NCBI GenBank assembly: GCA_016219275.1
Contig: JACRBM010000038.1
Location: forward strand, 62,001 to 126,000
Reading direction: 5' to 3'
DNA from: Chloroflexota bacterium
GTDB taxonomy: Bacteria > Chloroflexota > Anaerolineae > UBA4142
DNA length: 64,000 bases
Shown: positions 1 through 64,000 of the stretch, one piece after another
Layout: each line of letters starts with the position of its first letter
Numbering within the stretch: position 1 is the first letter of the stretch
Program-made: the position numbers and the translations under genes
The notes under the pieces: model-generated
Told to the model about the DNA's origin: nothing
Database searches by the model: none
What the model saw: the letters and a program-made list of their open reading frames with translations, nothing else

Positions 1-72
1 CCTGGGGTGGACGACAATGCACCCACCCTCTATGTATATTGTGCTCGCAAGTGATGAACAGGAGGCAACCGG

Positions 73-324
73 GTGACCAAGCATCAAGACTCCGCGCCGC
101 CGGTAATTTACGAGATCCGGCTGAAGGGACACTTGTCCTCCGATTGGTCGCACTGGTTCGACGACCTGGCAATCACCTACGACGACGAGGGCAATACACT
201 ACTCACTGGTCCCGTCGTAGACCAGGCTGCTCTGCATGGATTGCTAGACAAGGTGCGCGATCTTGGGTTGTATCTCACAAGCGTACGAATGTGTCGAGAA
301 GATCCTGGAAAACAAATTGAGTGA
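73..324 (+). CDS. Small conserved hypothetical protein (83 aa)
   Basis: An 83-residue soluble protein of unknown function. The GTG start at 73 is chosen because an AGGAGG Shine-Dalgarno lies 7 nt upstream; an overlapping 93-residue frame starting at 39 lacks such a site. The core pattern (YEIRLKGHL, then W..WFD.L, then LTGPVVDQAALHGLLDKVRD) matches a small family I recognise as common and uncharacterised in Chloroflexota. No signal peptide, membrane segment or metal motif is visible. It lies 56 nt upstream of the next gene on the same strand and may be cotranscribed with it. Family membership is fairly sure, function unknown. Confidence 0.75.
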   Translation: MTKHQDSAPPVIYEIRLKGHLSSDWSHWFDDLAITYDDEGNTLLTGPVVDQAALHGLLDKVRDLGLYLTSVRMCREDPGKQIE

Positions 325-380
325 TGTGGCGATGACAACAAAACTATATTCAGCGCGATAAACGCGCAAGGAGAGAACCA

Positions 381-797
381 ATGAAAAAGAGCATTCGAGT
401 TTCACTGTTTGTTGCCGGTGGCATCGGCTTGTTCTTCACCGTCTTCCATTGCCTCATGTTTTATCTGTTCAAATGGAGTGCGACCCTGGCATGTCTCGAC
501 CCTATGAACTGGGCAACCTTCCAGACCTTCAATTTGGTCGCGATTTTGATGGTGGCGACGATCACCTTCTTTTCGTTTCGTCATCCCGATGAATTGGTCA
601 AGACCGCTCTCGGCAAATCGCTCTTGATTGTCTTTGGGATTTTCTATCTGATCAGGATCGCCGCCGAGTTTATTTTCTACGGCTATCGTGGTACAAGTTC
701 CCTGGTGATCATCATCCTGTGTCTTGTTCCAGCGATGGTCTATCTTTTCTCGTCTGTATCGCCGATGCAAAGGGAAGAAACCGTCCATCAATTATGA
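381..797 (+). CDS. Small integral membrane protein (138 aa)
   Basis: A hydrophobic protein with about four predicted membrane segments, near residues 7-30, 48-68, 80-100 and 105-125. The final 15 residues are polar and probably cytoplasmic. A good AAGGAG site precedes the ATG. No catalytic motif or named domain is visible, so no function is assigned. It is 15 nt upstream of the PEP-utilising enzyme gene and is probably in the same transcript. Confidence 0.7.
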   Translation: MKKSIRVSLFVAGGIGLFFTVFHCLMFYLFKWSATLACLDPMNWATFQTFNLVAILMVATITFFSFRHPDELVKTALGKSLLIVFGIFYLIRIAAEFIFYGYRGTSSLVIIILCLVPAMVYLFSSVSPMQREETVHQL

Positions 798-812
798 GAA
801 AGTTGATTACCC

Positions 813-3182
813 ATGGCAAGAAACAGTGTTGGAACGTTTGGTGAATTGACAGCCATCGAGCAATCCACCGCCGGTGGAAAAGGTGGAATGTTGGCGCGGC
901 TCTTTCAAGCCGGTTACCCCGTCCCCGATGGCTTTGTCATCTTGCCAACTGCTTTCGATGGTGACGACTTACAAACAGATGCCTGGGTGCAAGTGCACGC
1001 GCGCCTCGAACGAATGCGTGCATCCAACAAGGACTGTGCTTTCGCAATCCGTTCGTCCGCATTGAGTGAGGATTCCGCCCAAGCATCCTTCGCCGGGGCG
1101 TTCGAGACGATTCTGGATGTGCAGACCGATGCGGATATTCGGAACGCGATTCAGACCGTGCACTGTTCGCGGTTATCGGAACGCGTCGCCGCGTATAGTC
1201 ACGCACGCGGCATGGAAACCGATCACGCGATGGCTATCGTCGTGCAACGGTTGATCCGCGCCGATTTTTCCGGCGTGCTGTTCACGGCTGACCCGGTGAC
1301 CGGCAATCGGCGACAGATGACCGGAAACTATGTGCATGGCTTAGGCGAGCAACTCGTGTCGGGTCAAGCCAACGCCGAATCTTTTTCGTTGCAACATCCC
1401 AATGGCAAGTATGACGGTCCGTCTGCGCTCAAACAGTTGGCTCGCGAACTTTACAAACTGGGAAGCCGGCTGGAGCGTGAGCTTGGCGCGCCGCAGGACA
1501 TCGAATGGGCAATCGCCGACCGCAAATTGTACTTGCTTCAATCACGCCCGATCACAACCTTGGTCGCGCACGACCCGGCGACCGGCGAATGGAATGACAC
1601 TCTCGCCGGCGATTTCCTGTGGTCGAATGTCAACGTCGGCGAAGGCGTGCCGGATGTGATGACGCCTTTGACCTGGGATGTGCTTGGCGCGTATTGGGAC
1701 GCGTGGGTCCTGATCCCGGGTTATCGTTACCTGGGCAATATCGCGGGGCGCGTGTATACGAACTTGAGTGTGATTGCTTCGATCTATGCCGCGCTGGGAA
1801 AAAAGCGCGAGGAAGTTCTCAAGATCGTCGAGGGCTTGGGATTCCTCCGCCTGCCCGACGATATGGAGATTCCGCTGATTCCATTGCGAAGATCGTTTGT
1901 GTATTCGTTCATTCCAAACATGCTGGCTCTACAGCTCAAGATGCGCAAAGAGCTGAACCATTCGCAGACTTTTCTCGCTGAAAATCCGACCTGGTGCGAA
2001 GCGATGCGCCGACGAGTCGAGCAGATCAACCAGAATTCTGAATTGATTCACGTGTGGCGCAACGAAATCAAACCCAGAGGCGTCGCCGGTTTCTGGCAAA
2101 CGTTGTTGGTCGCGATGCACCTGGATAACCTAGCCACACCGCTTCGGCGAAAGTTGACCGCGATGGTTGGCGCAGAGGACGCGAGTGTGTTGTTGTCGAA
2201 CTTGAGTGGCGAAGCGGAGTTGGCGAGCATGGGATTGATCGTCGGCATATCCCAGGTCGTGCAAGGCAAACTGACGCGCAACGAGTACTTGGATCGCTAT
2301 GGTCACCGGGGAGCATTTGAGTTTGAGTTAGCTGCGCCGCGCCCAGCCGAAGACCCAGGTTGGCTTGACCGCCAAGTCACAACACGGCAAACGCCGAATC
2401 AAACTCTCGGCGATGTCGAGACCGTGCTTGAAAATCAGCATCGCACATTCGAGGCGGCTTGGCATCGTCTCGCAACGCGCTATTCGCGCAAAGCCAAAAG
2501 CATCCGTCGCCAAATCGCGCAGACCGCCGAGGTGGTTCGTCGTCGTGAAGCCATCCGCTCCGAGTACGTCCGCATCAGTTGGGTCGTTCGCGTCTGGGCA
2601 TTGCGCGCCGGCAAATTGACTGGCTTGGGCGATGACGTTTTCTTTCTGACTGCGAATGAAGTGATTCAGGTCTTGGGTGGCGACATGCGCGTCACACGAA
2701 ATATTGCCGCGCGAAAAAATACATATCAGAAATATCGTTCCCTGCCGCCTTATCCGGCAATCATCAAAGGTCGTTTCGATCTTTTCCAATGGGCTGCCGA
2801 TCCGCACCGGCGCGGCGACATTTACGACGCGCAAATTTCCAGGGTCGCGTTTGCTACCGATACTATCGTCGGCTCTGCTGGCTCATCGGGATGTGTCGAA
2901 GGCATCGTGCGCCGGTTGGACAACCTCGAACAAGCCGATCAATTTCAACCCGGCGAAATCCTGGTGACGATGCAAACGAATATCGGTTGGACGCCGCTCT
3001 TCCCACGCGCCAAGGCGATTGTGACCGACGTGGGCGCAGTCCTCTCTCATGCCGCGATCGTCGCGCGTGAGTTGGGCATTCCCGCGGTCGTCGGCTGCGG
3101 CGATGCGACGATGCGGCTCAAGACCGGGGATCGCGTGCGAGTGGATGGTGGGAAAGGAATCGTCAGCATCATTCGAGATTAA
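813..3182 (+). CDS. PEP/pyruvate-binding phosphotransferase, rifampicin-phosphotransferase-like architecture
   Basis: A 789-residue enzyme of the PEP synthase / pyruvate phosphate dikinase superfamily. Residues 1 to about 315 form the ATP-grasp nucleotide-binding half (GGKGGMLARL near the start, IRSSALSEDSAQASFAG, FSGVLFTADPVTG, QDIEWAI...YLLQSRPI). Residues about 320-680 are a large helical region. Residues about 690-785 are the swivelling phosphohistidine domain, with the phosphorylated His in VLSHAAIVARELGIPAVVG. The protein ends there, without the C-terminal PEP-binding barrel of true PEP synthase, so the order resembles rifampicin phosphotransferase: an ATP site, a substrate region and a terminal His domain. 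The substrate cannot be read from sequence; antibiotic inactivation is only one possibility. Confidence 0.8.
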   Translation: MARNSVGTFGELTAIEQSTAGGKGGMLARLFQAGYPVPDGFVILPTAFDGDDLQTDAWVQVHARLERMRASNKDCAFAIRSSALSEDSAQASFAGAFETILDVQTDADIRNAIQTVHCSRLSERVAAYSHARGMETDHAMAIVVQRLIRADFSGVLFTADPVTGNRRQMTGNYVHGLGEQLVSGQANAESFSLQHPNGKYDGPSALKQLARELYKLGSRLERELGAPQDIEWAIADRKLYLLQSRPITTLVAHDPATGEWNDTLAGDFLWSNVNVGEGVPDVMTPLTWDVLGAYWDAWVLIPGYRYLGNIAGRVYTNLSVIASIYAALGKKREEVLKIVEGLGFLRLPDDMEIPLIPLRRSFVYSFIPNMLALQLKMRKELNHSQTFLAENPTWCEAMRRRVEQINQNSELIHVWRNEIKPRGVAGFWQTLLVAMHLDNLATPLRRKLTAMVGAEDASVLLSNLSGEAELASMGLIVGISQVVQGKLTRNEYLDRYGHRGAFEFELAAPRPAEDPGWLDRQVTTRQTPNQTLGDVETVLENQHRTFEAAWHRLATRYSRKAKSIRRQIAQTAEVVRRREAIRSEYVRISWVVRVWALRAGKLTGLGDDVFFLTANEVIQVLGGDMRVTRNIAARKNTYQKYRSLPPYPAIIKGRFDLFQWAADPHRRGDIYDAQISRVAFATDTIVGSAGSSGCVEGIVRRLDNLEQADQFQPGEILVTMQTNIGWTPLFPRAKAIVTDVGAVLSHAAIVARELGIPAVVGCGDATMRLKTGDRVRVDGGKGIVSIIRD

Positions 3183-3189
3183 AATTGGA

Positions 3190-3540
3190 TGGGGTGCGAC
3201 GCATGACACTTGTTCTCGAAACTAACCGATGCTTCGGCAAACGTCTTGGTTTCGCCGGTCGGCAAATTCGCCGGCGCGGCGTTGCGTTGGTACGCCCACG
3301 ATGCGGTAGCATACGCCTGGAGTTCTTGTTCAAGCCGGAGAAAATGCCGTCGAGGTCTTCCGCTCCTGTGAAATCATCGCTGATGATCGTCGCGGCGTTC
3401 GTGTCAGGATGTCAATGATCTTGCCTTCGTCGCTGACCGTGACGATTTGTCCGCAACCGACCGCGCAGTACGGACAAACACTAGGGACTTGCTTGCCTTG
3501 CGTGATCGGCACGGTGCGCGTGCCGGCTTGAGCAATGTCG
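3190..3540 (-). pseudogene. Decayed formate dehydrogenase alpha subunit remnant
   Basis: Reading the minus strand from about 3540, one frame gives VPSVCPYCAVGCGQIVTV followed by SDEGKIIDI. This is the N-terminal iron-sulfur start of a molybdenum/tungsten formate dehydrogenase alpha chain. The frame then jumps directly to text typical of the middle of that subunit (TNAATIISDDFTGAEDLDG, then IFSG), and a further frame change is needed to reach ASWAYQRNA. So a large internal deletion and at least two frame breaks separate the pieces, and no intact ORF remains. The region is otherwise empty. Family assignment of the first piece is confident, that of the second moderate. Confidence 0.7.
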
Positions 3541-3576
3541 CCGAATTAGTTGCGCCAAAGCTCAACGTATTTCTGA

Positions 3577-3603
3577 TAGACAATGGCGCGGATTCGTTAT
3601 AGA
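3577..3603 (+). promoter_or_regulatory. Candidate sigma70 promoter upstream of the cysteine-rich leader
   Basis: TAGACA at 3577-3582 and TATAGA at 3598-3603 are separated by 15 bp, which is short for sigma70. It would start transcription near 3610, just ahead of the leader ORF at 3625. Weak candidate. Confidence 0.3.
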
Positions 3604-3624
3604 ATATCCAGGAGAAAATTTCTT

Positions 3625-3711
3625 ATGGTTTCGACGATTAACTTTACCGCGATCTGTTGTCGGAAAGAGTGTTGCGCTCATTTGCCTGGCGCTCTTTTTG
3701 CGTTGCGGTGA
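3625..3711 (+). CDS. Putative cysteine-rich leader peptide (28 aa)
   Basis: A short ORF of 28 codons with a good Shine-Dalgarno (AGGAG, about 10 nt before the ATG). Residues 10-17 read ICCRKECC, four cysteines in eight residues. It is followed 29 nt later by a strong intrinsic terminator, then by the ATP-grasp gene. Leader ORF, terminator and structural gene in this order resemble transcription attenuation. Poly-cysteine leader ORFs that sense cysteine supply are known from mycobacteria. Whether this ORF is translated or regulatory is inference; it could be chance. Confidence 0.4.
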   Translation: MVSTINFTAICCRKECCAHLPGALFALR

Positions 3712-3740
3712 TCGTGTTCGATTGAACCAGATTGGAATGG

Positions 3741-3779
3741 CTCATCGCCGGCAACGCGGCGATGAGTTTTTATTTTTAT
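3741..3779 (+). terminator. Rho-independent terminator between leader ORF and ATP-grasp gene
   Basis: A perfect 10-bp stem, CTCATCGCCG (3741-3750) with CGGCGATGAG (3757-3766), closes a 6-nt loop and is followed by a T-rich run. It lies upstream of an intact gene on the same strand, so it must be read through, act as an attenuator, or end a separate short transcript. Confidence 0.85.
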
Positions 3780-3837
3780 TGGTTGCGAAAAACTCAGTCG
3801 TCCGCGTTTGCGCCATTCAATTTATGGAGAGGAAAAA

Positions 3838-4830
3838 ATGAACACCAATCACCATCGTCCCATTGCGATTTTCTACGAGCATCCAGAGTGGTTCAATCCA
3901 CTCTTTGCGGAACTGGACCGTCGCGGCATCGCGTACGAACGCTTGCTTGCCCACCAACATCAGTTCGATCCGCGCGAACGCGTTGTGCCACACGCCTTGG
4001 TCTTCAATCGTATGAGTCCATCCGCGTACATGCGCGGACACGCCCACTCCATTTTCTATGCGCTGCACTATCTCGCATACCTGGATTCGCTTGGCGTCAA
4101 CGTCGTGAATGGCTATGCGGCATTTCGGCTGGAAACCTCCAAAGCCATGCAACTCGATCTCTTCGAGCAACTTGGGCTGATCTATCCGCGTGCGCGTGTG
4201 ATCAATCACCCCTCGCAAGCAGTGCGCGCTGCGCGCGATTTGATTTTCCCCGTCATCGTCAAGCCAAACATCGGGGGGAGCGGCGCAAAAATTCGGCGTT
4301 TCGATTCGCGCGCGGAACTTGAGTTAGTCGTTGACGCGGAGGAACTTGATTTAGGGATTGATCAGACTGCACTGGTCCAAGAATATCTACCGGCGCGCGA
4401 TGGACACATCGTCCGAGTTGAAATTCTCAACCATGAATTTCTGTACGCGATCAAGGTGTATCCCAAACCTGAAGAGGGATTCAACCTTTGCCCGGCAGAT
4501 ATTTGCCAACCTACGAATCTAGCTCAACCACTCTCGACGGAAGCGTGCCCCGTGGATGCCGCGCCCAAGCTGGGTTTGCGCGTCGAAGGAACAACTCCAC
4601 CGCGCCTAGTCATCGAAAATGTAAAGCGCATTATGCGCGCGGCGCACATTGATGTAGGCGGCGTCGAGTATTTGGTGAATGATCGAGACGGTCGAGTCTA
4701 CTATTATGATGTGAATGCGCTCTCAAACTTCGTTGCCAACGCGCCCGATGTTGTTGGATTCGATCCGTTTTCGCGCTTGGTTGATTTCATTGTCGCGCGA
4801 GCCAATCTTTTGCCAGAGGCAATCCATTGA
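3838..4830 (+). CDS. ATP-grasp family ligase, RimK-like (330 aa)
   Basis: An ATP-dependent carboxylate-amine/thiol ligase of unknown substrate. The start at 3838 has a GGAGAGG site 7 nt upstream; the longer frame from 3808 lacks one. Residues about 1-95 form the N-terminal alpha/beta domain. FPVIVKPNIGGSGAKI (about 138-153) is the ATP-grasp nucleotide-binding strand and loop, LVQEYLPARDGHIVRVEIL follows, and VYYYDVNALSNF near residue 300 holds the Asp and Asn expected to bind metal. The family includes RimK, glutathione synthase and D-Ala-D-Ala ligase types; nothing here picks one. The upstream cysteine-rich leader would fit a link to thiol or cysteine supply, but that is speculative. Confidence 0.75.
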   Translation: MNTNHHRPIAIFYEHPEWFNPLFAELDRRGIAYERLLAHQHQFDPRERVVPHALVFNRMSPSAYMRGHAHSIFYALHYLAYLDSLGVNVVNGYAAFRLETSKAMQLDLFEQLGLIYPRARVINHPSQAVRAARDLIFPVIVKPNIGGSGAKIRRFDSRAELELVVDAEELDLGIDQTALVQEYLPARDGHIVRVEILNHEFLYAIKVYPKPEEGFNLCPADICQPTNLAQPLSTEACPVDAAPKLGLRVEGTTPPRLVIENVKRIMRAAHIDVGGVEYLVNDRDGRVYYYDVNALSNFVANAPDVVGFDPFSRLVDFIVARANLLPEAIH

Positions 4831-4881
4831 GCGTTGCCCGCGCTGGCTAGAGCAAATTCCGACCGAGCGGCGTGGCGTCAA

Positions 4882-4910
4882 TTGGCAGATCGCGCGAATG
4901 CGGCTATAAT
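4882..4910 (+). promoter_or_regulatory. Sigma70 promoter of the beta-CASP gene
   Basis: TTGGCA (4882-4887) and TATAAT (4905-4910) with an ideal 17-bp spacer. The expected start near 4917 falls almost on the ATG of the small ORF at 4918, so that ORF would be leaderless or nearly so. Confidence 0.75.
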
Positions 4911-4917
4911 TCCGGAC

Positions 4918-5001
4918 ATGACCGCATCTCAGATCACAAATTCAGTTCCGCAAGGCGCACTCTATTCCGCCAAGCGCAAACCTGGGAAGGTGCAGCCATA
5001 A
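4918..5001 (+). CDS. Possible leaderless small ORF coupled to the beta-CASP gene (27 aa)
   Basis: An ORF of 27 codons begins at the predicted transcription start and ends in TAA overlapping the next ATG by one base (TAATG at 4999-5003). This arrangement favours translational coupling. The peptide has no recognisable domain; the C-terminal part is basic (SAKRKPGKVQP). It may be a regulatory uORF or simply the transcribed leader. Confidence 0.35.
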   Translation: MTASQITNSVPQGALYSAKRKPGKVQP

Positions 5002-7769
5002 TGCGAATCACCTTTCTTGGCGGCGCGGATGAAGTCGGCGCGAGCAGTCTCCTCCTCGAAATCAGCGGCAAGCGGTTGTTGATTGACGCCGGTATCCGTC
5101 CTTCGCCCAAAGCGCGTGTGGGCTTGCGCGGCGATCAACTGCCGCACCTCGACGCGATCGAATCACCCGACGCAATCTTGGTCACGCACGCGCACACCGA
5201 TCACACCGGCGCGCTCGAACTCGTCGTCGGACGTTATCCGCATTGCCCGGTCTATGCCACGCCGCCGACGATTGCGCTCACGCGTGTGTTGCATGCGGAC
5301 GCGCGGCGCATCATGCAATCGCGCCTCGACGAAGAAGGCGAACTGCCTTTGTTCGATGATGTCGCCGTACAAAAACTCCTCGCCGCGCTCACGCCAATCG
5401 AATTTAACGCGCGCTTGCCGCTCGGCGAAAATCTCGCCGCGACATTTTATCCGGCGGGACATATCGCCGGCGCGGCAATGATCGCGCTCGACAGCGACGA
5501 GGGGCGCGTCCTCATTTCCGGCGACATTTCGATTTCGCCGCAACGCACGGTGGACGGATGCAAGCCGCCGACATTGCGCCCCGACGTGTTGATTCTCGAA
5601 AGCACGTACGGCGGACGCCTGCACGCAAATCGCGCGACCGAGGAGCGCAAACTGGTCGAACGCATCGCGACGATCACAAGCGCGGGCGGCAAAGTTTTGA
5701 TCCCCGCGTTCGCGCTAGGACGCGCGCAAGAGTTGATCGAAATATTGCGCGCGTTCCGCAAAGCCGGCGAACTGCCGAGCATCCCCGTTTGGGTGGACGG
5801 GATGGTGCGCGCGGTGTGCGGCATCTATTCCCAGTTTCCCGACGCGCTCCCGTTGGCATTGCAAGAACGCAACGCGAAATTTTTCGACGAGACGACACGC
5901 GCGATTGAAACGGTCGCGCAACGCAACGCGCTCGTGTGGGAAACGAATCCTGGGATCATCATCGCGAGTTCCGGCATGTTGGCGGGCGGACCGTCGCTCA
6001 GTTACGCGCGCGCGCTCGCGGGCAAGCCCGAACACGCGATTTTGCTCACCGGCTACCAGGACGAAGAATCGCCGGGGCGCAAACTGCAAGCGATGGCAAC
6101 GCGCGGGCATGGCACAATCAAGATGGGAAAAGACATCGTGGACGTGCAATGCCAACTCGGCACCTATGCGCTCTCCGCGCACGCCGACGAAGGACAACTC
6201 ATCGCGCTCACCGAAACGCTCGACCCGACGACGGTGTTCGTCGTGCACGGCGATGCGTCCGCGCGCGCGAGTTTGCGCCAAGCATTGCGCGAGCGCGGAC
6301 GCCGCGTTGAGTTGCCGCGCGCGGGGCAATCGTTTGAGTTGCGCTTGCGCGGACTCAGACCCGAAGGGTTCGCTTCGCGGAAACCCTTCGGGTCTATGGG
6401 TGCGAATCGCCCACTCGACCTGGGTGCGCTCTGGCGCGAAATCGCCGCGCCGGGTGGAAGCTATTTCACGCTCGCAGAACTCGCGCGCGCGTGGTGGGAC
6501 GATGATGCGGACGCGCGGATCGCCGAATTGCGCGACGCGCTCGCAAAAGACGACGCGCACTTTGTGCTCACCGAACGCGATCTAGTGCGCGCACGCACGC
6601 GCGAACAAATTGAACGCCCAGACCCGAAGGGTTTAGAAGACCCTTCGGGTCTTGCCACGACAATGGAGCCGAACCAAGCGCTGGCGTTCGCGCGCGAACA
6701 ATTCCCACCAGAGGCGCGCTTGCGGCGCGCCGGTTATCGGCTCGACACCCGAACGCTCACACTTACTTTTGATTTTCCGGATGCCGCGCGCGAACGCTTC
6801 GCCGACATTTTCGCGCGCATCGAAAACGCGACGCAATGGAAAATCGAAATGGATCCCGAAGCGAATCAGAGTGCGTTGGCAATGCTCGCGCGCGAAACGC
6901 TTCGCGTGCCGCGTGAGTGGGAAATTCTCAAGGGACCTTCAATCTATCGCGAGGAAAAACGCGTCGCGCTGACCGCACGCGGGGAAGGCGATCTGACTAT
7001 CGCGCTCGAACAATTTCGCGCGACGAGCGGTTACACGTTGAACGTCGCGCTCGCCGATGCCCCCGCGACGAAGGATGTTGCATTCACGCCGACAACCGGC
7101 GCACTCGAAATCAACGCCGCGCTCGGCTTGATTCGCGCGCAACTCGCGGAAAGTACGCTGTATCGCACAAGTTTGAAAGGGAACGAAATTGTCTTGTCGT
7201 TTATGTCGCCTCAGGTCGGCGCGCGGTATCGTGAAAAGATCGAAGAACTCGCGCGAACAACCGGCTGGGCGCTCGCGATCAATCCGCAACCGAATCAGAA
7301 CGCGATTGTTCAAGTCGCGCTGGAATTGATCGCGCGCGCGGGCTGGGTCGCCGCGCGCGGACCCAGCATCCACACCGATCGCGGCGAGGTGCGTGTCAAC
7401 ATAGACCTGAAGGGTCTTGAAGACCCGGCGGGTCTCCAAACCGAGTTCGAAACGCGCACGGGCTATCGGCTCGTGATCGAAACTAGCGCCGTTCAAAGCG
7501 CGCCGACACCCAGTGCGTCGCGCGAAGAAATCGTCGAAATTCCCATAGCGCGGATTCGCCTGACGCGGCATCATCAAATGCTGGAACTCGATCCCGAAAA
7601 ACAACGCAAGACGCTAGAGCAATTGCAACGCCTGGGGCGCGTGAACAAACCAATTCGCGTACGACGCGGCGCGACCGATTATCTTTTGCTCGACGGCTTG
7701 TATCGTTTGCGCGCGGCGCAGACATTGGGCTGGGAACGCATCACAGCGGTCGTGGAAGAAGTGGTGTGA
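5001..7769 (+). CDS. Metallo-beta-lactamase/beta-CASP hydrolase with ParB-like C-terminal domain (922 aa)
   Basis: An RNA-processing type metallo-hydrolase. The start at 5001 is where homology begins (MRITFLGGADEVGASS). Residues 1 to about 200 form the metallo-beta-lactamase fold with the zinc motif THAHTDHTGAL (about 60-70) and AGHIAGA. Beta-CASP follows (LIPAFALGRAQELIEIL; SSGMLAGGPS), then RMMBL (YALSAHADEGQLI), ending near residue 445. Residues about 540-850 contain two related repeats, each with a QWKIEMDPEANQSAL-like segment and a GPSI motif. The last about 80 residues resemble a ParB N-terminal domain (PIARIRLTRHHQMLELD; LLLDGLYRLRAAQTLGW). Three palindromic repeats lie in frame at 6357, 6620 and 7403, always in linkers. 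The exact substrate is unknown; the beta-CASP core suggests endo- or exonuclease activity on RNA. Confidence 0.85.
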   Translation: MRITFLGGADEVGASSLLLEISGKRLLIDAGIRPSPKARVGLRGDQLPHLDAIESPDAILVTHAHTDHTGALELVVGRYPHCPVYATPPTIALTRVLHADARRIMQSRLDEEGELPLFDDVAVQKLLAALTPIEFNARLPLGENLAATFYPAGHIAGAAMIALDSDEGRVLISGDISISPQRTVDGCKPPTLRPDVLILESTYGGRLHANRATEERKLVERIATITSAGGKVLIPAFALGRAQELIEILRAFRKAGELPSIPVWVDGMVRAVCGIYSQFPDALPLALQERNAKFFDETTRAIETVAQRNALVWETNPGIIIASSGMLAGGPSLSYARALAGKPEHAILLTGYQDEESPGRKLQAMATRGHGTIKMGKDIVDVQCQLGTYALSAHADEGQLIALTETLDPTTVFVVHGDASARASLRQALRERGRRVELPRAGQSFELRLRGLRPEGFASRKPFGSMGANRPLDLGALWREIAAPGGSYFTLAELARAWWDDDADARIAELRDALAKDDAHFVLTERDLVRARTREQIERPDPKGLEDPSGLATTMEPNQALAFAREQFPPEARLRRAGYRLDTRTLTLTFDFPDAARERFADIFARIENATQWKIEMDPEANQSALAMLARETLRVPREWEILKGPSIYREEKRVALTARGEGDLTIALEQFRATSGYTLNVALADAPATKDVAFTPTTGALEINAALGLIRAQLAESTLYRTSLKGNEIVLSFMSPQVGARYREKIEELARTTGWALAINPQPNQNAIVQVALELIARAGWVAARGPSIHTDRGEVRVNIDLKGLEDPAGLQTEFETRTGYRLVIETSAVQSAPTPSASREEIVEIPIARIRLTRHHQMLELDPEKQRKTLEQLQRLGRVNKPIRVRRGATDYLLLDGLYRLRAAQTLGWERITAVVEEVV
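6357..6395 (+). repeat. In-frame palindromic repeat, copy A
   Basis: Arms AGACCCGAAGGGTT (6357-6370) and AACCCTTCGGGTCT (6382-6395) around an 11-nt loop, inside the beta-CASP gene and kept in frame. It encodes PEGFASRKPFGS between the RMMBL and middle domains. The intergenic repeat at 24365-24403 has the same arms and nearly the same loop. Confidence 0.9.
6620..6652 (+). repeat. In-frame palindromic repeat, copy B
   Basis: Arms AGACCCGAAGGG and CCCTTCGGGTCT around a 9-nt loop. It encodes PDPKGLEDPSGL in a linker. Same arm sequence as copies A and D but with a shorter loop. Confidence 0.9.
7403..7435 (+). repeat. In-frame palindromic repeat, copy C (degenerate)
   Basis: A decayed copy with arms AGACCTGAAGGG and CCCGGCGGGTCT. 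It encodes DLKGLEDPAGL, almost the peptide of copy B, so the two share orientation and frame. Confidence 0.8.
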
Positions 7770-7784
7770 GGCGAGTCGCACAGC

Positions 7785-9188
7785 TCACGCGTGTTGCGCG
7801 TCCACTGCCGCGTGATTGCGGCGCGCAGTTTCCACTTCTTGCGCGCGACCTTTCAACGCGAACGTGAGCGCGGTCAAGCCCAGCATCACCACGCCCACCG
7901 CCAGGAATCCCACCGTATAACCGTTCACGCCGCCGCCGAACGATGACGCCACCGCGCCGACGAGCGCGCCGCCGATCAATTGTCCGATACTCGTGTCCAA
8001 CGTGAGAATGCCTTGTGCGGAGGCGCGCTCGGACGCGGGCGCTTCGTTCAACATCACGTAGCGGAGCGGCGCGCCGAGGAGAACACCCAGCCCCACCCCG
8101 GTGAGCAGAACCGCCAGATAAAAGAACACGAGGTTCACACCCAGGAACGCGACGACGAACAACCCAGCAGTCGTCAACGCGGTACCGAGCGACAACACCA
8201 CACGCGAACCGTACTTGTCCAGCATCCGTCCCGCCGTCGGCGAACCGACCGCCATCGCGAGCACCGCCGGCAGAAGCATAAAACTTGCGGTCGAACTCGA
8301 CACGCCGAACGCGGCGACGACGAGCGCGGGCACGAACACAACGGACGATTCCCCCACTCCCGCGCCGGCGGCGATCAAACTGACAACCGCGATTTGCCGC
8401 GAGCGGAACAATCCCAAACGCAGGATCGGATTCACCGCGCGCATTTCGATCAAGACGAACACCGGGACGAGAATGAGGACGAGCAACAGAAACGGCAACA
8501 CGTTCGCCGAGATGATGCTCGTCGCGAGATGTGCGGTATCCAACTGATTGACCGCAAAGGTCAACGATGCCAGCAACGCGGCGAGCACCACCATGCCAAG
8601 CCCATCGAAGGTTTGGCGCTTCGCCGCGTGTGCGCGCGGCAAAAGCCGCCATGCCATCGCGATGACAACTACTGCAATCGGCAAGTTGACGATGAAGAGC
8701 CAGCGCCAACTGAACAGGTACAGAATCGCGCCGGCGAGAATCGGACCGACAAGGAACGCGATGCCGAATACAGCGCCGATCAAACCGAGCGCGCTCCCGC
8801 GTTTTTCCGGCGGAAACGTATCGCCGATCACCGCGCTCGCAACCGGAAACACGCCGCCCGCGCCAACACCTTGAATCGCGCGACCAATCAACATTACCGG
8901 CAACTCGGACGAGATCGCGACGAGGAACGAGCCGACCGCAAAGAACGTCACATTCAAAATGTAAATGGAACGCCGCCCAATCGCATCAGATAATTTTGCC
9001 ATCAATGGAACGCCGATGAGATTGAACAAAACGTACGTCGTGAAAATCCACGCGACCGCGCGGTCGTCCACGCCAAACGATTTCCGAACCGCCGGCAACG
9101 CCGGACCGACGATCGCGATATCGAGCGCGCCCATCAGGACGCCGATGAACAAGACGAGCAAAATTTGATTACGTGCTTTGGCTTCCAT
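7785..9188 (-). CDS. MFS drug-efflux transporter, DHA2 (14-TM) type (467 aa)
   Basis: A major facilitator superfamily proton antiporter of the EmrB/QacA type, expected to export drugs or other hydrophobic compounds. About 14 membrane segments are visible. DHA2 features include ALDIAIVGPALPAV in helix 1, the loop LMAKLSDAIGRRSIY between helices 2 and 3, and GVGAGGVFPVASAVIGD. The ATG at 9188 is chosen over a GTG at 9206 because GAGGA lies 8 nt upstream. A PadR regulator follows two genes upstream on the same strand and is the likely controller, as PadR proteins often regulate efflux pumps. Confidence 0.85.
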   Translation of the reverse strand: MEAKARNQILLVLFIGVLMGALDIAIVGPALPAVRKSFGVDDRAVAWIFTTYVLFNLIGVPLMAKLSDAIGRRSIYILNVTFFAVGSFLVAISSELPVMLIGRAIQGVGAGGVFPVASAVIGDTFPPEKRGSALGLIGAVFGIAFLVGPILAGAILYLFSWRWLFIVNLPIAVVVIAMAWRLLPRAHAAKRQTFDGLGMVVLAALLASLTFAVNQLDTAHLATSIISANVLPFLLLVLILVPVFVLIEMRAVNPILRLGLFRSRQIAVVSLIAAGAGVGESSVVFVPALVVAAFGVSSSTASFMLLPAVLAMAVGSPTAGRMLDKYGSRVVLSLGTALTTAGLFVVAFLGVNLVFFYLAVLLTGVGLGVLLGAPLRYVMLNEAPASERASAQGILTLDTSIGQLIGGALVGAVASSFGGGVNGYTVGFLAVGVVMLGLTALTFALKGRAQEVETARRNHAAVDAQHA

Positions 9189-9205
9189 CCCTAGTTTCCT
9201 CGTCA

Positions 9206-9251
9206 CCGCACACCCTTGCGAAGGGTTGTGATCCTTCGCAAGGGTATGCGG
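9206..9251. repeat. Palindromic repeat between MFS gene and membrane protein gene
   Basis: A long hairpin of CCGCA plus CCCTTGCGAAGG with its complement CCTTCGCAAGGG plus TGCGG. It belongs to a CCTTGCGAAGG family also seen at 19838 and 48098. No T-run follows it on either strand, so terminator activity is uncertain. Confidence 0.8.
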
Positions 9252-9260
9252 TCAGTCACC

Positions 9261-9656
9261 TCAACGAATCTGCCAGCGCAACATTCCGCCGGGCAACGAA
9301 TTGACGCCGATCACGATCAGCACCAACGCGGCGACGATAACGAAAAAATTATTGCGGAACACATGCGTGTTTTCCGATTTGCGCCAGCGCATCGGCACGT
9401 GCGCGACGACGACGGCGACGATCATCGCGAACGCGTGTTCGAGACGCGGCATCGAAATGCCAGCCAACACGAGAAAGACGATGCCGAGCAACGCCTGCAA
9501 ATCCATGACGCCGCTGAACGCGGACATCAAGCCGCGATCCATCGCGGCGGGTTTCGCTTTTTGCAACCAGCCGACCGCGAATTTCACGGCGGCAACGACC
9601 GCGATGAGTACGACCAACCAACGCAAATACGCGTGAAGCATAAACAAAATGTCCAT
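9261..9656 (-). CDS. Small membrane protein, four TM helices (131 aa)
   Basis: A hydrophobic protein with about four membrane segments, at residues 5-25, 45-65, 70-90 and 103-123. The ATG at 9656 is preceded by GGAGG at 5 nt. His, Arg and Trp residues near the first helix (LHAYLRW) and HVPMRWRK in a loop are the only polar landmarks. I do not recognise a named family with confidence. It sits between the MFS exporter and the PadR gene, all on the minus strand, and is probably part of their operon. Confidence 0.65.
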   Translation of the reverse strand: MDILFMLHAYLRWLVVLIAVVAAVKFAVGWLQKAKPAAMDRGLMSAFSGVMDLQALLGIVFLVLAGISMPRLEHAFAMIVAVVVAHVPMRWRKSENTHVFRNNFFVIVAALVLIVIGVNSLPGGMLRWQIR

Positions 9657-9674
9657 TTCATCCTCCAAGAATTG

Positions 9675-9709
9675 CAGATGTCAGATTTCAGATTTCAGAT
9701 TTCAGATTT
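9675..9709. repeat. Heptamer array, five CAGATTT units
   Basis: Five tandem 7-bp units (CAGATGT then four CAGATTT). The array contains the stop codon of the padR-like gene. No inverted partner array is visible here, but the same unit forms both arms at 63483-63555. Confidence 0.9.
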
Positions 9710-10310
9710 TCTTGTATCCCGTTCGCTTTCTTGTGACGCGTTTGCGCGGAGACGCCTCCGCCGCATCGAGACATTCGAGAACGTTTTGCCGCGCAGTGCG
9801 GCGTTTCATCTGTGCGAGCAGTTCGTCGAGCCAGGCGCGTTCGGTTTGCAGATGCAAGGCGTGATGACGCAGCGTATAGTACGCCGGCGTATGCGGTTGG
9901 TGCGCTGCTAGCCCGCCGGCGATTTCGGCGATGTGCGCGTCCACCCCGGCGCGTTTTCGTTCGAGATACGCGCGCGCGTCCGCCGGCGCAATCTCGCTGA
10001 GAAAAAGCAATCCGATGTCGTCGTTAAAGTACGCCGCGTGCGCGTCGCGCAGATTCTGCTCCAAGAGTTGCGTGAACTGCTCCTCGCCGGCGCGCGTCAG
10101 CCGATACGTGTGCCGCTCCGGGCGATTGCCTTCGCGCGAAACGCTTTTGGTCACTCGACCCGCCGCTTCAAGTTTGGCGAGCAAGTGATAGAGCGTCGGC
10201 TTTTTGAGATCGGTAAGATATTTCAGGCGGCGGTCAATCAAATCGCTCAGTTGATAGCCGTGCATCTCTTGCAGTTTGAGCAACCCCAACACCAAGAGCG
10301 TGTGATCCAT
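9702..10310 (-). CDS. PadR family transcriptional regulator (202 aa)
   Basis: A winged-helix repressor of the PadR type. Residues 1-90 carry the PadR DNA-binding domain (LLVLGLLKLQEMHGYQLSDL; LKKPTLYHLLAKLEAAGRV; RHTYRLTRAGEEQF). The rest is a helical dimerisation region (about 95-175). A good GAGGAG site precedes the ATG. The last codons run into a heptamer array that provides the TGA, giving a basic tail (KRVTRKRTGYKKI). It likely controls the efflux transporter two genes downstream; the ligand is unknown. Confidence 0.88.
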   Translation of the reverse strand: MDHTLLVLGLLKLQEMHGYQLSDLIDRRLKYLTDLKKPTLYHLLAKLEAAGRVTKSVSREGNRPERHTYRLTRAGEEQFTQLLEQNLRDAHAAYFNDDIGLLFLSEIAPADARAYLERKRAGVDAHIAEIAGGLAAHQPHTPAYYTLRHHALHLQTERAWLDELLAQMKRRTARQNVLECLDAAEASPRKRVTRKRTGYKKI

Positions 10311-10408
10311 CAGTTCTCCTCGAATAGTCCATTTTGACTAATTCGATTGGATTATACATGCTTGACCACCGCTGTCAAGCGTGCACGCGCCAGAAAGCCA
10401 TAAATAAA

Positions 10409-10446
10409 GCGCGGTCGGGACGTTCCGTTGAACGCCCCGACCGCGC
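10409..10446 (-). terminator. GC-rich hairpin terminator after the dihydroorotate-dehydrogenase-like gene
   Basis: A nearly perfect 38-nt palindrome (outer arms GCGCGGTCGGG and its complement, core GACGTTC). On the minus strand it is followed by TTTATTTA. It fits termination of the 10470-15094 transcript before the padR operon. The GACGTTC core recurs at 31318 and 57103. Confidence 0.7.
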
Positions 10447-10469
10447 ATGGATTCGCACCGCGTGAGTTT

Positions 10470-11471
10470 TTAGATGCGTGTGTCGTACGAGCGCAACACC
10501 TTCATATAGTTCGCGCGCTCGAAGGCGAGCGGGTATGCGACGGCTTGCTGGCTCATACTGCCGCGCATTTGTTGCACGGACGCGTACTCGTGCTCGTCCA
10601 TCCACCGCGTCATTTCATCCACCATCTGGTGGATCCGTCCGACGCCGTGTTCCAACAGCGCCGACGTCGTCATCGCGACGTTCGCGCCCGCCATCATCGC
10701 CTTGACGACATCTTCGCCGCTATGAATGCCGCCGGTGATCGCCATGTCGCCTTTGATGCGCTTGTAGAGAATCGCGACCCAGCGCAAACGCTTCCGCAAT
10801 TCGTAGGGCGTGCTCAACACGACGTTCGGCATGACTTCGAGATTCTCTAAATCGAAATCGGGCTGATAGAATCGGTTGAACAGCACGAGCGCGTTCGCGC
10901 CCGCTTGGTCGAGGCGTTGAGCAAAATTGGCGAACGCGGTAAAGTACGGACTGAGTTTCACCGCGACCGGGATGCGCACACGCGACTTGATATCTCTTAA
11001 CAGATCGAGGTACATCTCCTCGACTTGTGTGCCGGTCTGCTCCACATCGGCGGCGATAAAGTACGTATTCAATTCGAGCGCGTCCGCGCCGGCTTGCTCG
11101 ATCTTTTTCGCGTACCCGATCCAGCCGCCGGTCGAAACGCCGTTGAGACTCGCGATCACTGGAATCTTGACTGCGGCTTTGACTTTGGCGATGTGCGCGA
11201 GATACCCTTCCGGACCCAGGTTATAGGTGCCCAGGTCGGGAAAGTACGTCAACGCTTCGGCGAACGAATGCGCGCCCTGGTCGAGCGCGTGATCGAGCAT
11301 GTCCGCTTCGCGAATGATTTGCTCTTCGAACAGCGAGTGCAAGACGACCGCCGCCGCGCCGGCATCTTCCATCCGCTTGATGTGATCCAGTTTCTGCATC
11401 AGCGGCGACGACGACGGCACGATGGGATTCTTGAGCTTTAGACCCAGGTAGGTAGTTGAAAGATCTGGCAT
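10470..11471 (-). CDS. Dihydroorotate dehydrogenase-like FMN protein (333 aa)
   Basis: A TIM-barrel flavoprotein of the dihydroorotate/dihydropyrimidine dehydrogenase family. The start at 11471 gives the usual N-terminus ([20 protein letters not shown]) and has AGGGGA upstream. The substrate and FMN motifs include [32 protein letters not shown] and the phosphate-binding [20 protein letters not shown]. The loop that in class 1 enzymes holds the catalytic Cys has Ser-Thr (GVSTGG), so true dihydroorotate oxidation is doubtful. Proteins of this type are often found next to pyruvate:ferredoxin oxidoreductase, as here (101 nt away), and may use ferredoxin. The physiological substrate is unknown. 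Confidence 0.75.
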
Positions 11472-11522
11472 TTGATTTCCCCTATTGATGCGTGACACCC
11501 GCGCTGGCGTGCGGCGCAAGTG

Positions 11523-11560
11523 TGCGTGATACGTGATGAACCCATCACGCATCACGCATT
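11523..11560. repeat. Heptamer array with inverted arms
   Basis: Units GCGTGAT ACGTGAT on the left and ATCACGC ATCACGC on the right, closing a tight hairpin between the nifJ stop and the next gene. It belongs to the heptamer-array class. Confidence 0.75.
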
Positions 11561-11572
11561 CCGCTTCACGTT

Positions 11573-14500
11573 TTATCCTTGCGCCATTTTCTCGTACATC
11601 TTCCAGCGCGCGTCTACATCCGCCTGCGCGAGTTTGAGCAAACGCTCGGCGGCTTCTTCGTTGCTCTGAACGAGCATCGTGTAGCGCGTTTCATTGTACG
11701 CGTATTTTTGCAATGGAATCGTCGCCGCTTTGGAATCGAGTTGGAAAGGATTCTTGCCTTCTTTGGTGTTGTTGGGATTGTAGCGGAAGAGGGGCCAGTA
11801 CGCGCTCGCCGTAGCCAGCTTTTGTTGTTCCAACCCTTTTGCCAGATCAATGCCGTGCGCGATGCAGTGACTGTACGCGATGATGAGCGACGGTCCATCG
11901 TACGCTTCGGCTTCGATAAAGGCGCGGATGGTTTGCGAATCGTTCGCGCCCATCGCAACGCGCGCGACGTAGACACTGCCGTATGTCATCGCGATCATCG
12001 CGAGGTCTTTTTTTGCGAGCGGCTTGCCGCCCGCCGCGAATTTCGCGACCGCGCCGCGCGGCGTGGACTTGCTCATCTGCCCGCCGGTGTTCGAGTACAC
12101 TTCGGTGTCGAGCACGAGAATGTTGACATTGCGTCCCGACGCGATCACATGATCGAGTCCGCCGTAGCCGATATCGTACGCCCAGCCGTCGCCCCCGACG
12201 ATCCACACACTCTTTTTGACGAGCACGTCCGCAACGCTCAACAACTCTTTCGCCTGCGGCGTGCTGATGTTCGCCAAACGTTCTTTGAGCAATTGCACGC
12301 GCCCGCGTTGTTTGAGAATGCCGGCTTCGTTCGATTGATCCGCGCTCAACAATTCGTCCACGAGCGATGTGCCGATCGCATCCGCGAATTGCGGCAACAG
12401 TTCCGACGCGTATTCGAGTCGCTTGTCCACGGTCAAGCGGAAACCGAGACCGAATTCCGCGTTGTCTTCAAACAACGAGTTCGACCATGCGGGTCCGCGT
12501 CCGTCGCCGTTCTTGGCGTACGGCGTCGTCGGCAAGTTGCCGCCGTAGATCGAGGAACACCCGGTCGCGTTCGCGATCATCGCGCGGTCGCCGAACAATT
12601 GCGACACGAGTTTGATGTACGGCGTTTCGCCGCAACCCGCGCACGCGCCGGAGAACTCGAACAACGGTTGGAGCAATTGCGAATCCTTGACCAACTGGAC
12701 GCTCAACTGCTCGCGATCGGTTTCGGGCAGTTGCTTGAAGAATTCCCAGTTCGCTTTTTCAGGTTCGCGAATCGGCAATTGCGGCGCCATGTTGATCGCC
12801 TTCAAGCCGGTTTGCGTTTTGTTTTTCGCGGGACACACTTCGACGCAAAGCGTACACCCGGTGCAATCTTCCGGCGCGACCTGGAGCGTGTACTTTTTAT
12901 CCGCGAAAATTTTCCATTTGGGTTCCGCGCTCTTGAAGGTTTGTGGCGCGCCCGCGAGCAAGCTCGCATCGTACACTTTGGCGCGAATGACCGCGTGCGG
13001 GCACACGAGCACGCACTTGCCGCACTGGATACACACGTCCGCGTCCCACACCGGAATTTCGAGCGCGATGTTGCGGCGTTCCCACTGCGTCGTGCCGACC
13101 GGGTACGTGCCGTCCACCGGCAGCGCGCTCACCGGCAAACTGTCGCCCTTGCCCGCGATCATCGCCGCGGTCACTTGTTGCACAAACGCGGGCGCTTCCG
13201 CCGGTACAGGCGGACGCATGTCGAACGCGCTCGTCACCTGGGATGGCACTTGCACTTGGTACAACCGTTCGAGCGTCTTGTCCACCGCCGCAAAGTTTTT
13301 CGCGACGACGGATTCGCCGCGCTTGCCGTACGTTTTTTGGATCGAGTGCTTGATCGCTTCGATGGCGTCCTCGCGTGGGAGCACACCGCTGATCGCGAAG
13401 AAGCAGGTCTGCATCACGGTGTTGATGCGCGTGCCCATGCCAGTTTCTCTCGCAACCGCGATCGCATCAATCACGTAGAATTTCAGTTTCTTTTCGACGA
13501 TTTGTTTCTGCACCGTCCGCGGCAAGTGATCCCACACTTCATCCGGACCGTACGGACTACTGAGCAAAAAGGTCGCGCCCATCTCCGCCGCCGCGAGCAT
13601 ATCGGTCTTTTCGAGGAACTCGAATTGGTGGCACGCGATAAAGTTCGCCGAGCGCACCAGGTAGGACGAGTGAATCGGCTTGGGTCCAAAGCGCAAGTGC
13701 GAGGTCGTCATCGTGCCGGACTTTTTCGAATCGTAGTAGAAATAACCCTGCGCAAAGTTCGGCGTATCCTCGCCGATGATCTTGATCGAGTTCTTGTTCG
13801 CGCCGACCGTGCCGTCCGCGCCGAGACCATAGAACAACGCGCGCACGGTGTCCGCGCCTTCGGTCGAGAAATCCGGATCATAGTCGAGCGACGTGTGCGT
13901 CACGTCGTCGTTGATGCCGATGGTGAAATGATTCTTGGGTTGCGGTTTTTTCAATTCGTCGAAAACGCCCTTGACCATCGCCGGCGTAAACTCCTTCGAC
14001 GACAAACCGTACCGCCCCCCGACGGTTTTGATCGCGCGACCGGTCTCCGCGAGCGCGGTGAGCACGTCCACGTACAACGGTTCGCCCGCCGACCCAGGTT
14101 CTTTCGTGCGGTCGAGCACCGCCATCGTCTTGACGGACGCGGGAATCGCGTTGACGAAATGTTCGACCGAGAAGGGACGATACAAATGCACTTTCAACCC
14201 GCCGACCTTTTCGCCGCGCGCGTTGAGGTACTCGACGGTTTCTTGAATCACTTCGTTGCCCGAACCCATCGCGACGAGGATGCGCTCCGCATCCGGCGCG
14301 CCGACGTAATCGAACAAGTGATATTGCCGCCCGACGAGTTGCGCGAATTGATCCATCGTCTTTTGCACGATGCCCGGCACGGCGAGATAGTATGGGTTGA
14401 CCGTTTCGCGCGCTTGAAAGTACACGTCCGGGTTTTGCGCGGTGCCGCGCATCACCGGATTTTCCGGCGCGAGTCCGCGCGCGCGGTGCGCACGTACGAG

Positions 14501-15094
14501 GTTATCGTCAATCATCGCGCGCACATCGTCGCGCGCGAGTTGCTCGACCTTCATTACTTCGTGCGAGGTGCGAAACCCGTCGAAGAAATGCAGGAACGGC
14601 AGACGCGCCTGCAAGGTCGCCGCGTGCGAGATGAGCGCGAAATCCATCACTTGTTGCACCGAGTCCGAGCAGAGCAACACCCAGCCGGTCTGGCGCGTCG
14701 CCATCACATCGCTTTGATCGCCAAAGATCGAAAGACCCTGGGCGGCGAGCGAACGCGCGCTGACATGGAACACCGCCGAGGTCAACTCGCCGGCGATTTT
14801 GTACATGTTCGGGATCATCAACAGTAATCCCTGGCTCGCGGTGAACGTGGTCGTGAGCGAGCCGGTTTGCAGCGCGCCATGCACTGCGCCTGCGGCGCCG
14901 GCTTCGCTCTGCATTTCGACGACGAGCGGCACGGTGCCCCAGATGTTCTTTTTCTTTTCCGACGACCATTGATCCGCCCACTCGCCCATCGGCGACGACG
15001 GCGTGATCGGATAAATCGCGATCACTTCGCTGACCTGATGCGCGATGTACGCGGCGGCTTCATTGGCGTCCAGAGTCACTTGATTACGTGGCAT
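11573..15094 (-). CDS. nifJ: Pyruvate:ferredoxin (flavodoxin) oxidoreductase
   Basis: A single-chain PFOR that oxidises pyruvate with CoA to acetyl-CoA and CO2 and reduces ferredoxin, in the cytoplasm. The 1173-residue length is typical. The ATG at 15094 (GAGGTT upstream) gives the standard N-terminus ([20 protein letters not shown], with [13 protein letters not shown]). Domain order: pyrimidine-binding (1-260), transketolase-C-like (about 265-400), EKR, then two [4Fe-4S] ferredoxin motifs ([12 protein letters not shown] and [12 protein letters not shown], about 690-760), then the C-terminal TPP domain ([52 protein letters not shown]). All cluster cysteines expected are present. Confidence 0.96.
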
Positions 15095-15161
15095 GCTAAC
15101 CTCGATATGTTGGAATCGAACACACACTGGATTGGCGACGACCGTTTCGTCGCCAAAAGAC

Positions 15162-15191
15162 ATTATACCCCGATTGGATTTTTAATGCCAA
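15162..15191 (-). promoter_or_regulatory. Sigma70 promoter of nifJ
   Basis: On the minus strand TTGGCA (15191-15186), an 18-bp spacer and TATAAT (15167-15162). The leader then forms a hairpin at about 15132-15156 (TTGGCGACG with CGTCGCCAA) before the start codon; its role is unknown. Confidence 0.6.
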
Positions 15192-15219
15192 TTTTACGCG
15201 CCTGCCGGCGCGTGACCGA

Positions 15220-15248
15220 TTGAAGAAAAATCGCGTTTGTGGTATAGT
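15220..15248 (+). promoter_or_regulatory. Sigma70 promoter of the diheme cytochrome gene
   Basis: TTGAAG (15220-15225) and TATAGT (15243-15248) with a 17-bp spacer, about 30 nt before the start codon. Confidence 0.6.
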
Positions 15249-15277
15249 TGCGCCAATTTCCACGAGGAGCCATGGCG

Positions 15278-16090
15278 ATGAAATTATTCCGAGCGTTTGG
15301 GTTGGCATTGACGCTGATGCTTACCGCGATCGGCATCATATCCGTTTCGGCGCAAGGCGGCGACGCGACACGGGGCGCTCAGTTGTACGCTAAAAACTGC
15401 ACGCTGTGTCACGGCGATAAAGGACAGGGGCGCATCGGCGCGACGCTTGCCAAAGATTTTCCGGCGTTGCGCGTGGATGCGTTTCTCAAAGAAACGATTT
15501 CGAATGGCGTGGCGGGCAGTCGTATGCCGACCTGGGCAAAGAGCAAAGGCGGTCCGTTGAGCGACGCGGAAATTGACGACATCGTCGCGTTCGTGCGGAC
15601 GTTAAGCGGTCCCATCGCGCCGACCGCGCCGGCGGGCGCAACCGCGACGAGCGCGCCGCTCCCTTCACCCGCGCCCAATTTTCCGGTGGGCGATTCCACG
15701 CGCGGCGCGCAAGTGTTCGCGACTAATTGCGCGGCGTGTCACGGCGACCGCGGCGAGGGACGCATCGGCGCGACGTTGCAAAAAGATTTCCCGGTGCTTG
15801 ATCCGGAAAAATTTCTCGATACGACGATCTCACGCGGCGTCGCCGGTTCCAAGATGCCCGCGTGGAGCAAATCCGCCGGCGGTCCGTTGAGCGATCAAGA
15901 AATCGCGGACGCCGCGGCGTTCATCCGTTCGCTCAAGCCCGCCGCGGCACCGACGCAAGCCGCGCCGCAAATCCCGCAAGGCGGCGCGTTCGGCGGCTGG
16001 ATCGCGATTGTATGCGTGGGAATTGCCGCCGTCGTCGGGCTGGGCGCGCTCGCCCTGGGATTGGCGGGATCGAGAAAAAATCCGGCGTAA
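15278..16090 (+). CDS. Membrane-bound diheme cytochrome c (270 aa)
   Basis: An electron-transfer protein exposed outside the membrane. Residues 1-27 are a signal or anchor helix. Two homologous cytochrome c domains follow: NCTLCHGDKGQGRIGATL (heme CxxCH near residue 45) and NCAACHGDRGEGRIGATL (near 153). Each is followed by the distal Met motif (SRMPTWAKS; SKMPAWSKS). They are joined by an Ala/Pro/Thr linker, and a C-terminal helix (IAIVCVGIAAVVGLGALAL) anchors the protein. The ATG at 15278 is 8 nt from GAGGAG; an ATG at 15272 would be only 2 nt away. The domains look like an internal duplication. The partner is unknown. Confidence 0.9.
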   Translation: MKLFRAFGLALTLMLTAIGIISVSAQGGDATRGAQLYAKNCTLCHGDKGQGRIGATLAKDFPALRVDAFLKETISNGVAGSRMPTWAKSKGGPLSDAEIDDIVAFVRTLSGPIAPTAPAGATATSAPLPSPAPNFPVGDSTRGAQVFATNCAACHGDRGEGRIGATLQKDFPVLDPEKFLDTTISRGVAGSKMPAWSKSAGGPLSDQEIADAAAFIRSLKPAAAPTQAAPQIPQGGAFGGWIAIVCVGIAAVVGLGALALGLAGSRKNPA

Positions 16091-16104
16091 ATAATGAAGT
16101 CACC

Positions 16105-16137
16105 AGAATCCAGGTTTCTTGAAGAAACCTGGATTCT
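16105..16137. terminator. Bidirectional terminator between converging genes
   Basis: A perfect 16-bp stem, AGAATCCAGGTTTCTT with AAGAAACCTGGATTCT, followed by TTTTATTT on the plus strand. It separates the cytochrome gene from the converging ABC-2 permease genes. Confidence 0.9.
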
Positions 16138-16143
16138 TTTATT

Positions 16144-17181
16144 TCATCGCGCGTGCTCCACGCGTCGCGCGCCAAACCACAAGACGACGATTGCAACAAC
16201 GAGCGTCACCGCAAAACCAATCACATCGCGCGCGCCCGTGTAATAATCGCCGCTCGCCAAGCGCGTCATCGTTTTGATCGGCGACGCGTCGAATGCGTAA
16301 CTAATGCTCGTGCTGGCGAGAATCAAAAGCGAGTAGACGAACTGGGAACGTTCGCGATCCTTGAACACCACCGAAACGAATGCCGACGCGTTGGTGATGA
16401 TGCCGGCGGTGATGACCGCGAGCGCAAGCACAAGCCAAACATTTTCCACCGCGATACGATTCACGCGCAACAACGCCAGCCACGCCAGACACTGAACGAA
16501 CGCGAGCAACCACGCCGCGGCAATCTTGCCGCCGACAATCGTGTTCAACGAGAGCGGCGCGGTCAATAACGTGTCGAGCGTGTTGTTCTCCAATTCCTCC
16601 GACAACGAATCCACGACCATACTCCCCGCGACGAATGCCGGAAAAAACATCAGGACCGGAATGATGATCGAGTAGATGAACTCGAACGTCGTCGGCGGCA
16701 AGCCGCGCAGGTCAGTGTAGCGTACCTCGATGCCGCGTTGCGCGCGCAACACATTTTCGTACTGCTTGAACGGTTCTTGCAGAACCATCAAAATGACGGA
16801 CGATTTCGCTTCCGCGCGCGGCAAGAACAGTTTCATTTCGACTGGACCCGCGCCATCATCCGGCGCGGCAATGATCGCGTCAATCGCGCCTTGCTGGTAC
16901 GCGGCTTGCGCGTCCTCGGCGGTCGCGTAAGGCGTCACGCGAATGCCGCGCTCGCTCAAGATCGGCGCGAGCGCGCTATTCGGCGCGCCGAGCAAACCGA
17001 TGCCCAGATTCACGCGCGCGTACACGCCGATGGATTCCGGATCGTACAACGACAACAAGCCGATGAGCAACGCGGACGAGAACGACGCGATGAACAATTG
17101 GATCAAGATCGCGATGAGGATCGTGCGCTCGCGCAAGACCGCGCGCACTTCGCGGCGCAAGATGGCGAGGAACGCGTTCAC
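16144..17181 (-). CDS. ABC-2 type transporter permease, NatB-like (345 aa)
   Basis: An integral membrane subunit of an ABC-2 exporter. Residues 1-45 contain the first helix after a basic start (LRREVRAVLRERTILIAIL), then a large extracytoplasmic domain (about 45-165). Five more helices follow from about residue 170 (FIYSIIIPVLMFFPAFVAG; ELENNTLDTLLTAPLSLNTIVGGK is the typical ABC-2 cytoplasmic coupling stretch). The gene overlaps the end of the upstream permease by 4 nt, so the two are translationally coupled. No ATP-binding subunit is encoded in the window. Confidence 0.8.
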   Translation of the reverse strand: MNAFLAILRREVRAVLRERTILIAILIQLFIASFSSALLIGLLSLYDPESIGVYARVNLGIGLLGAPNSALAPILSERGIRVTPYATAEDAQAAYQQGAIDAIIAAPDDGAGPVEMKLFLPRAEAKSSVILMVLQEPFKQYENVLRAQRGIEVRYTDLRGLPPTTFEFIYSIIIPVLMFFPAFVAGSMVVDSLSEELENNTLDTLLTAPLSLNTIVGGKIAAAWLLAFVQCLAWLALLRVNRIAVENVWLVLALAVITAGIITNASAFVSVVFKDRERSQFVYSLLILASTSISYAFDASPIKTMTRLASGDYYTGARDVIGFAVTLVVAIVVLWFGARRVEHAR

Positions 17182-18905
17182 GATAACCCTCCCGCGATAA
17201 GCGCGTTGTAGATCGCGTGCAGGATGACGCTTACGAGAATCGCGATAGGATACCGCACGCGCCAGCGCGCGTGAAGCACGACGACAATGGACGTGAATAC
17301 AAAATGCGCCGCGAGCGGAACGAGCAAAAAGCCGGTGTTGAACAACGCGGTCGAGAGCATCGTCTGCGAAACCAGGTTGACCGAAACGAGCAGGAGTAAT
17401 TTTTCGCCGACGAGAAAACCGAGCGCGGAGAGAAACGCGAGCGCGAGCGCCTGGCGCGTCGTCCGCACGACGCGTTGCTCAACGAACACGGCGATGCCGG
17501 CGGACTTCGCCACCTCTTCAATCGTCGCGGCGATGACGAGCGCGCCGCCCAGCATCAACCCGGTCGGCAGGTTCGTCGCAATCGCGAGCAAAACCAACTG
17601 CATCAGATAGACGACGGGAATGACGAGCAGACTCATCAACGCGATGGAGAGGTACGGGTGCGCGCGGTCGAGCACGAGAAAAATGCCATCGGCGATTTTG
17701 CGCGTGATCGGACGAAAGCCCATCAAGAATTCTTCGTTCAACAGGCGCGTGCCCGCGTACAACGCGAGACCGAAAATCGCGACCATCGGCACGGAGGGAA
17801 ACAGATACTCTTGCCAACCGAACGGCTCGTTGCGATACATTTTCACCGCGAGCGTGAGCGGCGACATGAACGCGAGGTCGCTGATGCCGGTGAACATCGC
17901 CGGGAAAACGAGGAACGCGGTTGTTGTGGTCGTCGCAAGCATCGAGATGAACGTGGTGTCTTTGAACGTGCGATAGAACAGCGGCACCATCAAATAGATC
18001 GCGAGAATGAATAGAATGGTCGGAATGAAAATCGCGAGCGCGAGCAGAACATTCCCGCGCGTGATAATCGCCATCACCGCGGTCGCGATGAGCGCAAAGA
18101 TCGCGTACGGCAACATTTTGCCGAGGATGATTTGAAACGGCGTGACCGGCGCGGAGAGCAGGAGCGTGAGTCGCCGGTTGATCTTCTCGTCCATAAAACT
18201 GCTGGTGAAGAAAATACTGATGAACGTCACCGGCATGATGTAGAGGAACGCGACGATCACTTGCGCGAACGGCGCGGGCGGCGTCATCAACGAGGGGATG
18301 ATGATTTCTTTATCGCTCGCCGCGTCAATCCGGATTTCGGAGAGTTTGCCTTCGGTCTGGATTTTTTCGAGTTGCTTTTGCAGCGCCGCGTCGCTCGCGC
18401 GCGCGGGCGCGGTGGTCGGCGGCGCGGTCAACGTCTCGTCGAGTGCGCCGCGCGGCGCGGCGTCGGTGGGTGAATCGAGGTAGTTGATTTCAACACGCAG
18501 AGGAAACGCGCGCGTCAATTCGTACGTCGCGTAGATGCGACCCAGTTCTTGCTTTTCAAGGTAGCGTTTGAGCGCGCCGACCGCGTAGAGCGATTTGTTA
18601 TCGCGCCGTGCGCGCACGCGCGCGCCGTCAATGTACGCGTCGAGCGCGTGTTGCTCGAGAAGAGTCTTGCCGCGTGTCGCATCCGTGGCGACGACGGCGA
18701 AGCGATTATCGCGCATCGCCGGCGCGTCGGGCGACACGCCGACGCGATACAATCCGTTGCCGAGTACGGACATTTCACGGAACGCGAACGCCGACAACGC
18801 GAGCGCGCCAAGCAACAACACGACGGTGAGTGGACTCGCGCCGCCGCTGAACCGTTTTTGTAGGCGCGTAATTTCGCGCAGCGCGATGGTGAGGATGGGG
18901 CGCAT
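17178..18905 (-). CDS. ABC-2 permease fused to a PrsW-like intramembrane protease domain (575 aa)
   Basis: The N-terminal about 400 residues are an ABC-2 permease: a first helix (residues 25-45), a long extracytoplasmic domain (about 50-205), then helices after VIVAFLYIMPVTFISIFF with the coupling stretch FMDEKINRRLTLLLSAPVTP. The C-terminal part (about 400-575) is a separate membrane domain with the PrsW (M82) signature: IEEVAK, GFLVGE, AHFVFT and ILHAIYN, all placed in helices. So both halves are membrane domains and the second has the Glu and His residues expected of this glutamic or metal-type intramembrane protease. The fusion is odd; cleavage activity is inferred, not shown. It is coupled to the second permease. 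Confidence 0.8.
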   Translation of the reverse strand: MRPILTIALREITRLQKRFSGGASPLTVVLLLGALALSAFAFREMSVLGNGLYRVGVSPDAPAMRDNRFAVVATDATRGKTLLEQHALDAYIDGARVRARRDNKSLYAVGALKRYLEKQELGRIYATYELTRAFPLRVEINYLDSPTDAAPRGALDETLTAPPTTAPARASDAALQKQLEKIQTEGKLSEIRIDAASDKEIIIPSLMTPPAPFAQVIVAFLYIMPVTFISIFFTSSFMDEKINRRLTLLLSAPVTPFQIILGKMLPYAIFALIATAVMAIITRGNVLLALAIFIPTILFILAIYLMVPLFYRTFKDTTFISMLATTTTTAFLVFPAMFTGISDLAFMSPLTLAVKMYRNEPFGWQEYLFPSVPMVAIFGLALYAGTRLLNEEFLMGFRPITRKIADGIFLVLDRAHPYLSIALMSLLVIPVVYLMQLVLLAIATNLPTGLMLGGALVIAATIEEVAKSAGIAVFVEQRVVRTTRQALALAFLSALGFLVGEKLLLLVSVNLVSQTMLSTALFNTGFLLVPLAAHFVFTSIVVVLHARWRVRYPIAILVSVILHAIYNALIAGGLS

Positions 18906-18918
18906 GTAAGTCTAAATC

Positions 18919-18988
18919 GCTGATAGCAGATGGCAGACAGTATCACGTTGCGAATTGCGACGGTCGCCGTTTTATCTGCCGACTATTG
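18919..18988. repeat. Heptamer array, degenerate, with inverted arm
   Basis: Left units CTGATAG CAGATGG CAGACAG and a partly complementary right arm (ATCTGCC GACTATT) around a loop containing CGAATTGCGACGGTCGCCG. It is upstream of the ABC-2 operon and downstream of the DUF2283 gene. Confidence 0.55.
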
Positions 18989-19023
18989 GGGGTGCGTAGG
19001 TTCCCCGTTCGTGTCTTGGAGTG

Positions 19024-19260
19024 TCATGCACCTACTGGAATTCTTTCGCGGAGAATCAAATCAGCAATGGGTAATGCTCTTAACTCTAATCGCGATAGAT
19101 CAATAAACTTGCTGGCGTCCTCAATCTCGACGCCAAGGACCCGATTATTTGTGTCGAAATCCAGCACGACCCCTGGCGCAATTTCTTCGGACTCGGTACT
19201 TGCTTCGTCGGCAAGTTTTATATAGAGCATATCGCTATCCGAATGGTATTCAAAAAGCAT
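19024..19260 (-). CDS. DUF2283 family protein (78 aa)
   Basis: A small soluble protein. The ATG at 19260 follows a strong GGAGG site. The sequence carries the DUF2283 pattern: YHSDSDMLYIKLAD, then EIAPGVVLDFDTNNRVLGVEIEDA. Members are often encoded near toxin genes or as free-standing proteins, and their role is unknown. No toxin partner is adjacent here. The longer frame starting at 19377 is not supported. Confidence 0.8.
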   Translation of the reverse strand: MLFEYHSDSDMLYIKLADEASTESEEIAPGVVLDFDTNNRVLGVEIEDASKFIDLSRLELRALPIADLILRERIPVGA

Positions 19261-19372
19261 AGTCTTGCCTCCTTCAAGGTTTGAAACGACGGTCGAAAAA
19301 CGCATTGTGGACCGTCTCACCATCAGATGTCGCGGACAGTTGTCGAGAAAAGTTTCGTCGTCGGTTCGACTC

Positions 19373-19421
19373 GCCATTTGCCATTTGCCATCCGCTATTT
19401 GCTATTCGCCATTCGCCATCC
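19373..19421. repeat. Heptamer array, seven GCCATTT-type units
   Basis: Seven consecutive 7-bp units (GCCATTT twice, GCCATCC, GCTATTT, GCTATTC, GCCATTC, GCCATCC). Only one orientation is present. It lies between the DUF2283 start and the DUF2203 stop. A related unit occurs inside the DUF58 gene at 63113. Confidence 0.9.
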
Positions 19422-19425
19422 ACGG

Positions 19426-19800
19426 TCAGTCGAGCGGTTGTCTCCCGGCGTAGCCGGAATCGAGCGCATGCCAGAATTCGATGGCGGTCTCGCCGCGTTT
19501 CCAACATAGGTAGACTAGTTCCCCATCGCGGTACGCGGGGAAATCCACCAAGCCCGCGTCAATATCCTTGAGTTCGCAACCCAGGTCTTTGAACGCGTTG
19601 AGGCAATCGTTGAATTGTTTCATCGCAACGACGTACTCGCTCGAATGTTTATTGCCGCCATTCCCGTCCGCGTGCGCGAGCACGGATTGAAGCGACGCGC
19701 CTTGGGCGATCAGCAGATCGCGCAGACGGATGATCTCGTCGAGCAAGGCATTGATTCGCGGAAGCAGTGCGGTGGCTTCTGCGTGCGTAAATACTTTCAA
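19426..19800 (-). CDS. DUF2203 family protein (124 aa)
   Basis: A small soluble protein with a helical N-terminal half (TRAEATALLPRINALL-like opening; residues 1-45) and a C-terminal half with the family hallmark GLVDFPAYRDGELVYLCWK followed by WHALDSGYAGRQPL. Its function is unknown. It has only a distant GAGG as ribosome site. It lies between the DUF2283 and selenoperoxiredoxin genes on the same strand. Confidence 0.85.
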   Translation of the reverse strand: MKVFTHAEATALLPRINALLDEIIRLRDLLIAQGASLQSVLAHADGNGGNKHSSEYVVAMKQFNDCLNAFKDLGCELKDIDAGLVDFPAYRDGELVYLCWKRGETAIEFWHALDSGYAGRQPLD

Positions 19801-19837
19801 GGGGAAACAACCTCGCCAAAACTGTGTCTACTCCGCC

Positions 19838-19913
19838 CAACCTTCGCAAGGTTGAGCAATCACCAAAAACCGGAAAAACGTTGAGGCAACGCGCGGGACT
19901 TGCGTTGCCCCAA
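19838..19913. repeat. Two short palindromes upstream of DUF2203
   Basis: CAACCTTCGCAAGGTTG (19838-19854) is a perfect palindrome of the same family as 9206 and 48098. About 30 nt later, GAGGCAACGC with GCGTTGCCCC forms a second hairpin. They separate the peroxiredoxin stop from the DUF2203 start. Confidence 0.7.
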
Positions 19914-19933
19914 CCAATAGGCGCTCCGAAAGA

Positions 19934-20422
19934 TTACCCGAGTTTTCGCAATTCCGCCAAGAGGTCGGCGTTGTCGGGCAAGATGCCGGGTTCGTACAGT
20001 TTCACCCAACGAATAATACCTTGCTTGTCTACGATGAAAATCGAGCGGTCAGGACGACCCAGCTTTGGATTGAACACGCCGTACTTTTGGGCGACCTCGC
20101 CGTGGGGCCAGAAATCGGCGACGAGCGGATACGAGATGCCGCCCAACGCTTTGCCCCACGCCTGCTTGGAAAAGATGGGGTCACTGCTGATAGCCAGAAC
20201 CTGGCTATGCAATCCTTCGAATTCGGCGCGTTGCGCTTCGTAGGAAGGAATTTGCTTGTCTCAGGTCGCGGTGAACGCGAACGTGTGAAACGCCAGCACG
20301 ACATTTTTGCGCCCGCGATAGTCGCTCAGTTTGATTTCGAGACGAGCAACCTCGGGCTTGGTGATGACGCCGGGCAACGTAAAGTCCGGGGCGACTTCAC
20401 CGACGCGAAGCAGATCGGACAT
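19934..20422 (-). CDS. Selenocysteine-containing peroxiredoxin (162 aa, Sec54)
   Basis: A thiol-peroxidase of the AhpC/TSA fold with an in-frame TGA (20263-20261) read as selenocysteine. The ATG at 20422 has AAGGAG at 7 nt. Upstream of the TGA lies VAPDFTLPG and [14 protein letters not shown]; the TGA then falls exactly where the peroxidatic Cys sits after FTxx in this fold. The same frame continues with [23 protein letters not shown], and the Arg-containing [17 protein letters not shown] to a normal stop, giving the usual family length. A stem (TCCTTC with GAAGGA) follows the TGA and could be a SECIS, but is not strong. Selenocysteine peroxiredoxins are known from other anaerobes. The alternative, a nonsense mutation, is less likely because nothing else is damaged. 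Confidence 0.85.
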
Positions 20423-20470
20423 AGTTGACTCCTTGTAAATGGAACAGCGATCGGTTGACACTCTGGCTCG

Positions 20471-20499
20471 ATTGTACCAGTACTGACGCGGGTTGTCAA
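20471..20499 (-). promoter_or_regulatory. Sigma70 promoter of the selenoperoxiredoxin gene
   Basis: On the minus strand TTGACA (20499-20494), a 17-bp spacer and TACAAT (20476-20471), about 50 nt upstream of the start codon. A near-consensus promoter, so the gene is probably well expressed. Confidence 0.8.
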
Positions 20500-20582
20500 A
20501 CAAAATGCTTTCAGATATAATCATCGTGTCAAAAACCTCACGGTTCAAGATGATGAATTCTTGTCCAATTCTTCACGTGTGA

Positions 20583-20612
20583 TTTACCATCCACCCATAC
20601 TCTCTTTACAAT
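20583..20612 (+). promoter_or_regulatory. Candidate promoter of the sugar ABC operon
   Basis: TTTACC (20583-20588) and TACAAT (20607-20612) with an 18-bp spacer, about 75 nt upstream of the first permease gene. No operator-like palindrome was seen beside it. Confidence 0.45.
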
Positions 20613-20690
20613 CATACGCGATCTTATCGCACTGCCAGGACAACTCACCCTCAGGTTCCGCCTGATTCAGTGTAGCAGCATGGAGGTTGT

Positions 20691-21689
20691 ATGGCGACCC
20701 GTTCGGTTGAAATGACCGGCGTCACCACCACACGCCGCTCATCGGTTCGGATATGGCGACGGGCGCAAGAAGTTTCGCTCGGGTATTTGTTGCTTGCGCC
20801 CACGTTAATCATCCTCATCGTTTTCGAGATCTTCCCCATCTTTTATGGTTTGTATATCAGCGCCTGCGATTGGCGTCTGACTTGCGTGGATTTCATCGGA
20901 ATCAACAACTACCTGCGCGCGTTTGACGACTCGGCTGTGTGGCAATCGTTGTTGGTCACGGCGACGTATTCGATCATCGCGGTGCCGGTGCAGTTGGGGT
21001 TGGGCTTGGGGTTGGCATATCTGTTGTTTCAAAAAGTGCGCGGGCAACAATTTTTCCGCGTGCTCTTTTTTACGCCCTACATCACGTCAACCGTCGCCTC
21101 TGCCGCAGTGTGGAGTTTTCTCTACAATCAAGACAAGGGCTTGATCAACGCGATCCTCACGCGGCTTGGCTTGCCGGCATTTCGCTGGCTCGGCGAACGC
21201 ACCGGCGTTTTCCAATTGCTGGCGAATAATTTCAACGTGGATTTGCCGGGCTGGGCGGATGGTCCCAGTCTCGCGATGGTCGCGCTCGTCATCTACACAA
21301 CCTGGGTCTTTGTCGGCTACGACATCGCGATCTTTCTCGCCGGCTTGGGCAACATTCCAACCGAACTGTACGACGCCGCCAAAGTGGACGGCGCGAGCGG
21401 TTGGACTCTGTTTCGTCACATCACCTTTCCCCTGCTTTCCCCCACGACGTTTTTCTTGTTGATTCTCACCGTCATCGGCACGTTCAAAGCGTTCAACCAC
21501 ATCTGGGTGATGACCCAGGGCGGTCCGGTGGATGCGACGACGACGACGAGCATCTATATCTTCAAACAGTTGTTCCAGTTCAATCGCTACGGCTATAGCG
21601 CGGCGCTATCGTTCATCCTGTTCGCGGTAATTCTGGCGCTGACGATCTTCCAAAACCGATTCGCCGGTCGCCGCGTGGTGTATGATTAG
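20691..21689 (+). CDS. Carbohydrate ABC transporter permease, MalF/UgpA type (pair A, 332 aa)
   Basis: The first inner-membrane subunit of a CUT1 sugar importer. A strong GGAGG precedes the ATG. Six membrane segments are visible (LGYLLLAPTLIILIVFEIF first). The EAA loop that docks the ATPase is ELYDAAKVDGASGWTLFRH, followed by ITFPLLSPTTFF. It pairs with the MalG-type gene downstream and the binding protein at 22836. No ATPase gene is present; CUT1 systems often share one MsmX/UgpC-like ATPase encoded elsewhere. Confidence 0.92.
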   Translation: MATRSVEMTGVTTTRRSSVRIWRRAQEVSLGYLLLAPTLIILIVFEIFPIFYGLYISACDWRLTCVDFIGINNYLRAFDDSAVWQSLLVTATYSIIAVPVQLGLGLGLAYLLFQKVRGQQFFRVLFFTPYITSTVASAAVWSFLYNQDKGLINAILTRLGLPAFRWLGERTGVFQLLANNFNVDLPGWADGPSLAMVALVIYTTWVFVGYDIAIFLAGLGNIPTELYDAAKVDGASGWTLFRHITFPLLSPTTFFLLILTVIGTFKAFNHIWVMTQGGPVDATTTTSIYIFKQLFQFNRYGYSAALSFILFAVILALTIFQNRFAGRRVVYD

Positions 21690-21771
21690 AAATTGGAAAT
21701 TAGAGATTGGAGGTTGGAATCTGGAGATTAGAAAATATCAAATTTCCGCTTTCCAATCTTTCCTTTCCTAG
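21687..21771. repeat. Heptamer array, inverted, between permeases
   Basis: Left units AAATTGG AAATTAG AGATTGG AGGTTGG AATCTGG AGATTAG, right units AAATTTC CGCTTTC CAATCTT TCCTTTC, all in 7-bp phase. The array starts at the permease stop (TAG at 21687-21689) and ends before the next gene's Shine-Dalgarno. Confidence 0.9.
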
Positions 21772-21782
21772 CGAGGATTCCG

Positions 21783-22670
21783 GTGACAATCACAACAAAT
21801 AAGCTTCCGAAAATATCGCTCAACCGCGTACTGATTTACAGCGTCTTGATTCTCGGCGCGCTTGCATCGGTGACGCCGTTCATTTACATGGTGATGACTG
21901 CCTTCAAGACGTACGGCAGCGCGACGACGAACGTCGGGTGGCCCTGGGCGCCGTTCGGCGATGAGCCGCTCCAGTGGATCAATTTCACCGAAGCGGTTGA
22001 AACGAGCGGCAAGGATACGCAGTGGCAAACCTTCTTGTTCATTCGCTACTTTGCGAACAGTGTCATCACGAGCGTGATCATTGTCGCGGGCACGGTCATC
22101 ACGTCGGTGCTAGCGGCGTACGCGCTCACCCACATCAATCTACCCGGGCGCAACCTCATTTTCATGTTGATTCTCGCGACGATCATGGTGCCGAACGATC
22201 TCACGCTCGTGCCCAAAGTCGTGATGATGTTCAACTTGAAATGGTACAACACGTACCTCGCGTTGACCGTGCCGTTCCTCGCCAGCGTGTTTGGCATCTT
22301 TTTGATTCGCCAATTCTTTCTGCAGATACCGAAAGACTTGTTCGACGCCGCGCGGATGGACGGCGCGGGACATTTGCGCTATCTCATCACCATCGTCGTA
22401 CCGTTGAGCAAGCCCGCCATCGTGACGACCGCGCTCCTCAACTTTATCTGGGCGTGGGACAATTTCAAATGGCCCCTGCTCGTCACGCGCGATAGCAATA
22501 TGCGCGTCCTCGCCGTCGGCTTGCAACAATTTCTCGTGAGCGAAGGCGGCACCAAAGTGCAATTGATGATGGCATTCGCGGCGATGGTCGTCGTACCTAT
22601 TGTGGTCTTTTACTTCTTTACGCAAAAATATTTTACCGAGGGGGTGATCACGACCGGTATCAAGGGTTAG
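21783..22670 (+). CDS. Carbohydrate ABC transporter permease, MalG/UgpE type (pair A, 295 aa)
   Basis: The second membrane subunit of importer A. It starts with GTG after GAGGA at 7 nt. Six membrane segments are visible (VLIYSVLILGALASVTPFIY first). The EAA loop is DLFDAARMDGAGHLRYL followed by ITIVVPLSKPAIVTTALL. The C-terminus (FTEGVITTGIKG) is typical for MalG-type proteins. It makes a heterodimer with the preceding permease. Confidence 0.92.
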   Translation: MTITTNKLPKISLNRVLIYSVLILGALASVTPFIYMVMTAFKTYGSATTNVGWPWAPFGDEPLQWINFTEAVETSGKDTQWQTFLFIRYFANSVITSVIIVAGTVITSVLAAYALTHINLPGRNLIFMLILATIMVPNDLTLVPKVVMMFNLKWYNTYLALTVPFLASVFGIFLIRQFFLQIPKDLFDAARMDGAGHLRYLITIVVPLSKPAIVTTALLNFIWAWDNFKWPLLVTRDSNMRVLAVGLQQFLVSEGGTKVQLMMAFAAMVVVPIVVFYFFTQKYFTEGVITTGIKG

Positions 22671-22682
22671 TGTCCCAGGTTT

Positions 22683-22818
22683 GCAGTTGGAAGTTAGAAA
22701 TTGGAAATTGGAAATTGGAAATTAGTGCTTAGAGGTTGGCGTGTTGATCCAAAAGACGCGATTCCAACATCCAACGTCTAACATCAAACCTCCAACCTCC
22801 AACGTCCAACATCCAATC
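22683..22818. repeat. Largest heptamer array: eight direct and eight inverted units
   Basis: The left half (22683-22738) has eight 7-bp units of the type AAATTGG / AAGTTAG / AGGTTGG. The right half (about 22761-22817) has eight of the type ATCCAAC / GTCTAAC / CTCCAAC. The halves are reverse complements in consensus around a 22-nt centre. It lies between the MalG-type stop and the binding-protein Shine-Dalgarno. Confidence 0.95.
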
Positions 22819-22835
22819 CCAGGAGGAGAAAGAAA

Positions 22836-24356
22836 ATGCGTACGTTCAAGTTCGTTTCGCTGATCGCTTTGGTGATTCTCGCGCTCGTCGCGGTGAGTTG
22901 CGCCGCGCCGACGCCCGAACCGACCAAGCCCCCGGCGCCAACGGCGGTCCCGGCAACCAAAGCTCCGGCGGCAGAGCCGACCAAAGCGCCCGCCCAACCG
23001 ACAACGGCGCCGGCAACCGCCGCACCCAAGCCCACCGAAGCGCCCAAGCCCGTGACGGTCACCAATCCGCCAACCTCGCCCGAAATGGTGGACGCGATTG
23101 ATTTAATGGGCAAAAAAGTGACGGTGACGTACTGGCACCAACGCCCGCAAGCACAACAAGAATTGTTGCAGTCCATGCTCGACGAATTCAACAAGACGAA
23201 TCCGTACGGCATCACCGCCAAAGCCGAAATCGCTGGCGCATCGTATCCCGACGTGTACACCAAAGTGAGCGCGGCGATTCAAGCCAGTCAACCGCCGGAA
23301 ATGTCCGTCGCGTACCAGAACCAAGCCGCGTTCTATCGCGGTTCGAACGCCGTCGTCAACATTGATCCGTTTCTCAAGAGCAAAAAATACGGCTTGAGCG
23401 AAGCGGATGCAAAAGACTACGTCCAGGCATTCCTCGACACCGACCAGAATCCACAATTCAAGAACGAGCGCCTCGGCTTCCCGACCCAGCGTTCCGCCGA
23501 GGTGATGTACGTCAATATGGACTGGTTGAAGAAACTGGGTTACAACGAAATCCCGAAGGATTGGAAGACCTGGGAAGAAGCGGCGTGTAAAGCCGCGGAT
23601 CCCGCGACCAAAAAGTACGGCTGGGCATTCCGCCATGACGCGTCCAACTTTGCGTCCCAGGTATTCTCGCGCGGCGGGCGCATCCTCGCCGCGGATGGAC
23701 AGTCCTACGCGTTCAACAGCCAAGCCGGCGTAGACACGCTCGCGATGATTCAACGCATGTTCAAGAACAAGTGCGCGGTCGAAATTCCGGTCGCCGAACG
23801 CAACGGCGAGCAGACACGCTTTGGCAACGGCGAAGTCCTCTTCGTCTTCGCGTCGTCTTCCGGTATGTCGTTCTATCAGGACTCGGTCGCCAAGGGCGCA
23901 AAATTTGCGTGGGATATTTCGTTGTTGCCGCAGAGCGGCGCCAAGCCCGCGATGAACCTCTACGGCGCGAGCGCCTCGATCTACAAGACCACGCCGGAAA
24001 AAGAACTCGCCGCGTGGCTCGTGATCAAGTTCCTCGGCGAAAAAACGCAGACCGCCAAGTGGGCGGCGGCGACCGGTTATCTGCCGGTGCGCCAAAGCGC
24101 GAAACAGGACGTGATTGACACGCTCAAAAAGAATCCCGCGTGGGGTCCCGTCGCCGATTCGTATGCCAAGATTTTCGACTGGGTGCAGTACTCGATGATC
24201 GAATCGCCGGTCGCCGGCTACGACCCGGTGCGTGACAACATTGACAAAAAAATGATGACGCTCGTCCTCACCGATTTCACCGTTGACCCAAAGAAATTGC
24301 TTGACGATGCGGTGAAAGAAGCGAATCAAATCTTGAAAGAGAACGCGCCCAAGTAG
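22836..24356 (+). CDS. Extracellular sugar-binding lipoprotein A (506 aa)
   Basis: The substrate-binding protein of importer A, tethered outside the membrane. The lipoprotein signal ends at VAVSCAAP (Cys near residue 22), followed by an Ala/Pro/Thr linker to about residue 80. The family-1 binding fold then runs VTVTYWHQRPQAQQELLQSM to the C-terminus, with SQPPEMSVAYQNQAAFY, VMYVNMDWLKKLGYNEIP and WAFRHDASNFASQVFSRGGR. GGAGGAG precedes the start. The sugar cannot be predicted from sequence. Confidence 0.92.
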   Translation: MRTFKFVSLIALVILALVAVSCAAPTPEPTKPPAPTAVPATKAPAAEPTKAPAQPTTAPATAAPKPTEAPKPVTVTNPPTSPEMVDAIDLMGKKVTVTYWHQRPQAQQELLQSMLDEFNKTNPYGITAKAEIAGASYPDVYTKVSAAIQASQPPEMSVAYQNQAAFYRGSNAVVNIDPFLKSKKYGLSEADAKDYVQAFLDTDQNPQFKNERLGFPTQRSAEVMYVNMDWLKKLGYNEIPKDWKTWEEAACKAADPATKKYGWAFRHDASNFASQVFSRGGRILAADGQSYAFNSQAGVDTLAMIQRMFKNKCAVEIPVAERNGEQTRFGNGEVLFVFASSSGMSFYQDSVAKGAKFAWDISLLPQSGAKPAMNLYGASASIYKTTPEKELAAWLVIKFLGEKTQTAKWAAATGYLPVRQSAKQDVIDTLKKNPAWGPVADSYAKIFDWVQYSMIESPVAGYDPVRDNIDKKMMTLVLTDFTVDPKKLLDDAVKEANQILKENAPK

Positions 24357-24364
24357 TGCTCACC

Positions 24365-24403
24365 AGACCCGAAGGGTTCGCTTCGCGAAAACCCTTCGGG
24401 TCT
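24365..24403. repeat. Palindromic repeat, copy D
   Basis: Arms AGACCCGAAGGGTT and AACCCTTCGGGTCT around CGCTTCGCGAA. It is the intergenic twin of the in-frame copy at 6357. It begins 8 nt after the binding-protein stop and may stabilise the mRNA end or attenuate transcription. Confidence 0.9.
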
Positions 24404-24441
24404 TGCTCCCAACTTGACAAACTTGAGCACGCCAAGCAAAA

Positions 24442-24475
24442 TGGACTCTGACGGCGCGTGCGCCGCCAGAGTCCA
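24442..24475 (+). terminator. GC-rich hairpin before permease pair B
   Basis: TGGACTCTG plus ACGGCGC pairs with GCGCCGC plus CAGAGTCCA, a near-perfect 34-nt palindrome. No T-run follows, so partial termination or mRNA processing between the A and B transport genes is as likely as full termination. Confidence 0.55.
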
Positions 24476-24499
24476 TTCCACTTGCGCAAGGAGACATCG

Positions 24500-25516
24500 G
24501 TGTCTAATCCCGCCACATCCGTCCCGCTCAAACAAGCATCGGCAAAAACAACGTTGGTCGAACGTCAACGCGTTGACTGGATCGGCTACGTTTACCTTGC
24601 CCCGGCTTTGCTAATTCTAACTGTGTTCCACATCTTGCCGGTCGGTTACGCGTTGTGGATCAGTACGCAAGGCGGCAGAATCCGCGCGTTTCGTTTCATC
24701 GGTCTGGATAATTACATCAGCACACTCGAATCGCCGGAATTCTGGGGCGCGCTCGGCAACACGGTGTGGTACGTGTTGGGCACCGTGCCGGTCAACATCG
24801 CGCTCGGTCTGTTCGTCGCGTATCTGCTGTTCCAAAAAATTCGCGGGCGCGGCGTGTATCGCGTCGTTTATTTTTTGCCGCATGTCATCTCGTCGGTTGC
24901 CTCCGCGATTGTGTGGGCGTGGGTGTTCAACCCCACCGGCGGGATCGCGAATCGGTTGTTCGAATTGATCGGCTTGCCGCAACAAAAATGGTTGCTCGAA
25001 TCGGACGGCGTGTTCAAGTTGATTGGAATGCAACTGGGTATCCCGTTGCCGAGCTGGGCGTTCGGTCCCAGTCTTGCGTTCGTCTCGGTAATGATCTTTG
25101 CAGTGTGGCAAGCCCTGGGTTTTGACGTCATCATTTTTCTCGCCGGTCTCACGAACATCAACCCGGAATTGTACGAAGCCGGTCGCATTGACGGCGCGAA
25201 CGGTTGGCAATTGTTCCGCCACATCACGATTCCCTTGCTCACCCCGACGATTTTTTTCATCCTCGTCATTTCCATTATCGGCTCGTTCCAGGCATTCAAT
25301 CACATTTACACGATGAACATCGCCGCGTCGCAACCGCTCGGCGGTCCGCTCGGCACGACCCGCACCGTCAGCATCTATATGTTCGACCAACTCTATAGCC
25401 AGAATCGCGCGGGGTACGCCACCTCGATTGCGGTCGTCCTGTCATTCATCATCTTCGCGCTGACACTCGTCCAATTCCGCTACTTTGAGCGCAGCGGAGA
25501 AAAGGAGAACGCATGA
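24500..25516 (+). CDS. Carbohydrate ABC transporter permease, MalF type (pair B, 338 aa)
   Basis: A second CUT1 first permease. The GTG at 24500 has AAGGAG exactly 6 nt upstream and is preferred to the in-frame ATG at 24458, which lies in the upstream hairpin. Six membrane segments; EAA loop ELYEAGRIDGANGWQLFRH, then ITIPLLTPTIFF. The stop overlaps the ATG of the next permease (ATGA). Confidence 0.92.
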   Translation: MSNPATSVPLKQASAKTTLVERQRVDWIGYVYLAPALLILTVFHILPVGYALWISTQGGRIRAFRFIGLDNYISTLESPEFWGALGNTVWYVLGTVPVNIALGLFVAYLLFQKIRGRGVYRVVYFLPHVISSVASAIVWAWVFNPTGGIANRLFELIGLPQQKWLLESDGVFKLIGMQLGIPLPSWAFGPSLAFVSVMIFAVWQALGFDVIIFLAGLTNINPELYEAGRIDGANGWQLFRHITIPLLTPTIFFILVISIIGSFQAFNHIYTMNIAASQPLGGPLGTTRTVSIYMFDQLYSQNRAGYATSIAVVLSFIIFALTLVQFRYFERSGEKENA

Positions 25517-26469
25517 ACCGCGATCGCCTGCGCCACGAGCTGACCAACCTGGGCATTCATCTCATTTTGATTTCTGGCGCGCTGTTTATGATCTTTCCCT
25601 TCGCGTGGATGGTGCTGGGTTCGCTCCAGTCGTTTGCCGAAACGACGCGCGGCGAGTTTCTGCCGAGCACGCCGATGTGGTCGAACTATGGCGATGTGAT
25701 CCGCACGATGAACGGCAGCAAACCCTGCGTATTCGATCCATCCAATCCGTGGTTGATCCTGGAACGGGATCGCGGCTGTATCATCGTGCGCTACTTTGCG
25801 AACACGCTCGTGATCGGGTTCGGCACCGTGCTGGGCGTTTTGACGACGGGCGTTCTCGCCGGCTACGCGTTCGCCCGCTTGCATTTTCCCGGGCGCGAGT
25901 TGTTGTTCAAACTGTTGCTCGCGACGATGATGATTCCCGGCGAATTGACCTTGATTCCAAATTACGTGTTCATGGTCTGGTTCCCCACGCCCGAATCCTG
26001 GTTCGCGACGACGTTCGGTTTGCCGGGCGCTGAACCGCACAACTGGATTGACACGTACTATGCGATGATCATTCCCTGGATCGCAACCGTGTTCAGTATT
26101 TTCCTGTTCCGCCAATTCTTCAAAGGCATTCCGAACGAATTGTTCGACGCGGCGTTGCTCGACGGCGCGACGCATTCGCGTTTTCTCGTCAGCGTCGTCC
26201 TGCCGCTGTCGAAACCGGTGCTCATCACGAGCGCGCTCCTCACCTTCCTGGGATCGTGGAACGCGTTGATGTGGCCCCTGCTCGTCACCAATTCGCCGGA
26301 GATGCGTCCGATCCAGGTCGGGTTGCGTTCGCTCATCACCGAAGCCGGTACGCAAACGCAGTTACTGCTTGCTGGCGCGACGATCACGATCATTCCGATT
26401 ATCATTCTGTACTTGTTCCTGCAACGGTGGTTCGTATCCGGCATTGCAAATGTCGGCATTCGCGGGTAG
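25513..26469 (+). CDS. Carbohydrate ABC transporter permease, MalG type (pair B, 318 aa)
   Basis: The second membrane subunit of importer B, overlapping the first by 4 nt. Six membrane segments; EAA loop ELFDAALLDGATHSRFL followed by VSVVLPLSKPVLI. The C-terminus FVSGIANVGIRG is typical of the family. Between helices 2 and 3 there is a longer loop than in pair A (EPHNWIDTYYAM region). The TAG stop is the first part of the palindrome at 26466. Confidence 0.92.
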   Translation: MNRDRLRHELTNLGIHLILISGALFMIFPFAWMVLGSLQSFAETTRGEFLPSTPMWSNYGDVIRTMNGSKPCVFDPSNPWLILERDRGCIIVRYFANTLVIGFGTVLGVLTTGVLAGYAFARLHFPGRELLFKLLLATMMIPGELTLIPNYVFMVWFPTPESWFATTFGLPGAEPHNWIDTYYAMIIPWIATVFSIFLFRQFFKGIPNELFDAALLDGATHSRFLVSVVLPLSKPVLITSALLTFLGSWNALMWPLLVTNSPEMRPIQVGLRSLITEAGTQTQLLLAGATITIIPIIILYLFLQRWFVSGIANVGIRG

Positions 26470-26492
26470 CGCAAATTTCCAATTTGCGTTAC
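26466..26492. repeat. GTAG...TTAC palindrome containing the permease stop codon
   Basis: GTAGCGCAAATT, TCC, AATTTGCGTTAC: a hairpin whose left arm contains the TAG stop of the upstream permease. A related GTAG-GGCAAATT form is seen at 32427. Confidence 0.85.
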
Positions 26493-26571
26493 GAATGGAG
26501 GTGTCTACTCAAATAAAATCGCGTGTCCTAAAATCGTAAACCCCACATTCTCTTGGAGGAGAAGCAAACAA

Positions 26572-28146
26572 ATGAAATCCAAATTGATGCTTTTGCTGAT
26601 GTTGCTCGCGGTATTCGCGCTCGTCGCGTGCGCCGCGCCTTCGCCGACACCGGTACCACCCACTGCCGTGCCGGCGGCAAAACCGACGGATGCGCCGAAA
26701 CCAACTGTGGCGCCGGCAACCACCGCACCCACACCTGTCCCGGCAACGAAACCGGTTGAGGCGACCAAGCCCGCGGCAACCACCGCGCCAACGCAAGCCG
26801 CCGCGGCAACCAAGCCACCCGCACCGACCGCGACTCTGCGTCCACCCGCTGTGACTGCCGCGCCCGGCGCAGTTCGCATCAATGTCTGGCACCACTTTAG
26901 CGCACCCGAGCAAGTCGAAATGATGCAGCGCTTTGCGGATGAGTTCAACGCCAAGAATCCGCAATACTATGTCGTCGTGACGATGCAAGGCACAACCGGC
27001 GACATCGGTCGCAAAGTGAACGCCGCGATCACCGCGAACGCGTTGCCCGAAATCGCGACCGGCAACCCGGGCGATGTATTCGACTGGAACACGTCCGCCG
27101 CCGTCGTCGCGCTCGACGATTACATCAAAGACGCGAAAGATGGTCTGACCGCCGATCAACTCGCGGACATGACGATGAAGACGCCGAACGGCGAATTGTT
27201 CTTCGACCAAGTCGGCGGCAAGACGCTCGGCGTGTCGCCGGGTCGCTCGATGAGCGTGTTGTACTATAACGCGGATATGCTCAAGGCAGCTGGCTTCAAC
27301 GACCCGCCCGCGACCTGGGACGATTTCGACAAAATTTGCGCGGCAGTGACCAAGGGCGACAATTATTGCTTCGCGATCAGCTCGCCCAGCGTCGAAACTT
27401 CGACGTTCGCCTCCTGGGTCTTTAGTCGCGGCGGCACGTACGCCAGCGCGGACGAAAAGAAAGCGACGTTCGATGATGCCGCTGGTATCGAATCGCTTAC
27501 GTGGCTCAAGAACTTGGTGAGCAAGGGCTGGGCGAAGACGCCTTCGACTACTTCACGCGGCGACCAGACCGATTTTGGCAATGGCAAACTCGCGTTCACA
27601 TTCGGCTCGACCGCCGGCTTGCCGTTCTATCAAGATGGGGTGAACGGTCGCAAGGAAGGTCCGTTCCAGTGGAGCATCGCGCCGTATCCGGCTGGCGCTA
27701 AAGGCAAGCAACTCGTTGACTTTTTCGGACCCAGCATGGCAATCTTGAAGACGACGCCCGAAAGACAAAAGGGCGCATGGTTGTTCATGAAATTCATGCT
27801 CCAACCGCAGAACCTGGTCGAATTCGGATTGCGCTTGTCCTACTTCCCGGCGACCAAGTCGGCGCGCGATCAAATCGTCGCGATGGATGCCGACAAGGTC
27901 AAGGGCACGAACGCCCGCATCGCGTTGGTGCTGCCGCAGTTTAAGAAAGCCATCGGCTTTATCCCGATGGGCGTGCGCGAACCGATCTCGCCGGCATGGC
28001 AAGGCGCACGCGCGCTCATCCAAAACATGTTGACCGCGGTCTCCACCGCCAAGACTTCGCCCGATTTTACCGCGACCGATCCGGAAGCCGCGGCAAAAGA
28101 AGGCGTGCAACGCGTCAACAAGCAGTTGGAACAGTACGGCAAGTAG
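26572..28146 (+). CDS. Extracellular sugar-binding lipoprotein B (524 aa)
   Basis: The substrate-binding protein of importer B. The lipobox is ALVACAAP (Cys near residue 20), followed by an Ala/Pro/Thr linker of about 75 residues. The binding fold starts at RINVWHHFSAPEQVEMMQRF, with LPEIATGNPGDVFDW and MSVLYYNADMLKAAGFNDPP. GGAGGAG precedes the ATG. It is related to binding proteins A, C and D in this window, so the set arose by duplication. Confidence 0.92.
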   Translation: MKSKLMLLLMLLAVFALVACAAPSPTPVPPTAVPAAKPTDAPKPTVAPATTAPTPVPATKPVEATKPAATTAPTQAAAATKPPAPTATLRPPAVTAAPGAVRINVWHHFSAPEQVEMMQRFADEFNAKNPQYYVVVTMQGTTGDIGRKVNAAITANALPEIATGNPGDVFDWNTSAAVVALDDYIKDAKDGLTADQLADMTMKTPNGELFFDQVGGKTLGVSPGRSMSVLYYNADMLKAAGFNDPPATWDDFDKICAAVTKGDNYCFAISSPSVETSTFASWVFSRGGTYASADEKKATFDDAAGIESLTWLKNLVSKGWAKTPSTTSRGDQTDFGNGKLAFTFGSTAGLPFYQDGVNGRKEGPFQWSIAPYPAGAKGKQLVDFFGPSMAILKTTPERQKGAWLFMKFMLQPQNLVEFGLRLSYFPATKSARDQIVAMDADKVKGTNARIALVLPQFKKAIGFIPMGVREPISPAWQGARALIQNMLTAVSTAKTSPDFTATDPEAAAKEGVQRVNKQLEQYGK

Positions 28147-28153
28147 ATCGTTC

Positions 28154-28192
28154 AGACCCAAAGGATTTTCGCGGAGCGAACCCTTTGGGTCT
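28154..28192. repeat. Palindromic repeat, copy E
   Basis: Arms AGACCCAAAGGATT and AACCCTTTGGGTCT (one mismatch), 8 nt after the binding-protein B stop. Same size and position relative to the stop as copy D, with co-varying arm changes (CGAAG to CAAAG). Confidence 0.85.
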
Positions 28193-28243
28193 TGCGTAGA
28201 TAGTTTGGCGGGCTGCAACATAATCAGCCCGCCAACTTTTTGA

Positions 28244-29611
28244 ATGCCGATGAAAATTTTATTCGCGCTTGTGCTCATCTTCGCTCTGACCGCGTGCGCG
28301 CCCACACCAACCCGACCCGCGCATACGCCTTCCATTCAACCATCCAACGCCCCAACCGCTGACGCGCAACCACCTAACGCCCCAACCGCTTACGCGCAAC
28401 TACCCAACTATTCAACTATTCAACCCACACCTACACCGTCCCAGGTCACGCTGCAACTCTGGCACGCGCAACCCTACGCGCATCACGCAACGCTCGCCGC
28501 GCTTGTCGCGCAATTCAACGGAGCGCATCCCGACCTTCGCGTGGTCGAAGCGTACCAAGGTGATTCCACCGACCTCATCCAGAAAACGCGCAACGCGATC
28601 AACACGAACAATCCGCCGGACATACTACTCGCATATCCGGACGATCTCGCCGGGCTGATTCGGCAAAACACATTCGCGTCGCTCGACGATGTCTTGTCCG
28701 CGCGTGACGCGCAAGATATTTTCCCGGCATTCGTGGATCGCTATCCACAATTCGGTAACTCGATATTCAGCATCGCGTTCGCGCGCCATCTTCATGTGCT
28801 GTACTACAACGCGGATTTGCTCAAACTTGCCGGCGCGCTGCGCCCGCCGGAAACCTGGGACGAGTTTGCACGTGTGTGCGACGCGCTCGCCAAAATTCCC
28901 GACGCGCTGTGTTACGTGATGAATCCGAGCGCGGCGACGTTTACAACCTGGCTCACCAATCGCGGCGGCGACATCGCGAGCGCGGATGGCAAGACGCTTA
29001 CGTTCGCGTCCAAGCCCGGCGTGGAGGCGTTGAACCTGCTGGGCGACCTGTTCAAGAAAAAACAGGCGGCGCTTGCCGCCAAAGCATTTCAAGAACCGAC
29101 CGATTTCGCGCTCGGCAAAATCGCGTTCACGTTCGACACGACGAGCGGACTCGTGTTGTACGACCGCGCGATCAAGAACACGGCGAAACCGTTCGCGTGG
29201 GGCATCGCGCCCTCGCCGCGCGCGACGCGCGACCCGGTGATTCTCGCGTCCGGCACAAGTCTCGCGATTCTCCAAACGACGCCCGCGCGCGAACGCGCCG
29301 CGCGCGCGTTTGTAGCGTGGATGCTGGAGAGTGCCTCGAACGTTGCGTGGGCAAAAGCGACCGGCGCGTTTCCCGCGCGCGCCTCCGCACAAACCGCGCT
29401 CGCCGATTACGCCAAAGCGAATCTGCAGTACGGCGTCGCGCTCGGCTGGCTCAAATTCGCGCGCGCCGAGCCAAACCTCGATGCGTGGGCGACGATCCGC
29501 GTGAACCTCGCAGACGCGATGCTCGCAGTCGCGAATGGTAAAGCCGCGTCCGACGCGCTCAACGACGCGGCGAAAAACGCGAATAACGGCGCAGGGTCGG
29601 CAAAAAAATAA
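28244..29611 (+). CDS. Extracellular binding lipoprotein C, without its own permeases (455 aa)
   Basis: A family-1 type solute-binding lipoprotein. Lipobox FALTACAP (Cys near residue 17). The linker, residues about 22-65, is made of a tandem octamer-derived repeat (QPSNAPTADA, QPPNAPTAYA, QLPNYSTIQP). The binding fold begins VTLQLWHAQPYAHHATL and contains RHLHVLYYNADLLKLAGALRPPE. No strong Shine-Dalgarno is visible for either the ATG at 28244 or that at 28250. It follows binding protein B and may deliver a second substrate to importer B, or be a decayed copy; the reading frame is intact. Confidence 0.85.
   Translation: MPMKILFALVLIFALTACAPTPTRPAHTPSIQPSNAPTADAQPPNAPTAYAQLPNYSTIQPTPTPSQVTLQLWHAQPYAHHATLAALVAQFNGAHPDLRVVEAYQGDSTDLIQKTRNAINTNNPPDILLAYPDDLAGLIRQNTFASLDDVLSARDAQDIFPAFVDRYPQFGNSIFSIAFARHLHVLYYNADLLKLAGALRPPETWDEFARVCDALAKIPDALCYVMNPSAATFTTWLTNRGGDIASADGKTLTFASKPGVEALNLLGDLFKKKQAALAAKAFQEPTDFALGKIAFTFDTTSGLVLYDRAIKNTAKPFAWGIAPSPRATRDPVILASGTSLAILQTTPARERAARAFVAWMLESASNVAWAKATGAFPARASAQTALADYAKANLQYGVALGWLKFARAEPNLDAWATIRVNLADAMLAVANGKAASDALNDAAKNANNGAGSAKK
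28334..28430 (+). repeat. Octamer array in coding sequence (CAACnnnn units)
   Basis: CAAC recurs every 8 bp, with two 6-bp interruptions of the type (G/T)ACGCG, for about 95 nt. It is translated as the extracytoplasmic linker. The period differs from the 7 bp of the other arrays. Confidence 0.8.
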
Positions 29612-29626
29612 CGGCGAACCGCAAAT

Positions 29627-29672
29627 TTGTCTTATCCGGGAAATCGTGGTATGATTTATGCACACGTGTGCA
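29627..29672 (+). promoter_or_regulatory. Sigma70 promoter with LacI-type operator, upstream of the phosphate transporter
   Basis: TTGTCT (29627-29632), a 17-bp spacer and TATGAT (29650-29655), then a perfect 14-bp palindrome TGCACACGTGTGCA (29659-29672) covering the expected start site. The same layout, with one base changed in the palindrome, stands at 33356-33403. A central CG and TGCA ends fit LacI-family operators. The regulator gene is not in the window. Confidence 0.75.
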
Positions 29673-29700
29673 AAAAATCCTCAACGAGGAAGAACTCGGT

Positions 29701-30693
29701 ATGCCGGAATTATCGGTCGCGCTCTTGATTCTAATCGCGCTCGCATTGGCGTTCGATTACCTGAACGGCTTTCACGATAGTTCGAACATCGTCGCGACGA
29801 TGATCGCCTCACGCGCGATGAACGGACAATCGGCGCTCGCCATCACCGCCATCGCGCATTTCATCGGTCCGTTTCTCTTCGGCGTCGCGGTCGCCACAAC
29901 GCTGGGACACGAAATCTTGAATGACGACCAGATCAAACTCTCGGTGGTCATGGCGGCGCTGCTTGCCGCGATTATTTGGAACCTGATGACCTGGTGGTTT
30001 GGCATTCCCTCGAGTTCATCCCACGCGCTCGTCGGCGGCTTGATCGGCGCGGCGGTCGTTGAGAGCGGTTTTCAAGTGGTCAAACTTGCCGGCTTGCTCA
30101 AAGTCATCACGGCGCTCGCGATTTCGCCGGTCATTGGTTTTGTGGGCGGGTTTATCGTAATGCGCGTGGTGCTTTATCTCGCGCGCGGCGCATCGCCTTC
30201 GATCAACACCTTTTTCAAACGGATGCAAATTGCGACGGCGATTTTGTTGGCGCTGTCGCATGGCACGAACGACGCGCAAAAGACGATGGGCGTGATCACG
30301 CTGGGTTTGGTTTCCGCCGGCGCGATTGATTCCTTTCAAGTTCCGCTGTGGGTCATCTTTCTCAGCGCGGCGGCGATCGCGTTGGGCACCTGGACGGGCG
30401 GGTGGCGCTTGATCAAAACGTTGGGAAGCAAATTCTTTAAGGTTCGCCCGGTGCATGGATTCAACACCCAAATCACGTCCGCCGGTGTGATTCTGAGCGC
30501 GGCATTGCTGGGCGGACCGGTGAGCACGACCCAGGTCGTTAGTTCCGCGATTATGGGCATCGGGTCAGCCGAGCGATTCTCGAAAGTGCGCTGGGGTACC
30601 GCCCAGCAAATCGTCATCGCGTGGCTGACGACGATTCCGGTCGCGGCGATTCTCGCGGCAATTTTTGCCGCTCTATTGAGGAATTGGATATGA
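29701..30693 (+). CDS. Inorganic phosphate transporter, PiT family (330 aa)
   Basis: A low-affinity phosphate/cation symporter of the PiT family in the cytoplasmic membrane. The start at 29701 has GAGGA 10 nt upstream. Both halves carry the family signature: DYLNGFHDSSNIVATMIASR near residue 20 and HGTNDAQKTMGVITL near residue 195. About ten membrane segments are visible. The stop overlaps the start of the DUF47 gene, a standard pairing in which the DUF47 protein modulates the transporter. Confidence 0.93.
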   Translation: MPELSVALLILIALALAFDYLNGFHDSSNIVATMIASRAMNGQSALAITAIAHFIGPFLFGVAVATTLGHEILNDDQIKLSVVMAALLAAIIWNLMTWWFGIPSSSSHALVGGLIGAAVVESGFQVVKLAGLLKVITALAISPVIGFVGGFIVMRVVLYLARGASPSINTFFKRMQIATAILLALSHGTNDAQKTMGVITLGLVSAGAIDSFQVPLWVIFLSAAAIALGTWTGGWRLIKTLGSKFFKVRPVHGFNTQITSAGVILSAALLGGPVSTTQVVSSAIMGIGSAERFSKVRWGTAQQIVIAWLTTIPVAAILAAIFAALLRNWI

Positions 30694-31319
30694 GCTGGCT
30701 AGACAAACTGACTAAACCACGGCAAGACAATTTTGTGCGTCTGTTGATTCAACAGTCCGAATACGCGGTGCGCGGACTCGATGCGCTGTTGGAGTACACG
30801 CGCACGTGCGATGGGAACGCCGCCGAAAATGTGCGGCGACTCGAAAAAGAAGCGGACGAGGTGCGCCGCATCTTGGTGGATGAACTCAATCGCACGTTCG
30901 TCACGCCGATGGATCGCGAAGATATTTTCGCGCTCTCGCGCGCGATTGACGACATTCTCGATTACGCGTACTCGACTGTAGACGAGATGACCGTTTTGCA
31001 CGTCAAGCCGAACACGCACATTCAACAAATCGTGTCGCTCTTGCGCGATGGCGCGAACGAGGTCTTTCTCGCGATGCAACGTTTGAAGGATCACCCGAAC
31101 GTCGCCGCCGATCACGCCCAGCGCGCCAAGGCATTGGAGAATCGCGTCGAGAGCGTGTACCGCGAGGCGCTCGCCGATCTGTTCAACGGTCCCGCCGAAG
31201 TGGATCACATCGTCGAGGCGTTGAAACTGCGCGAGATTTATCGCCACTTGTCGAATGCGGCAGATCGCGGCGATGAAGCGGCGAACATCATCAGCGATGT
31301 CGTCGTCAAGATGACGTAA
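30690..31319 (+). CDS. DUF47 / PhoU-like regulator of PiT transport (209 aa)
   Basis: A helical cytoplasmic protein of the DUF47 (PhoU-related) family. The ATG at 30690 overlaps the PiT stop and follows GAGGA. The sequence is a chain of amphipathic helices with acidic metal-binding positions (EKEADEVRRILVDEL; MDREDIFALSRAIDDILDYA; EALKLREIYRHLSNAADRGD). PhoU proteins bind metal clusters through such EXXXD motifs. It probably controls phosphate flux through the coupled transporter. Confidence 0.9.
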   Translation: MSWLDKLTKPRQDNFVRLLIQQSEYAVRGLDALLEYTRTCDGNAAENVRRLEKEADEVRRILVDELNRTFVTPMDREDIFALSRAIDDILDYAYSTVDEMTVLHVKPNTHIQQIVSLLRDGANEVFLAMQRLKDHPNVAADHAQRAKALENRVESVYREALADLFNGPAEVDHIVEALKLREIYRHLSNAADRGDEAANIISDVVVKMT

Positions 31320-31361
31320 AAAACAGTAGAGACGTTCCATGGAACGTCTCTACTGTTTTTT
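31318..31361. terminator. Perfect 44-bp palindromic bidirectional terminator
   Basis: Six A, CAGTAGAGACGTTCCAT and its exact complement, then six T. It lies between converging genes and gives a T-run on both strands. It includes the last bases of both stop codons. Its core GTAGAGACGTTC recurs in variant form at 57103. Confidence 0.95.
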
Positions 31362-32368
31362 CATCCAATCTCGCTCAACTTGACCGGTCGTTTTTCTCTG
31401 TACGATTTTTGCGCCGCGTAGCCCATCACCACGGGCACGCGTCCGTCTACACCCGTCACCGCGGGTGTTTTATTTTCGCGCAAGCACGCGATAAACTCGG
31501 ACATCTCTGCGACGTACGCGTCCGCGTACCGCTCGACGAAAAAGTGCAACGGTTTCGCGGAATGCACGCCGACCAGGTCGCTCGTCACGACCGTGTCCGG
31601 CGTTTGGTTGTTCGCCATCGCGACGCCCGCCGAACCAAATACCTCGATGCGTTGGTCGTACCCGTAAACTGCTTTGCGGCTATTGTCAATCACGCCGATC
31701 GCGCCGTTCGCAAATTGCAGCGTGATGACGGCGGTGTCAAGGTCGCCCGCTTCGCCGATGGCTGGGTCTACGAGCACGCCGCCCGCCGCGTACACCGATT
31801 CAACCTCGCCGAGTAAAAAGCGCGCCATATCGAAATCGTGAATCGTCATGTCGAGAAAAATTCCGCCCGACACTTTTACATACGCGATGGGCGGCGGCGC
31901 GGGATCGCGACTCGTGATCCGCAAAATGTGCGGCGTGCCGATGCCGCCGGCTGCGACCAGATCGCGCACGCGTTTGAAGCTGGGATCGAACCGGCGATTG
32001 AAACCGAGTTGCATCTTGATGCCGGCGCGTTGCACTGCCACGAGCGCGCGATCAATCTTGGCAAGATCGAGCGCGATCGGTTTCTCGCAAAAGATGTGTT
32101 TGCCCGCGCGCGCCGCATCCTCGATCAACTGCGCGTGCGTGTCGGTGCTCGTGCAGATCACCACCGCGTCGATCTCTTTATCGTCGAGAATCGGACGCGG
32201 GTTGTCGAACGCGGACGGAATATCCAGGTCTGCCGCGAGTTTTTTCGCCGCGTCCGGAATCACGTCGGCGACCGCAAGCAGTTTGACGCCGGGAATGCGG
32301 TACGCGAGATTTTCCGCATGCACGCGTCCGATGCGTCCCGCGCCGAGAACACCTAAGTTAATTGTCAT
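31361..32368 (-). CDS. Gfo/Idh/MocA oxidoreductase, inositol 2-dehydrogenase-like (335 aa)
   Basis: An NAD(P)-dependent sugar or inositol dehydrogenase. The ATG at 32368 has GGAGGT upstream. Residues 1-120 form the Rossmann domain (LGVLGAGRIGRVHAENL), with the family signature HIFCEKPIALDL (Lys about 96). The C-terminal domain holds GGIFLDMTIHDFDMARFLLGE, with the Asp and His expected in catalysis (DxxxHD, about 170-175). The FNRRFDPSF stretch is typical of the inositol dehydrogenase (IolG) branch. It follows the PfkB kinase in the same operon; kinase plus inositol dehydrogenase resembles the Thermotoga inositol pathway, but the substrate is not proven. Confidence 0.85.
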   Translation of the reverse strand: MTINLGVLGAGRIGRVHAENLAYRIPGVKLLAVADVIPDAAKKLAADLDIPSAFDNPRPILDDKEIDAVVICTSTDTHAQLIEDAARAGKHIFCEKPIALDLAKIDRALVAVQRAGIKMQLGFNRRFDPSFKRVRDLVAAGGIGTPHILRITSRDPAPPPIAYVKVSGGIFLDMTIHDFDMARFLLGEVESVYAAGGVLVDPAIGEAGDLDTAVITLQFANGAIGVIDNSRKAVYGYDQRIEVFGSAGVAMANNQTPDTVVTSDLVGVHSAKPLHFFVERYADAYVAEMSEFIACLRENKTPAVTGVDGRVPVVMGYAAQKSYREKRPVKLSEIG

Positions 32369-32389
32369 CGTTGACCTCCAGTAAAAGTG

Positions 32390-32453
32390 GGGCAATTTTC
32401 TAAATTGCCCGATGTCTGCCAGAGATGTAGGGCAAATTAGAAATTTGCTCTAC
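32390..32453. repeat. Two adjacent GGCAAATT palindromes, one holding the kinase stop codon
   Basis: GGGCAATTT with AAATTGCCC (32390-32410), then GTAGGGCAAATT with AATTTGCTCTAC around AGA (32427-32453). The second overlaps the end of the PfkB gene and provides its TAG stop. Same family as 26466. Confidence 0.85.
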
Positions 32454-33340
32454 GAGTACGTGCGTTGCTCGATCAACGCTTGCGCGTCGGCGAGCGAGCC
32501 GCGCCAGGGTCCGGAAATTTCTTGTTTGAGCGTGGTGACCGCGCCCGCCCACCGACATGCTTCCTCCGCCGACGCGCTCAAACGTTTGCCGAGGTACGTC
32601 GCAAAGCACGTATCCCCGCGCCCGGTGCGTCCGGCGAGCGAACGCGGCGTGAACGGCGCAGTGTGCACCTGCCCATTCGCGAACACGGTCACGCCGGAGG
32701 ATTGCGTCAACACGATTTCGCGCGGACCCAGGTCGCGCAATTTGTGCGCGGCAAGCGCGAGATCGGTTTCGCCGGTCAAAAGTTCCGCTTCCGCGCGATC
32801 TACTTTGAGGTAGGTCACGTGGCGCAATCCCTCGTTCAGTTCGTCGGAATGACGAAACACGAGCGCATCCCCTTCGTGCACGCGCACGAACCCCTGCACG
32901 TCGAGCGCGACCGGACCGCGCGCCGCGAGCGCGACGATCACCGGCAATTCCACTTCGCCCGCGATGATCGGCGTGATCGCGTACAACCGCGCCGGCGTTT
33001 TCGGAATTTCGTTCACGCGAATCGCCCCGGCAAAACCGAGCGGCTTGCAAATCCGTCGTTCCATATCCGCCGAGTTGTACGTGTTCTCGATGCCGGTCGT
33101 TTGTGACGCGGCGCTCGCAAACACGCGAATCCCTTCGCGTTCCAGTTCACCGAGTCGTGGAAAATCATCCGGATGCAAACGCGTGACGACGCCGACATCC
33201 AACCCCAGCCGGCGCAGAACGACGCTGCCGAAATACACGCCGCCCCCGGATTGAATCTCGCCGCGACCATCCACGACGTTGCGGTCTTTGGCAACATGCC
33301 CGAACATCAATACATCAAACGAATCACTCATTTCCTTCAT
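32450..33340 (-). CDS. PfkB family sugar kinase (296 aa)
   Basis: A ribokinase-like kinase that phosphorylates a sugar or related substrate. Residues 1-40 hold the N-terminal motif (GHVAKDRNVVDGRGEIQSGGGVYF; the Gly-Gly substrate loop). The ATP and catalytic motif is AGRTGRGDTCFATYL near residue 250; the catalytic Asp is present although the usual GAGD reads GRGD. The length is normal. The start is uncertain: ATG at 33340 or 33331, neither with an ideal ribosome site. The promoter at 33375-33403 with a LacI-type operator lies upstream. Together with the inositol-dehydrogenase-like gene it forms a small catabolic operon. Confidence 0.82.
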   Translation of the reverse strand: MKEMSDSFDVLMFGHVAKDRNVVDGRGEIQSGGGVYFGSVVLRRLGLDVGVVTRLHPDDFPRLGELEREGIRVFASAASQTTGIENTYNSADMERRICKPLGFAGAIRVNEIPKTPARLYAITPIIAGEVELPVIVALAARGPVALDVQGFVRVHEGDALVFRHSDELNEGLRHVTYLKVDRAEAELLTGETDLALAAHKLRDLGPREIVLTQSSGVTVFANGQVHTAPFTPRSLAGRTGRGDTCFATYLGKRLSASAEEACRWAGAVTTLKQEISGPWRGSLADAQALIEQRTYS

Positions 33341-33355
33341 CCAGCGGTAATTTTA

Positions 33356-33403
33356 TGCAAACGTGTGCAAAAAGAATATACACTCCGACTCTCGAATTGT
33401 CAA
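33356..33403 (-). promoter_or_regulatory. Consensus promoter with LacI-type operator, upstream of the kinase operon
   Basis: On the minus strand TTGACA (33403-33398), a 17-bp spacer, TATATT (33380-33375), then TGCACACGTTTGCA (33369-33356) over the start site. The operator differs from that at 29659 by a single base. Both promoters have the operator at the same distance from the -10 box, so they are likely repressed by the same protein. Confidence 0.8.
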
Positions 33404-33439
33404 AACGCGCGTCCGTTTCGCTCTCAGCGCGATTCGTGC

Positions 33440-33445
33440 TATAAT
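33440..33445 (+). promoter_or_regulatory. TATAAT box of a nearly leaderless DUF951 transcript
   Basis: A consensus -10 box 10 nt before the ATG at 33456, so the mRNA would have at most a few leader bases. No good -35 box is visible, and no Shine-Dalgarno lies before the start. Confidence 0.5.
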
Positions 33446-33455
33446 CCGCGCCGAG

Positions 33456-33659
33456 ATGGTGCTGGAATTTCAATTGGGCGACGTCGTGCGACTGCGAAAA
33501 CCGCATCCGTGCGGCGGCTACGAATGGCAAATCGTCCGGCTCGGCGCGGACATTGGCTTGGTCTGCGCGACGTGCGGACGCCGCGTGCTTTTGCCCCGCA
33601 GTGAACTCGAAAAACGCGTCAAGACATTCGTCAAACGAGGCGATGCCAGTAATCAGTAA
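33456..33659 (+). CDS. DUF951 family protein (67 aa)
   Basis: A small soluble protein with the DUF951 pattern [20 protein letters not shown], then [25 protein letters not shown]. Three cysteines (in PHPCGG and CATCGR) could bind zinc. The family is conserved in Firmicutes and Chloroflexota without known function. The start lies just after a TATAAT box, suggesting leaderless translation. The last three codons and the TAA stop come from the heptamer array that follows (CAGTAAT units). Confidence 0.88.
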
Positions 33660-33735
33660 TCAGTATTCGGTATTCAGTAGTCAGAAGATTGACACGGATG
33701 ACCTGAATACTGAACACTGGACACTGGATACTGGA
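33647..33735. repeat. Heptamer array, inverted, containing a stop and reaching the next start
   Basis: Left units CAGTAAT CAGTAAT CAGTATT CGGTATT CAGTAGT, right units TGAATAC TGAACAC TGGACAC TGGATAC. It supplies the end of the DUF951 gene and abuts the ATG of the MFS gene at 33735, so it fills the whole intergenic space. Confidence 0.95.
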
Positions 33736-35120
33736 TGCTACGTATGGACACTCTCAATCCCCGCGGCTACACTGCCCTGCTCCGCAATCGCAAGTTCGTC
33801 GCGATGTGGATCGCGCAGATCACGTCGAACACCGCGCTCAACGGCGCGTTCTTTCTGCAACTCATTTTGATCGAGCAGGTGACCGGGTCGAGCGCTCATC
33901 TCGCCGCGGTGATCCTCGCGTTCAGTCTGCCGGCGGTACTGCTTAGCGCGCTGGCGGGTTTGATCGTAGACCGCGTACCGAAAAAATGGATCATGGTCGC
34001 GTCGAATGGATTGCGCGTGGTGACCGGCACGGCGCTCGCGCTGCTCGCCGCGCAATTGCCCGGACAAAAACTCAACGAAGCGTTTTTTCTCGCCGCAATC
34101 TATGTGCTCGTGTTCGTCATCTCCGCCATCGGTCAATTCTTTGCGCCCGCCGAAGGCGCGATGATCCCACTCCTCGTCCGCTCGGAAAATCTCCTGCCCG
34201 CCAACTCGCTGTTCACGATCACCTTCACCGCGTCGCAGATTCTCGGCTTGATCATTCTCGCGCCGCTCGGCATCAAAACGATCGGCATCGTCGGCTCGCT
34301 GTGGGTCGCCGTCGCGATGTACCTCATCGCGACGATCTGCGTCGCGCTCATCCCGCGCGACCACGTCACGCGCGCCGGCAAATTAGATGGCGTATCGGAA
34401 TTGCAACACGCGTGGAATGAAATTCGCGAGGGTTGGCGCTTTGCGATGAGCCATCGCGCGATTTTCACCGCGCTGTTGCAACTGTCGCTCATCTCGATGC
34501 TCGTGATGGTGATGACGATGCTCGCGCCGGGGTATGCCGCGCGCGTCCTGGGTCTCAGCGCCGAGGATTCCATTTACGTGTTCTGGCCCGCCGGCGTCGG
34601 CATGTTGCTCGCGAGCATTCTCGTCGGGCGGTTCGGTCATTTCGTTTCGCGCGAAGTGTTGGCGAGCATCGGCATGTTCGCGCTCGCGCTCGCGCTGACG
34701 GGACTCGGTTGGGCGGGCGGCGGCGGCGCGGACCAAGTGCCGCTCTTTCACTTGCATCCCGAACTCGTGCCAAGCACCGCCGGCTTTGTGATGCTGTTCG
34801 CCTTGTTAACCGGCATCGCAATGGCGGCGATCAACATTCCCGCGCAGACCGTCGTGCAAGAACGCACGCATAACGATGTGCGCGGGCGCGTGATGGCGGT
34901 GCAATTCACCATCTCGAACGCGCTGGGAATTCCGCCGATGTTGTTTATCGGTAATCTCGCCGACATCTATGGAATTCCGCACGTCACCTTTGCGGTCGCG
35001 GGACTCGTCGTTCTGCTCGCCGCGCTCAATCTCGCGTGGATGATGTGGGCAACGCGCCACGCGCGTTTGCGCCACGCCGCGCCCATTCATCCTCCCAGTT
35101 CCACTCCGAAACAACCGTGA
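33735..35120 (+). CDS. MFS transporter, enterobactin-exporter-like branch (461 aa)
   Basis: A 12-helix major facilitator. Helix 1 begins FVAMWIAQITSNTALNGAFF. The loop between helices 2 and 3 is LAGLIVDRVPKKWIMVASN, and GRVMAVQFTISNALGIPPML stands near the C-terminal repeat. It resembles the MFS_3 group, which includes macrolide and siderophore exporters; the substrate is unknown. Two ATGs (33735 and 33744) are possible, both directly after the heptamer array and without a clear Shine-Dalgarno. The stop overlaps the glycosyltransferase start (TGATG), so export and glycosylation may be linked. Confidence 0.82.
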   Translation: MLRMDTLNPRGYTALLRNRKFVAMWIAQITSNTALNGAFFLQLILIEQVTGSSAHLAAVILAFSLPAVLLSALAGLIVDRVPKKWIMVASNGLRVVTGTALALLAAQLPGQKLNEAFFLAAIYVLVFVISAIGQFFAPAEGAMIPLLVRSENLLPANSLFTITFTASQILGLIILAPLGIKTIGIVGSLWVAVAMYLIATICVALIPRDHVTRAGKLDGVSELQHAWNEIREGWRFAMSHRAIFTALLQLSLISMLVMVMTMLAPGYAARVLGLSAEDSIYVFWPAGVGMLLASILVGRFGHFVSREVLASIGMFALALALTGLGWAGGGGADQVPLFHLHPELVPSTAGFVMLFALLTGIAMAAINIPAQTVVQERTHNDVRGRVMAVQFTISNALGIPPMLFIGNLADIYGIPHVTFAVAGLVVLLAALNLAWMMWATRHARLRHAAPIHPPSSTPKQP

Positions 35121-36259
35121 TGCAATCTAAACAACGCATTCTTATTCTAATGTCCGACACCGGCGGCGGACATCGCAGCGCCGCCGAAGCCATTGCCAGT
35201 GTCTTTGCGCGCGATTTCGCCGCGCAGTACGAGGTGACTCTGCTCGACGGCATCAAACACGGCGCGCGGTTTCCCTTCAACCAAGCCGCCGATTGGTACT
35301 TGCCGATGACGACGTACGCCGAACCGGCATGGGGCGCGTTGTTCAACGTGAGCAACCGCATCGCGCCAACGTCGCTCCGCGTGCTCAAGCGCGTCCTGAC
35401 ACGCAAGATGCGACCGCTCTTGCAACAAGCCGCGCCCGATCTCGTCGTCAGCGTGCATCCGCTCCTCACAACGATTCCGCGCCGCGTGCTGCGCGCGCTC
35501 GGTTCGCACGCGCCGTTCGTCGTGGTCATCACCGATCTATTCAGCATTCATCGTTTGTGGCTCGACCGCGAGGCAGACTTGATCATCGCGCCCACGCAAG
35601 GCGCGTACGAATTTGCGCGAACCGAAGGCATTCCGCCGGAAAAATTGCGGCTCACCGGTTTGCCGGTCAGTTTGAAATTTCTTGCGAACGATCACGATCA
35701 ACGCGACCTGCGCGCGAAACTGGGTCTGGACGCGAATCGCCGGACGATTCTGCTCGTCGGCGGCGGCGAGGGCATGGGACCGCTTTTTCCGATCGCGCGC
35801 GCGCTGAACGACGCGAAATTGCCGGCGCAACTTGCGGTCATCGCCGGACGCAACAAACCGTTGTTGAAACAATTGCAAGACGCGTCGTGGCAAATTCCCG
35901 TTTCGCTCCAAGGGTTCGTTACGAACATGCCGGACTGGATGCGCGCGTCCGACGTGATTATCACCAAAGCCGGACCGGGCACGATCATGGAAGCCGTCGC
36001 GTGCGGCTTGCCGATTTTACTGAGCGGGTTTTTGCCGGGGCAGGAAGAAGGCAACGTGACCTTTGTCGAGCGGAGCGAGGTAGGCGTGTTGCGCCGCGAG
36101 CCATCGGACATTGCGCGCACGCTCCGCGAATGGCTCGCGCCGGGCAACGACACCTTGACGCGTTTTGCCGCGCGCGCGCGTGAACTCGCGCGTCCGCACG
36201 CCGCGCTCGACATCGCGAGCATTTTGCGCGCGACCCTGGAGGATCAGGCAAACCGGTAA
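35120..36259 (+). CDS. Glycosyltransferase, MGDG synthase/UgtP-like GT28 family (379 aa)
   Basis: A membrane-associated glycolipid glycosyltransferase. The start at 35120 overlaps the MFS stop. Residues 8-20 hold the family motif (LMSDTGGGHRSAAEA). The N-terminal acceptor domain continues to about 190. The nucleotide-sugar domain follows (ILLVGGGEGMGPLFPIA, then VIITKAGPGTIMEAVACGLP and PGQEEGNVTFV, about 270-325). Such enzymes move galactose or glucose from UDP-sugars to diacylglycerol. Exact sugar specificity is not decided by sequence. Confidence 0.88.
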   Translation: MQSKQRILILMSDTGGGHRSAAEAIASVFARDFAAQYEVTLLDGIKHGARFPFNQAADWYLPMTTYAEPAWGALFNVSNRIAPTSLRVLKRVLTRKMRPLLQQAAPDLVVSVHPLLTTIPRRVLRALGSHAPFVVVITDLFSIHRLWLDREADLIIAPTQGAYEFARTEGIPPEKLRLTGLPVSLKFLANDHDQRDLRAKLGLDANRRTILLVGGGEGMGPLFPIARALNDAKLPAQLAVIAGRNKPLLKQLQDASWQIPVSLQGFVTNMPDWMRASDVIITKAGPGTIMEAVACGLPILLSGFLPGQEEGNVTFVERSEVGVLRREPSDIARTLREWLAPGNDTLTRFAARARELARPHAALDIASILRATLEDQANR

Positions 36260-36314
36260 ATAGGAATCTCTGTTTCGCGCATTATCCTTATTTCCCTAGT
36301 TTTCCTTCTAACCC
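36254..36314. repeat. Weak heptamer-like array between glycosyltransferase and binding protein D
   Basis: CTTATTT CCCTAGT TTTCCTT CTAACCC on the right and a partly complementary AAATAGGAATC on the left. Much less regular than the other arrays. Confidence 0.35.
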
Positions 36315-36315
36315 G

Positions 36316-37605
36316 ATGTTTCCACAGTTCTTCACTCGACATCTCCGCGCGTGGAGCGCGGTCACACTCATCGCCGCAAGCGCGTGCAACAGTGTCACGC
36401 CGGTCGCCGCGCCGACGAACGAGGCACTCACGCTCACGTTTTGGCACGCGCAAACCGGCGTCGCCGCCGCAACGCTCGACGCGTTCGCCGATGATTTTCA
36501 CAAGGCGAATCCAGGCATCGTCGTGCGCGGCGAAGCCAGACCGAATGACGGCGATCTATTGCGGCAAGGTATCGCCGCGATGGCGCTGAACCAATTACCC
36601 GATTTCATCATCGCCAGCGACCGCACGGTTGCCGAGTTTGCGCGCCGCGACGCGCTCGCGCCGCTCGATGGATGGCTGAACGATCCCAGGATTGGGTTGA
36701 GCGAAAACGAACGCGCCGATCTCATCCCCGGCTTGCTCGACGCCGGACGCGCATCGAATCAACTCCGCGCCTTTGCTTTCGACGCGCGCACCGTCGTGCT
36801 GTGCTACAACGCGAATTTGCTCGTCGCCGCGCGTGCGGACGCGCCGCGCACGTGGGATCAGTTCAGCGCCGCCGCGCGCGCCACGACGCGTGCGAACGCG
36901 CACGGCTGGACGATGAAACCAGACGCGCGCGTATTCGACGCGCTGATCCTGGGTCGCGGCGGCAGCGTACTCAACGCTGCGCTAACGCAAGCCCAGTTCG
37001 GCGACGCGGCGGGCATGTCGGTTTTGCAAATGATCGTCGCGTTGAATCGCGGCGGCGCGGCAACGTTCGTCGAAACCGAAGCGGCGGCGTTCGACGAGTT
37101 CGCACAAGGGCGCGCCACGTTCTTGTTCGTCACGACCGATCAACTGCCTGGGTTGTCCGATGCGCTCGCGCGCACACACGCGACGTTTGGGTTCGGCATC
37201 GCGCCCGTACCGCAAACCGACCCGACGCGCCCGGTCGGCGTGGTCTTTGGCTCGCAGATCGCGGTGTTCAAAGCGTCGGATGAACGCGTGCGCGCGGCGT
37301 GGCAATTCGCGCGCTGGCTTGTGCAACCGGCGCAAGCCACGCGCTGGACGCAAGCCACCTACGCGTTGCCGACGCGTTTGTCCGCGCGCGCGTCGCTTGC
37401 AACCGACCCGAATCTCGTCTTGTTGCGCGGAGCGTGGCACGATCCACTGCCCGCGCTGCGCGCCGCGCCGACGGTCAAAGACGCGCTGTGGATTGACGCC
37501 GCCATCGTCGAACTGTGGACGAGCGTCGCGCAGACCGCCGATATCGCCAGCGCGTTGACACGCGCGACGACGCGCGTTAATCGTTTGCTGGGGCAGACTC
37601 CCTGA
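36316..37605 (+). CDS. Orphan solute-binding lipoprotein D (429 aa)
   Basis: A family-1 binding protein with lipobox IAASACNS (Cys near residue 24) and almost no linker. The fold begins LTLTFWHAQTGVAAATLDAF, similar to protein C (LQLWHAQPYAHHA), followed by QLPDFIIASDRTVAEFA and AFDARTVVLCYNANLLVAA. Permease genes are absent nearby. No good Shine-Dalgarno precedes the ATG. Its base composition is more GC- and CG-rich than importers A and B. It may feed a remote importer or serve as a sensor lipoprotein. Confidence 0.82.
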   Translation: MFPQFFTRHLRAWSAVTLIAASACNSVTPVAAPTNEALTLTFWHAQTGVAAATLDAFADDFHKANPGIVVRGEARPNDGDLLRQGIAAMALNQLPDFIIASDRTVAEFARRDALAPLDGWLNDPRIGLSENERADLIPGLLDAGRASNQLRAFAFDARTVVLCYNANLLVAARADAPRTWDQFSAAARATTRANAHGWTMKPDARVFDALILGRGGSVLNAALTQAQFGDAAGMSVLQMIVALNRGGAATFVETEAAAFDEFAQGRATFLFVTTDQLPGLSDALARTHATFGFGIAPVPQTDPTRPVGVVFGSQIAVFKASDERVRAAWQFARWLVQPAQATRWTQATYALPTRLSARASLATDPNLVLLRGAWHDPLPALRAAPTVKDALWIDAAIVELWTSVAQTADIASALTRATTRVNRLLGQTP

Positions 37606-37623
37606 AGCAATTAATCCAAATGA

Positions 37624-37696
37624 GTTGACCGCTGACCACAAACCGCCGCCAAAACAAAAGCGGTCGGCGGTCAGTGGTCAGCGGTCGTTCGTCAAA
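37624..37696. repeat. Heptamer array, inverted, with CGGTCA-type units
   Basis: Left TTGACCG CTGACCA CAAACCG CCGCC, right GGTCGGC GGTCAGT GGTCAGC GGTCGTT. The arms are complementary around AAAACAAAAGC. It ends at the AAAGGA ribosome site of the next gene. Confidence 0.9.
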
Positions 37697-37705
37697 GGAA
37701 CAACC

Positions 37706-38500
37706 ATGTCCACGCGTTATCAAATCGCTCGCCGCGCCGCGCGCGCGGCGGGCAAGGTTCTGCGCGAAAAATTCGAGCACCCGCGCGAGATCAAATTGAA
37801 AGGCAGACGCGACATTGTGACCGACGCGGATTACGCCGCCGATCACGCGTTGCGTCAAATCATTCACGCGCAATTTCCCAACGATGCGTTTCTGTCGGAA
37901 GAAGATTCGGCAGAGACGCGCGAGCAACTGTGGGCGAACGCACGCGCGGAAAACGGAATCTACCTGTGGATCGCCGATCCGCTCGACGGCACGACGAATT
38001 ACGCGCACCGCGTTCCGTTCTTTTCGACCTCGCTCGCGCTGTTCCACGCGGATCGCGTGGAACTCGGCGCGGTCTATGATCCACTGCGCGGCGAGTTATT
38101 CGCCGCCGCGCGCGGAAAGGGCGCGACGTTGAACGGCAAACCGATTCGCGTGACCGACACGCGCGTGTTCGAAGAAGGCATCGCCGCGACCGAGTGGGCG
38201 CGCGCCGCGGCAATTCGCCGACGCACCGCCGATGTGTTCAAACGCACGGTCGTCCGTGCGATGAGCGGACGCGCGCTCGGCAGCGCCGCGCTGTCGCTCT
38301 GTTACATCGCGGCGGGACGCTTGAGCACGTACTTTCACTTGTCGCTCTCATCCTGGGATGTCGCCGCCGCCGCGTTGATCGTCGAAGAAGCCGGCGGACG
38401 CGTGACTACGCCGGCCGGCGACGCGTGGACGGTGCATTCGCAATCCTATGTCGCGACGAACGGACATCTCCACAAGCAAATGATGCGTTGTTTCAAATGA
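37706..38500 (+). CDS. Inositol monophosphatase family phosphatase (264 aa)
   Basis: A magnesium-dependent sugar/inositol phosphatase. The ATG at 37706 has AAAGGA at 5 nt; the longer frame from 37625 lies in the repeat. Metal-binding motifs are present: FLSEEDSAE (about 65-73), IADPLDGTTNYAH (about 90-102) and SSWDVAAAALIVEEAGG (about 215-230). KGRRDIVTDADYAAD near residue 35 is the usual KG..D(I/L)VT pattern. It could be IMPase, fructose-1,6-bisphosphatase or PAP phosphatase. The downstream gene overlaps by ATGA. Confidence 0.9.
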   Translation: MSTRYQIARRAARAAGKVLREKFEHPREIKLKGRRDIVTDADYAADHALRQIIHAQFPNDAFLSEEDSAETREQLWANARAENGIYLWIADPLDGTTNYAHRVPFFSTSLALFHADRVELGAVYDPLRGELFAAARGKGATLNGKPIRVTDTRVFEEGIAATEWARAAAIRRRTADVFKRTVVRAMSGRALGSAALSLCYIAAGRLSTYFHLSLSSWDVAAAALIVEEAGGRVTTPAGDAWTVHSQSYVATNGHLHKQMMRCFK

Positions 38501-39402
38501 ACGGACGCGAACGAATCACGCGCGCACTACGCGGCGAACTAACCGACCGACTCGCGCGCGGCGAATTTTTCATCGCCGATGATTTCACGCGCGCGTTCCG
38601 CACGTTAGATGCCGACGCGCCGATTGCGTGGGAACAGCAGCGCGCGGTGATCGCGCAACTCGATCTCGACATCGCGCCCGTCGCGTTCAGCGAGGGCTGG
38701 GGCGCGCTCGAACAACCCGACGCCGACCGCGCGCTCGAACATGTCGCGCGTTGGCGCGCGGCGGAATCGCACTTTATCGTCGCCGTGATGGACGGACCTT
38801 TTAGCGCGGCGATTCGCCAACACGGTTTCAACGAAACGATGCACGCGATTCACGGCGCGCCGGAACTGGCGCGCGAGTGGTTTCAACGCGGGGCAGAAGA
38901 CGCGCGCGTGATCGCGCGCGCGATTCGTGATGCCGGTGCGGATGGCGTCGTGCTGGGCGAGGACATTGCCTACGGCAGTCAAACGTACATCGCGCCGGCG
39001 CAACTACGCGAGTTGTACTGGCAAGCGGTCGCGTGGCTCGCGCGCGAAATTCGCGCGGCAGGGCTTGCGGTGTTCTATCACTCGGACGGAAATCTCAACG
39101 CAGTGCTCGACGATTTGGTCGCGTGTGGACTCGACGGCTTGCAGGGCTTGGAACCGGGCGCGGGGATGGACGTGGTCGCGACGCGCGCGCGCGTGGGCGC
39201 GGCGCTGACGCTGTGGGGCAACCTGAGTTTCGATTTTCTCAGCGCGCCGCGCGCGGACGACGATATTCGCGCACTCATCGCGCGTCTGTCCGGCGATGGA
39301 CGGCGTTTCATCCTGGGTTCGTGCGGCGGCTTGGTCGCCGGGATGAATGTCGCAACGGTGCGCGAGGTGTATCGCGTGGCGAAAAAAAACTGGGGCGATT
39401 GA
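38497..39402 (+). CDS. Uroporphyrinogen decarboxylase-like / methyltransferase-associated protein (301 aa)
   Basis: A TIM-barrel protein of the URO-D / CobE-Mt superfamily. The ATG at 38497 overlaps the phosphatase stop. Landmarks are the start (MNGRERITRALRGE), IRDAGADGVVLGEDIAYG, VFYHSDGNLNAVLDDLVACG and FILGSCGGLVAGM. The GxxxHSDGN element is the corrinoid or zinc-methyltransferase variant (MtaA/MtbA-type) rather than heme-pathway HemE, and the window has no other heme genes. Methyl-transfer or a related reaction is therefore more likely than uroporphyrinogen decarboxylation. Its last codons and stop lie in a dispersed repeat. Confidence 0.8.
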   Translation: MNGRERITRALRGELTDRLARGEFFIADDFTRAFRTLDADAPIAWEQQRAVIAQLDLDIAPVAFSEGWGALEQPDADRALEHVARWRAAESHFIVAVMDGPFSAAIRQHGFNETMHAIHGAPELAREWFQRGAEDARVIARAIRDAGADGVVLGEDIAYGSQTYIAPAQLRELYWQAVAWLAREIRAAGLAVFYHSDGNLNAVLDDLVACGLDGLQGLEPGAGMDVVATRARVGAALTLWGNLSFDFLSAPRADDDIRALIARLSGDGRRFILGSCGGLVAGMNVATVREVYRVAKKNWGD

Positions 39403-39537
39403 AATCGCCTCTCCGGGGGTTCCACCGCGCGTCCGCCTGCGCGGACGCGCTTTCGCCCGCGCACTATAGCCCCTTAGCGAAGCGGAGTGGGGGCGGGCGA
39501 CCAGCCAATGGCTCCCGCGGGGCAATTTCCAATTGCC
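39392..39537 (-). repeat. Dispersed composite repeat, copy 1 (146 bp)
   Basis: On the minus strand: GGCAATT-type hairpin end, GAGCCATTGGCTGGTCGCC, a 28-nt extra segment, CGCGGGCG, CGTCCGCGCAGGCGGACG, and a terminal GGCGATTTCAATCGCC hairpin. The same order appears at 61971-62088 without the extra segment. It provides the stop of the upstream gene. Confidence 0.8.
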
Positions 39538-39543
39538 ACAGGT

Positions 39544-39575
39544 CCGCTCTTGATGCGAGCGGTTTTTTATTTTTG
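39544..39575 (+). terminator. Rho-independent terminator of the 37706-39402 operon
   Basis: CCGCTC with GAGCGG around a short loop, followed by TTTTTTATTTTT. It faces the converging SpoIID gene. Confidence 0.85.
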
Positions 39576-40571
39576 AATGATCGGGAAAAAAGACCACTCT
39601 GGTGAAATGGCGACTGGGTCATAGTAACGATGCGCGATGGCGCGCCAGTCCATTCCATCTAACGCGTCGTAGTACGTGCCCCACTGCGGCATGCACGGTT
39701 GGTACGGCGACGTCTGGCACTGCGCGACGGTGGCGAGATAATGAATCTCGATGACCTGGGCGTTGCGCCGCATCAAGTAATCCCAGGTTTCGTCCACGGC
39801 GGCATCGGTGCGCGGATCGTTCGTGTTGGGGATGTACCGTTGGTCGCACGTATTGTCCACGACTTCCGCGCCGAGCGGGCGCACGCCGCCCAGGTTGACG
39901 CGCCACCACGCGAACGATTTGATCGCCAGCGCGCCCGCGCGGAGCGAATTCGGCGCATCGTTTCCCCACGCCGCGTACCACTCGTTCGGCAAAACATTCT
40001 TCACGTACGTTTTGAAATCTATCACATCCACGCGTTTCACGGGCATGCCCGCGCTGACCCAATCACCGCAATGAGCATAATCGGTGATGCCAACTTTGAT
40101 GGTTAACGGCAGAATGTCGTTGGAATAATAGCGCGGCACGCGCGGCGAATTCCCACGCCAATCGAACGGCTGATCACTGGTCAGCGCGCGCGGCAAGCCG
40201 GCGACAATCGTTTCATCTTCCAAACCGAGATGAATTGTTAGTGTGCGCGTCACACCAGGATAAAGTAAGGCGTCGCGCATCGTCCACCCACCATAGCCCG
40301 GCGCAGTCACGCGAATCGTCGCCAACTCGTACGGTGCTGCGATGGCAAGATTCGCCAACGTAAACGCGCCGCGCGAGTCGGTGAAGGTTTCCGCGCCGGC
40401 GGCATTCACGCGCGCGTTCGCAACCGGCGCACCGGTCTGCGCGTCGAGGACGACGCCGGTGATGTGCGCGGTTGGCGATTGCGCGCGCGCGGAGAACGCG
40501 AGCGCGAGGAAAAGGATCGTCGCGATACTGCCGGCAAGCACTTGAGCCGGGAATCTTTTTTCTTCGCTCAC
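39567..40571 (-). CDS. SpoIID/LytB domain protein with carboxypeptidase-regulatory-like domain (334 aa)
   Basis: A secreted or surface protein. The GTG at 40571 overlaps the stop of the BtrH gene (GTGA). A signal peptide runs over residues 8-30 (IATILFLALAFSARAQ). Residues about 33-120 form a beta-sandwich carboxypeptidase-regulatory-like domain (ITGVVLDAQTGAPVANARV; DSRGAFTLANL). Residues about 150-330 match SpoIID/LytB: FKTYVKNVLPNEWYA, NSLRAGALAIKSFAWW, and TDAAVDETW. SpoIID proteins act on peptidoglycan glycan strands, LytB is an activator; which applies here is unknown. No other sporulation genes with that role are nearby. Confidence 0.85.
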   Translation of the reverse strand: MSEEKRFPAQVLAGSIATILFLALAFSARAQSPTAHITGVVLDAQTGAPVANARVNAAGAETFTDSRGAFTLANLAIAAPYELATIRVTAPGYGGWTMRDALLYPGVTRTLTIHLGLEDETIVAGLPRALTSDQPFDWRGNSPRVPRYYSNDILPLTIKVGITDYAHCGDWVSAGMPVKRVDVIDFKTYVKNVLPNEWYAAWGNDAPNSLRAGALAIKSFAWWRVNLGGVRPLGAEVVDNTCDQRYIPNTNDPRTDAAVDETWDYLMRRNAQVIEIHYLATVAQCQTSPYQPCMPQWGTYYDALDGMDWRAIAHRYYDPVAISPEWSFFPIIQK

Positions 40572-41557
40572 GCGGTCAAATCCATCACGCGTCCCCAGAA
40601 ATGTTCCTCGCGCAGCGCGAGTCGCCGGATCGCGCGGCTGGCATCGGCAAACAACGCGCGCTCCTTTTCTTCCGACACACGTTTGAGCACTGCGGCGAAC
40701 GCCGTCCACTCGTCCGCGAGTTCAGCCATCGTCTCGGCGAGGCGCGCGGCGCGCAACGCGTCGTCGCGCGCTTCCGCCTCACGCAGATACGCGGCGTAAA
40801 GTTTGCGAAATGCGCCGCCGCCCGTCCCACGCTTTTCGATGATCTGATAACCGAACCGCGCGCACCACTCCCAGTCCGGCGCGTCCGCCCAATTTTCGAA
40901 ATCCTCCGCCAATGTTTCCATGCCCATGATCGCGAGGTGCGGCGCGCGGTCGAGATTCATCGCGCGCGCGTTATCGCGCAACGCCGCGCGCGTGGCATCC
41001 ACGAGCGGCACACGCGGACGCACCGGGCGGATCGCCAGCCAGGTGTCGCGCGCGGGAAACGTCCCGGCGCGTATGTCGAGTGCGGCAAGCAGCGCGTCGT
41101 ACGCGATGGGTTGCAAGCCGGGGAAATGCGTGTCGGCAAGAAACGCGGTAGCGCGCGCATCGTCATACCCGGCGAGCACAACTCGATGTCCCGGAAACGA
41201 AGTGCGCGTTTGATAGTACGGCAACTGATTCAACTCGACCGCGAGCAACACGGGCGTATCGGCGTCCACCCACGCGCGGGCGATCTGCCACAGCATCGCC
41301 GGAACTTTCTCCGCGCCGGTTTCGTAATCCAAGCCCAGGTGCGCGCAAAAATCCTGTTCGAGTGTGAGGGTGCGTCCGTGAAATAGGCGCGAGGGCGAGC
41401 TGCGCGTGTTGGGGAAATACGCAAACCCCAAGCCGCTGCCTAGACCAAAACACATCGCCTCGCTCAACGCGAGTCCCTGGTAACGCGCGAGATCGCCGAG
41501 CGCGGTCGAGCCGCAGTGAACACCGGGAGCGTGGGTAAAATTGGAGATGAGTTTCAT
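40568..41557 (-). CDS. BtrH N-terminal domain / DUF4872 protein (329 aa)
   Basis: A papain-like (C39-type) protein. The ATG at 41557 gives the family start FTHAPGVHCGSTALGDLARY, with the presumed catalytic Cys at about residue 14; SFPGHRVVLAGYDD holds the His (about 135). The C-terminal half, about 190-329, is the DUF4872 helical domain. BtrH in butirosin synthesis transfers an acyl group from a carrier protein; no carrier or antibiotic genes are seen here, so the role is unknown. Its stop overlaps the SpoIID start. The upstream frame from 41677 runs back into a cytochrome remnant and is rejected. Confidence 0.85.
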   Translation of the reverse strand: MKLISNFTHAPGVHCGSTALGDLARYQGLALSEAMCFGLGSGLGFAYFPNTRSSPSRLFHGRTLTLEQDFCAHLGLDYETGAEKVPAMLWQIARAWVDADTPVLLAVELNQLPYYQTRTSFPGHRVVLAGYDDARATAFLADTHFPGLQPIAYDALLAALDIRAGTFPARDTWLAIRPVRPRVPLVDATRAALRDNARAMNLDRAPHLAIMGMETLAEDFENWADAPDWEWCARFGYQIIEKRGTGGGAFRKLYAAYLREAEARDDALRAARLAETMAELADEWTAFAAVLKRVSEEKERALFADASRAIRRLALREEHFWGRVMDLTA

Positions 41558-41558
41558 T

Positions 41559-41629
41559 GGCGATTTTCGATTTTTGATTTCGTTGACAGCCCAATCATAA
41601 ATCAAAAACCAAAAATCGCAAATCCTCAT
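41559..41629. repeat. Heptamer array, inverted, beside the cytochrome remnant
   Basis: Left CGATTTT CGATTTT TGATTTC, right AATCAAA AACCAAA AATCGCA AATCCTC. The right arm is homologous in order to the array after the intact cytochrome gene (43377-43412), with units changed. Confidence 0.85.
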
Positions 41630-41700
41630 TTGAGTCCGCGCGGTCCGCGCGCCATCTTGACGTGGCATTCTTCGCACTGGGGATAGATCGCATCGCGAAA
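41626..41700 (-). pseudogene. 3' remnant of a multiheme cytochrome gene
   Basis: The minus strand encodes FRDAIYPQCEECHVKMARG followed by PRGLK and a stop, identical in protein to the end of the pentaheme cytochrome at 43408. The first 53 bp (41648-41700) are identical to 43430-43482. The last eleven codons differ at five positions, all synonymous. The rest of the gene is missing; the frame ends abruptly at 41701. Confidence 0.85.
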
Positions 41701-41715
41701 GGGATTTGATGAACC

Positions 41716-41746
41716 AAAAAGCCGCCTTTATACAAGGCGGCTTTTT
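41716..41746 (-). terminator. Terminator of the sigma-factor operon
   Basis: AAAAAGCCGCCTT and its complement around TATAC: a perfect 13-bp stem with a T-run on both strands. It closes the minus-strand sigma/membrane-protein transcript. Confidence 0.95.
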
Positions 41747-41781
41747 GAACTCCTGGTTTGACCGTTACCCGTCGGACTCGA

Positions 41782-42624
41782 CTAATTCTCTGGGGCTAGT
41801 TTTATACCATTGACGTACACGTCGTTCCCCACGATCTTTACCGACGGTGGCTCCTCCAGCGAGAATTGAGTATCTGGGGGTGCGGCATATTTTTTGCCGT
41901 TGACGCTGAAGGTTGCTTTGCCATCAGCGGCAATCGTACCCTCCACTTGAACACCATTTTCCAGCGATTGGAAACTGAGACGCTTACTGCCGTCATCCTT
42001 CGACGAATCAGAATTGACGCTGCGATGCATCGGCTTGTCGGGTTTCGATGATCCTGGGTTTCCCCATCCCACCACAACGAATGACGGTAAATTGGTACTC
42101 GGGTCAATGCCGAGCACGAATTGACTCCCATCCGCATCGGTGAATTGCAGGAAAGTTAGACGGCGCAAGTTGGCGATTTCATCCGGTGGTACCGGATGCT
42201 GACTCGCGAATTGGTCATACGTGAGCGCCTTGAGGTCCTTGGCGTTTTTCGCTTTTTCCAGCAACTCCTTTGGATCGCTGACCTGTAGTTTTCTTCCAAC
42301 TTCGCCCTGTTGTTCCGGTGGTAATGCGTTCACAGCTTGGTAACTTTTTTGCGCGATTTCTGCCGCGTAGGCGGTGTTCGTACTGGTCGGCATAAAAATC
42401 ATTCCGAACACGAGCGCGATCACCGCGATACTCAAAGCGGCTCCCGCCGCGATAAATGTTCTCCTAAGCATTGTTTCTTTTCCTTTCGAGAATAAACCTG
42501 GGTTTGGTTTCTGCCAATACGGTGAAGCGAGCAAGGCGCGTCGCAACTCCGCACGATGATGTTGCATATCAACCGGTTGAATCTCGATTGCTTCCAAAAC
42601 GCCGTTAGTCGTTTTCGGTTTCAT
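41782..42624 (-). CDS. Membrane-anchored putative anti-sigma factor (280 aa)
   Basis: A single-pass protein encoded directly after an ECF sigma factor. Residues 1-50 are cytoplasmic, with ELRRALLASPYWQ in a likely sigma-binding helix; a membrane helix follows at about 54-76 (FIAAGAALSIAVIALVFGMI). Residues 77-280 are outside the membrane, with AEIAQKSYQAVNALP and a C-terminal NDVYVNGIKLAPEN. No zinc-binding HxxxCxxC motif is present. The position and topology suggest an anti-sigma factor with an extracytoplasmic sensor domain; this is inference. Base composition is clearly lower in G+C than in neighbours, suggesting recent arrival. Confidence 0.65.
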   Translation of the reverse strand: MKPKTTNGVLEAIEIQPVDMQHHRAELRRALLASPYWQKPNPGLFSKGKETMLRRTFIAAGAALSIAVIALVFGMIFMPTSTNTAYAAEIAQKSYQAVNALPPEQQGEVGRKLQVSDPKELLEKAKNAKDLKALTYDQFASQHPVPPDEIANLRRLTFLQFTDADGSQFVLGIDPSTNLPSFVVVGWGNPGSSKPDKPMHRSVNSDSSKDDGSKRLSFQSLENGVQVEGTIAADGKATFSVNGKKYAAPPDTQFSLEEPPSVKIVGNDVYVNGIKLAPEN

Positions 42625-42678
42625 AGGGTCCCCTACTTGGATAATGCGGACTGGCTAAAAAGGTTGCGCGTCCAAGAA

Positions 42679-43266
42679 CTATGGTTCACTCCCATTTCGC
42701 CGGGTCATTCGTATTCGCACTTGTTCGGTCCCGCGGGAAAGCAGAGACTTGACCGTGTTCAGATTCTTACCGGTGATCTCGCTAATTTCCGCCAGACTCT
42801 TCCCTTCAAAGAAACGCAGAGCAAGAACTTCTTGATAGATCAGTGGAAGCGCGAGAAGATGCTTTTGAGCTTGTTTGAACTTTTCGTTCCGCGCTAGTTC
42901 TTCTTCCGCCGCGATCCAGTCCTGTTCGATATCCGACGAGTCAGGCAATTCGAAATTTTGCTGGTCAAAAAGAAAATCCAGAGAAAAGAAACTCCGTTCC
43001 TTTCTTCGGTAATACATCTTGATTTCGTTGTTCGCGATCTTGTAGAGCCACGAAGAAAAAGAGAGGTTGCGCCAGGAAAACGTGCGCAGCTTGGTCATCG
43101 CTTTGAAGAAGACTTCGGAGGCGATGTCTTGCGCGACTTCGGCGCGGGGCAAGCGGTGAAGAAGATAATTGGAGATTGGGGGGTAATAGATATCGTAAAG
43201 TTCACCAAACGCAAGCGGGTTGCTTTTGGCATCTTCAATCAAGCGTTTTTCTGTTTCAAGATCCAT
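42679..43266 (-). CDS. ECF-type RNA polymerase sigma factor (195 aa)
   Basis: An extracytoplasmic-function sigma factor. Region 2 spans about 15-95 (FGELYDIYYPPISNYLL; DIASEVFFKAMTKL; WLYKIANNEIKMYYRR). Region 4 spans about 135-190 (LPLIYQEVLALRFFEGKSLAEI; NLNTVKSLLSRGTEQVR). The ATG at 43266 is chosen from the alignment; an upstream in-frame start at 43314 would add 16 residues, and neither has a strong ribosome site. The downstream membrane protein is the probable anti-sigma partner. The A+T-richer composition matches that gene and differs from the flanking cytochrome genes. Confidence 0.9.
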   Translation of the reverse strand: MDLETEKRLIEDAKSNPLAFGELYDIYYPPISNYLLHRLPRAEVAQDIASEVFFKAMTKLRTFSWRNLSFSSWLYKIANNEIKMYYRRKERSFFSLDFLFDQQNFELPDSSDIEQDWIAAEEELARNEKFKQAQKHLLALPLIYQEVLALRFFEGKSLAEISEITGKNLNTVKSLLSRGTEQVRIRMTRRNGSEP

Positions 43267-43376
43267 AAATCCATTGTTGCTTTGTGAAACATAACGCGTC
43301 GTAACAATCACCATACTATACTAATGCAGGAGGCGAGAAAAAGTTGCAGGGGATTACACAGATTTCAGCAAGTGAC

Positions 43377-43412
43377 CGATAAATCGTACATCAAGAATCG
43401 CAAATTCTCACT
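43377..43412. repeat. Heptamer array after the intact cytochrome gene
   Basis: On the minus strand: AATTTGC GATTCTT GATGTAC GATTTAT CGGTCAC. It follows the stop codon directly and corresponds unit by unit to the array after the remnant gene at 41559-41629. Confidence 0.65.
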
Positions 43413-43995
43413 TTAGCCCGCGCGGACCCCGCGCCATCTTGACGTGGCATTCTTCGCACTGGGGATAGATCGCATCGCGAAATTGAAAGCGCGTGCGTTC
43501 GTCGCCCGGGCGATGCGCGAGGTGACAATCGGTACACCGGAGAAACGGCGGCGATTCCTGGGGGTCATAGTACTTGTTGTGCATGTGATTCTCGAACCCA
43601 GGTCGCTTGAGCGCGTCGAGGTGACACTTGATGCACGCCTCGTTTTGGAGCGGCACGATAATTTTCGCCGGTTGTTGTGCGCTGCCGGTGTAATGCTTGA
43701 GCGCGTTCCACCCGGCAAACGCGACGACGACCGCGCGTCCATCGAATCCTTCGCCGACGTGACAATCAATGCACCGCACTTGGTCTTTGCGATGGTGAAA
43801 CGCGGCGAGGTCGTCTGCCGGTCGTTGCTCGGCGCGCGCATAACGCGTGACGTACTCGACTTCAGGTTGCGTATGGCACGACGCGCAGAAACGATTGTCC
43901 TGTTCTTGATACGATACCCAGCCCACCGAGACGGCGAGCGCGGCAATACCAGCAACCACACCGAGCGCGAGAAATCTCCAACGAGTAGATTGCAT
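43408..43995 (-). CDS. NapC/NirT-type pentaheme cytochrome c (195 aa)
   Basis: A membrane-anchored multiheme cytochrome that probably passes electrons from quinol to a partner outside the membrane. Residues 8-28 form the anchor helix (FLALGVVAGIAALAVSVGWV). Five CxxCH heme motifs follow: CASCH, CIDCH, CIKCH, CTDCH and CEECH. NrfH-type proteins usually have four, so this is larger. The gene follows the sulfite-oxidase-like gene on the same strand, separated by a heptamer array, so it may accept its electrons. A 3' remnant of a paralogue lies at 41626. Confidence 0.9.
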   Translation of the reverse strand: MQSTRWRFLALGVVAGIAALAVSVGWVSYQEQDNRFCASCHTQPEVEYVTRYARAEQRPADDLAAFHHRKDQVRCIDCHVGEGFDGRAVVVAFAGWNALKHYTGSAQQPAKIIVPLQNEACIKCHLDALKRPGFENHMHNKYYDPQESPPFLRCTDCHLAHRPGDERTRFQFRDAIYPQCEECHVKMARGPRGLK

Positions 43996-44006
43996 ACAGA
44001 TCAAAT

Positions 44007-44075
44007 GCAGAGGAGCAGGGGCGCAGAGGAGCAGGGGAGAAATTCTTATTGCTCCTCTGCGCCCCTGCTCCCCCG
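44007..44075. repeat. Heptamer array, inverted, GC-rich
   Basis: Left GCAGAGG AGCAGGG GCGCAGA GGAGCAG GGGAG, right GCTCCTC TGCGCCC CTGCTCC CCC. Nearly perfect complementarity around AAATTCTTATT. It fills the gap between the oxidase and cytochrome genes. Confidence 0.92.
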
Positions 44076-44082
44076 GAATTTT

Positions 44083-45216
44083 CTATCCGCGAAACTCGAT
44101 CACAATCGAGTGCGTCTTGTCCGTGCCGTTCGGAAATGCTTCGCCGAACATGCTTGCTTGTTCCGAGCGCGTTTGCGCCTTGCCGGAATTGGTCGTCACG
44201 CGCACAGACAACTGGTGTTTGCCCGGTTTGGGTGCAGGACCCGTCCACTCCCAAATCGTCCACACGTACGGCGACGGTCCACGCGTCAACCTGGTTTCCT
44301 GCCAATCACTCCGATCATTCCACACGATCTCAATTTTCGCGATACCCTCCTCGCCGCTGAACGCAATGCCCGAAAGTGTGATCGTCGGCGTCGTGACAAT
44401 CGCGTTGTCTTGCGGATCGTCAATCCGCGAGTTGGGCAGAATGAACGCGTCGTTCGACCAACCTTGCTTTTCCCAATACCCGCGATACAAACTGTCCACG
44501 AGGGTGATCGTTTGAATCCATTTGGGTTGCTTCATTCCATACCGTCCCGGAAACAAACAACGCAACGGCGCGCCGTGCGCAATCGGCAAAGGTTCGCCGT
44601 TCATTTCGTAGACGAGTAACGCGTTCGCGTGCATTCCCAGGTCGAGCGGAATGCCGGTGTCCAAACCGTCGTACGCTTCGAGTTTGATGTACTGCGCGCT
44701 CGGCTTGACGCCGGCTCGCGCGAGCACATCTTTCAAGCGCACGCCTTTCCACACGCCGTTCGAAATCAATTCACCGCCCACCGAGTTCGAGATACACTCA
44801 AGCGTTCGCATCTCGGTCACTGCCGGCATCGCCTTGATGTCGTCGAGCGAAAGCGCGAGTGGTTTATCCACCAGACCGGTAATCGCGAGTTCCCAATCTT
44901 TCGGAACTTGGAACGGATCTTGTCCGTACGACACGGTGTAGAATTCCTTGATCGGCGTAATCGGGACTGAGCGCGTGGCAGGAGTCACGCTCGGCGGCGA
45001 AACAACTGTGGGCATAACTGGCGATGCGACTGGCGTCGCGGTTGCACGCGCGATTTCCGGCGTGGGCGCGGCGCGCGTCGGCAGTGCGATAGGTTCCGGC
45101 GCACGCGTCGCCGTCGCGATTGGCTCGGTCGCGCGTTGGCATGCGGCAAGCGCCGCGCCGCCGGCGCTCAATACCAACAGCCGCACAAAATCGCGGCGCG
45201 TCAATTTTTTATTCAT
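44083..45216 (-). CDS. Sulfite-oxidase-type molybdopterin oxidoreductase, Tat lipoprotein (377 aa)
   Basis: An exported molybdenum enzyme. The N-terminus has a twin-arginine signal (LTRRDFVRLLVLSAGGAAL) ending in a lipobox (AALAACQR), so it is anchored outside by lipid. A linker rich in Ala, Pro and Thr reaches about residue 90. The molybdopterin domain (about 95-265) includes the Cys ligand in RTLECISNSVGG and LRCLFPGRYGMKQPKW. A C-terminal immunoglobulin-like dimerisation domain (about 275-377) has TLSGIAFSGEEGIAKIEI and GKHQLSVRV. The substrate could be sulfite or another S- or N-oxide. It lies between the sensor kinase and the pentaheme cytochrome genes. Confidence 0.9.
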   Translation of the reverse strand: MNKKLTRRDFVRLLVLSAGGAALAACQRATEPIATATRAPEPIALPTRAAPTPEIARATATPVASPVMPTVVSPPSVTPATRSVPITPIKEFYTVSYGQDPFQVPKDWELAITGLVDKPLALSLDDIKAMPAVTEMRTLECISNSVGGELISNGVWKGVRLKDVLARAGVKPSAQYIKLEAYDGLDTGIPLDLGMHANALLVYEMNGEPLPIAHGAPLRCLFPGRYGMKQPKWIQTITLVDSLYRGYWEKQGWSNDAFILPNSRIDDPQDNAIVTTPTITLSGIAFSGEEGIAKIEIVWNDRSDWQETRLTRGPSPYVWTIWEWTGPAPKPGKHQLSVRVTTNSGKAQTRSEQASMFGEAFPNGTDKTHSIVIEFRG

Positions 45217-45232
45217 CGGATTTGCTCACATT

Positions 45233-46438
45233 TCATTTGGGTAGCGTAAACACAAAACGACTGCCTTTGCCCGCTTCGCTTTCCGCGCGAATCGTTCCGC
45301 CGTGCGTCTCGACAATGCCGCGCGCGATCGCGAGACCCAGCCCCGCGCCGCTTCCATCGCGCGCGCGCGATTTTTCGCCGCGATAGAACGGCTCGAAAAT
45401 GTGCGGGAGGTCGTTCGGCGCGATGCCTTCGCCGGTGTCCGCGATTTCGACCTGGACACACTGGTCGCGCACGCGCGCACACACCGAAACCGCGCCACCC
45501 GCCGGCGTATGTCGAATCGCGTTCTGCAACAGATTCGACAACACGCGTTGCATCTTGAGCGCGTTGATCGGTACGGGATCAACCGACGCATCCACTTGAC
45601 CTGACAGCGTGACTTGCTTGAGCGCGGCTTGCGCTTGCATCGTCTCCAACGTGTCCGAAATTAAATCGCGCAACGAACCAGGTTCCGTGGTCCAATTCAG
45701 CGCGCCCGCGTCGAGTTGCGTCAACTCGAACAGATCGTCCACCAAACGCGACAAACTCTGAATCTCGTTTTGCGCGAGCATCAAATAATGCTTGACCGTT
45801 TCCGGTTCCGTCACCACGCCGTCGTTGATCGCCTCGATCATCGCGCGGAGCGAGGTGAGCGGCGTGCGTAAATCGTGCGATACCGCGGCGACGAGCGCGC
45901 GCCGCGCGAGTTCGAGTTCCTTTTCGCGCGCCTGCATCGCGCCGAGTTGTTGCGCCATGCGATTGAACGCGTCCGCAACCTGCTCGACTTCATCGCGCGA
46001 TTGCACGCGCGCGCGCGTCGTCCAATCGCCCGCCGCGATGTTCTCGGCGCTGTCCGCGAGCTGCGCGAGACTGCCGGTGATCGAGCGCGCCATCAATTGA
46101 CCGAATCCCAGCGCGACAAACGTCGCGAAAAAAAGGAGCACGATCAACAACCCACTGTCGTGCGCGGAGAGAAACATCGGCATCGAAGCGAACAAGATGT
46201 TGAGGAGCGTCACGCCAAGACCCAGCGCGAATGTCAGCGCGATCTTTAATTGCACACTCGCGATACCCAGGCGCAAGCCAACGCGGTACGCCGCCCAGCC
46301 GAGCGCGAGCGACACCGTTTCGGAAACGAGAAAAATTTGCGCGAGAAAAATCAAATCGTCGCGCGACGCGCCGAGCCAAAACGCCGCGAGCGCCAGCGCG
46401 CCGACCGGCGCGAGAATCCACAAGACGACGAACAGCAT
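45233..46438 (-). CDS. Sensor histidine kinase (401 aa)
   Basis: A membrane sensor of a two-component system. About four helices lie in residues 1-125. A HAMP linker follows (SITGSLAQLADSAENIAAGDW). The dimerisation and phosphorylation helix contains AAVSHDLRTPLTSLRAM (His about residue 187). The ATPase domain has MQRVLSNLLQNAIRHTP (N box), VEIADTGEGIAPNDLPHIFE (G1) and SGAGLGLAIARGIVETHGG (G2). No obvious periplasmic sensor domain is present, so it may sense the membrane or redox state. It is in the same operon as its response regulator and 16 nt upstream of the oxidase gene. Confidence 0.93.
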   Translation of the reverse strand: MLFVVLWILAPVGALALAAFWLGASRDDLIFLAQIFLVSETVSLALGWAAYRVGLRLGIASVQLKIALTFALGLGVTLLNILFASMPMFLSAHDSGLLIVLLFFATFVALGFGQLMARSITGSLAQLADSAENIAAGDWTTRARVQSRDEVEQVADAFNRMAQQLGAMQAREKELELARRALVAAVSHDLRTPLTSLRAMIEAINDGVVTEPETVKHYLMLAQNEIQSLSRLVDDLFELTQLDAGALNWTTEPGSLRDLISDTLETMQAQAALKQVTLSGQVDASVDPVPINALKMQRVLSNLLQNAIRHTPAGGAVSVCARVRDQCVQVEIADTGEGIAPNDLPHIFEPFYRGEKSRARDGSGAGLGLAIARGIVETHGGTIRAESEAGKGSRFVFTLPK

Positions 46439-46448
46439 CCAACCTCTT

Positions 46449-46627
46449 TACGCAATACGCAATACGCATCACACCGTATTGCAGGGCTTTGTCAAAGTCG
46501 CACCTGTCTGTCATTTCGAGCGAAGCGAGAAATCTTTTTGCTGCGCGAACAGAGATTTCTCCTCGCAATAACCGCTCGTCGAAATGACAATGACAAAACC
46601 CTGCACAGTATTGCGTATTGCGTATTC
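46449..46627. repeat. Nested inverted repeat: heptamer arms around a GTCATTTCGAGCG palindrome
   Basis: Outer arms TACGCAA TACGCAA TACGCAT and GCGTATT GCGTATT are heptamer arrays. Inside them GCAGGGCTTTGTCA pairs with TGACAAAACCCTGC. The centre holds GTCATTTCGAGCG with GATTTCTC and CGTCGAAATGAC, a widespread palindromic repeat type. So one element seems inserted into another. It lies between the regulator and kinase genes. Confidence 0.9.
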
Positions 46628-47326
46628 TTACCGCTTACCGCTCTCAAACTTGTAGCCGACGCCCCACACGGTTGCCAGGTAACACGGGTTCGCCGCGTCC
46701 GCTTCGATTTTTTCGCGCAGTCGCCGCACGTGAACCGTCACGGTGCTCGCATCGCCAAAGAACTCGTACCCCCACACCTTGTCGAGCAGCTGCGCGCGCG
46801 TGAACACTTGCCCCGGATGTTGCGCGAGAAAATAGAGTAGATCGAATTCCTTGCTCGTCACGTCCACCGCGCGATCATTCACTTGGACGAGGCGCGTCGT
46901 CGGGTCAATCCGCAAATCGCCCAAGGCAATCGTTTTACCCGCGCCATTGTCCGGCGGAGTCGTTACTCGGCGCAACACGTTCTTGACGCGCGCGACGACT
47001 TCGCGCGGGCTGAACGGCTTGACGATGTAATCGTCCGCGCCGAGTTCGAGTCCGAGCAAGCGATCCAGTTCGTCGCCTTTCGCGGTCAGCATAATGATCG
47101 GCGTTGCGTGTTTCGCGCGAATGCGCTTGAACACGTCGAGACCATCCACTTTGGGCAGCATCAAATCGAGCACGATCAAGTCCGGTGGTTGCGCGTAAAA
47201 CGCGTCGAGCGCGGCTTGTCCATCGCGCGCGGTCTGCACGCGAAATCCATCGCGCGTGAGGTAAAGCCGCAGAACTTCGACAACTTGGGGTTCGTCGTCT
47301 ACGACGAGAATGCGTTCGCTACTCAT
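46628..47326 (-). CDS. OmpR/PhoB-type response regulator (232 aa)
   Basis: A two-component response regulator. The receiver (1-120) has the acidic pair (VVDDEP), the phosphorylated Asp in LIVLDLMLPKVDGLDV (about 54), Thr in IIMLTAKG and Lys in YIVKPFSPRE. The winged-helix domain (135-230) has VDVTSKEFDLLYFLAQHPGQ and VTVHVRRLREKIE. It is transcribed away from the selenothioredoxin gene. Four 11-bp-phased repeats lie in the spacer between them (47361-47403), the typical site for this class. Confidence 0.95.
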   Translation of the reverse strand: MSSERILVVDDEPQVVEVLRLYLTRDGFRVQTARDGQAALDAFYAQPPDLIVLDLMLPKVDGLDVFKRIRAKHATPIIMLTAKGDELDRLLGLELGADDYIVKPFSPREVVARVKNVLRRVTTPPDNGAGKTIALGDLRIDPTTRLVQVNDRAVDVTSKEFDLLYFLAQHPGQVFTRAQLLDKVWGYEFFGDASTVTVHVRRLREKIEADAANPCYLATVWGVGYKFESGKR

Positions 47327-47360
47327 AGTTGTATTTTAGTCGGGAATTCTTGCTTTGCGC

Positions 47361-47403
47361 TAACGAAACGCTTAAGAAACTGTTAAGAATTTGGTAAGTG
47401 ACC
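47361..47403. promoter_or_regulatory. Four 11-bp-phased direct repeats, likely response-regulator site
   Basis: TAACGAAAC (47361), TTAAGAAAC (47372), TTAAGAATT (47383) and GTAAGTGAC (47394) are spaced exactly 11 bp. OmpR/PhoB-class regulators bind direct repeats of this spacing as tandem dimers. The site lies between the divergent regulator gene and the selenothioredoxin gene and could control either or both. Confidence 0.7.
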
Positions 47404-47460
47404 AGAAAGAGCAAGCGCGTAAACTAGGAACAATTATATCAACTGTCAGGAGCGAAAAAT

Positions 47461-48033
47461 ATGAAAACCGCGATCCTGCTCGCGCTCGTCGTCGTCGCGC
47501 TCTTGTTCGGCGCGGGCGCGTGGCAAGCCTGGCGCAGGTCAGCGACCGAGGATGTTGCGAAAGCAAAACCAATCGCACCCACCGCTGCCCCGCGCGGACC
47601 ACTCGCACCGGAGATTGCGAGCAATACCTGGCTGAATTCTGCGCCGCTCGCGCCGAACGACCTGCGCGGTCATGTCGTCGTCGTCGAGTTTTGGACGTTC
47701 GGCTGAATCAACTGTCGCAACAAAATCCCTAGTTTGAGGGATTGGCACAACAAATATCACGCGCAAGGTCTCGTCGTGATCGGCGTCCACTCGCCCGAGT
47801 TTGGGTACGAGCAGGATGTCGCCAACGTGCAACGCGCGATCAACGAGTTGAACATTCCGTACGCGGTCGCGCTCGATAACGATTTTAGCATCTGGAAAGC
47901 GTATAAAGTCTGGGCATGGCCCTCGATGTACATCCTCGACAAGCGCGGAGCGATTCGGTTCACGCATGTCGGCGAAGGCGCGTACGCGGAATCGGAGCGC
48001 GTGATTCAAGAATTGTTGAAAGAACCATCATAA
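47461..48033 (+). CDS. Membrane-anchored thioredoxin-fold selenoprotein (190 aa, UxxC, Sec82)
   Basis: A redoxin facing outside the membrane, with an in-frame TGA (47704-47706) read as selenocysteine. Residues 1-22 are a signal anchor, followed by a linker. The active site is VVVVEFWTFG-U-INCRNKIP, so UINC replaces the usual CINC (CxxC). After the TGA the fold continues (DWHNKYHAQGLVVIGVHSPE, VALDNDFSIWKAYKVWAWPS with the cis-Pro region, and YILDKRGAIRF). A 7-bp stem (AATCCCT with AGGGATT, 6-nt loop) 17 nt after the TGA fits a bacterial SECIS. AGGAG precedes the start. A frameshift or dead gene is unlikely because the frame is intact on both sides. Confidence 0.9.
47704..47743 (+). promoter_or_regulatory. 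Sec codon and SECIS-like hairpin
   Basis: TGA at 47704-47706; stem 47724-47730 with 47737-47743, loop AGTTTG. Distance and loop size match bacterial SECIS elements, which are read within the coding region by SelB. Confidence 0.75.
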
Positions 48034-48097
48034 ATAAGAACTGACGGAGGTACGCGGTTCCGCCAGAAGAGTGTGCGTCAAGTTTTTGGGTGGTGAA

Positions 48098-48160
48098 AAA
48101 ACCTTGCGAAGGTTGAACGGCAATCCTATTTGATTCGTCGTCAAAACTTTCGCAAGGTTG
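48098..48160. repeat. CCTTGCGAAGG palindrome pair
   Basis: AACCTTGCGAAGGTT (48101-48115) is itself palindromic, and its type recurs inverted at about 48146-48160 (ACTTTCGCAAGGTT). Together they form a larger imperfect hairpin between the selenothioredoxin and acyltransferase genes. Same family as 9206 and 19838. The rest of this 237-nt gap holds the acyltransferase promoter. Confidence 0.7.
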
Positions 48161-48203
48161 AGTGTTCCAAAATTTCGACGGACACCCCCGCCAGATTTTG
48201 CGG

Positions 48204-48232
48204 TTGACGCTTTCCCGGCAACGCTTTATAAT
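48204..48232 (+). promoter_or_regulatory. Sigma70 promoter of the acyltransferase gene
   Basis: TTGACG (48204-48209), a 17-bp spacer and TATAAT (48227-48232), about 30 nt before the start codon, with GGAGGAAG as ribosome site. Confidence 0.85.
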
Positions 48233-48270
48233 CCAGTGACTCGAGCGCGAATCCATCGCTGGGAGGAAGC

Positions 48271-48978
48271 ATGTCTCGCGTGCCACTGCGCCATCGAATC
48301 TATGTCGCTTTTGTCACTGGATTTTTTTGGCTCTATTTCCGGCTCTATCACCAATTGCGCGTCGAAGGTCTCGAACATCTTCCCAAGCACGGACCTCTGC
48401 TTGTCACCCCCAATCACGTGAGCGTGCTCGAGGTGCTCGCGCTCGGCACGACGATTGCGCGGCAAGACCTTATCCCCGGCATTCACCTCTGGGCGGTCGC
48501 CAAACAAGAATTGTTCGTCAATCCGATTCTCGCGTGGTTTGCGCGCGGCATCGGCATGTTTCCGGTGGACCGCGAACGCAGCGACATGTCCGCGATGCGG
48601 GCGATGCTCACGGTTTTGCGCGACGGCAATTTGCTCGCGGTCGCGCCTGAAGGCACGCGTAGTCCGACTGGACAGCTTCAGGCGTTCCAACCGGTCATCG
48701 CGAAAATCGCGATTACGCGCCGCATCCCGATTCTGCCGGTCGGCGCGACGGGACCCGAACGCGCATTGCCGGTCGGCGCAAAATTTCCGCGCCCGGTTCA
48801 AATCACGCTTCGCATCGGTCCGGTCTTTGAACTCGACGAATTCTACGATACCGAGCTAACGCCCGCGCAGACCGACCGCGCGTCCTGGGTCATGCGCGAT
48901 CACGTCGCGGCGCTGTTGCCAAAGTGGATGCGCGAACTGCCGCCCAATTCCGGACGCCTCGGCGCGCGCAAGTTGTAA
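48271..48978 (+). CDS. plsC: 1-acyl-sn-glycerol-3-phosphate acyltransferase, PlsC family (235 aa)
   Basis: A phospholipid-synthesis acyltransferase at the cytoplasmic membrane. A membrane helix lies at about 12-30. The catalytic block I reads TPNHVSVLEVLAL, so the standard NHxSxxD has Glu in place of Asp. Block II is FPVDRERSD (about 92-100), block III is VAPEGTRSPTG (about 122-132), and block IV is ITRRIPILPVGATG. All but the Asp-to-Glu change are normal. It transfers acyl chains from acyl-ACP or acyl-CoA to lysophosphatidate. GGAGGAAG lies 7 nt before the ATG. Confidence 0.88.
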   Translation: MSRVPLRHRIYVAFVTGFFWLYFRLYHQLRVEGLEHLPKHGPLLVTPNHVSVLEVLALGTTIARQDLIPGIHLWAVAKQELFVNPILAWFARGIGMFPVDRERSDMSAMRAMLTVLRDGNLLAVAPEGTRSPTGQLQAFQPVIAKIAITRRIPILPVGATGPERALPVGAKFPRPVQITLRIGPVFELDEFYDTELTPAQTDRASWVMRDHVAALLPKWMRELPPNSGRLGARKL

Positions 48979-49010
48979 AAAACCTTCCAGGTCAAAACCT
49001 GGAAGGTTTT
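48979..49010. terminator. Bidirectional terminator between acyltransferase and kinase genes
   Basis: AAAACCTTCCAGGT with ACCTGGAAGGTTTT around CAAA: a perfect 14-bp stem with A and T tracts at both ends, between converging stops. Confidence 0.9.
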
Positions 49011-49011
49011 C

Positions 49012-52000
49012 TCATTTCAACTTGTTCAACTCCGCTTCCAACAACGCGCGCGCCGCGCCGAGCGATTGATCGCACGTGATCGCGGCGGCAAATTCTGGAT
49101 CGGCTTTGGCTTTGTCGCCGCGCGCGAGGAACACGAACGCGAGATTAAAGCGCGCGCGCGACCACTGCGGAAAACTGGTGACGATCTTTTGTGCGACCGT
49201 TTGCGCGGCGTCGAACGCGCTCGTCGCCTCGGCGCGCCGATTCAAGCGCGTCAGCGCGAGCGCGCGCCGCACATGCAACCCCGTCTCGACGAACGCCGCC
49301 GATTCAATCCCCACTTGTTGCGTCCACGCCGGCAAGGCGGCGATCCCGCGGTCGTACTCCGCGAGCGCATTCGCCGCGTCGCCGCGGCGCAACGCGAGGT
49401 CGCCCACGCGCGCTTGCGCGAGCGCGTTCGCCGGCAACGCGATCAGCGCGAGTTTGTACTCGCGTTCCGCGTCCGCCAGTTTGTCTTGCGCGTACAATGC
49501 GTCGCCCAAATCATAACGCGTCCACGACGCCACGAGCGGCGGCAAGTTCGGCGTCGCCAACAACGCTTGAAATTCGCGCGCGGCATCATCGGCTTTTCCG
49601 CTCCGCAACAAGAATTCGCCGGCGAACAAATGCGCCAGCGCATTGCTCGCGGGCAACGCGCGCAACTCGCCATACAGTTTTGCCGCGTTGTCCCCGCGCC
49701 CCTGCGCTTCGAACAACGCCGCGAGCAAATCCTTGTACAACGCTTCGCCCGGCGCGAGCGTCACCGCCGCGTTCGCGGCTTGCAGCGCCGCATTCAGGTT
49801 GCAGCGCCGCAGCTCGTTCGACGCGACGCCAAAGCGCGCTTGCGCCATGCCGCCGCTCGCAAGCGCATCGCTCGGATTCGCGGCGAGCGCTTTTTGAAAT
49901 TCCACCGCCGCCGCATCGTACTTGCCCAGCCGATTATAGACCATGCCCAGATAGACGCGATTGTTCGGATCCTCTTGCAGCGCGAGCGATTTTTGGTACG
50001 CGGCAATCGCGTCATCCCAGCGCGCGACCTTTTCGTATGCAAATCCGAGCGCGGCGTGATAGTACGCTTCGTTCGGCGCGAGTTTGACGAGTTGTTCGCG
50101 TTCCGTCACCGCCTTTTGATATTGTTGTTGTTCCTGATACACCGCGCTCAACGCAAAACGCGCTGACGCAAAATTCGGTCGCAAGGCGAGCGCGGCTTGG
50201 AGATTTTTTTCCGCGTCGGCGTACTGTTTTTGATCGTACTGCAACGCGCCGAGCACGTACAACAAATCCGCATCCTGCGCGTTGAATTTCACGGCTTGTT
50301 GGTACGCGGCAATCGCTTTGGGCATATCGTTTTGGTTAAAGTACAAACTGCCGAGCGTGCGGTACGCCGTCGTCGAGCACGGCGCGAGCTGCACCGCTTG
50401 TTGCAGTTCTTCGATTGCCGCCGGCGCGTTGCCTTGCTCGCTGTACAGCAGACCCAGCAACACACGCGCGTTCGCGCCTTTCGGAACGGCGGCGACCCAG
50501 CGTTTGTACTCGCGCTCCGCCGCGGCGAGATCTTTTTTGTTATAGTACGCACTCGCCAGCGCGCGAAACACGCGCGCGTCGTTCGGCGCGATTTTTTCGG
50601 CTTGCTGAAATTCCGCCATCGCCTTGTCCGCGTCGCCGCTGCTCAAGTACGCGTCGCCCAACGCGAGCAACGCGGTGACCGACGCGGTCGCTTGTTGCTT
50701 GGCTTGTTCGCGCAACGCGATCGCTTTTTGGCGCGAACTTTGCGCCGCCGCGTCCTGACCCAGCGCGGCTTGAATGGAGGCGAGCATTTCGTACGTCGTC
50801 GCGTCGTTCGGCGCAAGTTTTAGCGCGCCCTCCAACGCGCGTAGCGCGAGATCGGTCTTGCCAACCTGGTTATACAGATCGGCGAGCAAACGTTGCGCCG
50901 CCGCGCTGCTCGGGCGCAGACGCGCCGCCGTGTTCGCCTTGTCGAGCGCGAGGTCGTAACGCGCGGGGTTGCACGTTTCGGTGTACGCAATCGCGAGATT
51001 GTACTGCGCCTCGAAGAAATCCGGTTTCGCCTTGACCGTTTGCTCCAACTCGGTCGCCGCGTCCGCCATCCGATTTTGCCGGAACAGCACCGCCGCGCGA
51101 TGAAAGCGAATTGTCTCCAGCCCGGACGAACCTTCGCCGCTTGCCGCGCCTTGCGCGAGCGACTTGTCGAACAGCGCGATCGCATTGTCGTTGTCGCCGT
51201 TCAGATAGTACGCGAGACCCAGCCCGGACATGGCGATCAAATCAATTTGTTGCGGGACATTTTTGCCGAACAGATCGAAACTCACGAGCGTTTCCGGCAC
51301 GCGCACCGCGCGCGTGACTTGCCCCACCTTCGGCAACTCCGGCAACGCGAGTCCGCCGAGTCCGGCGGCTTGCAACACGACTGGCACGCTCAACGATTCG
51401 CGCGTGAGCGTCGCCGTTTGCAATTGCACCACATCCGTGCTCACACCCGCGTCATCGTACCGTCCCCAGATCACGAGCGACGCTTTGCGCTCCGCCGCGC
51501 GCGCGCGCGCTTCGTCCGGCGATTTGTACATCTCCGCCGTACGTTGAATTTCGAACGCGCCGCCGGCGTTTTTCGCTTCGTCGCTCATGCGCCGATAAAT
51601 GCGTTGCGCGAAATCAATCGTGCTCCGCGCTTGCGAGCCGTCGAAATCCGCAATCGCGATGACGAACGTGCCCGACGGCGTGAGCCGATCGTACATCGTC
51701 CACGCGCCCCACGCGCCGCCCGCGAGAATAATCGCGCCGAGCATCATCGCCGCGCGTTGACGAATCACGCGATCACGCGGACGCGCGACGAGAAAAATCG
51801 AAAGCGCGCCGCTCGCGACGAATAATGCGATAATCACGTACGGCAACGCGGACATCAACGGCACCAGCGGGCGCGTGATCAAATCGAAAAAACCGACGAT
51901 GAATTGCAGACTCGCGATGAGAATGCCGATGATGCCCAGGATCGTCGCGAGGTAACTACGCCGGTCTTGCGGCTGGCGCACATCCGGCACATCGCGCCCG

Positions 52001-53025
52001 ATGAGCGGCGCAAACATTTGCGCGATTCTGCCCGCGCCGGACAAGACGCGCCGATCCATCGTCGAAAGCGGACTCGCCGCCGGTTCCGGCGTCCCAGGTT
52101 TTTCGACGAGCGTACCCGCGTCTTTCGACGTGGCGGGCGCTTCGACGAATGTGCCGGCGGACGATAACCCGGCGGATGCTTCGGGCGCTTGACCGCGCAA
52201 TGCCGCCGTGAACGCGCGCGCGAACTCGCCCGCGCGTGGAAATCGTTCCGCCGGATTTTTCGCGAGCGACTGGAGAATCACCGCTTGCACTGCATCGGGC
52301 ACACTCGCGTTGAATTGGCGCGGCGGCGGCGGCGCGGTGTTGAGGTGTTGCATCAACACCGCCGTCGGCGATTCGCCCTGGAACGGCACGCGCCCGGTGA
52401 CCATTTCGTACGCGACGATGCCGAGCGCGTAAATATCGCTGCGCGCGTCCACCGGTTTGCTTGCGGCTTGCTCCGGCGACATGTACGCCGGCGAGCCGAC
52501 AACCGCGCCGCTCGCGCTCAACTGCGCGGCTTCGCCGACGATTTTCGCGATGCCAAAATCGGCGAGCACGGGGTCGTCGTTCGCGGTGAAAAGAATGTTT
52601 GCCGGTTTCACATCGCGATGAATCGCGCCGCGCGCGTGCGCGAAATCGAGCGCGCTTGCAATCGCGTCGAGAATGCGCGCACATTCGGCGAGCGGCATCA
52701 CGCGAAGCGTGTTTTGCGCGCGCAACGTGCCGAGCCGAATCTTGAGACTGCCCGAATCCAAAAATTCCATCACCATGTACGGTGTGTCGTTTTGAATATC
52801 GAAATCATACAACTGCACGATGTGCGCGTGACGGAGCGACGCGACGAGTTTCGCTTCGCGCCGAAAGCGCTCGCCGAAATCGGATTCGGTCGCAAGATGC
52901 GGATGAATCACTTTGATCGCGACGTTGCGTTCGAGCAGCGGATCGCGCGCGAGATATACCTCCGCCATTCCGCCGCGTCCCAGCGTTTTCGTGACGAGAT
53001 ATTTGCCGAAGGTTTGGGTGGACAT
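49012..53025 (-). CDS. Membrane Ser/Thr protein kinase with large TPR region (1337 aa)
   Basis: A Hanks-type kinase. Residues 8-275 form the catalytic domain: GRGGMAEVYLA (glycine loop), VAIKVI (Lys), IHRDVKPANILF (catalytic loop), ADFGIAK and GSPAYMSPEQA (activation segment). A linker of about 100 residues is followed by three or so membrane helices (about 360-455). A beta-rich segment (about 460-600) resembles a CHASE-like or adenylate-type sensor region without clear family. From about 600 to the end there are roughly 20 TPR-like repeats (for example AYYNKKDLAAAEREYKRWV; AQFNLAIAYTETCNPARY). The TPRs lie on the side opposite the kinase. Neighbours, an FHA protein and RDD protein, suggest a phosphorylation module. 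Confidence 0.92.
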   Translation of the reverse strand: MSTQTFGKYLVTKTLGRGGMAEVYLARDPLLERNVAIKVIHPHLATESDFGERFRREAKLVASLRHAHIVQLYDFDIQNDTPYMVMEFLDSGSLKIRLGTLRAQNTLRVMPLAECARILDAIASALDFAHARGAIHRDVKPANILFTANDDPVLADFGIAKIVGEAAQLSASGAVVGSPAYMSPEQAASKPVDARSDIYALGIVAYEMVTGRVPFQGESPTAVLMQHLNTAPPPPRQFNASVPDAVQAVILQSLAKNPAERFPRAGEFARAFTAALRGQAPEASAGLSSAGTFVEAPATSKDAGTLVEKPGTPEPAASPLSTMDRRVLSGAGRIAQMFAPLIGRDVPDVRQPQDRRSYLATILGIIGILIASLQFIVGFFDLITRPLVPLMSALPYVIIALFVASGALSIFLVARPRDRVIRQRAAMMLGAIILAGGAWGAWTMYDRLTPSGTFVIAIADFDGSQARSTIDFAQRIYRRMSDEAKNAGGAFEIQRTAEMYKSPDEARARAAERKASLVIWGRYDDAGVSTDVVQLQTATLTRESLSVPVVLQAAGLGGLALPELPKVGQVTRAVRVPETLVSFDLFGKNVPQQIDLIAMSGLGLAYYLNGDNDNAIALFDKSLAQGAASGEGSSGLETIRFHRAAVLFRQNRMADAATELEQTVKAKPDFFEAQYNLAIAYTETCNPARYDLALDKANTAARLRPSSAAAQRLLADLYNQVGKTDLALRALEGALKLAPNDATTYEMLASIQAALGQDAAAQSSRQKAIALREQAKQQATASVTALLALGDAYLSSGDADKAMAEFQQAEKIAPNDARVFRALASAYYNKKDLAAAEREYKRWVAAVPKGANARVLLGLLYSEQGNAPAAIEELQQAVQLAPCSTTAYRTLGSLYFNQNDMPKAIAAYQQAVKFNAQDADLLYVLGALQYDQKQYADAEKNLQAALALRPNFASARFALSAVYQEQQQYQKAVTEREQLVKLAPNEAYYHAALGFAYEKVARWDDAIAAYQKSLALQEDPNNRVYLGMVYNRLGKYDAAAVEFQKALAANPSDALASGGMAQARFGVASNELRRCNLNAALQAANAAVTLAPGEALYKDLLAALFEAQGRGDNAAKLYGELRALPASNALAHLFAGEFLLRSGKADDAAREFQALLATPNLPPLVASWTRYDLGDALYAQDKLADAEREYKLALIALPANALAQARVGDLALRRGDAANALAEYDRGIAALPAWTQQVGIESAAFVETGLHVRRALALTRLNRRAEATSAFDAAQTVAQKIVTSFPQWSRARFNLAFVFLARGDKAKADPEFAAAITCDQSLGAARALLEAELNKLK

Positions 53026-53038
53026 AGAGTACCTACCG

Positions 53039-53127
53039 CCTCATCCCTCACCCCCTTGCCCCCTCTCCTTTAGCCACGCCCTTAAGGACGTGGCTAAAGG
53101 AGAGGGGGTTGGGGGAGTGAGGTGAGG
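53039..53127. repeat. Heptamer array, inverted, between kinase and FHA-lipase genes
   Basis: Left CCTCATC CCTCACC CCCTTGC CCCCTCT CCTTTAG CCACG, right CGTGG CTAAAGG AGAGGGG GTTGGGG GAGTGAG GTGAGG. It forms a long hairpin of about 40 bp with few mismatches and begins next to the FHA gene's TAA stop. Confidence 0.95.
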
Positions 53128-54825
53128 TTATCTAGTCAATTCCAACTTCAATCGAATCTTGACGTCGTTGTCCACATACAACGATCCGTGATGTTGCTCG
53201 ACCGGATGAATTTCTGAATTTTCCATCACGGTGCTGTTGTCGGGAATCGTGTCATCGCCGGCTTCGCCGCTGACGAACTCGACATCGCGCCACATGCCTT
53301 CCGCGTTGCGTTGCACATTCACACGCGTCGTCGTCTTGAGTCCGTAACCGAAAATCGAAACGGTCGGCACGCTCGACCGCGTGCCCAGCTCTTTGCGAAA
53401 CTCGCGCGCGATGCGCAGGAGCGGACGTTGCTTTTCGGAAATCCAACGTTCGTCTTCGAGCACGTCAATCGCCGCGTCGTTTTGATCGTAGACACAACGA
53501 AAGGTCGGCAGAATTTGGTACGAGGAAGGAAAACTGATAATCGCCGTTCGGAGACGTTCGCCGAGAATGCCAAAGGGGAGCAGACCTTCGCCGTACAGTA
53601 AGCCCGGCAAAATTTGCGGCACGCCATAGTGCGGTCCGCCGACGAGCAACAAGCGTTCCACTTTTTTCTTGCCGCCGGCGTGTTCGACAAAATAGCGGCT
53701 CACCAAACAACCCAGACTATGCCCGATCAAAATGAGCGGCGGCTTGATGCCCCAGGTTTCGATCTTCGCCGCGAGCTGCCGCGCCGAAATTCGCACATCC
53801 TGCCGCCAATCGTATGCGAACTCGAACAGATTCTTGCCGCGTTCGTAACCCAGTTCTTCTTCGAGATAATCGCCGAGCCGGCTGTATTGTTCGAGTTTGA
53901 TGACGTTCGGCACGAGCACGACATCCTGGACGATGCCACGCGGTTCGAACTTGTTTTGCTCCGAGTAAATGAACGCTTCGGGATTCGTGAACAAGAAACG
54001 CGCGTTGGGCCACACGCGTTCGGTCCCGCGATACAATTCCGACCCCATCAAGCCGGGCACGATGACGACCGGACGCCGCGCGCCTTTTGCGCCGGGCGTT
54101 TCGATGAAGGTTGCCGCATTCGCCATCGTCAAATCCTGGGTCGCAAACCCGCGCTTGAACGTGAGTTGCGCGCTGCCGATCCGAATCGCGTCGCCGTCGT
54201 TGAGCGCGTGCTCTTCGATGCGTTCCGCACCGACCCAGGTTCCGTTCGTGCTCTTCAGGTCGCGCAAGACGAACGCGTCGCCGCGGCGTTCGATGCGCGC
54301 GTGCTTGCGCGACGATTTGGGATCGTCGAGCGCGATGTCGTTGCTCGCATCGCGCCCGATGGCAAGCGCGTCCTGTGCGAACGTCGCTTCCCAGGTTCGC
54401 CCGCCGGCGCGCACGGCGACGCGCGGCGTTTGTTTGTTCGCCAGCGTCATCGCCATCGTCGCGTGCGCGAGCGTCGCGTCGAGTTCCGCATCCGAGTTGA
54501 TCGCTTGAATCTCCGGCGCGTCGGTCACCGCGCCCAGGTCGAAACTCAACGTGCTGTCGCCGAGTGCGATCACATCGCCCGGCTTGAGTGTCGCGCGTTC
54601 GACGCGGACGCCGTTCACGCGCGTGCCGTTCGCCGCGCCCAGATCAATCACCGTGACGCCGCTCGCGTTACACTCGATCCGCGCGTGCTGGCGCGAGACC
54701 TTGGGATCGCGCAAGGCAATGTCGTTTATCGTCGCGCGACCGAGCGAAATATCCGCGTCGTTCAACGCAAATTCTTTTTCCTGTCCATTCGGTTGCGTCA
54801 GGATAAGTTTACCGTATGATTGCAT
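53128..54825 (-). CDS. Double FHA domain fused to LCAT-like alpha/beta hydrolase (565 aa)
   Basis: A fusion not often seen. FHA 1, residues about 20-100 (ISLGRATINDIALRDPKVSR; HARIECNASGV; NGTRVNGV). FHA 2, about 145-215 (LAIGRDASNDIALDDPKSSR; KHARIERRGD; STNGTWVG). Both carry the phosphothreonine-binding GR, S/SRxHA and NG residues. From about 245 the lipase/acyltransferase starts (PVVIVPGLMGSELYRG). It has DYLEEELGYERGKNLF, the nucleophile motif LILIGHSLGCLVSRYF (Ser near residue 365) and a late His (IHPVEQHHGSLYV). FHA domains bind phosphothreonine, so the kinase encoded just upstream in transcription order probably regulates or targets it. Confidence 0.9.
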   Translation of the reverse strand: MQSYGKLILTQPNGQEKEFALNDADISLGRATINDIALRDPKVSRQHARIECNASGVTVIDLGAANGTRVNGVRVERATLKPGDVIALGDSTLSFDLGAVTDAPEIQAINSDAELDATLAHATMAMTLANKQTPRVAVRAGGRTWEATFAQDALAIGRDASNDIALDDPKSSRKHARIERRGDAFVLRDLKSTNGTWVGAERIEEHALNDGDAIRIGSAQLTFKRGFATQDLTMANAATFIETPGAKGARRPVVIVPGLMGSELYRGTERVWPNARFLFTNPEAFIYSEQNKFEPRGIVQDVVLVPNVIKLEQYSRLGDYLEEELGYERGKNLFEFAYDWRQDVRISARQLAAKIETWGIKPPLILIGHSLGCLVSRYFVEHAGGKKKVERLLLVGGPHYGVPQILPGLLYGEGLLPFGILGERLRTAIISFPSSYQILPTFRCVYDQNDAAIDVLEDERWISEKQRPLLRIAREFRKELGTRSSVPTVSIFGYGLKTTTRVNVQRNAEGMWRDVEFVSGEAGDDTIPDNSTVMENSEIHPVEQHHGSLYVDNDVKIRLKLELTR

Positions 54826-54850
54826 GGCGATTCCTCCTTCAGAATCCCAG

Positions 54851-54922
54851 GATGAAGGATGAAGGCGGAAGGACGAAATCGCTCATTCCGTCTCTTTCAT
54901 CTCTCACCCATCACGCATCACG
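54851..54922. repeat. Heptamer array upstream of the FHA-lipase gene
   Basis: Left GATGAAG GATGAAG GCGGAAG GACGAAA, right TTCCGTC TCTTTCA TCTCTCA CCCATCA CGCATCA. The 7-bp phase is clear, complementarity moderate. It lies between the S9 peptidase stop and the FHA gene start. Confidence 0.85.
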
Positions 54923-54931
54923 TTTTATGTT

Positions 54932-57058
54932 TTACTTTTTCCCCAGCGCCTCGCGCAAGCCAGGAATCAAATCGAAACCGACCGGCACGGTGATCGAAGA
55001 GAATTTCAAATCGTCGCCAAGCGGTTCGGCGCGTCCGCCGAGAATGCTCGCGAGAAATTGTTCGACGACCGCATAGTACGCGCGACTGTTCGTCACGCTC
55101 TGGAAACCGTGTCCTTCGTTCGGATACAACAGGTACGTCGCCGGAATAGTCTTCGCTTGCATCGCCTTGACGATTTGATCGGCTTCGGATTGTTTGACGC
55201 GCGGATCGTTGCCGCCTTGTTGAATCAACAAGGGTTTCTTGATTTGCTCCACGAACGTAAGCGGCGAACGGCTCAACAAAAACGCGCGCCCTTCTTCGGT
55301 CGTGTGATCGCCGACGCGTTTTTTGCGTACGTCCGCGCTCGTGGACCAGTACGGCGGCGGGTTTTGCATCAACGTGACGAGACTCGATGGACCGACACTG
55401 CTCGCGCCGCACGCGAACACGTCCGGCGTAAACGTCAATCCGACGAGCGTTGCATATCCGCCGTAACTGCCGCCCATGATGCAAATTTTTTTCGGGTCGG
55501 CGATGCCCTCGCGTACCGCCCACTCGACACTGTCAATCAAATCGTCGTGCATCTTGCCCGCCCATTCTAAATTGCCGGCGTTCAGAAACGATTTGCCGAA
55601 TCCATCCGAGCCACGAAAGTTGACGCTGAGCACGACGTAACCGCGATTCGCCAACCATTGATGCAGCAGATTGTAGCCCCACGCATCACGCGACCAGGGT
55701 CCACCATGCACGAGCAAAATCATCGGCAAGGGTGTGAGCGGTCGTAACGCGCCGTCAGCATTCGATTCGAGCGGCAGGGTGAAATAACTAACGAGGTCAA
55801 GCCCATCGCGCGATTTGACGACCGTCGCGTGCATCTTGGCGAGCGGCAAATTTTCGAGCGCGGGGCGATTCGAAAACAGGAACGTCGCTTTTTTCGCGGC
55901 GCGGTCGTAGAGATAATAGCGCGTCGGTCCGTCATCCGGCGAGTACGCGATGACCCAGCGTTTGTCGTCGAGCGTGCGGCTCACCACATCCATTTCACCC
56001 GCCGCGACCGAGTCGAGATAATCCAAGTCCGGTTGAATCGCGCTGTCGAGCACGAACCATTTTTTCTTGTCGTACGTAAACGCGACCGCTTGCATTTCGC
56101 GCGTCGTCGGGTGGAAGATAAATCCGCTAATGTCCGCGCGCACATCTTGCGCGAGCACGGTCGGCGCGCCGGTCGCTAGGTCAATGCTCGTCAACGCGCC
56201 GGTGTTGCGCCCGCGACTGTCCACCATGTACGCGGCTTTGCCGTCGCGATAAATGCTGACAAGGTACGTCGAGGACTCATCCTCCAAACCGATCTTGGTA
56301 AAACTTTCCCAGGTTCCCTTGTCGGTGCGACGAAAAATTTCGCGACCGCCCTCGGACGTGACTTTGGTCGCAAAGCGCACGACGAAATCGTCGTCGCTCG
56401 TGAAACTGTCAAAGCCCTCGTTGTTTTGCAGCACGAGCGCGCGGTCGCCGGTTTCGATATTGGCGCGATAGAGGTCGAAGCGTTTCGCATCGCGTTCGTT
56501 CAAGGAGATGAGAATTTCGCGCGGAAATTTCGCGCTCGCGCGGTGGATGCTCGCGCGCGTGCCGCGCGGCGTGAGCGTGCGGACACTGCCCGTCGTCAAA
56601 TCGGCGGCATAGATTTGATAATTCTCGTCGCCGTCCAAGTCTTGTAAATACAACACGTGATTATTTGTGTACGCCCACAAATACGTGCGCGTGCCGCGAT
56701 TCGTGCTCGTGACCGGTTTCGCGTCATTCGGCTTGTCCACCGGCGCGACCCAGACATTGAGCGCGTTGTTGAATGGCGCGAGGTAACTGATCTTGGTCCC
56801 ATCGCGGCTGAACGACACGCTCGTCTTGTCCACGAGCGCGAACAACGCGCGCCGTGGAATCAGCGCGGGCGGCGCGGTCGTCGGCAACGGCGGCGCGGTC
56901 GGGATGACGGTTGGCGACGGCGCGCGCGTCGCAGTCGGCAGCACGGCGGCGGCGACTGTCGGCGTGGCGAGCGACGCAGTGCGCGGCACGGAGACTGACG
57001 CGCACGCGGTCAGCGCGAGGAATAGCGTAATCAATACGATGGGTTTCACAAACTTCAT
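54932..57058 (-). CDS. S9 family serine peptidase, lipoprotein (708 aa)
   Basis: A prolyl-oligopeptidase-type enzyme outside the membrane. Residues 1-19 are a lipoprotein signal (LFLALTACASVS), then an Ala/Thr/Pro linker to about 65. A beta-propeller domain runs about 70-430. The C-terminal alpha/beta hydrolase has HGGPWSRDAWGYN (oxyanion region), the nucleophile motif ICIMGGSYGGYATLVGL (Ser near residue 555), Asp in QGGNDPRVKQSEAD and His in YPNEGHGFQSVTN. All three catalytic residues are present. It probably degrades oligopeptides imported or scavenged from outside. Confidence 0.93.
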   Translation of the reverse strand: MKFVKPIVLITLFLALTACASVSVPRTASLATPTVAAAVLPTATRAPSPTVIPTAPPLPTTAPPALIPRRALFALVDKTSVSFSRDGTKISYLAPFNNALNVWVAPVDKPNDAKPVTSTNRGTRTYLWAYTNNHVLYLQDLDGDENYQIYAADLTTGSVRTLTPRGTRASIHRASAKFPREILISLNERDAKRFDLYRANIETGDRALVLQNNEGFDSFTSDDDFVVRFATKVTSEGGREIFRRTDKGTWESFTKIGLEDESSTYLVSIYRDGKAAYMVDSRGRNTGALTSIDLATGAPTVLAQDVRADISGFIFHPTTREMQAVAFTYDKKKWFVLDSAIQPDLDYLDSVAAGEMDVVSRTLDDKRWVIAYSPDDGPTRYYLYDRAAKKATFLFSNRPALENLPLAKMHATVVKSRDGLDLVSYFTLPLESNADGALRPLTPLPMILLVHGGPWSRDAWGYNLLHQWLANRGYVVLSVNFRGSDGFGKSFLNAGNLEWAGKMHDDLIDSVEWAVREGIADPKKICIMGGSYGGYATLVGLTFTPDVFACGASSVGPSSLVTLMQNPPPYWSTSADVRKKRVGDHTTEEGRAFLLSRSPLTFVEQIKKPLLIQQGGNDPRVKQSEADQIVKAMQAKTIPATYLLYPNEGHGFQSVTNSRAYYAVVEQFLASILGGRAEPLGDDLKFSSITVPVGFDLIPGLREALGKK

Positions 57059-57102
57059 TACACTTTACCTGACTTGATATTTTTGGATTGCGGATTTGTT
57101 TT

Positions 57103-57130
57103 GTAGGGACGTTCAATTGAACGTCCCTAC
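57103..57130. repeat. Perfect 28-bp GTAGGGACGTTC palindrome
   Basis: GTAGGGACGTTCAA followed by its exact complement. Same core as the 31318 terminator (GTAGAGACGTTC), but without long A/T tracts. It lies between the RDD stop and the S9 peptidase start. Confidence 0.9.
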
Positions 57131-57151
57131 GAACACAACGACACGCGTGCG

Positions 57152-57931
57152 TTACTGACGCGCGCGGTAGGTCGCGACGACGCGCGACAAGAATTCGACC
57201 GGCGCTAACGCGTCGGCGAGCGTGCGCGTTTCGGCATCGTCCACGCGCGTCAAGATGGTTTGGCGAAGCGTCTGCGCGAGCGCGTCCGCGTTGCGTAGTT
57301 TCGCGCGTCGTTGCAAAAATGATTCGATCATTTCCACGTCGGCTTCTTTGAGCCGCGCGACGCCAGGCACGTCCGCCGAATCGGACACTGGCGCGCGTTT
57401 GACTTCGAGGTCGCTCAACTTGATCGAGTCTTTCAATTTGACGACGACCGTACCCGCGGCGAAATCGCCCAAGCGTTTCGCGCGGCTGTTGGAAAACATC
57501 ACGATGACGCCGACGCCGTACGCGAACGGAAAAAAGTCAATCACGCGCACGATGTTGCGGATGAGCGCGTCGAGCACGGAAAGCGGATAGCCGTTCTCTT
57601 TGACGACGCGCAAGCCCAACGCGCGTTTGCCCGGCGACTGTCCGTTGAGTATAATCTCGAAGAAGAAAAAATACCCGAACTGGATTAGAAAGAGCACGAG
57701 CAAGACCAGCGCGACGAGCCAATCTTGAACGCTCATCGGCAGTTCTTTGAACAGATCGCTCGCATTGATCGCCATGATGCCGATGAGGAGCGCGAGGTAG
57801 AGCGCCGCTTGGATCAGCGAATCAATGAGACTGGCGAGAAAACGCGAACCCAGTCCGGCAATTTCATAACCGAACGAAATGTTTTCCGGTGTTTCGATCT
57901 CGTGACGTTCGATGATGGTGGAATCGGTCAT
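57152..57931 (-). CDS. RDD family membrane protein (259 aa)
   Basis: A membrane protein named for its Arg-Asp-Asp motif (here GSRFLASLIDSLIQAAL in helix 1, with the Arg and Asp kept). Three to four helices are visible up to about residue 165, with LNGQSPGKRALGLRVVKENG between helices and NSRAKRLGDFAAGTVVV at the membrane exit. The C-terminal 90 residues are cytoplasmic and helical. The ATG at 57931 is chosen because the divergent gene begins at 57943; the longer frame would overlap it. RDD proteins commonly accompany SpoIIM-like, DUF58 and MoxR genes, as here. Confidence 0.88.
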   Translation of the reverse strand: MTDSTIIERHEIETPENISFGYEIAGLGSRFLASLIDSLIQAALYLALLIGIMAINASDLFKELPMSVQDWLVALVLLVLFLIQFGYFFFFEIILNGQSPGKRALGLRVVKENGYPLSVLDALIRNIVRVIDFFPFAYGVGVIVMFSNSRAKRLGDFAAGTVVVKLKDSIKLSDLEVKRAPVSDSADVPGVARLKEADVEMIESFLQRRAKLRNADALAQTLRQTILTRVDDAETRTLADALAPVEFLSRVVATYRARQ

Positions 57932-57942
57932 TGGAGTGTAGA

Positions 57943-58902
57943 ATGTCTCCCGATGAATTGGTCCGACAACGCAAGCCCGACTGGGCACGCCTCACCGATT
58001 TGCTCGCACGCGCCGAAGGCGGTCGTCTCGCCACGCTGACGGAAACGGAGCTGGTGACGCTCAGCCGATGGTATCGCGCCGCCACGTCCGACCTCGCGCT
58101 CGCGCAACGCGATTTTCCGCGCCACAACGTTACGGTGTATCTCAATCAACTCGTTGGGCGTGCGCATCCGCTCGTGTATTGCGGCGAGCCGCTCGTGTTG
58201 CGCCGCGTGCGCGATTTTTACGCGCGTGAGTTTCCGCAATTATACCGCGATTTCGCTGGTTTGGTAGGGGTGGCGGCGTTGATCTTTTTCGGGCTTGCCA
58301 TCGTCACGTATTTGGCGATGCTGGCGAACGCGGACCATGCGCGCTATGTGCTCTCGCCGCGCACGATCGCGACGATTCGAAATGGGACGCAGTGGTGGAA
58401 GGATTTGAACGACGCGAATCAGATCGGCGCGTCGTTCGTGATGACGAACAACATCGGCGTGTCGTTCCTCGCGTTTGCCGGCGGAATGCTCCTGGGATTT
58501 GGTACATTCCTCGTCCTCGTGCTCAACGGCATTCATCTCGGCGCGGTGCTGGGGCTGATGCAGGTTTACGATCACGCCGCGCCGCTGTGGGAATTTGTCA
58601 TCGGGCATGGCGTGCTCGAGTTGAGCGAGATTACGATGGCGGGCGGCGCGGGACTCGCACTCGCGTACGCGGTGATGCGACCTGGGTTGCTCACGCGTCG
58701 TGATGCGCTCGTCCTCGCCGCACAAAAAGCAATGCGCTTGCTCTTGGGCAGTGTGCCACTGCTCATCGTCGCGGGAGTGATCGAAGGATTTCTCTCGCCA
58801 TCGGACGCGCCCGCATTCATCAAGTACGCGGTCGGCATCGCGAGCGGCGTGTTGTTGTACGCGTACCTATTCCTGGGCGGTCGACAAAAAACCGCGCGAT
58901 GA
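57943..58902 (+). CDS. Stage II sporulation protein M-like membrane protein (319 aa)
   Basis: A SpoIIM/DUF95 family membrane protein. The ATG at 57943 follows GGAG at 6 nt. Residues 1-100 are a helical cytoplasmic domain (LTDLLARAEGGRLATLTETE; LALAQRDFPRHNV). Five or more helices follow, with NNIGVSFLAFAGGMLLGFGTF, FVIGHGVLELSEITMAGGAGLAL and a final helix. Despite the name there is no sporulation context; in many non-sporing bacteria this family travels with MoxR/DUF58/RDD genes. It is transcribed divergently from the RDD gene with only 11 nt between starts. Confidence 0.88.
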   Translation: MSPDELVRQRKPDWARLTDLLARAEGGRLATLTETELVTLSRWYRAATSDLALAQRDFPRHNVTVYLNQLVGRAHPLVYCGEPLVLRRVRDFYAREFPQLYRDFAGLVGVAALIFFGLAIVTYLAMLANADHARYVLSPRTIATIRNGTQWWKDLNDANQIGASFVMTNNIGVSFLAFAGGMLLGFGTFLVLVLNGIHLGAVLGLMQVYDHAAPLWEFVIGHGVLELSEITMAGGAGLALAYAVMRPGLLTRRDALVLAAQKAMRLLLGSVPLLIVAGVIEGFLSPSDAPAFIKYAVGIASGVLLYAYLFLGGRQKTAR

Positions 58903-58948
58903 CCGCGCGGATTTCGCCAAAAAGCGTAAGAGCAGCGTGCGGCGGGAC

Positions 58949-58995
58949 GCGAATTGCGTAATACGAAATACGCATCACGCAATTCGCAATTCGCC
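58949..58995. repeat. Heptamer array, compact palindrome
   Basis: GCGAATT GCGTAAT ACGAAAT ACGCATC ACGCAAT TCGCAAT TCGCC: the first and last units are complementary, with 7-bp phase throughout. It directly precedes the acyl-CoA dehydrogenase stop (minus strand). Confidence 0.9.
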
Positions 58996-60225
58996 TTACT
59001 CGTACACCTTCTCGCCTTCGGTCTCCGCGTTCACCGCGTCCATCTCGACATCGCGCGCTGTGCTCGTTATTCCCAAGAGTTCCTTGTAGTACTCGTGCTG
59101 GATGACGAGATTCATAATCTCGTTCGTCCCCGTCCAGATCATCATCAACCGCGCGTCGCGCAAGAGTCGCTCGATGGGATAGACGTTGGTGTAGCCGATG
59201 CCGCCCAGCACTTGCATCGCGTTGTTCACCACCTGCCACGCGGTTTCGGTCGCGAGTTTTTTCGATTCGGAGACGCGTCGCCGCACGCGTCCTGGTTCAT
59301 CGCCGGCGTCAATCGCGCGCGCGGTTTCGTGTGTGAGCGCGCGCGCCGCGTCAATCGCCGTAATGCTTTCTGCGATTTTGAAATTGACGCCTTCGTACTC
59401 GCGAATCTTTTGCCCGAACGCGCGCCGGCGATCCGCGTACCGCGCCGCGATCTCGATTGCCGCGCGCGCCAAGCCCAGCGCGCCTGCCGCGCTCGTCATC
59501 CGTTCGGGAATCATCATCTGGTTGAAAATTTCCCCCGCGCCGTTTTCGCGCCCGACGAGATTTTCCACCGGCACTGGCACATTGCGAAAATAGACGCGCC
59601 CCGTGCCGCCGCCGCGTGTCCCCAGCAATCCGTAAACGTGTTGCACCTCGACGCCCGCGCCGCGCTCGACGAGGAACGCGCTCAAGTCGCGCGGCTTGTC
59701 GCCGGTGCGCGCGTAGACGAAAAAGTAATCCGCGCCTTCCGCGCCAACGATGAAACGTTTTTGCCCATTGAGTACGTAAACATCATCATCACGTACCGCG
59801 CGCGTCGTCGCGCCGAAAAAGTCGGAACCGCCGCGCGGCTCGGTCAATGCTTCGGCGGTGGTCAGTTTGCCTTCGAGCGTCGCGGTCAAGTACTTGCGCT
59901 TTTGTTCCGGCGTCCCGAAGCAGTTGATCGCTTCGCCGACAATGGTTGGAAGCGAATACAAACACGCGAGCGACGCGCCGAGCACGCCGATTTCTTCGAG
60001 CGCGAGCACCTCGTGCGCCCAATCCAATCCGCGTCCGCCGAATTCTTTCGGAAAACGCACGCCGAGCAAGTTCCACGCGGCGAGTTTTTGCACGTACTCG
60101 CGCGGATAACGCACCTTGTCCGCGTCCATGTCGAGCAAGAGTTGGCGCGGCACCTCGTTGCGCGCGAACGCGCGCGCTTCATCGCGCAGTTGGCGTTGCG
60201 CGTCGGTCAAAAGAACGTCTAACAT
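58996..60225 (-). CDS. Acyl-CoA dehydrogenase, isovaleryl-CoA/long-chain type active site (409 aa)
   Basis: A flavin-dependent dehydrogenase that oxidises acyl-CoA to enoyl-CoA. The N-terminal helical domain is followed by the FAD motif [19 protein letters not shown] and the C-terminal domain with [21 protein letters not shown] and [25 protein letters not shown] in two parts. The canonical catalytic Glu region reads [10 protein letters not shown], with Thr where Glu stands in medium-chain enzymes. A Glu in [13 protein letters not shown] aligns with the alternative catalytic position of isovaleryl-CoA and long-chain dehydrogenases. AGGAGG precedes the ATG. The substrate is likely branched or long-chain, but unproven. 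Confidence 0.9.
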
Positions 60226-60305
60226 TGCAACCTCCTTTGACGCCGAATCGTTTCCATGCTAGTGTCTTTTCGAGATTTCCCCCGGGAATCCGGAGGAAGG
60301 GCAAA

Positions 60306-60521
60306 ATGGTTGAACATAAACTGATTGAACGTCGCGATGATATTTTGGGCGGAACAACCGTGTTCGCGGGAACTCGTGTGCCAGCCCAGACTCTGATTGA
60401 TTATCTCGAAGGCGGGCACTCACGCGAAGAATTCTTGGACGATTTTCCGACCGTCGCGCGCGAACAAGCGATTGGCGTTCGGGAACTATTGAAGACAGCC
60501 GTTTTGACTCAACCGGCATGA
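60306..60521 (+). CDS. DUF433 antitoxin-like protein (71 aa)
   Basis: A small DUF433 protein with the family pattern RRDDILGGTTVFAGTRVPAQ and LIDYLEGGHSREEFLDDFP, followed by REQAIGVRELL. Such proteins have a winged-helix fold and usually pair with a DUF5615 PIN-like toxin. The ATG at 60306 follows GGAGGAAGG. The stop overlaps the ATG of the partner gene by four bases. Confidence 0.88.
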   Translation: MVEHKLIERRDDILGGTTVFAGTRVPAQTLIDYLEGGHSREEFLDDFPTVAREQAIGVRELLKTAVLTQPA

Positions 60522-60730
60522 AAATTCTCCTTGACGAATGTCTGCCACGCAAGTTGAAATACGCGTTGCCAGGTCACGACCTAACTTATTTCCCCTTTTC
60601 CAAACACGGGTCGCGTTTGGAAAATGTCTCGACCAGGAATGAAATCCACGAACTTGCCATCCTTTGCTTTAGAACGAATTTCGTTTCGTGTTCCGGTATG
60701 CGTTGCAACCAAGACCTGTCAGGTTTTTAG
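60518..60730 (+). pseudogene. Truncated DUF5615 PIN-like toxin
   Basis: The first about 22 residues (MKILLDECLPRKLKYALPGH) match the DUF5615 start, including the acidic metal ligand. The family's later conserved blocks, with the further acidic residues and the VTxD motif, are absent. The remaining text (SKHGSRLENVSTRNEI onward) is unlike any member in any frame I could read. The reading frame ends inside a palindromic repeat. The full domain needs about 110 residues, so the toxin is probably dead, leaving the antitoxin. Confidence 0.7.
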
Positions 60731-60745
60731 AAACCTGACAGGTCT
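60712..60745. repeat. AGACCTGTCAGGTTT palindrome ending the broken toxin
   Basis: Perfect 15-bp arms AGACCTGTCAGGTTT and AAACCTGACAGGTCT around TTAG, which supplies the stop codon. Similar in size and AGACC ends to copies A-E. Confidence 0.9.
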
Positions 60746-60770
60746 GCCATAAACGCGTCGGGAATCTGCT

Positions 60771-61343
60771 TCAGCGAATTGAGCCGGTAAACTGTTCGAT
60801 GGGCGTCCAGTCCCAGCCCTGCTTGGTTCCAATCAGCATCAAGATGGCGAGACCGTTCTTGCCCGCAAAAACGCCGGTCGCCTGTTGCATCGTCACGGAG
60901 CGCGAATCGTTTTCCGCAATCGTCAAAGTCACCGATTGACCCTTGATTCGCACTTGACGCGTTCCCGTCACGCGATACGTACCGCCCTGCATCGAGTACT
61001 GCCGTTGAAATTGTTCTTGCAATTGTTGTTGCATGTCTTCCGGCTTGGCGCTGCGATCCGCGCTCTGCATCAGCATGATCATCGGACGCGCTTTGTTCGC
61101 AGGCGCAATCATCACCATTTGCATCGCGAACAAATCCATGCCGAACTCTTCCTTGTAGCCGGACGGTAAGGTGTACTCCGCGATCTTTGCCGCCGTCTGT
61201 TTGATCTGCTCCGGGTTTTGCGCGTTCGTCGCGAAATTCTGCATCACGCGCGGCGCGAAGAACACGAGCACGACGCATGCGAGTACGCAGATCACCGTCA
61301 ACGTTCCGCCAACCAGCAAAACGATTTTCATAGTGCGACTCAT
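60771..61343 (-). CDS. Single-pass membrane protein, tandem paralogue 1 (190 aa)
   Basis: Residues 1-30 are a signal anchor (MKIVLLVGGTLTVICVLACV). The rest lies outside: AAKIAEYTLPSGYKEEFGMD, a Met-rich ARPMIMLMQSADRS segment, RVTGTRQVRIKGQSVTL and KQGWDWTPIEQFTGSIR. AGGAGG precedes the ATG at 61343. The sequence follows its neighbour (61376-61951) along the full length, so they are a tandem duplication. I do not know the family; the exterior domain could bind a lipid or metal, but nothing shows it. Confidence 0.75.
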   Translation of the reverse strand: MSRTMKIVLLVGGTLTVICVLACVVLVFFAPRVMQNFATNAQNPEQIKQTAAKIAEYTLPSGYKEEFGMDLFAMQMVMIAPANKARPMIMLMQSADRSAKPEDMQQQLQEQFQRQYSMQGGTYRVTGTRQVRIKGQSVTLTIAENDSRSVTMQQATGVFAGKNGLAILMLIGTKQGWDWTPIEQFTGSIR

Positions 61344-61375
61344 CTCCGCGCCTCCTTTCCTTCTCTTGACACATT

Positions 61376-61951
61376 TCAACGAATAGACGCGAGAAAACGC
61401 TCAATCAAATCCCAGTCCCATTTTTGTTTTTCGCTGTCTACCCGCACAGTCACTACTCCCCCTCTTCCAGGAAATAGACCGATTGCATGACGGGAAGTGA
61501 TGCCTTCGGATTGACTCTCGGTAATGTAGAGAGGAACTAGAGCATCTTTGATCTTCACTTTTCTTTCGCCAACAAACCAGTAAGTAACCCCGCGTACAAT
61601 GTCGTTACTCTGCACCTGACCGCGTAGTTGTTCGTCCATCTCCTTCAACTTGGTATTAGAATGTGTGATTTGATCCAAGTGAAAGGCAGGACTGGTCTTG
61701 TCGCTGGAAGCAATCAAGACGGTTTGGGAAACCGTTAGGTCGCTTCCGAACTTCTCGGTATAACCTGGGGGCAAAGTGTAATCGGCGATTTTCGCGGCAA
61801 CTAATTTGGCATGCTCTGGATTATCCGCGTCATGGATAACGGATTGAGCCCACAGCGGCATAATTACACCCAACAACACGCACATCGTCAGCGCGCAAAT
61901 CACAATCAGCATGCCACTAACAAGCAAAACGATTTTCATCGTGCGAGACAT
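61376..61951 (-). CDS. Single-pass membrane protein, tandem paralogue 2 (191 aa)
   Basis: The same layout as the next gene: anchor (MKIVLLVSGMLIVICALTMC), AAKIADYTLPPGYTEKFGSD, FVGERKVKIKDALVPLYI and KQKWDWDLIERFLASIR. The two share roughly a third to half of their residues in conserved blocks. AGGAGG precedes the ATG at 61951. The gene is flanked upstream by a dispersed repeat. Function unknown. Confidence 0.75.
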   Translation of the reverse strand: MSRTMKIVLLVSGMLIVICALTMCVLLGVIMPLWAQSVIHDADNPEHAKLVAAKIADYTLPPGYTEKFGSDLTVSQTVLIASSDKTSPAFHLDQITHSNTKLKEMDEQLRGQVQSNDIVRGVTYWFVGERKVKIKDALVPLYITESQSEGITSRHAIGLFPGRGGVVTVRVDSEKQKWDWDLIERFLASIR

Positions 61952-61970
61952 GGAATTGCCTCCTTGAATT

Positions 61971-62088
61971 GGCGATTGGAAATCGCCTCGCGTGAGCCGA
62001 CGGCTGGTCGCCCGCCTACGCGGGCGAATTGCGTCCACGCAGGTGGACGCCCGGCGGCACGCCCTCGAAAGGCGTTTTCAAACGCCCC
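61971..62088 (+). repeat. Dispersed composite repeat, copy 2 (118 bp)
   Basis: In order: GGCGATTGGAAATCGCC hairpin, GAGCCGACGGCTGGTCGCC, CGCCTACGCGGGCG, CGTCCACGCAGGTGGACG and a final GGCGTTTTCAAACGCC hairpin. Homologous along its length to 39392-39537 in reverse orientation, which has 28 nt more. No ORF or terminal target duplication is seen. Confidence 0.8.
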
Positions 62089-62109
62089 AGTTCTGTCACA
62101 CGCCGTCCG

Positions 62110-63483
62110 CTAAATTCGTCCCACTGCCTTCGACTCCAAATACCGATTCACAACCGCAATCGTCAACTGATTCGCCGGCACGTCGAGCGTGAGCACACCG
62201 CGATGTCGGAGCGATTCGAGCAACAGCGCGCGCTCGTCGAGCAGTTGCTCCGCGACGACGCGCTCGTACACACTTTGCGAATCGCGCGGGCGTTGGCGCG
62301 CGAGATCGTGCACGCTTGGATCGCTGATCGCGACGAGGAGCGGCAAATGACGCGGACGCAACGACGCCATCTGCGCGACAATCGTATCCACCGCCAAGCC
62401 GGACGATAGATCGGTGAACACGACGACGAGCGAACGCTTTTTGTGTTTCGCGCCGAGAAACGCGAACGCGCGCGCGTAATCCGATTCGACCGGCTGCGAC
62501 TCGACGCCGTACAACGTCGCGAGCATTCGATAGAATTGTCCCTTGCCACTGCGCGGTGTGAGAAAATGCGTCACTTCATCCGCGAACGCGATCAGCCCGA
62601 CTTTGTCACCGCGCAAACCCGCGACGTACGACAGCATCAACACCGCGTTCACCGCGTAATCGAGTTTGGCTAGATTCTCGACCGGCGCGCGCATCATGCG
62701 TCCCACGTCGAGCAACGCGAGGATCGTTTGACTGCGCTCGGTTTCGAATTCGCGGCTGATCGGTTTGCTGCGCCGCGCGGTCGCTTTCCAATCAATCCGG
62801 CGAAATTCGTCATCCGGCTGGTACTCGCGCAAACGCTCGAACTCGGCGCCGCGACCCAGGACGCGCGTTTGGCGCAAGCCCATCTCGGTGAGGTGATGCC
62901 GCCGCGCGAGAACTTGGTACTTGCGAATGTCGAGCAGGTTCGGATACACCTTGACCGGCGCGCCCGTCGCATAGCGCGCTTGGCGCACGATCATTCCCAG
63001 GACGCCGCGCCACCGCAGATTCGTATCGCCGAAACGATAATCGCCGCGCCGCGGCGGACGAACGTGGTAGCGGAATTCGACGGTTTCGCGTGGACGGAGT
63101 GGAGCAAATGGCAAATTGCGAATGACGAATGGCGAATGGCGGGCAAGCGCGTCAACAGTCTCTCGCTCGCCTAATGTAAAATGGTCGGCGGCGAATTGCG
63201 GCGGGAATTCGTCGCGCGCGATGAGGCGCGTCGCGCGGCGACCGCGATGCGTCACGCGCACGATGATCAGATTGTCCGCACCGAGCGAGAGGCGCGTGTC
63301 GTTGACGCGTTGCGTCTCAAAATCTTTGGGCGCGGGCGAGAGCAAATAATCTGTGACGATCATGATCATCACGAGCAACAGATACACCACCGCGAGGATC
63401 AGCAATTCGCGTGCGAGCGTACCGAGCGCGAGGAACGGCGCGGTGAGCAAGAGAAGCAACAAGGATTGACGAGTTAGGAGCAT
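62110..63483 (-). CDS. DUF58 domain protein (457 aa)
   Basis: A membrane-anchored DUF58 protein with two N-terminal helices (residues 7-50), a beta-rich segment to about 170, and the conserved block RVLGRGAEFERLREYQPDDE, RRIDWKATARRSKPISREFE (about 215-250). A von Willebrand-type fold follows (TILALLDVGRMM; DKVGLIAFADEVTHFL; SLVVVFTDLSSGL). Such proteins are encoded with MoxR AAA ATPases and are thought to be their substrate or adaptor; the MoxR gene is immediately upstream here. Residues about 111-124 (RHSPFVIRNLPFAP) come from an in-frame heptamer array. Confidence 0.9.
   Translation of the reverse strand: MLLTRQSLLLLLLTAPFLALGTLARELLILAVVYLLLVMIMIVTDYLLSPAPKDFETQRVNDTRLSLGADNLIIVRVTHRGRRATRLIARDEFPPQFAADHFTLGERETVDALARHSPFVIRNLPFAPLRPRETVEFRYHVRPPRRGDYRFGDTNLRWRGVLGMIVRQARYATGAPVKVYPNLLDIRKYQVLARRHHLTEMGLRQTRVLGRGAEFERLREYQPDDEFRRIDWKATARRSKPISREFETERSQTILALLDVGRMMRAPVENLAKLDYAVNAVLMLSYVAGLRGDKVGLIAFADEVTHFLTPRSGKGQFYRMLATLYGVESQPVESDYARAFAFLGAKHKKRSLVVVFTDLSSGLAVDTIVAQMASLRPRHLPLLVAISDPSVHDLARQRPRDSQSVYERVVAEQLLDERALLLESLRHRGVLTLDVPANQLTIAVVNRYLESKAVGRI
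63113..63153. repeat. Heptamer array inside the DUF58 coding sequence
   Basis: GCAAATG GCAAATT GCGAATG ACGAATG GCGAATG GCGGGC: six 7-bp units, 42 bp in all, which is divisible by 3 and keeps the frame. The unit is close to the GCCATTT type (reverse strand) at 19373. Confidence 0.85.
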
Positions 63484-63555
63484 TTCAGATTTCAGATTTC
63501 AGATTTCAGATTGCGGATTTCTCAATTTGAAATCTACAATCTGAAATCTGAAATT
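63483..63555. repeat. Heptamer array, inverted, CAGATTT units
   Basis: Left four TTTCAGA units, right GAAATCT ACAATCT GAAATCT GAAATTC. It fills the whole space between the DUF58 start and the MoxR stop. The unit equals that at 9675-9709, 54 kb away. Confidence 0.95.
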
Positions 63556-64000
63556 CAACGGGGCACTTCAACTTTGCCGAGAATCCGTTTCAGCACACTG
63601 TCCGCGTCGAACCCTTCGATTTCCGCTTCGGGTTTGAGGATGATGCGATGGCGATACACCGGCAGGACCAATGCTTTTACATCGTCGGGCACGACGAAAG
63701 CGCGACCCAGCATCGCCGCCCAGGTTTTCGCGCCGAGCAACAGCGCGATGGACGCGCGCGGACTGCCGCCCAGCGCGAGGTCGGGCGATTTGCGCGACGC
63801 GTCCGCAATCGCGGTGATGTAATTCAGAATGCCGTCTTCGACCGTGACCGTGTTGATTTCCTCGCGCACGCGCTGGATTTTTTCCGGCGTCAACACCGGC
63901 TCCAGTCCGGCTTGCGCGAGTTGATGCGCGTCGAACCCGCGATGATAGCGACGCAAAATTTCGGTCTCGGATTCCGGCGGCAAATAATTCACGACCGTTT
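63555..64000 (-). CDS. MoxR family AAA ATPase, C-terminal part (partial)
   Basis: The C-terminal lid region of a MoxR ATPase, cut by the window edge; about 148 codons are seen and the Walker motifs lie beyond 64000. Visible marks are the end of the ATPase core ([18 protein letters not shown]), the helical lid ([19 protein letters not shown]) and [20 protein letters not shown], with [15 protein letters not shown] and a C-terminal [15 protein letters not shown]. MoxR proteins act as chaperone-like ATPases with DUF58 partners, encoded just downstream here. Confidence 0.9.

What the first reader, a model, noticed from the sequence alone, without database searches (positions are those of the whole stretch)
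19934..20422. Peroxiredoxin with selenocysteine at the peroxidatic position
An in-frame TGA replaces the catalytic Cys after FTxx, and both sides of the frame are intact, giving a normal-length enzyme with a consensus promoter and ribosome site. Selenocysteine peroxiredoxins are known in a few anaerobes. A conventional gene caller would report two broken ORFs.
Basis: partly seen in the sequence, partly recalled or inferred. Interest (0 to 1): 0.7.

Follow-up and report, generated by a model that had tools for sequence, protein, structure and literature searches.

The report
Selenocysteine peroxiredoxin in Chloroflexota bacterium
A bacterium of the phylum Chloroflexota reads a UGA stop signal as the rare selenium-containing amino acid selenocysteine, at the catalytic position of a peroxide-destroying enzyme; the kind of enzyme is known, but this lineage-wide branch looks little described.

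Summary
On the minus strand (20422 to 19934) a 162-residue peroxiredoxin has an in-frame TGA (20263-20261) at its peroxidatic position (FTATU). The genome holds selA, selB, tRNA-Sec (anticodon UCA) and selD, and its selD also carries an active-site TGA. All 18 distinct family members read from the same order (window included) have TGA at exactly this codon and no other in-frame stop. Purifying selection is equally strong on both sides of it. A stem-loop of shared geometry, with compensatory changes, follows the TGA. Its apical loop in the window lacks the G expected of a textbook bacterial SECIS.

The protein has the AhpE fold (M. tuberculosis AhpE is best by sequence and by structure). It differs from AhpE in having Sec, a Prx6-type active-site His (18 of 18), and no cysteine at all. 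A sister branch of Sec-peroxiredoxins is often fused to a glutaredoxin.

It is a new member of a known kind (TxxU peroxiredoxins). It most likely works as a peroxidase through a Sec selenolate/selenenic-acid cycle and is reduced by an external thiol. The reductant is not shown.

The parts
19934..20422 (-). Sec-peroxiredoxin gene, 162 aa with TGA read as Sec; AhpC-TSA domain residues 7-139
   Evidence: (PF00578, 103.7 bits against cut-off 26)
20261..20263 (-). in-frame TGA = Sec54, peroxidatic position of FTATU
20212..20250 (-). SECIS-like stem-loop just after the TGA (arms 20250-20233 and 20229-20212; lower helix and inner GCGC helix form in the window copy, with some mismatches; apical loop about 28-31 nt after the TGA)
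20429..20434 (-). ribosome-binding site AAGGAG, 6 nt before ATG
   Evidence: read from the sequence
20471..20499 (-). sigma-70-like promoter TTGACA-17-TACAAT with TG before the second hexamer
   Evidence: a consensus match, not proof
19426..19800 (-). downstream DUF2203 gene, next to the Sec-Prx gene in several orthologous loci too (not shown to be functionally linked)

Best explanation
This is a working selenoprotein gene. SelB, helped by the stem-loop after the UGA, brings Sec-tRNA-Sec to codon 54, giving a 162-residue AhpE-fold peroxiredoxin. Sec54 attacks a peroxide (H2O2, organic peroxide or peroxynitrite) and becomes a selenenic acid. As the protein has no cysteine, it has no internal resolving thiol, so an outside thiol must regenerate it: a glutaredoxin or mycoredoxin-type protein, thioredoxin, a low-molecular-weight thiol or sulfide. 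Shown: the gene, the conserved TGA, the machinery, selection through the TGA, the predicted fold. Inferred: Sec insertion in vivo, peroxidase activity, and the reductant.
For: Machinery: selA 585 bits, selB 335 bits over cut-off, tRNA-Sec 70.6 bits with anticodon TCA, selD 366 bits, itself with one in-frame TGA in CAGU. Conservation: TGA at the same codon in 18 distinct family-1 sequences, the 17 relatives at 63-82% identity; Cys at that column in further homologues. Selection: pN/pS 0.34 before and 0.31 after the TGA. RNA: fold z against synonymous resampling is -1.3 to -1.9 in windows starting 0-16 codons after the TGA in family 1, -1.1 to -2.4 in family 2, and mostly near zero elsewhere; covariation score 0.208 against 0.099 shuffled (0/500), and above all slid versions; family 2 0.251 against 0.134. 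Enzyme: AhpC-TSA 103.7 bits; U54 and R126 invariant, T51 kept; AF2 model pLDDT 97.4, best matches all M. tuberculosis AhpE, TM 0.88-0.95. TGA is an ordinary stop elsewhere: 20 of 42 long open frames in the window end in TGA.
Against: The window's apical loop (AAC, or CAACG) has no G in its first two positions, against the bSECIS model in PMC13188914, and stem pairs 14-52 and 21-45 among others are mismatched. The window copy has T in place of the Pro of PxxxT/SxxC (the only T in that set) and S where its orthologues have Cys at column 83, so some relaxation is possible. Family 2's RNAalifold consensus was empty. No protein evidence is available.
Confidence: 0.95

Rival explanations
1. A nonsense mutation or sequencing error in a Cys-peroxiredoxin: a pseudogene or artefact.
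For: The window copy has two unusual substitutions (P to T in the PxxxT motif, Cys to Ser at column 83).
Against: The same TGA stands in 17 distinct orthologues from independent genome assemblies; selection is equally strong downstream of it; the Sec machinery is complete.
Confidence: 0.01
2. TGA is read as Cys or Trp through a changed genetic code or a suppressor, not as Sec.
For: Cys sits at this position in homologues.
Against: 20 of 42 long open frames in the window end in TGA, tRNA-Sec(UCA) with selA/B/D is present, and selD carries the expected active-site TGA.
Confidence: 0.02
3. A variant of the best explanation: the Sec-Prx is reduced by sulfide or a low-molecular-weight (seleno)thiol through its pocket His, as proposed for Prx6-type enzymes, not by a redoxin protein.
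For: All 18 family-1 members have His at the place where AhpE-type enzymes have Tyr or Phe (PMC12697902, ties this His to reactivity with HS-). The window protein has no Cys. The Grx-fused sister proteins have F or Y there.
Against: Only correlation; the chemistry of a selenenic acid differs; a Grx-TrxR fusion in the genome offers a protein reductant.
Confidence: 0.3
4. A variant of the best explanation: the physiological reductant is the Grx domain of the genome's 409-residue Grx-thioredoxin reductase fusion (L148 514-1743, minus), giving an NADPH chain.
For: It is the only match in the genome to the Grx domain fused to the sister Sec-Prx branch (35% identity); M. tuberculosis AhpE is reduced by the Grx-like Mrx1 (PMC4360819).
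Against: The genes lie on different contigs (C33 and C38) and no interaction was tested; thioredoxins were not surveyed.
Confidence: 0.35

Closest known systems
Sec-containing peroxiredoxin PrxU (Eubacterium acidaminophilum type; NF040737)
   Same: TxxU at the peroxidatic position, AhpC-TSA fold, bacterial Sec decoding
   Different: Only 71 bits against the equivalog cut-off of 270; the window protein is shorter than the model (162 against 233) and AhpE-like
M. tuberculosis AhpE (1-Cys peroxiredoxin, PDB 1xxu, 4x0x, 5id2)
   Same: Best relative by sequence (E about 2e-31) and by structure (TM 0.88-0.95, 38-39% identity); needs an outside reductant
   Different: Sec for Cys; His for the aromatic residue; no Cys elsewhere; Thr for the motif Pro
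Prx6-type peroxiredoxins
   Same: Active-site His one residue before the motif Pro position; no resolving Cys
   Different: No long C-terminal domain (162 aa); not among the best matches listed
TxxU peroxiredoxin selenoprotein family of the surveys (PMC1794560, PMC5029168, PMC13188914)
   Same: Same motif and Pfam family
   Different: Anaerolineae members and the Grx-fused branch are not named in the passages searched

Membership tests
bacterial selenoprotein | in-frame UGA at a redox position that is Cys in homologues and UGA in relatives | tested here: met
bacterial selenoprotein | selA, selB, selC, selD in the same genome | tested here: met
bacterial selenoprotein | SECIS stem-loop 16-37 nt after UGA with G in the first two apical-loop positions | tested here: inconclusive
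   stem and distance met with covariation; loop G absent in the window
bacterial selenoprotein | Sec found in the protein | not testable with these tools
   needs 75Se or mass spectrometry
peroxiredoxin (AhpC/TSA) | Pfam AhpC-TSA over gathering score and peroxiredoxin fold | tested here: met
peroxiredoxin (AhpC/TSA) | PxxxT/SxxC(U) motif and catalytic Arg | tested here: inconclusive
   T51, U54, R126 met; Pro is Thr in the window
AhpE-type peroxiredoxin | closest solved relative by sequence and fold is AhpE | tested here: met
AhpE-type peroxiredoxin | Tyr or Phe in place of the Prx6 active-site His (PMC12697902) | tested here: not met
   His in 18 of 18 family-1 members
Prx6-type peroxiredoxin | active-site His | tested here: met
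Prx6-type peroxiredoxin | C-terminal extension (about 220 aa in all; recalled knowledge) | tested here: not met
   162 aa
PrxU equivalog NF040737 | score over curated cut-off 270 | tested here: not met
   71.2 bits

The most novel reading that the evidence does not exclude
In Chloroflexota, Sec-peroxiredoxins of AhpE fold come in two designs: a stand-alone form with a Prx6-like pocket His, reduced by sulfide, selenide or another small thiol without a redoxin protein (the window's branch), and a form with an aromatic residue there that carries its own glutaredoxin domain. His and Grx fusion did not occur together in the sequences read.
Probability: 0.25. Interest if true: 0.55.

Novelty: new member of a known kind. 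Interest (0 to 1): 0.38.

Why it matters
Gene callers split or drop this enzyme, so the peroxide defence of a group of uncultured Chloroflexota is under-recorded. The branch is also a good test case for what Sec changes in a peroxiredoxin. In these alignments the motif Pro is invariant in Cys forms but variable in Sec forms, and the pocket His goes with the stand-alone form. That makes the questions of reductant choice and of why Sec is kept directly testable.

Tried and rejected
Rfam scans of the locus and of the whole window gave no RNA family. The plasmid collection holds only matches under 60% identity; its best five are annotated as ordinary peroxiredoxin or redoxin genes. RNAalifold found no consensus for family 2, though single folds and pair counts support the stem. 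Five relatives with a Sec-Prx lack a detected selA; four of them hold selB over the cut-off and three hold tRNA-Sec over the cut-off, and the fifth (G003) is 70% complete with neither, so this is best read as gaps in the assemblies. Rejected: pseudogene or sequencing error, and a changed genetic code (see rivals).

Full report
The observation. The finding's coordinates are exact, but the gene runs on the minus strand (ATG 20422, stop ending at 19934). It reads [18 protein letters not shown]...[24 protein letters not shown]... with one TGA at 20263-20261, codon 54 of 162. Under the standard code the gene falls into two ORFs of 95 and 92 aa.

The machinery. The genome (6.16 Mb, 107 contigs, 97.9% complete) has selA (585 bits), selB (335 bits), selD (366 bits), all over curated cut-offs, and a tRNA-Sec with anticodon TCA, 70.6 bits, found by two programs. 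selD itself has an in-frame TGA in its active-site motif (CAGU), so at least two genes in this genome use UGA in this way. TGA is an ordinary stop elsewhere: it ends 20 of 42 long open frames in the window.

Conservation. In 99 related genomes every relative over about 55% identity has a TGA inside. After reading through, 18 distinct sequences including the window ('family 1', FTATU and variants) and 17 sequences of a second set ('family 2', WTPVU) have the TGA at exactly the peroxidatic column and no other in-frame stop. More distant homologues in Actinomycetota and in other Chloroflexota have Cys. On a maximum-likelihood tree the Sec/Cys label needs only 5 changes against 25.6 in shuffles, and family 1 is one clade with support 100/100, all Sec. 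pN/pS is 0.34 before and 0.31 after the TGA, averaged over 153 pairs. So translation goes on through this codon.

The RNA element. With synonymous resampling as the null, folding is stronger than expected directly after the TGA in both families (mean z -1.3 to -1.9 and -1.1 to -2.4 in windows starting 0 to 16 codons after it) and mostly near zero elsewhere; one window at -12 codons in family 1 reached -1.2. All pairs lie on one stem whose column numbers add up to 66, the same in both families. On this stem family 1 has 18 cells with both sides changed (6.1 in shuffles) and a covariation score of 0.208 (0.099 in shuffles, at most 0.110 when slid); family 2 has 27 (12.5) and 0.251 (0.134; at most 0.158 when slid). 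The sequences are related, so the shuffle counts are not probabilities; the slid controls keep relatedness. The published bacterial model asks for a loop 16-37 nt after UGA with a G in its first two positions (PMC13188914). Many family-2 members fit it, with a G as first loop base. The window fits the distance, but its loop is AAC or CAACG without that G, and some pairs are mismatched. I call it SECIS-like.

The enzyme. Pfam AhpC-TSA matches at 103.7 bits. The best solved relatives are all M. tuberculosis AhpE, by sequence and by structure search with a confident model (pLDDT 97.4; TM 0.88-0.95). The catalytic Thr and Arg are kept. Three features set it apart. The peroxidatic residue is Sec. 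The residue before the motif Pro position is His in all 18 family-1 members, as in Prx6-type enzymes and unlike the Tyr or Phe of AhpE-type enzymes (PMC12697902). The window's protein has no cysteine, whereas its orthologues have one at alignment column 83 (ISCDP). Hence no internal resolving residue exists and an outside reductant is needed.

The reductant. Family 2 offers a hint: 12 of the 17 family-2 proteins go on into a C-terminal glutaredoxin-like domain (one tested with Pfam, PF00462 at 52.8 bits). All fused ones have Phe or Tyr in place of the His, and the three family-2 proteins with His are unfused. In the window's genome the only match to that Grx domain is the N-terminal part of a 409-residue Grx-thioredoxin reductase fusion, named so from its sequence motifs. 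M. tuberculosis AhpE is reduced by the Grx-like protein Mrx1 (PMC4360819). So a Grx-TrxR chain is one candidate and sulfide or a small thiol through the His is the other; these data do not decide between them.

Novelty. Sec-peroxiredoxins with TxxU are established: 12 in the 2006 survey (PMC1794560), 91 in 78 organisms in 2016 (PMC5029168), listed in the 2026 review (PMC13188914). The protein is not a PrxU equivalog (71 bits against 270). I found no open paper that describes an AhpE-type Sec branch in Anaerolineae or the Sec-Prx-Grx fusion, but subscription papers and supplements were not searched. The placing in Chloroflexota rests on the titles of the nearest named relatives (Anaerolineales, Anaerolineae, Chloroflexi). 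I rate it a new member of a known kind.

Noticed in passing
L038, L039, L041, L043, L044, L046, L047, L131-L135: Related Sec-peroxiredoxins (WTPVU) run on into a C-terminal glutaredoxin-like domain (PF00462, 52.8 bits in L132), 12 of 17 read; all have Phe or Tyr where the stand-alone family has His.
   Followed up: partly
alignment: The Pro of PxxxT/SxxC is invariant in 40 Cys forms but is Val, Ala or Thr in several Sec forms, as if Sec relaxed the need for it.
   Followed up: partly
L148 514-1743 (minus), G000 contig C33: A 409-residue glutaredoxin-thioredoxin reductase fusion protein (by its motifs) in the window's genome.
   Followed up: no
window 20471-20521: Overlapping divergent promoter-like sites, 20499-20471 (minus, 11/12) and 20493-20521 (plus, 11/12), between the Sec-Prx gene and an ABC transport operon.
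   Followed up: no
L022-L037 and others: Gene order around the family-1 gene is partly kept: folB-like and cobO-like genes upstream in many relatives, DUF2203 and a lipB-like gene downstream (names from sequence by eye); the window has DUF2203, and no lipB-like gene was found next to it.
   Followed up: partly
window 45949-46038 (minus): ARAGORN reports a tRNA with a four-base anticodon (gcaa); Rfam finds no tRNA there at the gathering score, so probably a false call or a tRNA relic.
   Followed up: partly

What the first reader, a model, noticed from the sequence alone, without database searches (positions are those of the whole stretch)
47461..48033. Envelope thioredoxin with UxxC active site and a clear SECIS-like stem
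The CINC active site of this redoxin family appears as TGA-I-N-C. A 7-bp perfect stem with a 6-nt loop sits 17 nt after the TGA. Two independent Cys-to-TGA sites in 28 kb, both at redox-active positions, make chance mutation very unlikely.
Basis: partly seen in the sequence, partly recalled or inferred. Interest (0 to 1): 0.75.

Follow-up and report, generated by a model that had tools for sequence, protein, structure and literature searches.

The report
Selenocysteine-containing DipZ-like envelope redoxin
A stop codon inside a membrane-anchored thioredoxin-like gene is almost certainly read as selenocysteine, because the same stop, a matching RNA hairpin and the selenocysteine machinery recur in dozens of related bacteria; it adds a well-supported member to a known kind of selenoprotein.

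Summary
An in-frame TGA at 47704-47706 replaces the first Cys of the CINC active site in a 190-residue redoxin ORF (47461-48033, +). A 7-bp stem with a 6-nt loop starts 17 nt downstream. The stem alone is weak evidence: 4.8% of all TGAs in the window have one as good. Comparison settles the matter. Of 81 genomes of the class with close homologs, 47 have TGA at exactly this codon and 34 have Cys. Among distinct sequences, 39 of 41 TGA forms have a bSECIS-type stem of at least 7 bp (0.9 expected from synonymous recoding), against 2 of 51 Cys forms (0.7 expected). Helix positions show paired (compensatory) changes. The genome has selA, selB, tRNA-Sec(UCA) and selD. The protein is closest to the thioredoxin domain of mycobacterial DipZ, as a stand-alone, N-terminally anchored form. 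Homologs often lie beside an OmpR-type two-component pair, and 5 of 21 are followed by msrP and msrQ, suggesting extracytoplasmic protein repair (inferred). UxxC redoxin selenoproteins are already catalogued: a new member of a known kind.

The parts
47461..48033 (+). Selenoprotein gene: 190-residue DipZ-like redoxin (PF00578 AhpC-TSA / PF08534 Redoxin), UINC active site
47467..47520 (+). N-terminal hydrophobic helix (AILLALVVVALLFGAGAW), probable signal anchor
   Evidence: hydropathy 2.58; helix in model
47704..47706 (+). In-frame TGA, residue 82 (Sec), aligned with Cys in the Cys homologs
47713..47715 (+). Resolving Cys85 of the UxxC motif; near-universal in homologs
47724..47743 (+). bSECIS-type hairpin: 7-bp stem, 6-nt loop AGUUUG, G in second loop position, loop 24 nt after UGA
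46628..47326 (-). Divergently transcribed OmpR-type response regulator, recurrent neighbour of the redoxin
45233..46438 (-). Sensor histidine kinase paired with the regulator, recurrent neighbour
44083..45216 (-). Probably exported molybdopterin oxidoreductase (PF00174), nearest to SorA/SoxC sulfite dehydrogenases but below cut-offs; distant relative of MsrP

Best explanation
The gene encodes a genuine selenoprotein: an N-terminally membrane-anchored, outward-facing thioredoxin-fold protein of the DipZ-like redoxin type, with selenocysteine as the attacking residue of a U-I-N-C active site. SelB with tRNA-Sec(UCA) decodes the UGA, guided by the hairpin 17 nt downstream. The selenol/thiol pair most likely reduces disulfides or oxidised protein residues outside the cytoplasm. 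The recurrent neighbours (an OmpR-type two-component pair and, in several relatives, msrP-msrQ) suggest a role in an oxidant-induced extracytoplasmic protein-repair system. Shown here by comparison: the conserved TGA, the conserved hairpin, the sel genes, the sequence match and predicted fold, and the gene neighbourhood. Inferred: actual Sec insertion, topology, reductant, substrate and the link to methionine-sulfoxide repair (the role alone I put at about 0.5; the confidence below is for the selenoprotein claim).
For: TGA at the same codon in 47 genomes and Cys in 34 of the class, and no other in-frame stop in the matched region; in the same family TGA in 3 genera and Cys in 2. bSECIS-type stem of >=7 bp in 39/41 distinct TGA forms (expected 0.92) against 2/51 Cys forms (expected 0.74); stem energies differ, p=2e-11. 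In 37 TGA forms of the main register seven of the eight inner positions pair in 35-37 sequences and the eighth in 32; compensatory types occur (CG/GC, TA/GC, CG/TA, TA/CG), and the loop is GTT or GGT in all 37, as in the published bSECIS model. Own genome: selA, selB, tRNA-Sec with anticodon TCA, and selD all above cut-offs. All 37 TGA genomes at least 90% complete have selA; selB is also nearly universal. Downstream of the TGA dN/dS is 0.16-0.30 against TGA relatives. Best PDB matches are DipZ C-terminal domains by sequence (2.6e-33) and by fold (1.1 A, 38% identity); the helix of the active site starts at residue 83 in a model of pLDDT 90. Neighbourhood: two-component genes in 13/21 loci; msrP followed by msrQ in 5/21, over NCBIfam cut-offs where tested.
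Against: No experiment shows Sec in the protein. The window's own hairpin is in a different register (6-nt loop) from the majority, and the sister form L043 has only 4 bp at -6.7 kcal/mol, which misses the published energy limit. selA is common in Cys genomes too, so co-occurrence is only weakly informative (p=0.075). One TGA genome, G314 (78% complete), lacks both selA and selB hits. In the window the molybdoenzyme is not an MsrP, so the repair role rests on relatives.
Confidence: 0.95

Rival explanations
1. Premature stop: a sequencing error or recent nonsense mutation in an ordinary CINC redoxin gene, i.e. a pseudogene or truncated protein.
For: The codon TGA is one step from TGC/TGT, and Cys homologs are common.
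Against: The same TGA is in 47 genomes from many families of the class, and single-TGA homologs occur in further groups of the phylum; it is always the same codon in the class, with purifying selection downstream and a co-conserved hairpin.
Confidence: 0.02
2. TGA is read through by something other than Sec (Trp or Cys by near-cognate suppression, or a general TGA reassignment).
For: Read-through of TGA occurs in some lineages (general knowledge).
Against: A complete sel system including tRNA-Sec(UCA) is present. The window's other long ORFs are open under the standard code, so there is no sign of a general reassignment. Cys is the only alternative residue seen at the position, and a conserved bSECIS hairpin would not be needed.
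Confidence: 0.02
3. The selenoprotein is real, but its role is cytochrome c maturation or general disulfide reduction (ResA/CcmG/TlpA-like) rather than oxidised-protein repair.
For: ResA is the best NCBIfam hit though far below its cut-off; ResA structures match at about 2 A; a multihaem cytochrome c gene lies at 43408-44004.
Against: The recurrent neighbours are two-component and msrPQ genes, and no cytochrome c maturation gene was recognised among the recurrent clusters. DipZ is clearly closer than ResA by sequence and fold.
Confidence: 0.3

Closest known systems
Thioredoxin domain of DipZ (Mycobacterium tuberculosis, PDB 2HYX, 5CYY)
   Same: Thioredoxin fold, CINC motif with the same surroundings, 38% identity at 1.1 A
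   Different: DipZ is fused to a CcdA-like membrane domain and a further C-terminal domain (general knowledge) and has Cys; here the domain stands alone, is N-terminally anchored and has Sec
Catalogued UxxC selenoprotein families: 'Prx-like thiol:disulfide oxidoreductase' (PF00578) and 'Redoxin family protein' (PF08534), Table 1 of PMC13188914; Prx-like 1 and 3 in PMC2398784
   Same: Same Pfam domains, UxxC motif
   Different: The catalogues are not resolved to a DipZ-like subfamily, and the main texts searched do not mention Chloroflexota, Chloroflexi or Anaerolineae; I could not fetch the representative sequences to test identity of subfamily
HprSR-MsrPQ system of E. coli (PMC9302797)
   Same: Two-component pair beside extracytoplasmic oxidised-protein repair genes; msrP-msrQ follow the redoxin in 5 relatives
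   Different: No redoxin in the E. coli operon described there; in the window the nearby enzyme is a SorA/SoxC-like molybdoenzyme, and the two-component genes are not assigned to HprSR

Membership tests
Bacterial selenoprotein | In-frame UGA at a position occupied by Cys in homologs | tested here: met
   47 TGA and 34 Cys genomes in the class
Bacterial selenoprotein | bSECIS: loop 3-9 nt, stem 4-16 bp, G in first two loop positions, 16-37 nt spacing, MFE <= -7.5 | tested here: met
   Loop 6 nt, stem 7 bp, loop AGUUUG, spacing 24 nt, -8.8 (33 nt) to -9.6 (52 nt) kcal/mol
Bacterial selenoprotein | selA, selB, selD and tRNA-Sec in the genome | tested here: met
Bacterial selenoprotein | Selenium present in the protein | not testable with these tools
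   Needs mass spectrometry or 75Se labelling
DipZ-like thioredoxin domain | Thioredoxin fold with CxxC (CINC) at the start of the first long helix and a conserved Pro | tested here: met
   Model pLDDT 90, helix 83-102, Pro154 invariant, best fold match DipZ
Full DipZ/CcdA-fusion protein | Fused CcdA-like transmembrane domain | tested here: not met
   Only one N-terminal hydrophobic stretch in 190 aa
ResA / DsbE (CcmG) of NCBIfam | Score above curated cut-off | tested here: not met
   57.7 of 170 and 35.2 of 123 bits
Canonical peroxiredoxin | Peroxidatic TxxC/TxxU motif | tested here: not met
   The protein has UINC after WTFG; the TxxU Prx is the other gene at 19934-20422
HprSR-MsrPQ-type repair locus | msrP and msrQ in the locus | tested here: not met
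   Not met in the window, whose molybdoenzyme has 63 of 207 bits to MsrP; in relatives L153 (msrP) and L168 (msrQ) pass NCBIfam cut-offs, and L156, L160, L166 match by homology

The most novel reading that the evidence does not exclude
A selenocysteine-bearing DipZ-like redoxin that is a dedicated part of an oxidant-sensing, extracytoplasmic protein-repair module (two-component system, redoxin, MsrPQ or a related molybdoenzyme) in this class of bacteria, with repeated Sec-to-Cys exchange leaving fossil SECIS hairpins in Cys genes.
Probability: 0.35. Interest if true: 0.5.

Novelty: new member of a known kind. Interest (0 to 1): 0.38.

Why it matters
Gene callers that treat every TGA as a stop will truncate or split this gene in dozens of genomes. 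The set of 47 Sec and 34 Cys genomes in one class, with about 15 changes on the tree (at least 6 forced by well-supported branches), is a good natural series for studying how Sec and Cys replace one another, including Cys genes that keep the hairpin. The gene neighbourhood gives a testable role in extracytoplasmic oxidised-protein repair for an otherwise unassigned redoxin.

Tried and rejected
Rfam scan of the window found nothing at gathering thresholds. NCBIfam gave no family above cut-off. A first codon-shuffle test whose codon pool included the hairpin region itself was too conservative (12 of 41 TGA forms at p<0.05) and was replaced by one with codons from outside the hairpin and with the published bSECIS criteria. 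Co-occurrence with selA was not decisive because most of these genomes have selA. Literature searches for a DipZ-type or Chloroflexota selenoprotein found no description, but the library is partial. A screen for other TGA sites two or three residues from a Cys in the window showed no further convincing candidate; the peroxiredoxin site lacks such a Cys and was found by reading a coding gap.

Full report
The observation. The ORF at 47461-48033 (+) contains one in-frame TGA, at 47704-47706, and reads through as a 190-residue protein with the motif WTFG-U-INC. It fits the published bacterial SECIS model (loop 3-9 nt, G in the first two loop positions, 16-37 nt from UGA to the loop, energy at or below -7.5 kcal/mol; PMC13188914) with 24 nt spacing and -8.8 to -9.6 kcal/mol. 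By itself it is weak evidence: 89 of 1863 TGAs in the window have an equally good stem, and the z-score against shuffles is -1.09.

Machinery. The window's own genome (6.16 Mb, 97.9% complete) has selA (585 bits), selB (335 bits), a tRNA-Sec of 70.6 bits with anticodon TCA, and selD (366 bits), all above curated cut-offs; selD itself contains an in-frame TGA.

Comparative evidence. In the same family, three genera have TGA at this codon and two have Cys. In 396 genomes of the class, 81 have close homologs: 47 with TGA at exactly query position 82 and 34 with TGC or TGT. Homologs with a single TGA also occur in other groups of the phylum (the codon position was not checked there). Of 41 distinct TGA sequences, 39 have a bSECIS-type stem of at least 7 bp against 0.92 expected if codons are redrawn synonymously from outside the hairpin; of 51 Cys sequences 2 do, against 0.74 expected (the Cys set includes some homologs from other phyla fetched). 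In the 37 TGA forms of the main register the stem ATTCCCTC/GAGGGAAT closes a GTT or GGT loop without exception in the loop letters. Inner pairs vary as pairs (CG to GC, TA to GC, CG to TA, TA to CG), while in Cys forms a third to two thirds of the sequences pair at these positions. The window and three others use a shifted register with a 6-nt loop, and one close sister (L043) has only a 4-bp stem. Two Cys genes keep a hairpin that looks like a fossil: L057 has the 8-bp stem with the loop G lost, and L029 the stem ATTCCCTG/TAGGGAAT. Sequence downstream of the TGA is under purifying selection, dN/dS 0.16-0.30 against TGA relatives. On a quick tree of 97 proteins the Sec/Cys label needs 15 changes, at least 6 of them forced by well-supported branches.

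What the protein is. Pfam gives AhpC-TSA, Redoxin and Thioredoxin_8. The nearest solved structures are the C-terminal domains of DipZ by sequence (2.6e-33) and by predicted fold (1.1 A, 38% identity). The model is confident (pLDDT 90.4) and puts residue 82 just before the first long helix. Invariant residues include W78, T79, position 82, N84, C85 and P154. The N-terminus is a hydrophobic helix; many homologs have a hydrophobic stretch ending in a Cys of lipoprotein type, so an outward-facing, membrane-attached protein is likely (inference). A CcdA domain is absent, so it is not a full DipZ.

Neighbourhood and likely role. In the window the gene is divergent from an OmpR-type response regulator and a histidine kinase, followed by a SorA/SoxC-like molybdoenzyme. 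Among 21 loci examined, 13 carry a histidine kinase of the same cluster within 5 kb, most within 2.6 kb, and none at 5-7 kb. Against an assumed background of 10-20% this would be p = 1e-8 to 3e-5; the background was not measured. In five loci the redoxin is followed on the same strand by msrP and then msrQ; the msrP of L153 and the msrQ of L168 pass NCBIfam cut-offs and the others are 41-67% identical to them. In E. coli msrPQ is induced by hypochlorite through the two-component system HprSR (PMC9302797), and in a Bartonella plasmid a dipZ lies between msrB and msrA. An extracytoplasmic thiol or methionine-sulfoxide repair role is therefore the best guess, with moderate confidence (about 0.5), while the claim that it is a selenoprotein is strong.

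The second site. TxxU peroxiredoxins are listed as an experimentally verified selenoprotein family (PMC13188914).

Known or new. UxxC proteins of PF00578 and PF08534 are listed among known and predicted selenoprotein families (PMC13188914; PMC2398784). I found no paper that describes a DipZ-like UINC form or selenoproteins of this class, but the library is partial and the representative sequences could not be compared. I file it as a new member of a known kind.

Noticed in passing
window 19934-20422 (-), TGA at 20261-20263: Peroxiredoxin with TxxU (FTATU); TGA conserved in 8 of 8 class homologs. Its SECIS was not analysed statistically.
   Followed up: partly
L057 and L029/L111: Cys-coding relatives that keep the stem of the SECIS hairpin with TGC/TGT in place of TGA (in L057 the loop G is also lost): likely fossil SECIS elements.
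   Followed up: partly
L153, L156, L160, L166, L168: Redoxin followed by msrP then msrQ, with a two-component gene next to it: resembles HprSR-MsrPQ with a Sec or Cys redoxin added.
   Followed up: partly
L021 (own genome, contig C52:100040-100975): selD contains an in-frame TGA, so selenophosphate synthetase is probably itself a selenoprotein here.
   Followed up: no
window 45949-46038 (-): ARAGORN reports an odd tRNA-like hit with a 4-base anticodon (gcaa) inside the histidine kinase gene; probably a false positive.
   Followed up: no
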